From contig JAGQTQ010000011.1 of assembly GCA_020438905.1 (NCBI GenBank), positions 1 through 35,788 on the forward strand: DNA of 35,788 nucleotides. Direction: 5' to 3'. The translations under genes were made by a program, and so were the position numbers. The notes under the pieces are model-generated. The model ran no database searches and was not told the origin of the DNA. It saw only the letters and a list, made by a program, of their open reading frames with translations. This stretch comes from Mycobacterium sp. (lineage in GTDB: Bacteria > Actinomycetota > Actinomycetes > Mycobacteriales > Mycobacteriaceae). Positions 1-35,788 of this stretch are shown here, one piece after another (positions within the stretch are counted from its first letter, which is position 1; each line of letters begins with the position of its first letter).

Positions 1-163
1 CGGCGTCGATCATCTTGACCGCGATCCGGTCCTTGGAACTGCCGCCGGGGTTGAGGTACTCGATCTTGGCGGCCACCACCCCGGCCCCCTCGGGCACCAC
101 GGAGTTCAGTCGGACCAGCGGGGTATTGCCGATCAACTCGCTGACATGGGGGGCGATTCGCAT
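1..163 (-). CDS. cbs: Cystathionine beta-synthase / cysteine synthase family, N-terminal fragment (runs off window)
   Basis: The reverse strand from an ATG at 163 reads MRIAPHVSELIGNTPLVRL, followed by the PLP-lysine region NPGGSSKDRIAVKMI. This is the N-terminus of fold-type II PLP enzymes; the lysine of the SSKDR motif forms the Schiff base. Such enzymes make cystathionine from serine and homocysteine, or cysteine from O-acetylserine. The name cbs rests on position: in M. tuberculosis lipU is followed by cbs (Rv1077) in the same orientation, as here. Only about 54 codons lie in the window, so the regulatory CBS domains that would separate it from a plain cysteine synthase cannot be seen. 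lipU ends 30 bp upstream, so the two may be co-transcribed. Confidence 0.85.
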   Translation of the reverse strand, partial: MRIAPHVSELIGNTPLVRLNSVVPEGAGVVAAKIEYLNPGGSSKDRIAVKMIDA

Positions 164-193
164 GGCTCTATCGTCGCAGAGCCGTACCCGGAC

Positions 194-1225
194 TCATCCG
201 GTGGCTTCGCGGATGTACTCCCCGATCTGGCGCAATGACCGCCTCGCCTCCGGAATCAGCGGGTCCGCCAGTTGGAAGTCGTGAATCTGCCCCGGCCAGA
301 TCCGGACCTCGGTGGGCACCCCCGCGGCGACCAGCCGCCGGGCGGCCAGCCGCGCGTCGTGCAGCAGCACCTCCGACCCCGAGACGTGGATCAGCGTCTG
401 CGGCAGCCCGGGTTCGATGTTGTCCAGCGGCTCGTAGACACCTTCCGGTTCACCGTCCACGACGTTCTTGGCTGCGGCCCGGGCAACCAGCGCCACCAGG
501 GCGTCGAAGGCCTTGGGCGGGAACATGGCGTCGGTGTAGGCGTTCGGATGCGCGAGTTTGGGGTCTTTCTCCAGTTGGAGCAGCGGCGAGATGGCCACCA
601 GCGCGGCCGGCTTCTCGCCCTCGGCCTGCAGCCGCTGCGCCAGCGCCAGCGCCAGGTAGCCGCCGGCCGAATCGCCGGCCAACACGATCTGGTCGGGCTC
701 ATAGCCACGCAACCGCAACCACCGGTAGCCGTCGTAGCAGTCGTCGATGGCCATCCTGATGCTGTGCTTGGGAATCAGCCGGTAGTCGACCACCAGCACG
801 GGCGAGTCGGCGAACTTCGACAACGCGACCGAGATGCGGCTGTGCGAGTTGACCCCGCAGGTCAGGAAGGCGCCGCCATGCAGGTAGAGCACGACGCGGC
901 GGCGCCCGTCTGCGGGCAACACACCGGGAGCGCGAACCAGCTGGGCCGACGCGTTGGGCAGACCGACGGTGGCCCGCACCGTGCCGGGCGCGGGAAGCAG
1001 CGCCCGGGCCACGACGTCGACCAACCCGAACGGCCAGGGCAGGTGCGGCACGTGGCTGAGCACAGCCAATGTCGGCCACATGGTGAGTCGTGTGCCCAGT
1101 GATACCAGTCGCGCGGGTAGGCTGGGGCCGTCCTCGATGAGTTCGACCGGTGCGCCATCACTCACCGGGTAACGGCGTGGGCGGGTGGCCCGCGTGGCGG
1201 TGTCGACCTTGTTCGGAGCGGTCAT
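194..1225 (-). CDS. lipU: Alpha/beta hydrolase of the hormone-sensitive lipase family, LipU-like
   Basis: A 343-aa carboxylesterase/lipase. The oxyanion-hole box HGGAF is at about residues 116-120 and the nucleophile elbow GDSAGG at 184-189 (Ser186). A C-terminal IHDFQL supplies the catalytic His. The acid position reads SEVLLHD, with Glu where many family members have Asp. There is no signal peptide. The ATG at 1225 was chosen because GGGAG lies 6 nt upstream; the open frame continues further but without a ribosome site. A 14-bp palindrome sits just upstream of that site, and a CRP-like motif lies further up in the region shared with the divergent GDSL esterase. Synteny and family agree with M. 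tuberculosis lipU (Rv1076). The natural substrate is unknown; short-chain esters are usual for this family. Confidence 0.9.
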   Translation of the reverse strand: MTAPNKVDTATRATRPRRYPVSDGAPVELIEDGPSLPARLVSLGTRLTMWPTLAVLSHVPHLPWPFGLVDVVARALLPAPGTVRATVGLPNASAQLVRAPGVLPADGRRRVVLYLHGGAFLTCGVNSHSRISVALSKFADSPVLVVDYRLIPKHSIRMAIDDCYDGYRWLRLRGYEPDQIVLAGDSAGGYLALALAQRLQAEGEKPAALVAISPLLQLEKDPKLAHPNAYTDAMFPPKAFDALVALVARAAAKNVVDGEPEGVYEPLDNIEPGLPQTLIHVSGSEVLLHDARLAARRLVAAGVPTEVRIWPGQIHDFQLADPLIPEARRSLRQIGEYIREATG

Positions 1226-1235
1226 CGAACACTCC

Positions 1236-1249
1236 CTACATCGTTGTAG
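1236..1249. promoter_or_regulatory. 14-bp palindrome in the lipU leader
   Basis: CTACATCGTTGTAG reads as a near-perfect inverted repeat (CTAC-A...T-GTAG) directly upstream of the lipU ribosome site. Its position fits an operator for a dimeric repressor of lipU. The regulator is not identifiable from sequence. Confidence 0.4.
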
Positions 1250-1291
1250 TGATGTGCCGCCGGCCCAGTCTTGCCGGACCCGCGCCCCAAG

Positions 1292-1316
1292 CTTGTCACG
1301 TGTGACCAAGCACACA
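1292..1316. promoter_or_regulatory. Inverted repeat with CRP-like site between lipU and the GDSL esterase gene
   Basis: CTTGTCAC-GT-GTGACCAAG (1292-1310) is an inverted repeat with one extra base. Overlapping it, TGTGA-N6-ACACA (1301-1316) differs by one base from the CRP/Rv3676-type consensus TGTGA-N6-TCACA. It lies midway in the 170-bp divergent intergenic region, so it could act on either gene. Binding is inferred only. Confidence 0.4.
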
Positions 1317-1395
1317 ACCAGAGATAGCGGATTTTGCCGGATCTGATATCGGTCCGTGATCGCAAACCAGGGCCGACGGGGCGACACTGACTTCC

Positions 1396-2319
1396 GTGAC
1401 CAGCCGGTTCGGGTCCACCAAGGCACTTGCCGTCGCAGGCGTTCTCGCCTCGACCGGCAGTGCGGTGCTGGGTGCGTGCAACCTGCTGACCGGGCAGGCC
1501 GAACAGGCGCGCAGCGTCATTCCGAAGGCCTGGGACGTCCCGCCCCGCGCCGACGGCGTCTACTCACCCGACGGCGCGACGGTCCGCCGTTGGGAGCGCG
1601 GAACCCCCTTCGACCTGCACCTGATGGTGTTCGGTGACTCGACCGCAACCGGCTACGGATGCCGCGCAGCCGATGAAGTACCCGGCGCGCTGATGGCTCG
1701 CGGGCTCTCCGAGCGGTCCGGAACCTCGGTCCGGCTCTCGACCAAGGCCCTCGTGGGCGCGACCTCCAAGGGCCTGGCCGGCCAGGTGGACGCCATGCTG
1801 GTGGCCGGACCGCCCCCAGACGCCGCGGTGATCATGATCGGCGCCAACGACGTCACCGCGCTCAACGGCATCGGCCCCTCTGCGCGACGACTCGGGGCCG
1901 CGGTCCGGCGGCTGCGCTCCGGGGGCACTGCCGTGGTCGTCGGTACCTGCCCGGATTTCGGGGTCATCACCGCCATTCCGCAGCCGTTGCGCTGGACCGC
2001 GCGCTCGCTGGGCACCCGGCTGGCAAGAGCGCAGGCCGCTGAGGTCCACACCGCCGGCGGGGTGCCGGTGCCGCTCGCCGACCTGCTCGCCCCGCACTTC
2101 GAGACCGAACCGGAACTGCTGTTCGCCGAGGACCGCTACCACCCCTCGGCGACCGGATACGCATTGGCAGCCGAGCAGTTGCTGGCCGCGCTGTGCCACG
2201 CACTGGGCGAGGACGGACCGGAGTTGCCGTGGGCGGCAAAAGGCCGTGCGCCGCTGAGCCGGTTGCTGCGTCGGCGGACCAACGGGGTTTACGCCCCGGC
2301 CGGACTTTCCGGCAGCTAG
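1396..2319 (+). CDS. GDSL/SGNH-type esterase, Rv1075c-like
   Basis: A 307-aa serine esterase. Block I is VFGDSTATGYG with Ser82; block III is IGANDV; block V is DRYHPSATGY with Asp246 and His249. This arrangement parallels what I recall for M. tuberculosis Rv1075c (Ser80, Asp244, His247). The N-terminus has a hydrophobic stretch ending in LGAC at residue 28, so it may be membrane-anchored or a lipoprotein; the lipobox is not canonical. GTG at 1396 is the first in-frame start and has no convincing ribosome site, so the start is less certain. fadA3 follows after 39 bp on the same strand. The likely activity is hydrolysis of short-chain acyl esters at the cell envelope. Confidence 0.87.
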   Translation: MTSRFGSTKALAVAGVLASTGSAVLGACNLLTGQAEQARSVIPKAWDVPPRADGVYSPDGATVRRWERGTPFDLHLMVFGDSTATGYGCRAADEVPGALMARGLSERSGTSVRLSTKALVGATSKGLAGQVDAMLVAGPPPDAAVIMIGANDVTALNGIGPSARRLGAAVRRLRSGGTAVVVGTCPDFGVITAIPQPLRWTARSLGTRLARAQAAEVHTAGGVPVPLADLLAPHFETEPELLFAEDRYHPSATGYALAAEQLLAALCHALGEDGPELPWAAKGRAPLSRLLRRRTNGVYAPAGLSGS

Positions 2320-2358
2320 GTTTCTGGATATCCCACTTCAGAACCAGGAGTCAGCCCC

Positions 2359-3579
2359 ATGCCCGAAGCCGTCATCGTCTCCACCGCCCGTTCCCCGATC
2401 GGGCGCGCCGGGAAGGGCTCGCTGGTGAGCATGCGTCCCGACGACCTCGCAGTCCAGATGGTGCGCGCCGCCCTGGACAAAGTCCCGGCCCTGGACCCGC
2501 GCGATATCGACGACCTCATGCTCGGCTGCGGGCAGCCCGGCGGCGAGGCCGGGTTCAACATCGGCCGGGTGGTTGCCGTCGAACTCGGCTATGACTTCCT
2601 GCCGGGGGTGACCGTCAACCGGTACTGCTCGTCCTCGTTGCAGACCACCCGGATGGCCTTCCACGCGATCAAGGCCGGCGAGGGTTCCGCGTTCATTTCC
2701 GCCGGCGTGGAAACTGTGTCGCGGTTCCCGATGGGCACCTCGGACGGCTGGCCCGACTCCCACAACCCGCGGTTCGCCGACGCCGAGGCCCGCACCGCCG
2801 CCGCCGCGGTCGAAGGAGCCACCTCCTGGCACGACCCCCGCGAGGACGGCGAGCTACCGGACGTCTACATCGCCATGGGCCAGACCGCCGAGAACGTCGC
2901 CCTCTACACCGGCATCAGCCGGGAGGACCAGGACCGCTGGGGCGTGCGCAGCCAGAACCGCGCCGAGGAGGCCATCAAGAACGGGTTCTTCGCCCGCGAG
3001 ATCTCTCCGGTCACGCTGCCGGACGGAACCGTCGTCTCGACCGATGACGGCCCCCGTGCCGGAACGACCTACGAGGCGGTCAGCCAGCTCAAGCCGGTGT
3101 TCCGGCCCAACGGCACCGTGACCGCGGGCAACGCCTGCCCGCTCAACGACGGGGCGGCCGCGGCGATCATCATGTCCGACGTCAAGGCCAAGGAGCTGGG
3201 CCTGACCCCACTGGCGCGCATCGTGGCCACCGGGGTGAGCGGCCTGTCCCCGGAGATCATGGGTCTGGGCCCGATCGAGGCCGTCAAGAAGGCGCTCGGG
3301 TACGCCAAGATGTCGGTCTCCGACATCGACCTGTTCGAGATCAACGAGGCATTCGCCGTGCAGGTACTCGGGTCGGCCCGCGATCTGGGCATCGACGAGG
3401 ACAAGCTCAACGTCTCCGGCGGTGCGATCGCTCTCGGGCATCCGTTCGGCATGACCGGGGCCCGCATCACCGCGACGCTGCTGAACAACCTGTCGACCTA
3501 CGACAAGACGTTCGGCGTGGAGACCATGTGCGTCGGCGGCGGGCAGGGTATGGCGATGGTGGTCGAGCGGCTGAGCTGA
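2359..3579 (+). CDS. fadA3: Thiolase (acetyl-CoA acyltransferase), FadA3-like
   Basis: A 406-aa thiolase, full length for the family. The acyl-accepting cysteine is Cys90 in NRYCSSSLQ. The C-terminal catalytic pair is His361 in GGAIALGHPFGMTGAR and Cys391 in METMCVGGGQG; NEAFAVQ is also present. It catalyses thiolytic cleavage of 3-ketoacyl-CoA or the reverse condensation of acetyl-CoA, in the cytoplasm. AGGAG lies 8 nt before the ATG. Placement between the Rv1075c-like gene and the BI-1 gene matches M. tuberculosis fadA3 (Rv1074c). Nearby echA8 and echA9 fit a fatty-acid or valine degradation context. A hairpin terminator follows the stop. Confidence 0.9.
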   Translation: MPEAVIVSTARSPIGRAGKGSLVSMRPDDLAVQMVRAALDKVPALDPRDIDDLMLGCGQPGGEAGFNIGRVVAVELGYDFLPGVTVNRYCSSSLQTTRMAFHAIKAGEGSAFISAGVETVSRFPMGTSDGWPDSHNPRFADAEARTAAAAVEGATSWHDPREDGELPDVYIAMGQTAENVALYTGISREDQDRWGVRSQNRAEEAIKNGFFAREISPVTLPDGTVVSTDDGPRAGTTYEAVSQLKPVFRPNGTVTAGNACPLNDGAAAAIIMSDVKAKELGLTPLARIVATGVSGLSPEIMGLGPIEAVKKALGYAKMSVSDIDLFEINEAFAVQVLGSARDLGIDEDKLNVSGGAIALGHPFGMTGARITATLLNNLSTYDKTFGVETMCVGGGQGMAMVVERLS

Positions 3580-3598
3580 GTCCACTTCACAAACGAAA

Positions 3599-3643
3599 CT
3601 GCGCCCAGATCGCGATCTATGGACAATCGCGGTCTGGGCGCAG
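3599..3643. terminator. Bidirectional hairpin terminator between fadA3 and the BI-1 gene
   Basis: CTGCGCCCAGATCGCGAT (3599-3616) pairs with ATCGCGGTCTGGGCGCAG (3626-3643) across a 9-nt loop. The 18-bp stem has a single non-Watson-Crick position. It sits between two convergent genes, where a hairpin can stop both transcripts. No strong U-tract follows, as is common in mycobacteria. Confidence 0.75.
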
Positions 3644-3658
3644 AATCGATGCGGTGAG

Positions 3659-4507
3659 CTAATCGTTCTGGAAGTAGCTCAGCAGGCGCAGGATCTCGAT
3701 GTAGAGCCAGACGAGGGTGACGGTGAGGCCGAGGGCGACGCCCCAGGCAGCCTTCTCCGGTGCCCCGGCGCGGATCATCTGATCGGCGGAGTCGAAGTCG
3801 ACGAGGAAGCTGAACGCCGCCAGGCCGATGCACACCAGCGAGAAGATGATGGCCAGCGGACCACCGGACCGCAGGCCCATACCCTCGCCGCCACCGACGC
3901 CGAACATGCCGAGCAGGAAGTTGCCGAGCATCAGCACCAAGACGCCGACCATGCCCGCCACCAGGAATCGGGTGAACTTCGGGGTGACCCGGATGGCGCC
4001 GGTCTTGTAGACCACGAGCATGCCGAAGAACACCCCGGTGGTGCCGAGAACGGCCTGGGTGATCAACGCGCCGGCGTTGCCGTCGGCCACCACGACGTTG
4101 CCGAAGACCCAGGAGATGGCGCCGAGGAACAGGCCCTCCAGTGCGGCGTAGCTGAGCACGATGGCCGGGTTGTCCTGCTTGCGGCCGAAGGTCGCGACGA
4201 GCACCAGACCCAAACCGCCGAGCGCGCCGACCAGGGTGAACGGCATTGCGAGGGCGGGGTTACCTCCGACGATGAAGTACGAGATCACCGCCACCACGGA
4301 CAGCACACCAAGGGTGATGCCGGTCTTGGTGACGACGTCGTCGATGGTCATGGGCCGCGAGACACCGGTCTGCGGCGGGTAGGTCGTGTAGGGCTCTGCC
4401 TGGTAACCCACCTGCTGGGTTGCACCGGCGATACCGGTGCCGAACTGCGCGTAGCCGCCCTGTTGTTTGGGCAGCGAACGAAATACCGGGTTGCTGGACT
4501 CCCGCAC
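3659..4507 (-). CDS. Bax inhibitor-1/YccA family integral membrane protein
   Basis: A 282-aa protein. About 70 soluble N-terminal residues rich in Q, P and Y are followed by seven closely spaced hydrophobic segments, starting ITLGVLSVVAVISYFIVGG. The C-terminal part has DFDSADQMIRAGAPEKAAW and the terminal helix WLYIEILRLLSYF, typical of BI-1/YccA proteins, whose acidic pair forms a pH sensor for Ca2+ leak in studied members. GTG at 4507 is supported by an upstream GAGAGGA. It corresponds to Rv1072 by position. The divergent promoter region with echA9 contains a LexA-like half-palindrome and a second inverted repeat. The role in mycobacteria is not known to me. Confidence 0.88.
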   Translation of the reverse strand: MRESSNPVFRSLPKQQGGYAQFGTGIAGATQQVGYQAEPYTTYPPQTGVSRPMTIDDVVTKTGITLGVLSVVAVISYFIVGGNPALAMPFTLVGALGGLGLVLVATFGRKQDNPAIVLSYAALEGLFLGAISWVFGNVVVADGNAGALITQAVLGTTGVFFGMLVVYKTGAIRVTPKFTRFLVAGMVGVLVLMLGNFLLGMFGVGGGEGMGLRSGGPLAIIFSLVCIGLAAFSFLVDFDSADQMIRAGAPEKAAWGVALGLTVTLVWLYIEILRLLSYFQND

Positions 4508-4546
4508 CGTGGATCCTCTCAAGTGTGTGTGTAGAACACCATTCCA

Positions 4547-4580
4547 ACGAACGATTGTTCCCGATCGGTTCCCAGGAACC
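4547..4580. promoter_or_regulatory. Two adjacent inverted repeats upstream of the BI-1 gene and echA9
   Basis: CGAAC-GATT-GTTC (4548-4560) matches the inner part of the mycobacterial LexA box TCGAAC-N4-GTTCGA but lacks the outer bases on both sides. Six bases on, GGTTCC-CA-GGAACC (4567-4580) is a perfect inverted repeat. Both lie about 40-75 bp upstream of the BI-1 start. They look like regulator-binding sites; the identity of the regulator is inference. Confidence 0.4.
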
Positions 4581-4702
4581 TCACAGTTTCGCCGTTGTAG
4601 GCCAACCTTACCTGCCGTGCCGGTGGCGGCTGGCCTGATCGCCCCTGGTAAAAGTTGGAAGTTCAAGCTTTCATCGAGGGGAGCCCGAGGGGAGATGTGC
4701 AG

Positions 4703-5740
4703 GTGAGTTCGGAGACCGCCGAGGTCCTCGCCCACGTCGACGGCGGAGTCGGCTTCCTCACGCTGAACCGGCCCAAGGCGATCAACTCGCTGACGCACAC
4801 GATGGTCGGCGTCATCGACGCCGCGCTTGAGCGCTGGACACATGACGACGCCATCCGCGCCGTCGTCCTCACCGGTTCCGGCGAGCGCGGACTCTGCGCG
4901 GGCGGGGACGTGGTGGCGATCTACCACAGCGCGCAGTCCGGCGGTGCCGAGGCGAGACGGTTCTGGTTCGACGAGTACCGGCTCAACGCCCGGATCGGCC
5001 GCTTCCCCAAGCCCTATGTCGCCCTCATGGACGGCATCGTGATGGGTGGCGGAGTCGGCGTCAGTGCACACGGCAACATCCGGGTGGTGACCGACCGCTC
5101 CAAGATCGCCATGCCGGAGGTCGGTATCGGCTTCATCCCCGACGTCGGCGGGACGTTTCTGTTATCGCGGGCCCCCGGGAACCTCGGCATGCATGCCGCG
5201 CTCACGGGGGCGCCGTTCAGCGGGGCGGACGCGATCGCGCTGGGCTTTGCCGACCATTACGTGCCGCACGCCGATCTCGAGGCGTTCACCGCCGAAATCG
5301 TCGGCGCGGGCGTTGAGGCAGCGGTCGAGGCTCATGCCCAGCAGCCTCCGCCCAGCGCCCTGGCGGCGCAGCGGACCTGGATCGAGGACTGCTACGCCGG
5401 CGATACGGTGGCCGATATCGTCGCCGCCCTGCGAAGCCACGGCGAGGCTCCGGCCAACGAGGCCGCCGACCTGATCGCCACCCGCTCGCCCATTGCGCTC
5501 TCGGTCACCCTGGAAGCGGTTCGGCGCGCCTCAGGCCTGGCCACCCTCGAAGAGGTGCTGAAGCAGGAATACCGGGTCTCGTGCGCCTCGCTGCGCTCGC
5601 ACGACCTCGTTGAGGGCATCCGCGCCCAGTTGGTGGACAAGGACCGCAACCCGCAATGGGCACCGGCAACTCTGGCAGCGGTGACCCGCGAGGACGTCGA
5701 GGCGTATTTCACCCCGGCCGATCCCGACCTGACCTTCTGA
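4703..5740 (+). CDS. echA9: 3-hydroxyisobutyryl-CoA hydrolase-like crotonase, EchA9
   Basis: A 345-aa crotonase-fold protein, the length I recall for M. tuberculosis EchA9. The N-terminal core has [12 protein letters not shown], the CoA/oxyanion region [12 protein letters not shown] and [15 protein letters not shown], then [20 protein letters not shown]. The long C-terminal extension to ADPDLTF marks the 3-hydroxyisobutyryl-CoA hydrolase subgroup (valine catabolism), not a plain hydratase. GTG at 4703 is preceded by GGGGAG at 8 nt spacing; a second GTG two codons upstream is possible. The gene contains an in-frame TTA leucine codon at 5162-5164, very rare in such GC-rich DNA. It is followed 23 bp later by echA8. 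Confidence 0.88.
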
Positions 5741-5763
5741 ACAACCGTACGAGCGGAGGACAT

Positions 5764-6537
5764 GTGAGCTACGAGACCATCCTGGTGAGCCGGTCGGAGC
5801 GCGTCGGCACCATCACGCTGAACCGGCCCAAAGCGCTCAACGCCCTCAACACCCAGGTGATGGCCGAGGTCACCGCCGCCGCAGCCGATTTCGACGACGA
5901 CGCCGGAATCGGGGCCATCGTCATCACCGGCTCGGAGAAAGCCTTCGCCGCCGGCGCGGATATCAAGGAGATGGCCTCGCTGTCGTTCTCCGAGGTGTTC
6001 GAGGCCGACTTCTTCGCGGCCTGGGGCAGACTCGCCGCGGTCCGCACCCCGCTGATCGCCGCCGTCGCCGGTTACGCCCTCGGCGGGGGCTGCGAGTTGG
6101 CGATGATGTGCGATGTGCTGATCGCGGCGGAAACCGCCAAGTTCGGCCAGCCGGAGATCAAGCTCGGCGTGCTTCCCGGCATGGGCGGCTCGCAGCGCCT
6201 GACCCGCGCGATCGGCAAGGCCAAGGCGATGGACATGATCCTCACCGGTCGCATGATCGACGCCGCCGAAGCCGAGCGCAGCGGCCTGGTCTCCCGGGTG
6301 GTCGCCGCCGACCGACTGCTCGACGAGGCCAACGAAGTGGCGACGACGATTTCGCAGATGTCGCGTTCAGCGGCCCGGATGGCCAAGGAGGCGGTCAACC
6401 GATCCTTCGAGTCCAGTCTCGCCGAGGGTCTGCTCTACGAACGCCGGCTGTTCCACTCCGCGTTCGCCACCGATGACCAGACCGAGGGCATGGCAGCGTT
6501 CACCGAGAAGCGCGCCCCCACATTCACCCACCGCTGA
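5764..6537 (+). CDS. echA8: Enoyl-CoA hydratase EchA8
   Basis: A 257-aa crotonase, the canonical short hydratase length. It shows [13 protein letters not shown], the oxyanion-hole loop [10 protein letters not shown], and the catalytic Glu regions [16 protein letters not shown] and [20 protein letters not shown]. It hydrates trans-2-enoyl-CoA in beta-oxidation, in the cytoplasm. The GTG start has GGAGG about 5 nt upstream. It forms a likely operon with echA9 and with the downstream membrane hydrolase, whose start lies 25 bp after the stop. Order and length match M. tuberculosis echA8 (Rv1070c). Confidence 0.92.
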
Positions 6538-6562
6538 GTCCCCCACCGCTAAGGTTCACCGG

Positions 6563-8248
6563 GTGACAGTCGACGAAGCGGAAGCACCCGCCGCAACAGC
6601 CGACGAACCGCAGCGGGACTGGTGGCAACGCCGCTACACCTTCACCGGCACCGCGGTCGGGATGGTCTTCCTGTGGCTGTCGATGACGCCGTCGCTGCTG
6701 CCTCGGGGTCCGCTGTTCCAGGGGATCGTCAGCGGCGCCGCCGGCGCGATCGGTTACGGCCTCGGAGTGTTTGCGGTGTGGCTGGTCCGGTTTATGCGGT
6801 CCCGTCCGAGCAGTCCGCCCGCACCCCGCTGGGCGTGGCCGATCCTGGTGGCCGCGGGAGCGATCGGGTTGGTGCTGGGCGTGATCTACTTCCGGTACTG
6901 GCAGGACCACGTTCGCGAACTGATGGGTGTGCCACAGCTGAAGTGGTACAACTACTTTCAGGCCGGATTGCTCGCGATCATTCTGTTGTTCCTGTTCGTC
7001 GAGGTCGGCCAGCTCATCGGCAGACTGGCGCGGTTCCTGGTGCGCCAGCTCGATCGGATTGCGCCGCCGCGGGTCTCGTCCGTCATCGCGGTATTCCTGC
7101 TCCTGTCGGTCGGTATCGCGATCCTCAACGGCGTGGTGGTCCGCGGCTCCATGAGCCTGCTGAACAACACCTTCTCGGCGGTCAACGACGAGTTGGACCC
7201 GAATCAATCGGCCCCGACCACCACGCTTCGCTCCGGCGGCCCGGGCTCGCTGGTGTCCTGGGAGTCGCTGGGCCATCAGGGCCGAATCTTCGTCCGCAAC
7301 GGACCCACCGCCGCCAAGCTCACCGAGTTCAACAAGGCCCCGGCCCTCGAGCCGATCCGCGCCTACGCCGGGCTGCACTCCGCCAAGGGCATCCGAGAGA
7401 CCGCCGAACTGGCCGCCGAGGAAGTGGTCCGCGCCGGCGGCCTCAAGCGCAAGGTGATCGCGGTCGCCACCACCACCGGCACCGGCTGGATCAACGCCGC
7501 CGAGGCCGATTCGCTGGAATACATGTTCAACGGCGACACCGCCATCGTCAGCATGCAGTACTCGTTCCTGCCCAGTTGGCTGTCCTTCCTCGTCGACAAG
7601 GAGAACGCGCGCCAGGCCGGCCAGGCGCTGTTCGAGGCGGTCGACGAGAAGGTGCGCGCCCTGCCCGAGTCCGAGCGCCCCAAGATCGTGGTGTTCGGCG
7701 AGAGCCTGGGCTCCTTCGGCGGGGAAGCCCCGTTCCTGACCCCGAACAACATCATCGCCCGTACCAACGGAGCGCTGTTCTCCGGTCCGACGTTCCAGAA
7801 CACGATGCGCGACTTCATCACCGACAACCGGGACCCGGGCTCACCGGAGTGGCTGCCGATTTTCGAGGACGGCGCCAACGTGCGCTTCGCCGCGCGCGCG
7901 GAGGATCTCTCCCGGCCCGACAAGCCGTGGGGCAAGCCGCGCATCGTCTACCTGCAGCACGCCTCCGATCCGATCGCCTGGTGGACCCCGGAACTGCTGT
8001 TCGCCGAACCGGACTGGCTGCGCGAGCCGCGCGGCTATGACGTCTCCCCCGACATGCACTGGATTCCGGTGGTGACCTTCCTGCAGGTGGCCGCCGATAT
8101 GGCGGTGGCCGTCGACGTGCCGGACGGCCACGGCCACCGCTACGTCAAGGACGCGGTCAACGGCTGGGCCGCGGTCATGCAACCGCCGGACTGGACACCG
8201 GAGAAGACCGAACGTCTGCGCGGTCTGGTCACTCAGGACTATCAGTAG
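6563..8248 (+). CDS. Membrane-bound alpha/beta hydrolase (Abhydrolase_9 type), Rv1069c-like
   Basis: A 561-aa protein with two parts. The first about 220 residues carry at least four membrane segments, beginning FTGTAVGMVFLWLSMTPSLLP, and match the N-terminal domain known for this family. The rest is an alpha/beta hydrolase domain with elbow GESLGS (Ser381) after IVVFGE; later conserved parts are LQHASDPIAWWTPELLF and HWIPVVTFLQV. GTG at 6563 is preceded by AAGG at 8 nt; the frame is open further upstream but overlaps echA8. lpqV starts 12 bp after it. It is presumably an esterase or lipase acting at the membrane; the substrate is unknown. Confidence 0.87.
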   Translation: MTVDEAEAPAATADEPQRDWWQRRYTFTGTAVGMVFLWLSMTPSLLPRGPLFQGIVSGAAGAIGYGLGVFAVWLVRFMRSRPSSPPAPRWAWPILVAAGAIGLVLGVIYFRYWQDHVRELMGVPQLKWYNYFQAGLLAIILLFLFVEVGQLIGRLARFLVRQLDRIAPPRVSSVIAVFLLLSVGIAILNGVVVRGSMSLLNNTFSAVNDELDPNQSAPTTTLRSGGPGSLVSWESLGHQGRIFVRNGPTAAKLTEFNKAPALEPIRAYAGLHSAKGIRETAELAAEEVVRAGGLKRKVIAVATTTGTGWINAAEADSLEYMFNGDTAIVSMQYSFLPSWLSFLVDKENARQAGQALFEAVDEKVRALPESERPKIVVFGESLGSFGGEAPFLTPNNIIARTNGALFSGPTFQNTMRDFITDNRDPGSPEWLPIFEDGANVRFAARAEDLSRPDKPWGKPRIVYLQHASDPIAWWTPELLFAEPDWLREPRGYDVSPDMHWIPVVTFLQVAADMAVAVDVPDGHGHRYVKDAVNGWAAVMQPPDWTPEKTERLRGLVTQDYQ

Positions 8249-8259
8249 TAGGAGTCGCC

Positions 8260-8688
8260 ATGCCCCGCAGAGTTCACTGGGCGCTCGCCACGCTCGCCGC
8301 GGCCCTGTTGACCGCCTGTTCGCCCGGCAGCGGACCCAAGACCGTCCCGGACCAACCCGCCCCACCCGCCGGGCAACCGGGCGACCATCACGACCACCAT
8401 CCCGAAGGGCAGGCCATCGGGGTCTCCCCCGCCGGGGTGACCACCCGGGTCGACCAACCCGCACAGTCCACCGAGGAGCAGTACGCGCAGGCATGTATGA
8501 CCGCCAAGGAGTGGATGGACGCCAAGGGCGGTGACCCGCATTCCCTGGTGGAGCCCTATCTCCAGGAGGTGCAGGCCTCCAACGAGCCCGGCCGGGCGAC
8601 GTTCATGACGACCTGGCCCGACCTCAGCGCCGCACAGCAGGCCGGCGTGATCCTGGCCGTTCAGGCTGCCGCCGACGGCGGCTGCTAG
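8260..8688 (+). CDS. lpqV: Lipoprotein LpqV
   Basis: A 142-aa precursor with a short signal peptide ending in the lipobox LLTAC (Cys20), so lipid modification and outer-face anchoring are expected. The mature part starts with a Pro/Gly/His-rich linker including DHHDHH, which could bind metal, then a helical domain with Cys residues in QACMTAKEW and at the C-terminus (ADGGC) that could pair. GGAG lies 6-7 nt before the ATG. It sits between the membrane hydrolase and the patatin-like gene with gaps of 11 and 19 bp, so the three are probably one transcript. No function is known to me. Confidence 0.85.
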   Translation: MPRRVHWALATLAAALLTACSPGSGPKTVPDQPAPPAGQPGDHHDHHPEGQAIGVSPAGVTTRVDQPAQSTEEQYAQACMTAKEWMDAKGGDPHSLVEPYLQEVQASNEPGRATFMTTWPDLSAAQQAGVILAVQAAADGGC

Positions 8689-8707
8689 CCCGGACGAGGA
8701 CGAACCC

Positions 8708-9688
8708 ATGGCCAAACGCGTGGCGCTGGCACTCGGCAGCGGGGGCGCACGGGGGTACGCCCACATCGGTGTCATCAACGAACTACGCAGCCGCGGTTAC
8801 GAGGTCGTCGGGATCGCCGGTTCCTCGATGGGCGCCTTGGTCGGGGGCCTGCTCGCCGCCGGCTCCCTCGATGAGTTCGCGGGCTGGGCGACGACGCTGA
8901 CCCAGCGGGCGGTGCTGCGGCTGTTGGATCCGTCCATCAGCGCGGCCGGGGCGTTCCGGGCCGGCAAGATCCTCGACGCGGTGCGCGACCTCGTCGGCGA
9001 GGCCACCATCGAAGACCTTCCCATCCCCTACACGGCGGTGACCACCGACCTGATCACGGGTAAGTCGGTATGGCTGCAGCGCGGCCCGGTGGACGAGGCG
9101 ATCCGTGCCTCGATCGCAATCCCGGGGATCATTGCCCCGCATGTGCTCGACGGACGACTGCTGGCCGACGGCGGCATCCTGGACCCACTGCCGATGGCGC
9201 CGATCGCATCGGTCAACGCCGACCTGACCATCGCGGTCAGCGTCTCCGGAACCGAGAACGACGCCACCGAGGACACGGCCGCCGGCGACGCCCGGCCCAC
9301 CCGCGAGCGGCTCAACCGGCTGATGCGCAGCACCTCGGCGCTGTTCGACCGGTTCGGCGCCACCGCCGAGCCGTTCGACATCACCGCTATCGACGCCGGG
9401 GACCCCGCGGCCGAGGATGCGATGGCCGACGACGAACTGGTCTACACCGGCCGCGGGATTCCCAAGCTGGGCAGCTTTTCGGTGATGATGCGCAGCATCG
9501 ATATCGCCCAGGCCGCCCTGGCCCGTCATCAGATGGCCGCCTACCCGCCGGATCTGCTGATCGAGGTGCCGCGCACCGCCTGCCGCAGCCTGGATTTCCA
9601 TCGGGCCGCCGACATGATCAGCCTTGGCCACGACTTGGCGGCCCGCGCCCTGGACACCCTCGGCGAGGCTGAGGCAGACCGGCCTTAG
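8708..9688 (+). CDS. Patatin-like phospholipase, Rv1063c-like
   Basis: A 326-aa patatin-domain protein. The oxyanion glycine loop is GSGGARG (residues 10-16), the nucleophile elbow GSSMG (Ser40) and the catalytic Asp lies in ADGGILDPLP (Asp154), so the Ser-Asp dyad is complete. This is the RssA/YchK-type bacterial patatin layout, with hydrolysis of acyl esters in phospholipids as the likely activity. There is no signal peptide. AGGA lies upstream of the ATG. It is last in the plus-strand run from echA9, and its stop is 9 bp from the convergent amidotransferase stop with no obvious hairpin between. Confidence 0.9.
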   Translation: MAKRVALALGSGGARGYAHIGVINELRSRGYEVVGIAGSSMGALVGGLLAAGSLDEFAGWATTLTQRAVLRLLDPSISAAGAFRAGKILDAVRDLVGEATIEDLPIPYTAVTTDLITGKSVWLQRGPVDEAIRASIAIPGIIAPHVLDGRLLADGGILDPLPMAPIASVNADLTIAVSVSGTENDATEDTAAGDARPTRERLNRLMRSTSALFDRFGATAEPFDITAIDAGDPAAEDAMADDELVYTGRGIPKLGSFSVMMRSIDIAQAALARHQMAAYPPDLLIEVPRTACRSLDFHRAADMISLGHDLAARALDTLGEAEADRP

Positions 9689-9697
9689 GCGCGGTGA

Positions 9698-10576
9698 TCA
9701 GCGCCCGGGTTGGTCGTGCTGGGCCTCCTGATCGGCGGGACTCAGATCGGCCCTGCTCAGCAGGTGTCGCGGCGGGCGCGGGAACGCCAGTTGACTGCTG
9801 ATGGTCAGGTCGGCGTCGACATGCACCAACTCGCCGGGTTCAAGCAGCCGCCAGCCCGGATCGTCATCCATCGGTTCGCTGGCGAACACCACTGAGGGCA
9901 GTGCAGTCAGGTGCCGGGAACGGGCGCGAATCCGGTGTGTGCGCAGGTCCAGGGAGTCGTGTCGTGCCGCGGCGGGCCGGCGCCGGTCGAGCAGGTACAA
10001 CTCGTGAGAGTCCGGATAGCGCAGAGCCCACATATCCGTCGCGGTACTCAGCAGGATGTTGAGCGCGTAGAGCGCAAGGTTGTCGGCGATCCAGCCGACC
10101 CCGTCCCGGATACCCGCCGCCACATCGCCGTCTCGGTCCCGGATCGCGGCGGTGATCAGCGCGAAGACCCGCTCCGAATCTGTCTGTCCCCCAACCAGAT
10201 CCGCTGCCCCAAGTGAGCGCAGCCGGTCATCGAGCAGAGCAAGACCCTGCACCACCCCGTTATGCGCGAACAACCGGCCGTCCTGCAGGAAGGGATGGGT
10301 GTTGGTCACATCGAGCGCACCGGTGGTGGCGTAGCGGACATGCGCCAGGAACGTCGTCCCGGTCATCTCGTGCGCCTCACAGTGGAAGTCGCGATCGCGC
10401 CAGGCCGCCATCGGCTGCTTGCGCAGTTCGGGTTCGCCGTTTCGGTCGAACACACCCAGCCCGGTTCCATCCGGGTTGCGTCGGCTCTGCGCTGCGAGAT
10501 TGTCCGGGGCGTCGAGCAGCCAGAACGTCGCGGTGACCACGTTGCGCCCGGCATGCAGACCGAAAAGCCGACACAT
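9698..10576 (-). CDS. Class II glutamine amidotransferase domain protein, Rv1061-like
   Basis: A 292-aa Ntn-hydrolase. It begins MCRLFGLHAG, so removal of Met exposes Cys2 as the N-terminal nucleophile. Further family marks are RRNPDGTGLGVF, LAHVRYATTG, NTHPFLQDGRLFAHNG and GQTDSERVF. This is the stand-alone YafJ/EgtC-like amidase type with no synthase domain, so the acceptor is unknown; EgtC relatives remove gamma-glutamyl groups. GGAGGG lies about 9 nt upstream. It starts 5 bp after the stop of the Rv1059-like gene, implying a joint transcript with that gene and possibly fadD14. Confidence 0.88.
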   Translation of the reverse strand: MCRLFGLHAGRNVVTATFWLLDAPDNLAAQSRRNPDGTGLGVFDRNGEPELRKQPMAAWRDRDFHCEAHEMTGTTFLAHVRYATTGALDVTNTHPFLQDGRLFAHNGVVQGLALLDDRLRSLGAADLVGGQTDSERVFALITAAIRDRDGDVAAGIRDGVGWIADNLALYALNILLSTATDMWALRYPDSHELYLLDRRRPAAARHDSLDLRTHRIRARSRHLTALPSVVFASEPMDDDPGWRLLEPGELVHVDADLTISSQLAFPRPPRHLLSRADLSPADQEAQHDQPGR

Positions 10577-10580
10577 AGGC

Positions 10581-11645
10581 TCAGGCCCTCCGGGCGAATA
10601 TGGGCGCGGCGCGCCCCGTCAGCGGCGGCAGGTCGAAGAACCCCTTGACACCGGGCTCAGCCGCGCAGGTCGCCGGGATGGCGTTGACGCAGTGCGCGGC
10701 GGTGGCGACCACCCCGGGATTGCTCATCAACCCCTCCTCGACACTCGCCGGCTGCCAGCCCTTAATGGTGACGAAGGTGTTGGGATGGCCGCGCACCTCG
10801 ATCTCGTAGCGTTCCCCGGCCGGACCGAACGACCAGGCCGGATTCAGATGGTCCTCGCCCATCAGCCAATTCACCGCGACGCGCACCACGATGGCGTTGG
10901 TCACCACGGCATCCCAGCAGAACCGGCGCCCGGCCACTTCACCGGGTTCGATCACCCCGATCGGGGAGTCGATCGGCGCGGTCGCCACCGCTATCTGCTG
11001 GCTGGTCCGGATGACAGGTTCGGCCGCGAAGCCGAGGCGGTCGACGATCAATCGCACGGACTGCACGAAGCCGCCGTTGAGAAGTTTCTGCATGGGTCCT
11101 GTGAGTGCCTTCTCGGGCGTGCCGCCGAACCCCATTACGTGCCGCAGCACATCGGGGGCGCCGTAGGTACGGAGGTCGGAATACTCCTCGGCGCGGACGT
11201 GGGTGATCCCGGTGGACATCACCGACAGCAACAGCGGGAACAGTTCGGTGGCCGCCCCGGGGCCGATCCCCGCCCCGTGCAGGGTCGCGTTACCGGCCCG
11301 CGCGGCCTCCTCCAGGGGTGTCGCCTCGGATTCACTCGGATAGAACCAGCCCAGAGGGGTGACGACGTTCTTTCCCGATCGCAGCAGCGCCGCCACCTGG
11401 TCGGCATTGGGCAGCAGCGGGGCGTAGACCACGGCGTCGGCGTCCATCGCCAGGATCTGCTCGACGCTGTCGGTGGTGATCACCCCGAGCGGTTGTACGC
11501 CGATGACCTCACCGACATCTCTGTCCGCCTTGGCTTTCGAGTGCACCCAGCACCCCACCAACTCGAGGTCGGGATGCTCGAGAACCGCTCTGATCGCGGC
11601 CTCGCCCACCGAACCGGTGGCCCACTGCACAACCCTCAGCGCCAT
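10581..11645 (-). CDS. Dihydrodipicolinate reductase-like NAD(P)-dependent oxidoreductase, Rv1059-like
   Basis: A 354-aa protein. The N-terminus is a Rossmann fold, VVQWATGSVGEAAIRAVL, followed by ELVGCWVHSKAKADRDVG. This matches the mycobacterial family related to dihydrodipicolinate reductase and 2,4-diaminopentanoate dehydrogenase. GAGIGPGAATELFPLLL and WPFGLP-like substrate-domain features are typical of the family only in general shape. The ATG at 11645 starts the fold directly; the open frame continues 81 codons upstream through an inverted repeat and is not coding-like. AGGTG/GGAG-type bases lie upstream around 11658-11664. The substrate is unknown; linkage to fadD14 suggests a carboxylate or CoA ester. 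Confidence 0.82.
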   Translation of the reverse strand: MALRVVQWATGSVGEAAIRAVLEHPDLELVGCWVHSKAKADRDVGEVIGVQPLGVITTDSVEQILAMDADAVVYAPLLPNADQVAALLRSGKNVVTPLGWFYPSESEATPLEEAARAGNATLHGAGIGPGAATELFPLLLSVMSTGITHVRAEEYSDLRTYGAPDVLRHVMGFGGTPEKALTGPMQKLLNGGFVQSVRLIVDRLGFAAEPVIRTSQQIAVATAPIDSPIGVIEPGEVAGRRFCWDAVVTNAIVVRVAVNWLMGEDHLNPAWSFGPAGERYEIEVRGHPNTFVTIKGWQPASVEEGLMSNPGVVATAAHCVNAIPATCAAEPGVKGFFDLPPLTGRAAPIFARRA

Positions 11646-11677
11646 CCCTCCATCATCTCCGGAGGTGCCCCCACCCC

Positions 11678-11737
11678 GCGAGCAGACGCAAACAGTCCGC
11701 AATCCCCGGCGTGTCGCAGACTTTTGCGTCTGCTCGC
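11678..11737. repeat. Inverted repeat with 15-bp perfect arms between fadD14 and the Rv1059-like gene
   Basis: GCGAGCAGACGCAAA (11678-11692) is exactly complementary to TTTGCGTCTGCTCGC (11723-11737). The inner flanks continue as an imperfect match, giving a long cruciform or RNA hairpin over about 60 bp. It lies in the 112-bp gap between two genes on the same strand, so it could attenuate or terminate the fadD14 transcript. The arm motif looks like a dispersed mycobacterial intergenic repeat, which I cannot verify here. Confidence 0.75.
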
Positions 11738-11757
11738 GCCAAGAAAGAACGAGGGGG

Positions 11758-13383
<1,626 letters not shown>

Positions 13384-13400
13384 CGGGCCCACCTTCGTTA

Positions 13401-13430
13401 GCTCTGGTGGCCCGATCGTATCGCCAGAGC
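13401..13430. promoter_or_regulatory. Inverted repeat in the fadD14 upstream region
   Basis: GCTCTGG (13401-13407) pairs with CCAGAGC (13424-13430); the stem extends by two more pairs with one wobble around a 12-nt loop. It lies in the 149-bp divergent gap close to the fadD14 start. It may be an operator or a leader hairpin. Confidence 0.3.
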
Positions 13431-13532
13431 GCTGGGCCACCCCGGCGGTCGCACAACGAAAGCAGGCAACGAAAGCCGGGGCTCCGGCGATGTACCCGGT
13501 GGGTATACCTTCGAACCGAACAAGGAGGGTTG

Positions 13533-13847
13533 ATGCGGCGGATGACGACGCTGGCCGGTGCGGCGGTCCTCGCGGCCCTGGCCACACCGGCCGGTATGGC
13601 CCATGCCGACAATTCGGCCCAGGACACCATCAACGACCTGCAGCGCCAGGGATACCTGGTGCAGATCGACAAACTCGGCACCGGCCCGATGTCCAAGTGC
13701 GTGGTGACCGGCGTACGCAATCCCCAGACCGTCACCCAGTTGGTGCCCTACGTCGGCCCCAGCCTGGGCAGCCGGGACGCGACGTTTTTGGTGCCGATGG
13801 TAACCAGCCGGACCATCTCGGTGTCGCTGGACTGCAGCCAGCACTGA
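13533..13847 (+). CDS. Small secreted protein, function unknown
   Basis: A 104-aa precursor. MRRMTTLAGAAVLAALATPAGMAHA is a classic signal peptide with cleavage after AHA. The mature part of about 79 residues has two cysteines (SKCVVTG and SLDCSQH) that can form one disulfide. AAGGAGGG sits 4 nt before the ATG, the strongest ribosome site in this area, and fixes the start. A TATACC -10-like element is about 15 bp further up. Similar small secreted proteins with the opening DNSAQDTINDLQRQGY are common in mycobacteria, but no function is known to me. It is divergent from fadD14 and converges on the propeller gene. Confidence 0.85.
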   Translation: MRRMTTLAGAAVLAALATPAGMAHADNSAQDTINDLQRQGYLVQIDKLGTGPMSKCVVTGVRNPQTVTQLVPYVGPSLGSRDATFLVPMVTSRTISVSLDCSQH

Positions 13848-13869
13848 TACCAACCAGCCCGGGGGCCGA

Positions 13870-14940
13870 TCAGGACGCCGGACGCAAACCCAGCCCGACG
13901 GACTGCACCGCCAGCGAGGCGATGGAACCGTCGTAGTCACCGGCATACAGATGGGTTCCGTCACCGCTGATCGCCAGGCACGAAACCGCACGGCCCAGGT
14001 CGATGCGATCCACGATCCGTGCGGTCGAGGTGTCCACGACTACGACCTGATCGCCGTCGGCCAGGTAGACCGCGCCCGCGGTGACCACCAGCTGGGCCGG
14101 CAGTCCGCCGGTCGGGATGGTCTGCACGACACGCGACGCACCGGTATCGACCACCCGCATCACTCCACCGAGTTCGGCGTCCCAGCCGGTGACGAAGATT
14201 CGCCGGCCGTCCGGATGAACGGCGATATCACCGATCGAGGCGCCGACGAAGACTGTGTTGAGCACGCGACCCTTGCGGGTGTCGACCACCACCAGCGAAC
14301 CTCCGGCATCGGTGTTCAGCGCCGCGTAGAGGCGATTGCCCGCCGGACCGACTCGAACGGCGTCCAACCTGGCCTCGGGCGCCTTGCTGACCGCGATGCC
14401 ACTGACGTGGCCGCTCTCGATGTCGATGACGGCGATGTCGGCGCCGGCACCGGCCGAACGCGCCACATAGAGCAACTCGCCGGACCTGCTGACGGCCAGC
14501 CCGCCCGCGCCGGTCCCGATCTCACGGTCGGCCAGAACCGAACCGTTGTCGAGATCGACCGCGACGACACTGTCCTCGGCAATCGACGACGAGCGCACAT
14601 AGGCGCGGCCGGCGGCGGCGACGGCGTAGGGCTCGGCGATGCCGTCCACCACCGCAGCGACGGTCAGCGTCGCGACGTCGATGATGGAGACCGCGCCCTG
14701 CCCGTAGTGAGCGGCCACGACGTGGCGTCCGTCCTCGCTGACGGCCAGGTCGGTGACGGGGCCGGGCAGATCGGACAGCACACCGGCTGCCGGGTGGACC
14801 ACCCGGAGCAACTCAGCGGACGGGCGCACCGAGGGGATCAAGCCGCTCAGGGCGGCGATCCGCGGGGTGGGCAACGTCGACAGCCACACCGAGTCAGCGG
14901 GCCGTTCAGCCACCGCGGCGCCACCTGTCGTGTTTGCCAT
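13870..14940 (-). CDS. YVTN-type beta-propeller repeat protein, Rv1057-like
   Basis: A 356-aa protein built of about seven WD/YVTN-like repeats, for example VTDLAVSEDGRHVVAAHYG, IAVHPDGRRIFVTGW and LAISGDGTHLYAGDYDG. There is no signal peptide or membrane segment. The fold suggests a binding scaffold and not an enzyme. GGAGGTG lies about 8 nt before the ATG. By position and architecture it matches M. tuberculosis Rv1057, which I recall as strongly stress-regulated (MprA, SigE, TrcR). The 364-bp AT-richer region upstream is consistent with a complex promoter; a TAAAAT -10-like element lies on this strand at 15026-15031. Confidence 0.85.
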   Translation of the reverse strand: MANTTGGAAVAERPADSVWLSTLPTPRIAALSGLIPSVRPSAELLRVVHPAAGVLSDLPGPVTDLAVSEDGRHVVAAHYGQGAVSIIDVATLTVAAVVDGIAEPYAVAAAGRAYVRSSSIAEDSVVAVDLDNGSVLADREIGTGAGGLAVSRSGELLYVARSAGAGADIAVIDIESGHVSGIAVSKAPEARLDAVRVGPAGNRLYAALNTDAGGSLVVVDTRKGRVLNTVFVGASIGDIAVHPDGRRIFVTGWDAELGGVMRVVDTGASRVVQTIPTGGLPAQLVVTAGAVYLADGDQVVVVDTSTARIVDRIDLGRAVSCLAISGDGTHLYAGDYDGSIASLAVQSVGLGLRPAS

Positions 14941-15304
14941 CTTGGTTACACCTCCATCTGGGCCGGGCTGCGCCGGCGCCTTACCATCAGATCGCGAAGG
15001 TTTTTCGGACCTGAGCTCGCATCTGATTTTAGCCCCGGGACCGACAAAAAAATTCCTGCCGAACGCACCCCCGGGCCCGCTGCCTCAGCCTTCGCTCAGC
15101 AACGGTGTTTCTATTGCATATTCCCGGCAATTGTCTGGCGACCAGTAACACAGCTGGTGGAAAACCCTATTTTTGCGCTGTCAGCGGCGCTTTTTCGCTA
15201 TTTTCCGGCAAATTTGTGACGCTGAGAACTTCTCATCCATGGCGGGCAAATGCGGTAGACATCACAGCGGCTCGCGAGCGCCGGAATTCCGGCGAACAAC
15301 GTGA
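14941..15304. other. Intergenic region upstream of the propeller gene (364 bp)
   Basis: This stretch is clearly richer in A and T than the rest of the window, with runs such as AAAAAAATT and CTATTTTTGC. It lies downstream of the MpaB-like gene and upstream of the propeller gene, both on the minus strand, and probably holds the propeller promoter. Short open frames here (for example 15105-15308 plus) lack ribosome sites and coding character. A double palindrome lies near its right end. Confidence 0.6.
15271..15294. terminator. Adjacent palindromes just past the MpaB-like gene
   Basis: CTCGCGAG (15271-15278) abuts CGCCGGAATTCCGGCG (15279-15294), a perfect 16-bp palindrome. As RNA the latter forms a 6-bp GC stem with an AAUU loop, 11 bp past the stop of the minus-strand oxygenase gene. 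A terminator is the simplest reading; a protein-binding site is possible. Confidence 0.4.
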
Positions 15305-16324
15305 CTAATCAGTCGACAGCGCCGACTCCACGGACGCCCGGCTTCGCACCGGGTCCGTTCCGGCCACATAAGACGGTTCGGTGTGCCCACCTCGGGTTCC
15401 ACCGGCGACCCGCCGCTGGGCCTGGCGGAACTCCGGCAGTGGCCCCATCGCGGCCTGTGTCGCGTTGATCGCCGCCCAGGTGGCCGCCCGCCGGGCCGCG
15501 CGTTCCACCGGGTGCGGCGATCGGTGCATCACCATTTGCGCCGCCCAGTCCGGCATCGCGTCGCGGATGGCCCAGTCGAAGAACTTCGCCGCCTGAGGCA
15601 CGTCCGGGTTGTCCATCAGCGCCTGCCCGGTCGAGATCGCGGCTCCGTGGGTCAACGCCAGCCTCGGCAGATACGACCGCAGACAATCCAACGTCTCCGC
15701 TCTGGTGGCAGGCAGGTCGGTGCCGCCGAGTGCGTGCCCGACTCGGACGAACTCGCCGTAATAGCGATCGATGTCCCGCAACGGCGCCGGGTGATACATC
15801 TGATGTGCCGTCGCAATCCCCCACACCACGGTGGCGTAGTTCCACCGCAGCCAATCGGGATCGTCGGCGTCGTAGGCCAGCCCGTCCGGGCGCACTCCCT
15901 TGACGGTGTGGTGCATGGCGCGCACTGTCTGTGCCACCTTCTCAGCGGTCTGCGTGGACCCGTATGCGGTGCCGATGAAGAAAGCCAGCGAATGAGCGAG
16001 CCGCACCTGCGCGCCCTCGTGATCCAACCGGCCCGTCGGGACGCCCCGCGCGTCACGCTCGGCGACCCGCGAGTGATCCGAACCCATCCAGAAGATGCTG
16101 GGATCGAGACGCTCCATGTACGCCGCACACTGCAGTCCGAAGATCAGCGCGGAGGTGTGCGAGTGGACGTACCAGACCGCACTGTCCGGGCCGAACCATC
16201 CCGGATCGCCCTGCGGCCCGGCGAAGTGCAGGCCGCGGAAGAATTTTCGGCGGATGTCCCTGTCGAAATCGGACCTCACCTTGTTCTCGACGATCTGATG
16301 CGGCAGCAGCACCCTCATTCCCAA
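15305..16324 (-). CDS. Oxygenase MpaB family protein (DUF2236)
   Basis: A 339-aa protein of the MpaB/Lcp-related DUF2236 family. Typical elements are FGPDSAVWYVHSHTSALIFGLQCAAY, HSLAFFIGTAYGSTQTAEK, VKGVRPDGLAYDADDPDWLRWNYAT and WGIATAHQMYHP. Conserved His residues in these blocks are thought to bind heme b in family members that cleave or oxidise hydrophobic substrates. No signal peptide is visible. TTG at 16324 has GGGAAGG 6 nt upstream; ATG at 16318 lies in frame but at poorer spacing. It is divergent from the DUF3060 gene over 142 bp. The reaction and substrate are unknown. Confidence 0.85.
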   Translation of the reverse strand: MGMRVLLPHQIVENKVRSDFDRDIRRKFFRGLHFAGPQGDPGWFGPDSAVWYVHSHTSALIFGLQCAAYMERLDPSIFWMGSDHSRVAERDARGVPTGRLDHEGAQVRLAHSLAFFIGTAYGSTQTAEKVAQTVRAMHHTVKGVRPDGLAYDADDPDWLRWNYATVVWGIATAHQMYHPAPLRDIDRYYGEFVRVGHALGGTDLPATRAETLDCLRSYLPRLALTHGAAISTGQALMDNPDVPQAAKFFDWAIRDAMPDWAAQMVMHRSPHPVERAARRAATWAAINATQAAMGPLPEFRQAQRRVAGGTRGGHTEPSYVAGTDPVRSRASVESALSTD

Positions 16325-16466
16325 CCCGCGCCTTCCCTCACCGTAGATTTCTGGCTACACCTGTATCCAATATATCACCGTACGGCCGGCCGCCCGTGGA
16401 TTCGCCGTAATCTGCAGACCAGCCGAATGCCATTAGGTGCGCCGACGTTCGAGGAGGTTTCTGTTC

Positions 16467-17027
16467 ATGACGTCTGAGGACGAGGATCCCGAGGCGCGCA
16501 TCGCCGGTTTGGAGCGCTCGCTGTCCGCATCAGCCGCCCATGTCGAGACCCCGCCGACTGCAATCCGTTCAGGGCTGAGGCTCGGGTGGGTTCTGCTGGC
16601 CGTGCTGGTAACCGGACTGGTGATCAGCGGCGGGGTCATGCTCGTCGATCACCGAACCCGAACGGTGGCCGGATGGCCGACCGGTGAGCAAACCCCCGAG
16701 GTTGTCGCGCCGGCACCCGAAATCCCCACCGCGCCGGCGCCGTCGCGTCCAGCGCCTCCCACCGGGGAGCCGATCACCGTTTCCGGCGTGGGTGGCGACA
16801 GGACGGTGGCATGCACCGACGGCGACGTCATGATCAGCGGGGTGGACAACACCGTGGTGCTGACGGGGCGCTGCGCGCGGGTCGAGGTCTCCGGGATAGA
16901 GAACCGGGTGAGCATCGAAGAAGCGGCGGAGATTGTCGTCTCCGGCCTCAACAATGAGGTCAGGTTCCGCTCCGGCACACCGGAACTCAACAAGTCCGGT
17001 CTGGGCAACACCGTCGAGCGGGGCTGA
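16467..17027 (+). CDS. Single-pass membrane protein with C-terminal DUF3060 domain
   Basis: A 186-aa protein. About 40 cytoplasmic residues are followed by one membrane helix, GWVLLAVLVTGLVISGGVMLV, then a Pro/Ala-rich linker, then a DUF3060 domain of about 75 residues. That domain shows regularly spaced turns: ISGVDNTVVLTG, VSGIENRVSI, VSGLNNEVRF, KSGLGNTV. This is the pattern of a small beta-helix-like sheet facing the cell envelope. GAGGAGG lies 9 nt before the ATG. It converges on the fucosidase gene with a 23-bp gap. Function is unknown; an envelope-binding or scaffold role is possible. Confidence 0.85.
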   Translation: MTSEDEDPEARIAGLERSLSASAAHVETPPTAIRSGLRLGWVLLAVLVTGLVISGGVMLVDHRTRTVAGWPTGEQTPEVVAPAPEIPTAPAPSRPAPPTGEPITVSGVGGDRTVACTDGDVMISGVDNTVVLTGRCARVEVSGIENRVSIEEAAEIVVSGLNNEVRFRSGTPELNKSGLGNTVERG

Positions 17028-17050
17028 GCCGTCTCACCCGCTGAGGCGTC

Positions 17051-18514
17051 TCACCCGGTCGGCCGAGCGCCGGGACCGAGGGTCACAACGTACGCCGGAG
17101 AGGTAGGCAGCCGTTCCGGCAGGCGCAATCTCAACATGCCCTCGTCCACCCACCAAGCCACCGGCTCGCCGAGGCTCGGCATCCGGACCTCGGATACGGC
17201 GGTGGCGTCAACGCCTCGAATTCCGAACTCGGACTGCGACAGGTCGAGCAGGATCGCATTCACCGAACCCTCATTCACGGTGAACCGCACCGGGGCCCCC
17301 TCGGTCGTGGTCGCTTCGGCGATCGCCCACGGCCGGGTGCGGTACAGCGCGTCTCCGTTGGTCCGCAGCCAGGCGCCCAGCCCACGCAACGGCGCCAGTT
17401 GCTGTTCGGGAAATCGGCCGTTCTGGTCCGGTCCGATACCGATGAGCAGGTTGCCGTTCTTGGAGACGATGTCGACCAGGGACCGGACGAGTTCGGTTGC
17501 GGTCACGTAATCCTCCGGTCGCTCGTTGCGGTTGGCGCCGAAGGAATGGCCCACCCCGCGGGTGGACTCCCACTTCTTGTCCTGAATCTCGTCGAACGTC
17601 GCGTACTCGGGAGTGCGGATGTCGTAGTGATGCTCGGCGGGGAAAGTCAGGGACTTGTGCCGCTCCGGCAGGTAGGGCCAGAACCGCTGCAGCAGCGATC
17701 CCCCGGCCCGGGCCAGCGCATCGGTGACGGCACCTCGGTGCGCCGGCGCCTCGATCCAGCGGTCGTTGATCACGCCGTCGGGCACAGCGTTGTAGTAGTC
17801 GGCGAACAGTGCCGGCAAGTCGCCGCCGGACGGCCAGCAGATGTCGTTCCACAACACCGACGGCCGGTAGCGGTCGATCAACTCACCGACGTGGCGCGCG
17901 GCATAGCCAACGTAGTCATCGGTGTGCGGAACCGCCAGGAAGCTGTCCGCAGGGTTCTGCAGCAGCGCATCGTTATAGGGCCAGTCATAGCCGCCTGAGT
18001 AGTACAAGCCCATCCGCAGGCCGGCGTTGCGGACTGCCTGTGTCAGGTCGCCGACGATGTCGCGGCGGGCGTGGTAGCGCCCCTTGCGCGGATGCTCCTG
18101 CGCGGTCGGCCACAGACAGAAGCCGTCGTGGTGTTTGGTGGTCAGGACGACGTAGCCCGCCCCGGCGTCGCGGCACACCCCGGCGATGGCCTCCATGTCG
18201 GCTCGGGCGGTTCCGTCGTCGAACGGGCCGACGAAGTCGTCATAGGTGCCATCCGGACCATAAGTCTGCCGTTGGTGCAGCCAGGTCGGACTGCCCTCCA
18301 GTCGGCTGCTGTTCAGGTACCACTCGGCATACGGGTTGTCCCGCAACAAGCCGACGGGGCCCTTTTCCCTGAGCAGCTGCTGAATGTCGGGGACCTGCGG
18401 CGCCCAGCCGGGCACCGAATACAGACCCCAGTGAATGAATATCCCGAGCTTGGCGTCGTCGTACCAGTCCGGAAGGGGATGCGTAGAGACCGATTCCCAG
18501 GAGGGCGCGTACAT
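17051..18514 (-). CDS. GH29 alpha-L-fucosidase, predicted cytoplasmic
   Basis: A 487-aa glycoside hydrolase of family 29. It opens WYDDAKLGIFIHWGLYSVPGW, contains TTKHHDGFCLW (125-135) and carries the nucleophile Asp224 in VLWNDICWP, which resembles the Thermotoga maritima enzyme motif. The C-terminal beta-sandwich region ends in a short Gly/Pro tail. It is full length with no signal peptide, so it should act on imported or internal alpha-L-fucosides. The general acid/base residue is variable in GH29 and is not assigned here. The small membrane protein gene is 32 bp upstream on the same strand. A fucosidase is not part of the usual mycobacterial core, so acquisition is possible. Confidence 0.9.
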   Translation of the reverse strand: MYAPSWESVSTHPLPDWYDDAKLGIFIHWGLYSVPGWAPQVPDIQQLLREKGPVGLLRDNPYAEWYLNSSRLEGSPTWLHQRQTYGPDGTYDDFVGPFDDGTARADMEAIAGVCRDAGAGYVVLTTKHHDGFCLWPTAQEHPRKGRYHARRDIVGDLTQAVRNAGLRMGLYYSGGYDWPYNDALLQNPADSFLAVPHTDDYVGYAARHVGELIDRYRPSVLWNDICWPSGGDLPALFADYYNAVPDGVINDRWIEAPAHRGAVTDALARAGGSLLQRFWPYLPERHKSLTFPAEHHYDIRTPEYATFDEIQDKKWESTRGVGHSFGANRNERPEDYVTATELVRSLVDIVSKNGNLLIGIGPDQNGRFPEQQLAPLRGLGAWLRTNGDALYRTRPWAIAEATTTEGAPVRFTVNEGSVNAILLDLSQSEFGIRGVDATAVSEVRMPSLGEPVAWWVDEGMLRLRLPERLPTSPAYVVTLGPGARPTG

Positions 18515-18546
18515 CCGGAAAGGCTATGCCCCGCCGACTCAGAGAG

Positions 18547-18822
18547 CTACCGGCTGGCGCCCGTGAGCCAGGGCCGGCTCCTGCCCGCCGGTCGGGGCAC
18601 GACGGGCGGGTTATGGCCCCGAAGCCGGGAGCGCACGACCGCGAGCAGGCCCAATTCGACCAGCCCCGCGACGACCAAGGGCCAGAGCAGTCCGGTGAGG
18701 ACCGCCAGCGCCCCGGGCCGGTTGAGGTCGGTCGAGGCCGGCTCGCGCACCCACTCCGCGAACAGGAACGCTGCGACGGCGACGGCGATCGCCGTTATTC
18801 CGTAGAGAGCAATCCAGACCAT
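18547..18822 (-). CDS. Small membrane protein, unknown function
   Basis: A 91-aa protein with two membrane helices, IALYGITAIAVAVAAFLFAEWV and ALAVLTGLLWPLVVAGLVELGLLAVV, and a basic C-terminal tail rich in R and P. GGAG lies 6 nt before the ATG, supporting expression. It precedes the fucosidase gene by 32 bp in the same direction. An inverted repeat, TAAGT-N6-ACTTA, lies at the ribosome site. No family is recognised; it could be a holin-like or partner membrane protein, but nothing in the sequence decides this. Confidence 0.6.
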   Translation of the reverse strand: MVWIALYGITAIAVAVAAFLFAEWVREPASTDLNRPGALAVLTGLLWPLVVAGLVELGLLAVVRSRLRGHNPPVVPRPAGRSRPWLTGASR

Positions 18823-18833
18823 GCGGATCTCCG

Positions 18834-18849
18834 TAAGTTAGATGACTTA
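18834..18849. promoter_or_regulatory. MarR-like inverted repeat upstream of the small membrane protein gene
   Basis: TAAGTTAGATGACTTA is an inverted repeat with 5-bp arms and a 6-bp spacer. It lies next to the ribosome site of the gene starting at 18822, in a locally AT-rich spot. Its shape resembles MarR-type operators. No MarR gene is in the window. Confidence 0.4.
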
Positions 18850-18941
18850 ACGGTCAATTCCGACGGTACGCCCGCCATCTGGAATGTCGAATCACGAAGC
18901 CATCTTCATATCAAACCGATACGAAGCTGTGCCCTTGGCCG

Positions 18942-21752
18942 TCAGACGCCCGCAGCGGAGGTCAGATACCCGCTGGCTTTGTCGAACCAGAAGTTGTGGT
19001 CGTTGACATCGCCGCCGGGGGTTGGCGAACCCCGGGTGGAGACCCCGAGCCCGGCGCCGAAGAGCACCGAGAGCACTCCGGAGTCCTGGGCCAGGCTCAT
19101 GTGCTCGCCCCAGGTGACGGTGTTTCCCGAGACGGTGACGGCGGGATCGGCGGCATGGTTCTGGGTGAAGTGGGCCAGCCGGCCGCCGGCCGCGGTGAAG
19201 GAGTCACCGAAGAAATAGCTGGTGGCGGAGTCCTCGAAGTTGGCGACGGTGTCGGTCAGGTCGGTGCCCGGAAGCGTCGTCGAGCCGTTGACGTGGCCCT
19301 GCGGGATCTGCCAGATCATCACCTTCGTGCCGTCGAGTGCCTCCGACAGGGAGTTCACGAAGAACAGGTAGTTGTTCCACTGGTCGGCGTTGAAGAACCA
19401 CATCGCCATGTTGGGGTCGTCCTTGGCGGCGTCCTGCAAGGTGGTGAACACCGCCTGAACGTCGGTGGCGGCCTTCGGAAAGGCCCCCTGGTACTTGGCG
19501 TAGAAGGCAGCGAAGCCGGCCTTGGACAAGCCGAAGTACTTCTGCGTGTCGGAGTCGGTGAGGTTGGCCAGGTTCAGGTTGGCGCCGACGACGAAGGCAC
19601 TGAGGTTGCCGAAGGCCGCGGTCTGCGAATCGGTGAGCATGTCCGGGTCGAAGGTGTAGGCGCCGTCGACGCCATACTTGTCGATCGCCAGGAACGGCGC
19701 CCGACCGGAGGCTCCCTCCCAGGACGTGACACCGACCTTGTCGAGGAACGCACCCAGACCGGCGCCCTGACCGGCGATGAAGTCACGTCCCTGCTCCCAC
19801 GTCGGCAATGGGCCGCTCCACTGCGACTGCCAGGGATAGGTGACGGAATCGGTCACGTGCATCAGGCCAAGTGACCAGTTCTGCTGGTCGGCGACGCCCC
19901 AGATGTTGGTCTTCCAGCCGATCCGCACATTCGTGTTCTTGGTTGCCGTGTAGTAGTTGATGGCCTGGACCATTCCGGCAACGGTGTCCGGGAACGCGGG
20001 ATCGGTTCCGGCGGTGAGCAACCCGGCGGCGTAGATCGCGGATGTCTGGGCGGTGTTGAGGGTGCGATCGGCGGGGTCGGGGACGAACCCCTGGTTCGGA
20101 AACGACGGAGTTGCCGTTCCCATGTAGCTCAGGAAATCGGGCTCCATGACGACCTGGACCGGAACGCCCAGAGCGTCCATGGTGCCGAAATCGGCTTTCA
20201 GTTTGGTGAAGTAGCGCTGCATGTATCCGGAGAACAGGCTCTGGCCGGACTGGTCATAGTCGTTGATGGCCTGGTAGGCCCCGTCGGGCCCCTCCACGAC
20301 CCCGGTCGGCCGACCCGAGGAGTTCAGCACGTTCTGGATGTTGTAGTACACGACGACGGGCACCACTCCGTGCCGCAACGCCTGAGCGAGAAGTTTTTTC
20401 AGGGTGCCGTCGGTGTAGTCGGCGCCACCCTGGTCGTAGATGTATAGATAGTCGATCGGTCGCACGCCGTCGCGGAAATTGAATCTCTCCACGAACGCGT
20501 CCCCGGTTGAGTCGGTGACCGTGACCGACCCCACCGGCAGATAGCCCTCGACGGTGTCCGGCACGAGGTGGGTGTCCGGATCGGCGATGTAGAGGCCCAC
20601 ATACCGTTCGGCGCTGCCATCGGCGGAGCGCACCAGAAGTCCCAGGAACCCCGGCTTGTTTGCGGTCACATGCAATTGGTCGCCCGCCTCGGCGATCACC
20701 ACCAGGTCGGGTTTATTGGCCAGCACCGTGTACCCGGTGGCCGGTCCGGGCAGCGTCAGGGTGAACGTGCTGCCGGCGTCGACCCTGATCGCGTCGGCTG
20801 CCTGCTGGGATGGGTCGACACGAACGGCCAGCGAAGAACCCGTCGAGTCCAGTTCGGGAAAGGTGATCGTGTTGGACGCACCCAACACTGGGCGGTTGAA
20901 GTCGAAGAACGTCCGGCGCACCAAAAGTAGCGCCCCCGAGAGGAAATCGACGAGCGGATTGGACGGCAGACCGGACAGCCATTGCGCCGCGGAGTCGAAG
21001 AAGTGGTCGATCGCGGCGATCGCCCCGGCGATCAGCGCTTCGGGCCGGGTCAGCGGGGCACGCATCACCCAGGCACTCCGGTCCGCTCCAAGTCTTGGAG
21101 CGATCGGGGCCGCACCGATCGGCGCGGCCATCTGGTCTGCGATCACGACGACGTCGAGCGCTTTAGGTGCCCCACCGCGAGCCCCACGGGTGGCCGGTCC
21201 GGCCGCTGCCGAGTGCGGGGCGGTCCCCGAATCGGCAGCGCCGGGATCAGTGTGGCCGGCTACCGACGCAGCGGGTCCGGACGGCGCCGGCACTGCCGAC
21301 GCGTTCACCGGCGTAACGCCGGGAACACCGAAACTCAGGGCGCCCGGGTTCCGGGCCGCCGCAGCGCCCGCCCGGCCGAGCGGATCCGGCCCTTCTCCGA
21401 CGGCCTCGACCACGTCGCCTGTGGGCGCGGTCGTCAGCAGTGGCACCGCGAGGTCGGCCCGGTTGTCGCCGGCGACCGTTGAACTCGACGGCGCCGCCAC
21501 CCGAACCGGGCGGAGCGCTCCAGAGACCCTCTGACGGCCGCCCCGGTCCCCCGTGTCGGGCCGGCCCGAAGGAGCCGTATCGGACCCAGTCGAGGAGGCC
21601 GAGGAGACGCGTCCATCCAAACCCTCGGCCGCGGCGACGCCGGCGGCCTGGAAACCGGCCAGCGAGATGGCGAGCACGGAAAAAGCGGTACCGACACGCG
21701 CCACCCGCCCGAACACAGGCCGATGATAGGCACCGGCGCGCCGGGGCCGCAA
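18942..21752 (-). CDS. Large secreted protein with predicted Ig-like and TIM-barrel-like glycan-active domains
   Basis: A 936-aa protein of no recognised family. A basic start and hydrophobic core, AFSVLAISLAGFQAAGVAAA, form a signal peptide. Residues 45-250 are a low-complexity Ser/Ala/Gly/Pro linker. About 300-390 looks like a beta-sandwich (AGSTFTLTLPGPATGYTVLANK). About 400-930 alternates strands and helices like a TIM barrel: IDYLYIYDQGG, VVPVVVYYNIQNVL, VPVQVVMEPDFLSYM (Glu537), VRIGWKTNIWG, FLAIDKYGVDG, KVMIWQIPQGHVNG. Acidic residues at strand ends suit a glycoside hydrolase. The first frame start is TTG at 21752; GTG at 21716 is an alternative; neither has a clear ribosome site. Neighbouring GH29 and GH12 genes support a polysaccharide role, which is inference. 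Confidence 0.75.
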   Translation of the reverse strand: MRPRRAGAYHRPVFGRVARVGTAFSVLAISLAGFQAAGVAAAEGLDGRVSSASSTGSDTAPSGRPDTGDRGGRQRVSGALRPVRVAAPSSSTVAGDNRADLAVPLLTTAPTGDVVEAVGEGPDPLGRAGAAAARNPGALSFGVPGVTPVNASAVPAPSGPAASVAGHTDPGAADSGTAPHSAAAGPATRGARGGAPKALDVVVIADQMAAPIGAAPIAPRLGADRSAWVMRAPLTRPEALIAGAIAAIDHFFDSAAQWLSGLPSNPLVDFLSGALLLVRRTFFDFNRPVLGASNTITFPELDSTGSSLAVRVDPSQQAADAIRVDAGSTFTLTLPGPATGYTVLANKPDLVVIAEAGDQLHVTANKPGFLGLLVRSADGSAERYVGLYIADPDTHLVPDTVEGYLPVGSVTVTDSTGDAFVERFNFRDGVRPIDYLYIYDQGGADYTDGTLKKLLAQALRHGVVPVVVYYNIQNVLNSSGRPTGVVEGPDGAYQAINDYDQSGQSLFSGYMQRYFTKLKADFGTMDALGVPVQVVMEPDFLSYMGTATPSFPNQGFVPDPADRTLNTAQTSAIYAAGLLTAGTDPAFPDTVAGMVQAINYYTATKNTNVRIGWKTNIWGVADQQNWSLGLMHVTDSVTYPWQSQWSGPLPTWEQGRDFIAGQGAGLGAFLDKVGVTSWEGASGRAPFLAIDKYGVDGAYTFDPDMLTDSQTAAFGNLSAFVVGANLNLANLTDSDTQKYFGLSKAGFAAFYAKYQGAFPKAATDVQAVFTTLQDAAKDDPNMAMWFFNADQWNNYLFFVNSLSEALDGTKVMIWQIPQGHVNGSTTLPGTDLTDTVANFEDSATSYFFGDSFTAAGGRLAHFTQNHAADPAVTVSGNTVTWGEHMSLAQDSGVLSVLFGAGLGVSTRGSPTPGGDVNDHNFWFDKASGYLTSAAGV

Positions 21753-21796
21753 CGGGCCGAAGGCAAGGTCCCGGAACGGAATCGTGCTGGACGCGG

Positions 21797-23389
21797 TCAG
21801 CAGCTTTCCCCCTCAGGCCGCCCACCGCCCGCCACCTGGTCGGCCAACTCCAACCCCGCGCCCGCATAAACGTTGAAAGCGATGCCCACGCCGTGATCCT
21901 TGGCCCACTGCACCTCATCGTCGTACCGGGCGACGGCGGCGACCTTGCCGCTGAACCCCGACTCGCGCAGACATTCCAGCGCGGTGACGTTGGCGCCATG
22001 ACGCGGCATGGCCAGGATGGCAATGCGCACCGAATCGGAGCGCTCCAGTTGGTTCCAGAAGTACAGATCGGTGGCATCACCTTCGACCACCCGCAGGCCC
22101 TTCTCCGCCAGTCGCTCGACTCTGGGCCCGTCATAGTCGACACCCACCACCCTGAGTCCATAGTGGTCGGTCAGGCGTTGGTAGGCGGCATATCCCACCC
22201 GGCCCATCCCGATCACCACGACCTCGGCGTCGCCGGCGTCGCCGTGGCGCTCTTCGGGGTTCAACGCGCTTTCGTCCTGGGCGGGAAGCCGCGCCGCAAT
22301 CTTCTCCACCATCAGATGCCCGCGTCCGTTGACCAATGCCGACACCACGAAGCTCAGTGCCACGGCGATCGACATCTCGACCAGCCAGCCGCTGTCCAGC
22401 AAGCCGGCCGAGACACCGACCGAGACAACGATCAAGCCGAATTCGGAGTAGTTCATCAGGCTCAGCCCCGCCAGCAACGCCGTGCGATAGCGAAGCTGCA
22501 AGCGCGACAGCAGCACCACGTACCAGACGGCCTTGATGGGCAGGAGCAGCAACATCACCAGTGCGACCCCGACGGTCGGCAGGTCCGGCAGACCGGTCAG
22601 CCCGATCGACACGAAGAAACCTACGAGCAATAACTCCTTGATGTGAAACAGCGACCGCGCGAGCTCGGAGGAGGCTGGGTGCGACGCCAGGAGCACTCCG
22701 ACGATCAGCGCGCCGAGGTCGCCCTTGAGTCCGACCGCGGAGAACAATGCGTACCCGGGCACCAATGCCATGACGATCCCGAACAGCGACTGCATCTCTC
22801 CATGGCCCAACCGGGTCCAGATCTTGCGCAGGACCCGTGTGAGTGGCCATAGACCGACCAGTGCCAGCGCCCACGGGCTGGGCAGGTGACCGCCGGTGGC
22901 CGTCAGGAAGATCACGGCGACGATGTCCTGCATCACCAGGATGCCGATGGCGACGCGTCCGTACAGTGCGTGCGATTCGCCGCGCTCCTCGAGAACTTTG
23001 ACCACGAAAACGGTGCTGGAGAACGACAGCGCGAAGGCGAGCAGAGCGATCGTTTGGGTGCTCTGCCCCGCGAGCATTGCGACCCCGACCACGGAGGCAA
23101 GCCACATCACGGCACTTCCGATGATGACGCTGACCACCATGTGCGCGGACGTGGTCAACCACACTTCGCGACGCAGCAGTATGCGAATGTCGAGTTTCAG
23201 ACCGATCGCGAAGAGCAACAGCGTGACGCCGAGGTCGGCCATCATGTCCAGCTCTGGCAGTTGCCCCACATCGAGAGCGTTGATGACGAATCCCGCGGCC
23301 AGAAACCCGACCAACGGGGGAAGCCGCAGAGCCATGGCTAGCCCGCCAAGACCGAAAGTGATGACGAGATAGATGGCGACAACGGTCAT
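21797..23389 (-). CDS. KefB/CPA2-type cation:proton antiporter with C-terminal RCK domain
   Basis: A 530-aa protein. Residues 1 to about 385 contain around twelve membrane helices of the Na/H exchanger CPA2 type, with LRLPPLVGFLAAGFVI, ALSFSSTVFVVKVLEERGE and YGRVAIGILVMQDIVAV as family marks. From about 405 there is a TrkA-N/RCK domain with VVVIGMGRVGYAAYQRL, the dinucleotide-binding GxGxxG, then VVGVDYD. No TrkA-C domain follows. It likely exports K+ or Na+ in exchange for protons under nucleotide control. ATG at 23389 has AAGGGGA 6 nt upstream and places the first helix directly at the start. It is divergent from the PGRS-GH12 gene. Confidence 0.9.
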   Translation of the reverse strand: MTVVAIYLVITFGLGGLAMALRLPPLVGFLAAGFVINALDVGQLPELDMMADLGVTLLLFAIGLKLDIRILLRREVWLTTSAHMVVSVIIGSAVMWLASVVGVAMLAGQSTQTIALLAFALSFSSTVFVVKVLEERGESHALYGRVAIGILVMQDIVAVIFLTATGGHLPSPWALALVGLWPLTRVLRKIWTRLGHGEMQSLFGIVMALVPGYALFSAVGLKGDLGALIVGVLLASHPASSELARSLFHIKELLLVGFFVSIGLTGLPDLPTVGVALVMLLLLPIKAVWYVVLLSRLQLRYRTALLAGLSLMNYSEFGLIVVSVGVSAGLLDSGWLVEMSIAVALSFVVSALVNGRGHLMVEKIAARLPAQDESALNPEERHGDAGDAEVVVIGMGRVGYAAYQRLTDHYGLRVVGVDYDGPRVERLAEKGLRVVEGDATDLYFWNQLERSDSVRIAILAMPRHGANVTALECLRESGFSGKVAAVARYDDEVQWAKDHGVGIAFNVYAGAGLELADQVAGGGRPEGESC

Positions 23390-23731
23390 CGGCGGTCCCC
23401 TTGGTCCAACACATGGGCGGTCGCGGATGTGGCCGACGACCCGGTTCACTGCTTGAGCCGTACAAGTATCCCGAAAGAAACTCGATTGCTCCGCGGAGTC
23501 CAAACCAACCGAACCCGGTCACGCCCCGAGAGCGCCGGTAGATCGAACCGATCGGCGATGCGTGATCCTTCGGGCGGAACCGCTATGTGCTGATCGTCGT
23601 GCCGTAGGTTTTCAGCGCCGTAGGTTTTCAGTGCCGTAGGTTTTCAGTGCCGTAGGTTTTCACGAGTCGAGGCCGACCGCGCCGGCGGTGAGATGCCGAC
23701 GGGACCGTGGAGTGCACCAGGAGGAGTCCCG
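23390..23731. other. Divergent intergenic region between the antiporter and PGRS-GH12 genes (342 bp)
   Basis: This region must hold promoters for both flanking genes. The only strong structure is the four-copy 16-bp tandem repeat at 23599-23662. No coding sequence is supported; the frames that read through it have no starts with ribosome sites other than those of the flanking genes. Confidence 0.6.
23599..23662. repeat. Tandem repeat, four copies of a 16-bp unit
   Basis: Unit GTGCCGTAGGTTTTCA occurs at 23599-23614, 23615-23630 (one T to C change), 23631-23646 and 23647-23662 without spacers. It ends 57 bp before the ribosome site of the PGRS-GH12 gene. The unit is not a multiple of three and is noncoding. 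This resembles a VNTR/MIRU-type locus whose copy number may vary between strains. Confidence 0.92.
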
Positions 23732-25504
23732 ATGAGCTGCTCAATCTCCCTGCGGCTGGGTCCGTTGGTGGCGGGAGTGGGCATGGGAGCCGCGATCGCG
23801 TGGATGCCCGCGGTGGCCTCCGCGGACACCGGTGCCGGTTCGGCGGCCGAAGCATCGACTTCCAGGCCATCGGAGAGCGGTACCGCCGCGGGAACACCGG
23901 CCCGATCGGCGGCGGCGGTGCAGTCTCGGCGCCCAGCCATTGCGCGGGCCTCCGGGGGGCGTTCCCAGCCCCCGGCCAACCGAACGCACCCAGCGGTCCG
24001 GGCCCCGGAAGGCCCAGACCCGGATTCCCCCATGCGGGAGGTTCCGGCGGACCTAGCGGTCCACGTCGAGCCCCCATCCCTACCGCCGGACGAGTTCGCG
24101 GTACCGGCACCGGCCGCGGTGCAGCCGAGCGCCGGCCATGCGGAGATCGCCTCTTCGGCGGCCGCGCGGAGCGCCGACCCCGATAACCGCCGGTTGCCGC
24201 GCGCCACCGCCCCCGGCGCGACCACCGCACAGGTGGTTTCGTCCATACCGACGTTCGGCGGCCCCGGTGGCGGCGCCGCCGGGCCGATCGAGTCGGCGAT
24301 CCGGTTCCTCGTCGGCAACGGCACCGCCGAGAACCCCGACGCCGGAATCCTGATCGGTAACGGCTACAGCTGGACGGCCGGCACCTGCACCACAACCTGC
24401 ACCGGCGGCAAAGCCGGCCTGCTCGGCAACGGCGGCAACGGCTGGGGCGGGGGTGATGGCGGCTCAGCCGGTTGGTTCGGTAACGGCGGCAACGGCGGGT
24501 CGGGCCTTCCCGGCGGCGCCGGGGGTGACGGCGGCACCGGCGGATGGTTCCTCGGAAACGGCGGCAACGGCGGCAACGGCGGTTCGGTGATCTCCGGCGC
24601 CGCGGCGGGCGGGGGCGACGGCGGCGACGGCGGGCACGCGGGAATCTTGTCGCTGTGGGGTGACGGAGGGAACGGCGGCGACGGCGGCAACGGCCTGGAG
24701 GCCCCCGGTGGAACCGGCGGTGCAGGAGGTTCTGGCCGCATTCTGTTCTTCCTGGACCGTCGAGGCGTCAACGGCGCCGACGGCGAGACCAACGTGGTGA
24801 TTTCGGACAACTTCGGAACCACCACGATCCAGGACAAGTACGTGGTGATGAACAACAACTACAACGGCGGCAGCCAGACCATCACCGTGACCCCCACCGG
24901 CTTCAGCATCACGGCGCGAACCGGCTCGGCACCTACCAACGGAGCGCCGCTGGCCTATCCTGCGGTCTATCTGGGATGCCACTACGGCAACTGCTCCCCG
25001 TCCAGCACACTCCCGGTGCAGATCGGCGGAATCAGCAGTGCCACAAGCAGTATCAGCTACACCTACCCCGGCGACGCCGGTGACATCTATGACGCCTCCT
25101 ATGACATCTGGATGGATCCGACACCGAAGACAACGGGTGTCAACCAGCAGGAATTGATGATCTGGTTCACCGAGCAGGGCGGGGTCCAACCCATCTCGTA
25201 TTCCTACGACGGCAAAGGGAATGCCATCCCCATCGCCACCATCACCATCGACGCGGTGAACTGGAACGTCTACCGGGGCAACAACGGCGCCAACAACGTC
25301 GTCTCCTACGTCGCAGTGGACACGATCGACACATTGACCGATCTCGACCTGCTCGACTTCATCGATGACGTCATGATCCGCACCGCCGACTTCCAGGAAC
25401 CGGTCACCGACGCCTGGTATCTGACCAGCGTTCAGGCCGGCTTCGAGCCGTGGAGCGGTGGGGTCGGCCTGACGGTCAACTCTTTCGACGCCACCGTCAA
25501 CTGA
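23732..25504 (+). CDS. Secreted PGRS-like protein with C-terminal GH12 cellulase domain
   Basis: A 590-aa protein. A signal peptide ends near MPAVASA. An Ala/Pro/Ser-rich linker runs to about 205. A PGRS-type region of GNGGNGG and GGDGG repeats spans about 225-345; there is no PE domain. From about 360 to the end is a complete glycoside hydrolase family 12 domain with AVYLGCHYGNC, DASYDIWMDP, the nucleophile Glu474 in QELMIWF and the acid/base Glu572 in QAGFEPWSGG. GH12 enzymes are retaining endo-beta-1,4-glucanases. Both catalytic residues are present, unlike the split celA2a/celA2b I recall from M. tuberculosis. AGGAGG lies about 7 nt before the ATG. The tandem repeat upstream may affect its expression. 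Confidence 0.9.
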   Translation: MSCSISLRLGPLVAGVGMGAAIAWMPAVASADTGAGSAAEASTSRPSESGTAAGTPARSAAAVQSRRPAIARASGGRSQPPANRTHPAVRAPEGPDPDSPMREVPADLAVHVEPPSLPPDEFAVPAPAAVQPSAGHAEIASSAAARSADPDNRRLPRATAPGATTAQVVSSIPTFGGPGGGAAGPIESAIRFLVGNGTAENPDAGILIGNGYSWTAGTCTTTCTGGKAGLLGNGGNGWGGGDGGSAGWFGNGGNGGSGLPGGAGGDGGTGGWFLGNGGNGGNGGSVISGAAAGGGDGGDGGHAGILSLWGDGGNGGDGGNGLEAPGGTGGAGGSGRILFFLDRRGVNGADGETNVVISDNFGTTTIQDKYVVMNNNYNGGSQTITVTPTGFSITARTGSAPTNGAPLAYPAVYLGCHYGNCSPSSTLPVQIGGISSATSSISYTYPGDAGDIYDASYDIWMDPTPKTTGVNQQELMIWFTEQGGVQPISYSYDGKGNAIPIATITIDAVNWNVYRGNNGANNVVSYVAVDTIDTLTDLDLLDFIDDVMIRTADFQEPVTDAWYLTSVQAGFEPWSGGVGLTVNSFDATVN

Positions 25505-25566
25505 CGCCCCGGGCCGCCGGCCCTTCTACGGTCCACGTCGGGATCGACGCGATCACCGGCACCGGA

Positions 25567-26805
25567 TCACGGGTCGGCGACAGCGGGGAAAACGAGCACG
25601 GATCCGTCTTCGTGGCGAAGCATCTCGATGGCGACGTCGGTCGGTGCCGGTGACGGCTTCACCGCCCGCCCCAGCTCTCGGAGCCGTCGCGACGCCGCCA
25701 GCAGCTCGTCGACCTCGCCCAGCGTGAAGACGAAGTCGAGCATCCCATGCGAGCGGTCGACCTCGAGATCGGAGAGTCGGCGCACCACTTCGGCGATCCC
25801 ACGTTCGAGCTCGTCGACTGTCCGCTCGTCGTTGCTGAGTTGCCGCATGAACCGATCGAACGTGTTGTCCGGGTTGATCTCTGCATGCTCGACGGCCTGG
25901 AGCACGTTCACCCTCCGTTTGAGGCTGATCGCGAGTTCGGCCAGGTCCAGCTGAGCGCGGAACTCCCCCGATGGGTCTGCCAGACCGGGAAAGCGCTTCT
26001 TGATTCGGGCGAGCTCGACCGGCCCCTGGGGAAAGTCGCCGAGTGCGGACTCCCAGCGTTTGAGGTTTCGGCGAGCAGCGGTGATGGCGGTCTCGATCTT
26101 GTCCACCGCGGCGCTGAGCCCCAGCGAATGACCGACCTTCCCCTGGTCGAGGAGGATCGCGGTCGCTTTCTCTATCGGGGACCGACAGCTCTCGAGCCGG
26201 TTTCGATCGTCGTCGAGCTTTTCCTGCCGCATCTGCTCCAACATCTCCGCCGCCCGCCGGCTCGCCATTTCCGAGCGCGCGCTCAGACCCGCGGCGATCG
26301 CCATCATGATCAACGGCGGGGCTACCGAGAGCGCTCCCCCACCGGCCGCGGCCGTGCCGGCCACCCGGACGAAGGCCGCCTGCCCGGCGATTCCCGACGC
26401 ACCCACCAGCGCGCTGTGGATTCCCCCCGGGACCGAGTTCGCCAACATCGGCTGGATGAGCCCACTGCCGAACTGCGCCGCCACCTTCGACGGCACCACC
26501 ATCCGATAAAGGGCTTGGCCCGCGGGCGGCGCTCCCCCGGGCGTGAGCGCTTTGCCGATCAGTTCGGTCAGATACCCGGCCAACGGGCTCTCTGCCCCCA
26601 GGGACATCCCCTCGGTCCGGGCGAGCCCGGCCGGCGCGGGATGAACTTCCAGGGTGGCGATCGGCGTTTCAGCGAGCGTCGCCAGAGCCGTCCGGAGCTC
26701 GGTCAGCCGCTGCCGGGTCATGGGCCGGTCGTCGAAAACGGGCGGAACCGTGGCGTCGCCGACCGCGAGCGTCCACACAGGAACTTCGTGCACATTCTCA
26801 TCCAC
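25567..26805 (-). CDS. Unknown protein with glycine-zipper-like hydrophobic segment and long coiled coil
   Basis: A 412-aa protein that I do not recognise. Residues 1-95 are mixed soluble. About 100-190 is Gly/Ala-rich and hydrophobic (GGIHSALVGASGIAGQAAF, then VAPPLIMMAIAAGLSA), like a membrane-inserting zipper. From 190 to 390 the sequence is strongly helical and charged with coiled-coil character (EMLEQMRQEKLDDDRNRLE). There is no signal peptide. GTG at 26805 is well supported by GGGAGGAAGGG about 9 nt upstream. It stands alone: convergent with the GH12 gene, with a 305-bp gap behind it. The layout resembles pore-forming or membrane-remodelling proteins, but that is a guess from shape only. 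Confidence 0.7.
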   Translation of the reverse strand: MDENVHEVPVWTLAVGDATVPPVFDDRPMTRQRLTELRTALATLAETPIATLEVHPAPAGLARTEGMSLGAESPLAGYLTELIGKALTPGGAPPAGQALYRMVVPSKVAAQFGSGLIQPMLANSVPGGIHSALVGASGIAGQAAFVRVAGTAAAGGGALSVAPPLIMMAIAAGLSARSEMASRRAAEMLEQMRQEKLDDDRNRLESCRSPIEKATAILLDQGKVGHSLGLSAAVDKIETAITAARRNLKRWESALGDFPQGPVELARIKKRFPGLADPSGEFRAQLDLAELAISLKRRVNVLQAVEHAEINPDNTFDRFMRQLSNDERTVDELERGIAEVVRRLSDLEVDRSHGMLDFVFTLGEVDELLAASRRLRELGRAVKPSPAPTDVAIEMLRHEDGSVLVFPAVADP

Positions 26806-27110
26806 CGGCGCGTGCCCTTCCTCCCGTAGTGCCGCCTGCCCCGACGGTAGCCGCAGCGGCGGCCCGGAAACCCGATGCTATGCATCTGTGCCCGCGGTGG
26901 ACGGTCCCGACGCATCGCCGGGCGCGTTGCTCGGCGGCGCGGGCATCCTGGCGCTCGTTGCGCAGCGCCTCGTCGATGAGCCTGGCCTCAGTCGCGCATC
27001 TTTCGATCAGTTCGCCACGCCACGGCGGCGGCCTCCGCAGCCGCCTTCCATGCCCGCTCCTCCTCCGGATGGACGGACCGGTGCGCCGGAAGTCTTCCCT
27101 CAGAAGCGGT
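26806..27110. other. Intergenic region with possible decayed reading frame (305 bp)
   Basis: On the minus strand two frames read protein-like and helical: EERAWKAAAEAAAVAWR in one, then GELIERCATEARLIDEALRN in the next, switching at the short direct repeat GTGGCGTGGCG. Neither has a supported start. It may be a frameshifted remnant of a small gene, or chance in GC-rich DNA. The right part near 26805 holds the ribosome site of the orphan gene. Confidence 0.3.
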
Positions 27111-27923
27111 TCAGCCGGGTGGGGTCGTGTCCCCGGACCGAATCTCCGGTGACCCGGCGGCGCCATTGAGCCTTTGCAGCTCCACGGTGAGTGCGTCAAT
27201 CCGTTGCTGCATGTCAAGTCGCAATTCGTCGATCTGGGCAGTTGTTACGGCGGTGTTCGCGGCGTCTTCGTCCGAGACCTTCTCGATCACCCATGACGCC
27301 AGGGTCGCGGTCACCAGACCCACCAGGCTGATGCCACCGATCATCAGGAACACCGCAACCACTCGGCCGGCCGTGGTGACCGGCGAGAGATCGCCGTAGC
27401 CGACGGTGGTGACCGTAGTGACCGACCACCACACGGCGTCACCGAAGTTCTTGATCACCGAACCCTCGACACCGCGTTCCTCTTCCAGAATCGCCAGCGA
27501 AGCAACATAGATGAGCAGGATCGAGCTGAACGCGGTGTAGGTGATCACGCGCCCGCGGATGGCACCACCGACCGCTTTCTGCAATGCGCTGAACAGAACC
27601 AGAAGCCGCAGGAGGCGCAACGGCCTCAGGAAGGGCAGCGCCACGATCGCCAGGTCGATCAGGTGCTGGAAGAACCAGCTTGAGCGATGGTCGGCAAGCA
27701 CCAGCCGGATGAGGTAGTCGATCACGAACAGCACGTAGGTGACCGCGAGGATGACCTCCAGGATCTCGGTGGTGGGCCCCTGTGGATCGGCGAGAACCTG
27801 GATCGAGTACGCGATCAGGAAGATGGTGGCGACGCCGGCAAGTGGCCACTCGGCGCGACGCTCCCAGCGGCGCACCCTGGGTTCGTGCTCGATGACGGCC
27901 GTATCCGCGAAAGACTCCGCCAT
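27111..27923 (-). CDS. Six-helix voltage-gated-type potassium channel
   Basis: A 270-aa ion channel. Helices S1-S4 cover about residues 25-130, with an S4-like Arg-rich segment FLRPLRLLRLLVLF. The pore loop has the exact K+ selectivity filter TVGYGD (173-178) after WWSVTTVT, then S6 FLMIGGISLVGLVTATLASWVI. The cytoplasmic tail is a coiled coil (IDELRLDMQQRIDALTVELQRL) likely to aid tetramer assembly. ATG at 27923 has AGGAGGGG 8 nt upstream. It is a monocistronic gene on the minus strand, 158 bp from bfd. Together with the antiporter it gives this block two cation transporters. Confidence 0.9.
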   Translation of the reverse strand: MAESFADTAVIEHEPRVRRWERRAEWPLAGVATIFLIAYSIQVLADPQGPTTEILEVILAVTYVLFVIDYLIRLVLADHRSSWFFQHLIDLAIVALPFLRPLRLLRLLVLFSALQKAVGGAIRGRVITYTAFSSILLIYVASLAILEEERGVEGSVIKNFGDAVWWSVTTVTTVGYGDLSPVTTAGRVVAVFLMIGGISLVGLVTATLASWVIEKVSDEDAANTAVTTAQIDELRLDMQQRIDALTVELQRLNGAAGSPEIRSGDTTPPG

Positions 27924-28081
27924 GACAGCAACCCCTCCTGTTCCGGCGTCGCCGATACGAGACCCGCAATCTGCCAAGCCGCAATCCGACGCCCGCAATC
28001 GGACAAGGTAGTCGCGAGCCTTCCGGAGCCTCCGTGCGGACCGTGCACAGGCCCGCGTCGATGTGGCCGAGGCCCCCGTCC

Positions 28082-28267
28082 CTAGCTCGCAGCCGGAACG
28101 GCGCCGCTAGATTCCGCCTCGATGATCGCCTTGACGTTGCGCAGGCAGCGCCCGCAGTCCAGTCCCGCACCGCACGCCACGGCGACCTGCCTGCAATTGG
28201 CTGCTCCGCGGGCGACCGCATCGGCGACCGCCGCACAGGTGATCCCCCCGCACAGGCACACGTACAT
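28082..28267 (-). CDS. bfd: Bacterioferritin-associated ferredoxin
   Basis: A 61-aa [2Fe-2S] protein of the BFD family. Four cysteines bind the cluster: Cys4 and Cys6 in YVCLCGG, and the pair in CGAGLDCGRCL. It reduces ferric iron inside bacterioferritin so that stored iron can leave. ATG at 28267 is preceded by AAGGGAG at 5 nt; a TTG one codon earlier is too close to it. The gene is divergent from bfrA, and two IdeR-like boxes lie in the 116 bp between them, so storage and release genes are probably controlled together by iron. Confidence 0.9.
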   Translation of the reverse strand: MYVCLCGGITCAAVADAVARGAANCRQVAVACGAGLDCGRCLRNVKAIIEAESSGAVPAAS

Positions 28268-28301
28268 CAAGACTCCCTTACCGACCGCAAGAATCCATCA
28301 G

Positions 28302-28335
28302 CTAGGTGATGCTAGCCTAACTTAGGCAAACCTAC
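28302..28335. promoter_or_regulatory. Two overlapping IdeR-like iron boxes between bfd and bfrA
   Basis: Against the consensus TTAGGTTAGGCTAACCTAA, the minus strand of 28302-28320 matches at 14 of 19 positions and the plus strand of 28317-28335 also at 14 of 19. They overlap by four bases and lie 49-82 bp upstream of the bfrA start. Tandem IdeR boxes upstream of bfrA are known in mycobacteria, where iron-loaded IdeR activates storage genes. Confidence 0.7.
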
Positions 28336-28383
28336 ATGTACGCTGGAGCCGACGGCGCGGGGTCCGATTCACAAGGAGACGAA

Positions 28384-28863
28384 ATGCAGGGTGACGCTGA
28401 GGTTCTGAAGCTGCTGAACGAGCAGCTGACCAGCGAATTGACCGCTATCAACCAGTATTTCCTGCATTCGGAGATGCAGGACAGCTGGGGCTTCACCGAG
28501 ATCGCGAAGCACACCCGGGCCGAGTCAATGGAGGAAATGGTCCACGCCGAGCGGATCACCGACCGGATCCTGCTGCTCGACGGATTGCCGAACTACCAGC
28601 GGATCGGGTCGCTGCGCATCGGGCAGACGCTCCGCGAGCAGTTCGAAAGTGACCTTGCGATCGAGTACGAGGTGGTCGCCCGGCTCAAGCCCGGGATCAT
28701 CATGTGCCGGGAGAAGCTGGACGCCACGACGGCGACGCTGTTCGAGGAGATTCTCGCCGACGAGGAACAGCACATCGACTACCTGGAAACGCAACTGCAG
28801 CTGATGGACAAGCTCGGCGAGCAGCTCTACTGCGCCCAGTGCGTGTCACGTCCGCCGAGCTGA
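28384..28863 (+). CDS. bfrA: Bacterioferritin BfrA
   Basis: A 159-aa heme-containing ferritin, full length. Ferroxidase ligands are in place: Glu18, Glu51, His54 (EEMVHAE), Glu94, Glu127 and His130 (DEEQHIDY). Met52 is the axial heme ligand at the subunit interface. It stores iron as a ferric mineral in a 24-mer shell in the cytoplasm. The sequence is very close to the M. tuberculosis BfrA I recall, including the C-terminal AQCVSRPP. AAGGAG lies 5 nt before the ATG at 28384; the upstream in-frame ATG at 28336 lies next to the IdeR boxes and has no ribosome site. Confidence 0.95.
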   Translation: MQGDAEVLKLLNEQLTSELTAINQYFLHSEMQDSWGFTEIAKHTRAESMEEMVHAERITDRILLLDGLPNYQRIGSLRIGQTLREQFESDLAIEYEVVARLKPGIIMCREKLDATTATLFEEILADEEQHIDYLETQLQLMDKLGEQLYCAQCVSRPPS

Positions 28864-28893
28864 CGGGGCCCTGACCGGCTCGGCATACCGGGA

Positions 28894-30627
28894 CTAAAGC
28901 TCGCTTCCCACCCCATGGTGGACGCGGAAGAGAGTCCCGGGGTCGTAGGTGCGCTTGACGGACAGCAGCCGCGGATAGTTCGACCCCCACTGGTTACGTT
29001 GCCAGTCCTCCAGGAAGAAATCGGATTCCGTGGAGTAGGTACCTGCTCCCGGAGTCACCTCCTTGATCAATTCCATGGCGCGGTTGAGCGCATCGGCCTG
29101 GTCACGAGCCCGCTGTTCGTTCGGTTCGCGTCCCGGCACCCCCGGGTACCCGTATTGCTGCGCCGCGGCCATGATCACCAATGCCGCCGCCTCGAAACAA
29201 CCAGGGTGCAGGGCAGTCTGTTCGTCTCGCTCCCTGGCCTCGGGATGCTCCCCGCTCAGGCCCTTGTTGACCTGGAAGATGAACGGCCGCAGACGTGATG
29301 CCTCGAAGAAGGCTCCGGCGATCTTTTTCGGATCGCCGCGCATCAGTTCGGTTGCGATCCAACGGGATTGATAGCCGCCCCAGAAGGCACCGAGTTCACC
29401 CTGGTTGCCGGTCCACCAGAATTGGTAGTCAGGCGCGTCCGGCCTCGGGTCTCGTGTGACGAAGTCGGGGTCCACCCGATCCCAGTAATCGGGGTTCCAC
29501 AGATCCTTGAAATCGAGGAATCGAAACTTCGGATCTACGGTGTACTCACTCCGGCCGCGGAATTGGTCGGTGAACTGCCCAATGACCGCACGGCCCTCCG
29601 ATTCCGGGAGATCCAGGAACGTCAGCCGGAAGCCGAAGTCGTTCTCAGGACCGAACGCCACCGACTCCCCCCAGTGCCAGTTGTCCAGAGCAGCCGGATA
29701 AAACTCGACGAACCGTTCGATCAGCTCGCGATACCCGGCATCGGAAGCAGCCTTGATCGAGCCCGTGACGATCCCCACCGTCGAGGGAATCGGGTGGGTC
29801 AGCAACGTCACCCGACTGACGATTCCGAACGTCCCGCCCCCGCCGCCACGGACCCCGAAGAACAAATCCGGTTCGGAGAATCGGTTGACGGTGCGAACCC
29901 GACCGTCGGCCGTGACGATCTCGGCCTGCACGATCCCACCCGAACCGGTCCCGTATCGCTTGGAGAACGGCCCGAATCCGCTGCCGAAGGTGAAACCCCC
30001 GCAGGCACCCACGCTCGTGCAACCTCCCCCGGCGACGAATCGGCCGGCGGCGGTGGCTGCCCGATAGGCCTCAAGCCAACGGGTTCCGGCTTCGACCGTC
30101 ATCGCGTGCACGCCAGGGGTTCCCGCCGGGGCGCCCTGCGGCACGAAAGCGTCATGCATCGTGATCTCTCGCATGTCGTGAGTCCAGACGAGCAGCGAGT
30201 CGGCAGCGTTGCTTCGCCCCAGGTAGTCGTGACCGGTTCCCTTCACCACCAGCTTCACGTCGTTGTCCCGCGCAAAATTCACCGCTGCGACGATGTCACC
30301 GACCTGCTTGGCCCTGACCGCTTTGGGGGACGCGGCGGCCGTCCAGGCCTGGTACCAACCCGTGGACTGCAGCGCACCGGGCTGCTCCTCGTTCCAGAAC
30401 GGATTCTTCAGCAGTTCAAACACCTCCGGCGTCGCATCCCGCCACGGCAGCGCCGTGCCGATCAAGCGATCGCCGATTTGGTCCCCAAGCGCCTGCCATT
30501 TCTCGGGTGTCGGCCAGGCTGCGGGAGCGCCGGACGGCTTGCCCGCACACGCGGCGGAAGGCACAGCTGCCGCCGCCGCCAGAAGCGCACTCGTTCGAAG
30601 AATTGACCGCCGCGATAGCTCAGCCAT
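28894..30627 (-). CDS. Tat-exported FAD-linked oxidase, berberine-bridge-enzyme type
   Basis: A 577-aa flavoenzyme. The N-terminus SRRSILRTSALLAAAAA is a twin-arginine signal; a cysteine in SAAC nearby is not a clear lipobox. The FAD-binding PCMH domain has VVKGTGHDYLGRS with His133 and GGGCTSVGACGG with Cys203, the two sites for bicovalent FAD. The C-terminal BBE motif is NYPRLLSVKRTYDPGTLFRVHHG. Such enzymes oxidise alcohols, sugars or other compounds and pass electrons to oxygen. ATG at 30627 has a weak AGGG at 8 nt; GTG at 30636 is an alternative. It converges on bfrA with 30 bp between stops. The substrate is unknown. Confidence 0.88.
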   Translation of the reverse strand: MAELSRRSILRTSALLAAAAAVPSAACAGKPSGAPAAWPTPEKWQALGDQIGDRLIGTALPWRDATPEVFELLKNPFWNEEQPGALQSTGWYQAWTAAASPKAVRAKQVGDIVAAVNFARDNDVKLVVKGTGHDYLGRSNAADSLLVWTHDMREITMHDAFVPQGAPAGTPGVHAMTVEAGTRWLEAYRAATAAGRFVAGGGCTSVGACGGFTFGSGFGPFSKRYGTGSGGIVQAEIVTADGRVRTVNRFSEPDLFFGVRGGGGGTFGIVSRVTLLTHPIPSTVGIVTGSIKAASDAGYRELIERFVEFYPAALDNWHWGESVAFGPENDFGFRLTFLDLPESEGRAVIGQFTDQFRGRSEYTVDPKFRFLDFKDLWNPDYWDRVDPDFVTRDPRPDAPDYQFWWTGNQGELGAFWGGYQSRWIATELMRGDPKKIAGAFFEASRLRPFIFQVNKGLSGEHPEARERDEQTALHPGCFEAAALVIMAAAQQYGYPGVPGREPNEQRARDQADALNRAMELIKEVTPGAGTYSTESDFFLEDWQRNQWGSNYPRLLSVKRTYDPGTLFRVHHGVGSEL

Positions 30628-30965
30628 GGGTCGCACCCTAGATCACGCGGGGACCCGGCGGGTGCCTCCAGACCGAAAAATTCCGAATGCAACCACCTAA
30701 TGCACTGCACAACAATGGATTTCAAGTATCGCTGCGAAAAATTCGTCGACCGGACCGCAGGCTCAGGCCATCGCGATGCGCTGGCGAAGGCCTGACCGGA
30801 GAGCCCGCAGGGGGGCGAGCCACCCTCTCGATCGAGCAAGTCGAGGATGCGGATGGGTAGCCGGCCTCGGGCCGTCGGCACGACAGCCAGTGCCCCGGGC
30901 AGAGCCGAAGGCCACCGCAGACGTCCCTACCGTAGAAGTGACGACGCCTCTGTAAAGTCCCTGGC
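30628..30965. other. Divergent intergenic region between the BBE-type and hemophore-like genes (338 bp)
   Basis: The left 110 bp are AT-richer and probably hold the promoter of the flavoenzyme gene. The right part ends in the leaderless promoter of the hemophore-like gene. No coding sequence, repeat or iron box was recognised between them. Confidence 0.55.
30953..30958 (+). promoter_or_regulatory. -10 element for a leaderless hemophore-like mRNA
   Basis: TAAAGT fits the mycobacterial TANNNT -10 element and ends 7 nt before the ATG at 30966. With no ribosome site upstream, transcription probably starts at the A of the start codon. This supports 30966 over the in-frame ATG at 30975. Confidence 0.5.
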
Positions 30966-31349
30966 ATGAGCGTCATGACTAAAGGTGTTCGCAGGCTGGC
31001 ACAGTTGGGCGCGGCGGCTGCCATCGCCGGTCTCGCCATCGCGACTGCAGGACCGGCCAGTGCCGACGATTTGAACGCCACCACCTGCTCTGAACAGCAG
31101 ATCATGTCGTCGATGCAGCAGAACGACCCAGTCATCTGGGGCAGGATCAGCGGGGATCCGAAGCTGGAGCAACAGTTGCGGGTCGGACTTGCGGTGCTCC
31201 TGGCCGCTCCTCCGGGGCAACGTCAGCAGCAGGTGAGCACGCTAGAGGGAATCCTCGGCTACCAACGCTGGGCGGGTGTCAGCGACGACATCATGGATTC
31301 CTCCAACGGTCCGATTGGCAGGGCTGTCAACAACTGCCACAACTACTGA
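30966..31349 (+). CDS. Secreted hemophore-related protein, TB8.4/Rv1174c-like family
   Basis: A 127-aa precursor with a signal peptide ending near GPASA. The mature part begins DDLNATTCSEQQIMSSMQQNDP and ends GRAVNNCHNY. The two cysteines, the TTC opening, the AAPPGQR middle and the terminal NCxNY match the mycobacterial hemophore-related family of Rv0203/Rv1174c (antigen TB8.4). Family members bind or are linked to heme outside the cell; heme binding by this one is inferred. Compared with TB8.4 it carries about 15 extra residues before the last cysteine. It lies near bfd and bfrA, which fits an iron theme. The mRNA is probably leaderless. Confidence 0.82.
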   Translation: MSVMTKGVRRLAQLGAAAAIAGLAIATAGPASADDLNATTCSEQQIMSSMQQNDPVIWGRISGDPKLEQQLRVGLAVLLAAPPGQRQQQVSTLEGILGYQRWAGVSDDIMDSSNGPIGRAVNNCHNY

Positions 31350-31548
31350 TCCGACCGTCACCCCCCCTCAGACCGAGATCGCGCCGGGACCGGTTTACCC
31401 ACCCGCCCGTATCGGCAATGGCGGCGGCCGCCCCGCCGACAGCGAATGGTGACCGAGCGACAGCGCGCCACCCCTGACGGATGTCGCCCCGCCCGGATTG
31501 CCGCCCCGGCTGCGCCGGCGCCCTAGACGTCATCGAAAAGGAGTGGAC

Positions 31549-31989
31549 ATGGCACGGTACGTGACCAAGGTGAGGACCGCGAAGACTCCGCAGGAGGCAT
31601 TCGCCTACATGGCCGATCTCCGCAACTTCACCGAGTGGGACCCGGGCGTGAAGGCTGTCAAGCAGGCAGAGGGTTCGGGCGGCGGCCTGGATGCGGTGTT
31701 CGACGTCACCGTCGCCGGTCCAGTCGGCGACCTGACATTGCGGTACGAGACCGAGGAGCACGACGCCCCGCGAAACCTCCTTGTGGTGGCCCGCAGCACC
31801 ATCTTCACTTCAATCGACCGGATCACGGTCGAACCCGACGGCACTGGATCAGTCGTCACCTATGACGCAGACCTCCGCCTGAACGGCCTGTTGCGCCTCG
31901 GCGATCTGGGCCTTCGGCTGGTATTCGACAGGATCGGTGACCGGGCTGCAGCCGGCCTGCGCCGGGTTCTCGGAGGGCAGGCGGCCTGA
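31549..31989 (+). CDS. SRPBCC (START/polyketide cyclase-like) small-molecule binding protein
   Basis: A 146-aa protein of the helix-grip fold. The opening VTKVRTAKTPQEAFAYMADLRNFTEWDPGVK is the standard SRPBCC start, followed by paired strands such as DAVFDVTVAG and VVTYDADLRL and a C-terminal helix from LGLRLVFDRIGDRAAAGLRR. These proteins bind hydrophobic ligands, sometimes with cyclase or hydratase activity. AAAAGGAG lies 5 nt before the ATG at 31549. It follows the hemophore-like gene by 199 bp and precedes the convergent tRNA gene. No catalytic residue can be named. Confidence 0.85.
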   Translation: MARYVTKVRTAKTPQEAFAYMADLRNFTEWDPGVKAVKQAEGSGGGLDAVFDVTVAGPVGDLTLRYETEEHDAPRNLLVVARSTIFTSIDRITVEPDGTGSVVTYDADLRLNGLLRLGDLGLRLVFDRIGDRAAAGLRRVLGGQAA

Positions 31990-32031
31990 CGTCGATTCCG
32001 GAGTCATGAGCCACAGCCACCTGCGTCGACA

Positions 32032-32108
32032 TGGTGCCCCCAGTCGGACTCGAACCGACACTTGGCGGATTTTAAGTCCGCTGCCTCTGCCAATTGGGCT
32101 ATGGGGGC
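32032..32108 (-). tRNA. tRNA with anticodon UAA (Leu), short variable loop, CCA encoded
   Basis: The minus strand folds as a complete cloverleaf. The acceptor stem GCCCCCA pairs with TGGGGGC, and the D arm has GCC/GGC with the GG pair in its loop. The anticodon stem GCGGA/TCCGC has loop CTTAAAA, so the anticodon is UAA. The T arm GTCGG/CCGAC has loop TTCGAGT. The discriminator is A73 and CCA is encoded. The variable region is only five bases (CAAGT), whereas bacterial leucine tRNAs normally have a long variable arm. The gene reads UUA codons, which are very rare here; echA9 has one. Confidence 0.9.
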
Positions 32109-32203
32109 GCGCCGACACCGGCTGACAGCACCGTACCGTCGCGGTGCGGCCGGCCGTCGGTAGCCCACGCTGCGGACAGCCGAATCCGGGCCGGGCCGAG
32201 TTC

Positions 32204-32233
32204 CTGACACATCACCGGGCAGACAACTATCGT
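32204..32233 (+). promoter_or_regulatory. Candidate sigma-A promoter of the Cys-rich peptide gene
   Basis: CTGACA (32204-32209) and TATCGT (32228-32233) are 18 bp apart and fit -35 and TANNNT -10 elements. Transcription would start near 32240, just before the leader hairpin GCCCAC-ACCGC-GTGGGC (32243-32259). Confidence 0.45.
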
Positions 32234-32242
32234 TGAGTCCAG

Positions 32243-32259
32243 GCCCACACCGCGTGGGC
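32243..32259. promoter_or_regulatory. Inverted repeat in the leader of the Cys-rich peptide gene
   Basis: GCCCAC and GTGGGC flank a 5-bp spacer, ending 3 bp before the ribosome site of the gene at 32278. It may be an operator for a metal-responsive repressor or a leader hairpin; neither is shown. Confidence 0.4.
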
Positions 32260-32277
32260 GCGAAGGAGATTAACGCC

Positions 32278-32388
32278 ATGAGCATTCCCGAGGTCAAGCG
32301 AGTGGGCGGTTGCACCTGCCGCTGCGGCGCCTGCAAGAGCCAGGCGCACTGCAAGAACATCGGCAGCGGTTGCCGGGTCAAGCTCTAA
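32278..32388 (+). CDS. 36-aa cysteine-rich, metallothionein-like peptide
   Basis: The frame reads MSIPEVKRVG, then GCTCRCGACKSQAHCK, then NIGSGCRVKL and a TAA stop. Six cysteines (12, 14, 16, 19, 25, 32) and His24 make up a fifth of the peptide, with spacing CxCxCxxCx5Cx6C. This density suits a small metal-thiolate cluster for Cu(I), Zn or Cd. AAGGAG lies 9 nt before the ATG, a promoter-like pair lies upstream and a hairpin follows, so it looks like a real short gene. It is not similar to MymT as I recall that sequence. Other readings are a secreted disulfide peptide (no signal is seen) or a ribosomally made peptide precursor. Confidence 0.72.
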   Translation: MSIPEVKRVGGCTCRCGACKSQAHCKNIGSGCRVKL

Positions 32389-32402
32389 GCACCGCCCGTT
32401 CT

Positions 32403-32435
32403 GAACCGTCGGGTCCGACTCGGTCCCCGCGGTTC
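32403..32435. terminator. Possible hairpin terminator between the Cys-rich peptide and the 99-aa hypothetical
   Basis: GAACCG (32403-32408) pairs with CGGTTC (32430-32435), and the stem extends inward with mismatches. It lies 15 bp after the peptide stop, between convergent genes. The imperfect stem makes this tentative. Confidence 0.4.
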
Positions 32436-32457
32436 TTCAGTGGGTTCCTGATCCCCG

Positions 32458-32757
32458 CTAATCCCTCGACTGGTTGCGGGTGAACTCCGGCGCCCAGTCG
32501 TCTTCAGGGACCCAATCCGATTTGAGGCGGAAGTCGCACCGATCGTCTCCGGCGGACGAGGTTCGGGGTGGCCGCATTGCGATGTGCAGTTTGCACACCC
32601 CGCACCGGGTGATGTCGATCCCCCAGTCCTCCTCGTCGCCCTCCACAACCTCGCAGTCCCAGCCGCCCTCGTACGGGTGCGTCTTGGCGTAGTGAGCCAC
32701 GTACCGCCAGTAGAGCTTTCCGAAGCCGAACTCCCTATCTCGCGGCCTACCGGTCAC
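32458..32757 (-). CDS. Conserved-looking small hypothetical protein with CxxC motif
   Basis: A 99-aa soluble protein that I do not recognise. It has an aromatic N-terminal part, FGFGKLYWRYVAHYAKTHPYEGGWDCEV, then ITRCGVCKLHIAM and DDRCDFRLKSDWVPEDDW. Four cysteines (one alone, CGVC, one alone) could bind zinc or form disulfides; the second half is very acidic and Trp-rich. GTG at 32757 has GGGAG 5 nt upstream. It starts 43 bp after ppx2 on the same strand, so it may be the last gene of the eno operon. Confidence 0.65.
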   Translation of the reverse strand: MTGRPRDREFGFGKLYWRYVAHYAKTHPYEGGWDCEVVEGDEEDWGIDITRCGVCKLHIAMRPPRTSSAGDDRCDFRLKSDWVPEDDWAPEFTRNQSRD

Positions 32758-32800
32758 CTCGACTCCCAGCCTCGCCCAGCCGGATCACCGAATCGACGGA

Positions 32801-33760
32801 TCAACGGATCGACAGGGCGATTCCGTCGAGGATGTCGTGCTCGCTGACGACGAGTTCGTCGATCCCGGCCCGCTGGGCGAGCGCCGCGGCCAATTCCTGC
32901 ACCACGATCGCGCCGCCCCCGATCACATCGACCCGGCCCTCGTGCATCGGCCCCAGCGCGGCGCGCTGCTCGCGGGTCATCGAGATCAGCCGGTCGCACA
33001 CATCCAGCAGATCGGCGAACCGCACCCGGGACAGATGGATGGCCTCGGAGTCGTAGACGGTCATGTGGTGGGCCAGCGCGGCGATGGTGGTGAACGTTCC
33101 GGCCACGCCGACCCAGGTCTGGGCCCGCTGGACCGGAACCACCCGCAGTGCCTCACCGAGACGCTCCCGCACCACCTCGCGGGCGGCGCCCACCTCGTCG
33201 GCAATCGGCGGATCGGAGTGCAGACACCGCTCAGTCATCCGCACGCAGCCGATATCCGCGGAGTAACTGGCCTGCACGCCGTCATGGGTGCCCAGCACCA
33301 CCTCCGTGGACCCGCCGCCGAGGTCGACCACCACGAAAGGCGCTGTGGCGGGATCCAATTCGCCGACGGCACCGTTGAAGGATAGTTCGGCCTCCTCGGC
33401 GCCGGTGATCACCTCGGCCGCCGCCCCGGGAACCACCTGTCCCAGAACGGTGGCGGTCATGGCGAAGAACTCGTCGCGGTTGGCCGCATCCCGGGTCGCC
33501 GAGGTCGCCACCATCCGCAGTTTGCGCACCGAGTGTTCGCGCAGCAGCTCGGCATAGTCCACCATCGCGGCCCTGGTCCGTTCCAGTGCCTGCGGGGCGA
33601 ACCGGCCGGTGGCGTCGACACCCTCACCGAGTCGCACGATGCGCATCTCCCGATGCAGATCCTGCAGCCGGCCCCCGGCCCGGTCGGCGATGAGCAACCG
33701 GATCGAGTTCGTGCCGCAGTCGATCGCCCCAACCCGCTCCCCCGCGGCATTCTGATTCAC
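32801..33760 (-). CDS. ppx2: Exopolyphosphatase / Ppx-GppA family phosphatase
   Basis: A 319-aa protein of the ASKHA fold, the same length I recall for M. tuberculosis Rv1026 (PPX2). Phosphate-1 loop: VGAIDCGTNSIRLLIAD. Phosphate-2 loop: FVVVDLGGGSTEVVLG. Between them are RLGEGVDATGRF, VATSATRDAANRDEF and ITGAEEAELSF. The C-terminal half of long Ppx enzymes, which holds the HD domain, is absent, as is normal in mycobacteria. It hydrolyses polyphosphate or pppGpp-like substrates. GTG at 33760 overlaps the DUF501 stop by four bases (GTGA) and has AGGGGAG 5 nt upstream, implying translational coupling. Confidence 0.92.
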   Translation of the reverse strand: MNQNAAGERVGAIDCGTNSIRLLIADRAGGRLQDLHREMRIVRLGEGVDATGRFAPQALERTRAAMVDYAELLREHSVRKLRMVATSATRDAANRDEFFAMTATVLGQVVPGAAAEVITGAEEAELSFNGAVGELDPATAPFVVVDLGGGSTEVVLGTHDGVQASYSADIGCVRMTERCLHSDPPIADEVGAAREVVRERLGEALRVVPVQRAQTWVGVAGTFTTIAALAHHMTVYDSEAIHLSRVRFADLLDVCDRLISMTREQRAALGPMHEGRVDVIGGGAIVVQELAAALAQRAGIDELVVSEHDILDGIALSIR

Positions 33761-34248
33761 ACCCACTCCCCTCTGACGAGGATTCCGGCCATCGCCGGGT
33801 CGTCGGCGAGCATGGCCAGCGCCTCGTCCCCGAACGGATTGACCCCGCGGCCCTTGGCCAGCGCGTGAGCGATCACCACGTGCAGGCATTTGACCCGATC
33901 GGGCATGCCGCCGCCGGAGAATTCGGTACCCAGCGGCTCGACTGCGTCCCGCTCGGCCAGATACGACTCATGGGCGCGACGGTAGGCGGCCGCCACCTGG
34001 GCGTCCTCGCGCAGCCGGGCCGACATCTCACGCATGACACCCTCGGACTCCAAGCGACTCGCCGCGGCGGTCAAAGCCGGGTGGGTGAGGTAGTACAGCG
34101 TCGGGAACGGGGTTCCGTCGGGCAACCGGGGTGCGGTCTTGACCACACCGGGTTCACCGTTGGGGCAGCGGTAGGCGATCTCCAGTACTCCCCGCGGGTC
34201 GCGACCGAGTTGTCGCGCCACCGCGTCGAGATCAGCCGGGTCAACCAC
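33757..34248 (-). CDS. DUF501 family protein, Rv1025-like
   Basis: A 163-aa soluble protein of family DUF501. Characteristic parts are ARQLGRDPRGVLEIAYRCPNG, PFPTLYYLTHPALTAAASRLE, ESYLAERD and MPDRVKCLHVVIAHALAKGRGVNPFGDEAL. The conserved Cys, His and Arg residues suggest an enzyme or metal site, but no activity is known to me. GTG at 34248 overlaps the upstream ftsB-like stop by 8 bp, and its own stop overlaps the ppx2 start, so all three are translationally coupled. The eno-ftsB-DUF501-ppx order is a conserved actinobacterial cluster. Confidence 0.9.
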   Translation of the reverse strand: MVDPADLDAVARQLGRDPRGVLEIAYRCPNGEPGVVKTAPRLPDGTPFPTLYYLTHPALTAAASRLESEGVMREMSARLREDAQVAAAYRRAHESYLAERDAVEPLGTEFSGGGMPDRVKCLHVVIAHALAKGRGVNPFGDEALAMLADDPAMAGILVRGEWV

Positions 34249-34924
34249 CGGGCGGGGTCGGGTCGGGCGGCGGGGGCGTCACCGGCCCCGGCGCGTCGGG
34301 AACGGGTTCGGCGGCTTCCGGCGGCGCCGGCGGCGGACCGTGTGGGGTGTCGGCGATGGTGTGCCACAGCGAGGTGTACCAGGGGTCGCCGCTGCGCACG
34401 GGTTGGGTCTGCGGTTCGACGCCGGGCTCGACCACCGCCCCCGGCGGCAACTGGACCTGGTAGGGGATGTCACCGGGCTTGACGAACCCGAGCCGCTCGC
34501 GGGCCTGCGCGGCGATGTACACCGGATCTGCGAGTTTGGCCTTCTGCCCCTCCAGTTCGGCGATCTGCGCGCGCAGTGCGGCCTCGCTGGCGGCCAACTG
34601 CTTCATCTCGGTGCGCTGGGCGAAATAGGTGCGCACCGGCCCGGCGATGGTCAGCGTCAACACGCAGATCACCGCGGCCAGGATCGCCGCCCGACGGGCG
34701 GTGAAGCCGAGTCGCTGCTCGCTCTGCTGCTGCACCGAGTCGGAGATGGCCTGGCGGATCGGCTCGGTGATACTGCGACCGACCGACTCCGCGCGGGCGC
34801 GCAGACCGGTGGGGCGGGTTTCGCGGGCACCGATTCGTGCCGGACGGGCGCGGGCACGGCCCGACGCACCCGGACGGGAAGCCGGCGCACGCCGTTTGGG
34901 ATCGGACCGCTTACCTTCTGCCAC
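34241..34924 (-). CDS. ftsB: FtsB/DivIC-type septum formation protein, Rv1024-like
   Basis: A 227-aa bitopic membrane protein. A basic cytoplasmic N-terminus of about 75 residues, rich in R, P and A, precedes one membrane helix, AAILAAVICVLTLTIAGPV. A coiled coil follows (EMKQLAASEAALRAQIAELEGQKAKL), then the conserved DPVYIAAQARERLGFVKPGD. This is the DivIC/FtsB layout. The C-terminal tail is long and Pro-rich. It works with FtsL and FtsQ in activating septal peptidoglycan synthesis. GTG at 34924 matches the length I recall for Rv1024; its ribosome site is weak. It lies 25 bp after eno. Confidence 0.88.
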   Translation of the reverse strand: MAEGKRSDPKRRAPASRPGASGRARARPARIGARETRPTGLRARAESVGRSITEPIRQAISDSVQQQSEQRLGFTARRAAILAAVICVLTLTIAGPVRTYFAQRTEMKQLAASEAALRAQIAELEGQKAKLADPVYIAAQARERLGFVKPGDIPYQVQLPPGAVVEPGVEPQTQPVRSGDPWYTSLWHTIADTPHGPPPAPPEAAEPVPDAPGPVTPPPPDPTPPGG

Positions 34925-34949
34925 GTGGTGCTCGTTCGGCCGGGGCCGT

Positions 34950-35788
<839 letters not shown>

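Follow-up and report, generated by a model that had tools for sequence, protein, structure and literature searches.

Metallothioneins form a class of very short proteins that are rich in Cys, carry CxC motifs and have few or no aromatic residues, and a 21-residue stretch with six Cys and one His can coordinate one or two Zn or Cd ions or a Cu(I) thiolate cluster. The known prokaryotic family, PF02069 (the SmtA/BmtA type), is short and Cys-rich with CxC motifs and His, while the standard CCHC zinc knuckle has the spacing Cx2Cx4Hx4C and a basic tail. For mycobacteria, one report describes MymT as a RicR-regulated copper metallothionein of M. tuberculosis, 53 residues long (PMC10470581), and another describes Cys-rich uORFs, located on leaderless mRNAs ahead of same-strand genes and proposed to be Cys-responsive attenuators (PMC4633059). 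The present study analyzes a short gene found in a window of 35,788 nucleotides, the whole stretch of DNA under study, from a Mycobacterium sp. draft assembly (3.7 Mb in 189 contigs, 84.9% complete), and compares it with these systems and with its own relatives (features in Table 1). Its product, MSIPEVKRVGGCTCRCGACKSQAHCKNIGSGCRVKL by translation, is 36 residues long with six Cys spaced CxCxCxxCx5Cx6C, exactly as the first-pass annotation had claimed, and it shows the sequence traits of the metallothionein class, i.e. 6 Cys among 36 residues, CxCxC and no F, W or Y, the aromatics being present in 25 of 109 relatives. That annotation had also called the peptide Cys- and His-rich; the first half of the description holds, but the window peptide contains only one His, and "His-rich" is a better fit for some relatives.

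The peptide resembles PF02069 in being short and Cys-rich with CxC motifs and a His, but the PF02069 HMM was matched at E ≤ 1 neither by the window peptide nor by 31 members of its family; a search with the same HMM gave hits in 0 of 78 genomes of the genus, with a control Synechococcus elongatus genome positive. By this comparison the peptide is outside the known prokaryotic metallothionein family, and the earlier proposal of a possible metallothionein is left plausible as to function but without a match to PF02069 or any other family. With the CCHC zinc knuckle it shares a Cx2Cx4H core and a basic tail, but here the last spacing is 6–7 rather than 4 and three further Cys are conserved. Like MymT, it is a small mycobacterial protein, here presumed to bind metal through Cys, and it is the shorter of the two, 36 residues against 53 (PMC10470581). 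It is also a short, Cys-rich, mycobacterial frame like the uORFs (PMC4633059), but unlike those leaderless frames it has a ribosome site and a convergent neighbor.

Table 1. Positions in the window of the peptide gene, its candidate signals and its flanking genes
Feature	Position	Strand	Evidence or remark
Microprotein coding frame, 36 residues (6 Cys, 1 His), stop included	32278..32388	+	Translation, tblastn, profile, selection counts
Promoter-like pair CTGACA-N18-TATCGT	32204..32233	+	Sole such pair in 31950-32800; 0.1 expected in shuffles
5′ leader hairpin GCCCAC-ACCGC-GTGGGC, just upstream of ribosome site	32243..32259	+	Stem common to subtype A
Shine-Dalgarno AAGGAG, 9 nt before ATG	32263..32268	+	Sequence
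3′ hairpin, possible terminator	32403..32435	+	Fold z -2.95; GC hairpins in relatives
tRNA-Leu(taa), upstream neighbor, context	32032..32108	-	About 170 nt from peptide gene
ppx (Ppx/GppA phosphatase), convergent downstream neighbor, context	32801..33889	-	Next gene of at least 90 residues in 14 of 17 subtype-A loci

Searches of other collections placed the peptide in no described family. The window peptide gave no Pfam match at E ≤ 1, none in NCBIfam and no PDB chain by sequence; the 31 relatives gave one weak match each to four Pfam families, with a best E of 0.014, and the sole PDB match obtained by profile had an E of 2.3. Against PHROGs the 31 members found nothing above chance (one at 0.36), tblastn of the window peptide against phages and plasmids found no match, and a subtype-D peptide matched three phage records at E = 8. 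With matches by tblastn and PHROGs at chance level only, we rejected a phage or plasmid origin. A description of the family was not found in the accessible parts of the open-access literature, and a subscription paper or a "hypothetical protein" entry could exist.

Plain tblastn of the window peptide (E ≤ 0.01) matched 42 of 198 genus genomes, the window's own among them, and a profile of 31 members extended this to 83 of 198, a few of them weak and one with an internal stop, or 76 of the 185 genomes of good quality. A search of a named collection, which employed Cys-containing peptide patterns, returned 52 loci. Across the order the last profile matched 19 of 298 genomes, 17 of them inside the genus and both others weak (G217 at 7e-4 and G353 at 9e-5), an earlier search having matched 18 of 298 with 16 inside; across the phylum there were 12 of 396, including six outside the genus at 0.004–0.007 that we read as chance. 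The family thus sampled appears nearly confined to mycobacteria in these genomes; environmental species that carry it include Mycolicibacterium rhodesiae and M. sphagni. The closest named relatives (L031–L050) come from MAGs labelled Mycobacterium, Mycolicibacterium, Mycobacteriaceae, actinobacterial and, once, Bifidobacterium. Two metagenome records titled Bifidobacterium breve (L045, L057) carry the peptide beside mycobacterial-type ppx, DUF501, ftsB-like and eno clusters, and because these are the gene clusters of mycobacterial loci the labels look wrong.

Conservation of all six Cys, which had been proposed at first pass as a check on the gene, was found in 30 of 30 loci from plain tblastn and in 112 of 112 loci of a wider set; a start rule called a peptide in 109 of the latter, excluding L039, L044 and L154, which nevertheless have the six Cys. 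Family peptides range from 31 to 57 residues. Alignment A4 was built without repeats, GTG starts and peptides of more than 46 residues, which left 84 of 92 distinct peptides and, with the window, 85 rows. In these C12, C14, C16, C19, H24, C25 and C32 were invariant and N27 was present in 83, although the Cys invariance is built in because rows were chosen by Cys pattern. The His before the fifth Cys occurred in 109 of 109 peptides even though row selection allowed His or Gly, and position 35, occupied in 81 aligned members, was Lys or Arg in 72 of them. Short sequence rules, not a tree, sorted the 109 loci into 19 of subtype A (the window's type), 21 of B, 45 of D, 7 of C, 5 of E, 6 of F and 6 others, with KHTGG...CDGGHHCHNIGSGC as the signature of B and ...HHCGNPPNC as that of D.

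The first-pass annotation had also named a comparison of silent with amino-acid changes as a way to refute the gene; in that comparison the latter were rarer, strongly so in B and D and modestly so in A. All values given here come from simple pairwise counting, with no correction for relatedness, saturation or codon bias, and the homology searches behind them favor conserved proteins. Over 20 subtype-A genes including the window's, whole-frame pN/pS was 0.41, against 0.62, 0.84, 1.06, 1.11 and 1.24 for the five other frames of the same genes, and residues 2–11 of subtype A gave 0.65. Core values of 0.33 for A, 0.03 for B, 0.18 for D and 0.45 for C are flattered, because the rows were chosen by Cys pattern and sorted by residues of the same core; at positions fixed by neither the sorting rule nor the Cys pattern the values were 0.54 for A, 0.09 for B and 0.28 for D. 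When loci were taken by tblastn rank, L009–L024 had a core pN/pS of 0.02 (0.04 at non-Cys positions), their 16 distinct DNA cores encoding 2 proteins, and L001–L008 had 0.39, rising to 0.55 outside the Cys and to 0.78 at six chosen positions. Away from rule-fixed positions, therefore, B and D stay low and A rises to 0.54–0.55, and the subtype-A values of 0.54–0.78 are near the lowest other-frame value, 0.62. Judged by these counts the family is clearly coding, the subtype B protein is near-frozen, and selection is clear in D and modest in A. The earlier description of a compact and complete gene is borne out by the conserved frame, the Cys and selection, and the frame in the window is almost certainly a genuine coding gene.

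All of the signals described around the frame at first pass, i.e. a good ribosome site, a promoter-like pair, a leader palindrome and a following hairpin, were recovered (Table 1). AGGAG was present in 19 of 19 aligned subtype-A leaders. All 20 subtype-A leaders, the window's among them, have TATNNT at −70 to −22 (mean of shuffles 0.71), and 14 of the 20 have NTGACA 16–19 nt ahead of it (mean of shuffles 0). Taken alone, the window's leader palindrome has a fold z of −0.97, i.e. it is not unusual. A stem of at least 5 pairs stood beside the ribosome site in 20 of 20 subtype-A leaders, with 14 distinct 5′ arms, so that relatives keep the hairpin with different letters (for example GCCCAC/GTGGGC, GGTCCGAC/GTCGGACC and GGCTCAC/GTGAGCC); the mean stem score was 9.25 versus 4.43 when shuffled, and 0 of 500 mononucleotide shuffles reached 9.25, relatedness being uncorrected. 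In L046, of subtype A, the best leader stem is at another offset, and subtypes B and D have different leaders in which the subtype-A hairpin is not kept as such. The hairpin after the window gene is strong, at −27 kcal/mol over a 66-nt stretch, and has no T run; long GC hairpins with T runs occur in some relatives, and a simple stem-plus-T terminator test was passed by 4 of 19 loci in subtype A, 2 of 21 in B and 3 of 45 in D. Within subtype A the promoter-like pair and the leader hairpin are, on these comparisons, conserved, and together with the 3′ hairpins in relatives their retention points to an independent transcription unit. Rfam scans of the window leader and of the leaders of seven subtype-D/X loci found none above gathering score.

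Some leaders of the other subtypes have elements of their own. Many subtype-D genes (L123, L124, L125, L130, L141, L145, L168, L170 and others) share a long element, approximately GAACTATTGTGAAGTCGTCATATGTTGATA, about 30–110 nt upstream of the start and with two TATNNT boxes. When this promoter element was sought in 60 genomes, allowing 3 mismatches at most, it was found in 6, once each and just upstream of the peptide gene; since it occurs solely by that gene, no metal regulon was seen through it. Leaders of L123, L125, L131, L159–L162 and similar subtype-D loci have an alike stem around CTCGGGAGTTTGCT...CCGG...CCCGA. In subtype B, L053, L055, L058, L060 and L068 have TGTGA-N6-TCACA upstream of the start, overlapping a −10-like box and resembling a CRP-family site.

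The gene had been noted as lying beside a tRNA, which is confirmed, and tRNA-Leu turned up in 17 of the 21 subtype-A loci scanned, 13 times no more than 250 nt from the peptide gene. The four loci without it are L045 and L048, with about 0.1 and 0.4 kb of upstream sequence, and L031 and L040, with more than 2 kb. On the other side, 17 subtype-A loci have a next gene of at least 90 residues in the fetched stretch, and in 14 of them this is ppx. Anywhere in the fetched stretch, a Ppx gene occurred at 17 of 19 loci in A, 21 of 21 in B and 33 of 45 in D, and many loci have KdpDE genes on the side opposite Ppx. The recurrent Ppx and KdpDE flanks suggest that the peptide gene was inherited vertically, with losses. 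Between the peptide gene and ppx in the window is a 99-residue frame (32458–32757, minus strand) with a PF14196 match below cut-off (E 5.5e-4). The upstream block of the window contains a glycosyl hydrolase family 12 gene (23693–25504, plus strand) and an ion-channel gene (27111–27998, minus strand); of the ten window ORFs tested, a single one is metal-related, a ferritin-like gene (28336–28863, plus strand) 3.4 kb away. At another locus, L120, positions 2171–2302 of the minus strand scored above the Rfam gathering score for the ALIL pseudoknot, an IS-type frameshift signal.

Neighboring genes are of limited use in assigning a function. Nine of the 45 subtype-D loci have a Cd-family heavy-metal P-type ATPase gene upstream, and in 8 of those 9 a gene for an ArsR/SmtB regulator separates it from the peptide gene; one member per cluster was identified, the ATPase as TIGR01512 and the ArsR as NF033788, both above cut-off. 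Because these loci are alike they may be one event. The cassette is real, but it is confined to one set of similar D loci, absent at the window, and probably reflects a single event. In 15 of 45 D loci the peptide gene is followed within about 1.2 kb by a gene of the ZIP family (PF02535, narrowly above cut-off), and L124 has a ZIP gene too, 189 nt away. A close ZIP orthologue (69–79% identity) was found in 9 of 78 genus genomes and adjoins the peptide gene in five; the other four have no peptide profile match, and in all four the ZIP gene is still in a DUF4383-ZIP-Ppx locus, one having a second copy elsewhere. Since ZIP is present at the locus without the peptide, we read it as locus context and rejected the linkage as independent support for a metal role. 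In subtype E, FGE-like (PF03781), sulfatase (PF00884) and HAD enzyme genes are near the peptide gene in four of five loci (L129, L136, L172 and L173), no FGE-like, HAD or sulfatase genes being found at the fifth, L137; in L046, of subtype A, such genes are some kilobases from the peptide gene. A same-strand peptide gene follows the FGE-like gene at 17 nt in L136, −3 nt in L172 and 65 nt in L173. Formylglycine-generating enzymes of aerobes use Cu(I), and with the FGE-like neighbors this makes a copper-carrier role in E a lead only.

We propose that the six Cys and His24 would fold around one or two thiophilic ions (Zn2+ or Cd2+, or a Cu+ thiolate cluster) and that the protein, which is probably cytosolic, would then buffer or hand on the bound metal in the manner of a metallothionein or metallochaperone, a role resembling that of metallothioneins without membership in a described metallothionein family. 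That this putative metal protein binds metal is quite likely, and for metal buffering or carrying as its role we see about an even chance; toward the reading as a whole, a real and independently transcribed gene for a metal-buffering or metal-carrying microprotein, we lean slightly. The metal could instead be structural and not cargo, in a zinc microprotein that would bind RNA, DNA or a protein partner and would have a small knuckle-like fold (Cx2Cx4Hx6–7C plus three Cys) with a basic tail. The fixed non-Cys residues of subtype B in the 16 rank-chosen loci, the conserved His24 and Asn27 and the basic residue at position 35 are all consistent with this: nearly every core residue is fixed in B, tighter conservation than a loose thiolate buffer would call for, and this is easier to reconcile with a folded, partner-binding protein than with a simple buffer. 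Subtype A, however, is more relaxed and speaks for a buffer, the window peptide has no zinc-finger family or PDB match, the 31 relatives yielded one weak zf-CCCH_tandem match (E 0.049) besides the poor profile match to PDB, and the spacing is not that of the standard zinc knuckle; we regard a structural role as a possibility to be taken seriously but doubtful. It is conceivable too, though on balance rather unlikely, that there is a mycobacterial superfamily of folded metal microproteins, with a shared C-C-C-C-HC-C core and several subtypes spread over at least three loci, each of which would serve a partner of its own: B a dedicated target that fixes it almost to the residue, and E an adjoining FGE-like protein that it supplies with copper.

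The remaining explanations do without metal as the main function. Six Cys within 21 residues would also suit a thiol peptide responding to oxidants, with metal release as a by-product, and an NDMA-dependent alcohol dehydrogenase gene is just upstream in some B loci and in L032 and L038 of subtype A (a cluster of 13 ORFs); but a pure thiol pool would not need the conserved His24, Asn27 and spacings, and the dehydrogenase, absent at many loci, does not belong to the thiol-redox enzymes, and we consider a redox role improbable. A RiPP or bacteriocin precursor cut before Cys12 could account for the Gly-Gly that precedes the Cys core in many members, and a radical SAM-like gene, named by eye and not by HMM, is in 10 of 45 subtype-D stretches. 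That gene, however, is at the same locus in 3 of 4 peptide-less genomes and in no A or B stretch fetched, Gly10 is present in just 54 of 85 aligned members and Gly11 in 63 of 85, and the leader would be about 10 residues; among the neighbors annotated, no linked modification enzyme tracks the precursor, which makes a RiPP very improbable. Mycobacterial uORFs that are short and Cys-rich have been described (PMC4633059), and a same-strand gene comes next at 16 of 21 loci in B and 30 of 45 in D, as a Cys-responsive leader peptide controlling a downstream gene would require. At the window, by contrast, the downstream neighbor is convergent, as it is in 15 of the 17 subtype-A loci having a next gene; a Shine-Dalgarno is present, a run of adjacent Cys codons is absent, the amino acids themselves are under selection, and the same-strand neighbor seen most often in B and D, which encodes a DUF4383 membrane protein, is not an obvious cysteine gene. 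We think an attenuator extremely unlikely, and we give next to no weight to a chance frame without a gene: the frame is short and the DNA GC-rich, the leader fold alone is unremarkable and selection in subtype A is modest, but the frame, Cys, promoter and hairpin are conserved and B and D are strongly selected.

The analysis delimits a defined family of putative metal proteins that is unmatched above chance in Pfam, in NCBIfam (for the window peptide) and in PHROGs, and that is carried by about two in five of the genus genomes sampled. Mycobacterial metal handling has been studied largely via MymT, exporters and Zur/RicR. If the metal role is true, the family would add to mycobacterial metal handling a further small ligand with a conserved promoter.
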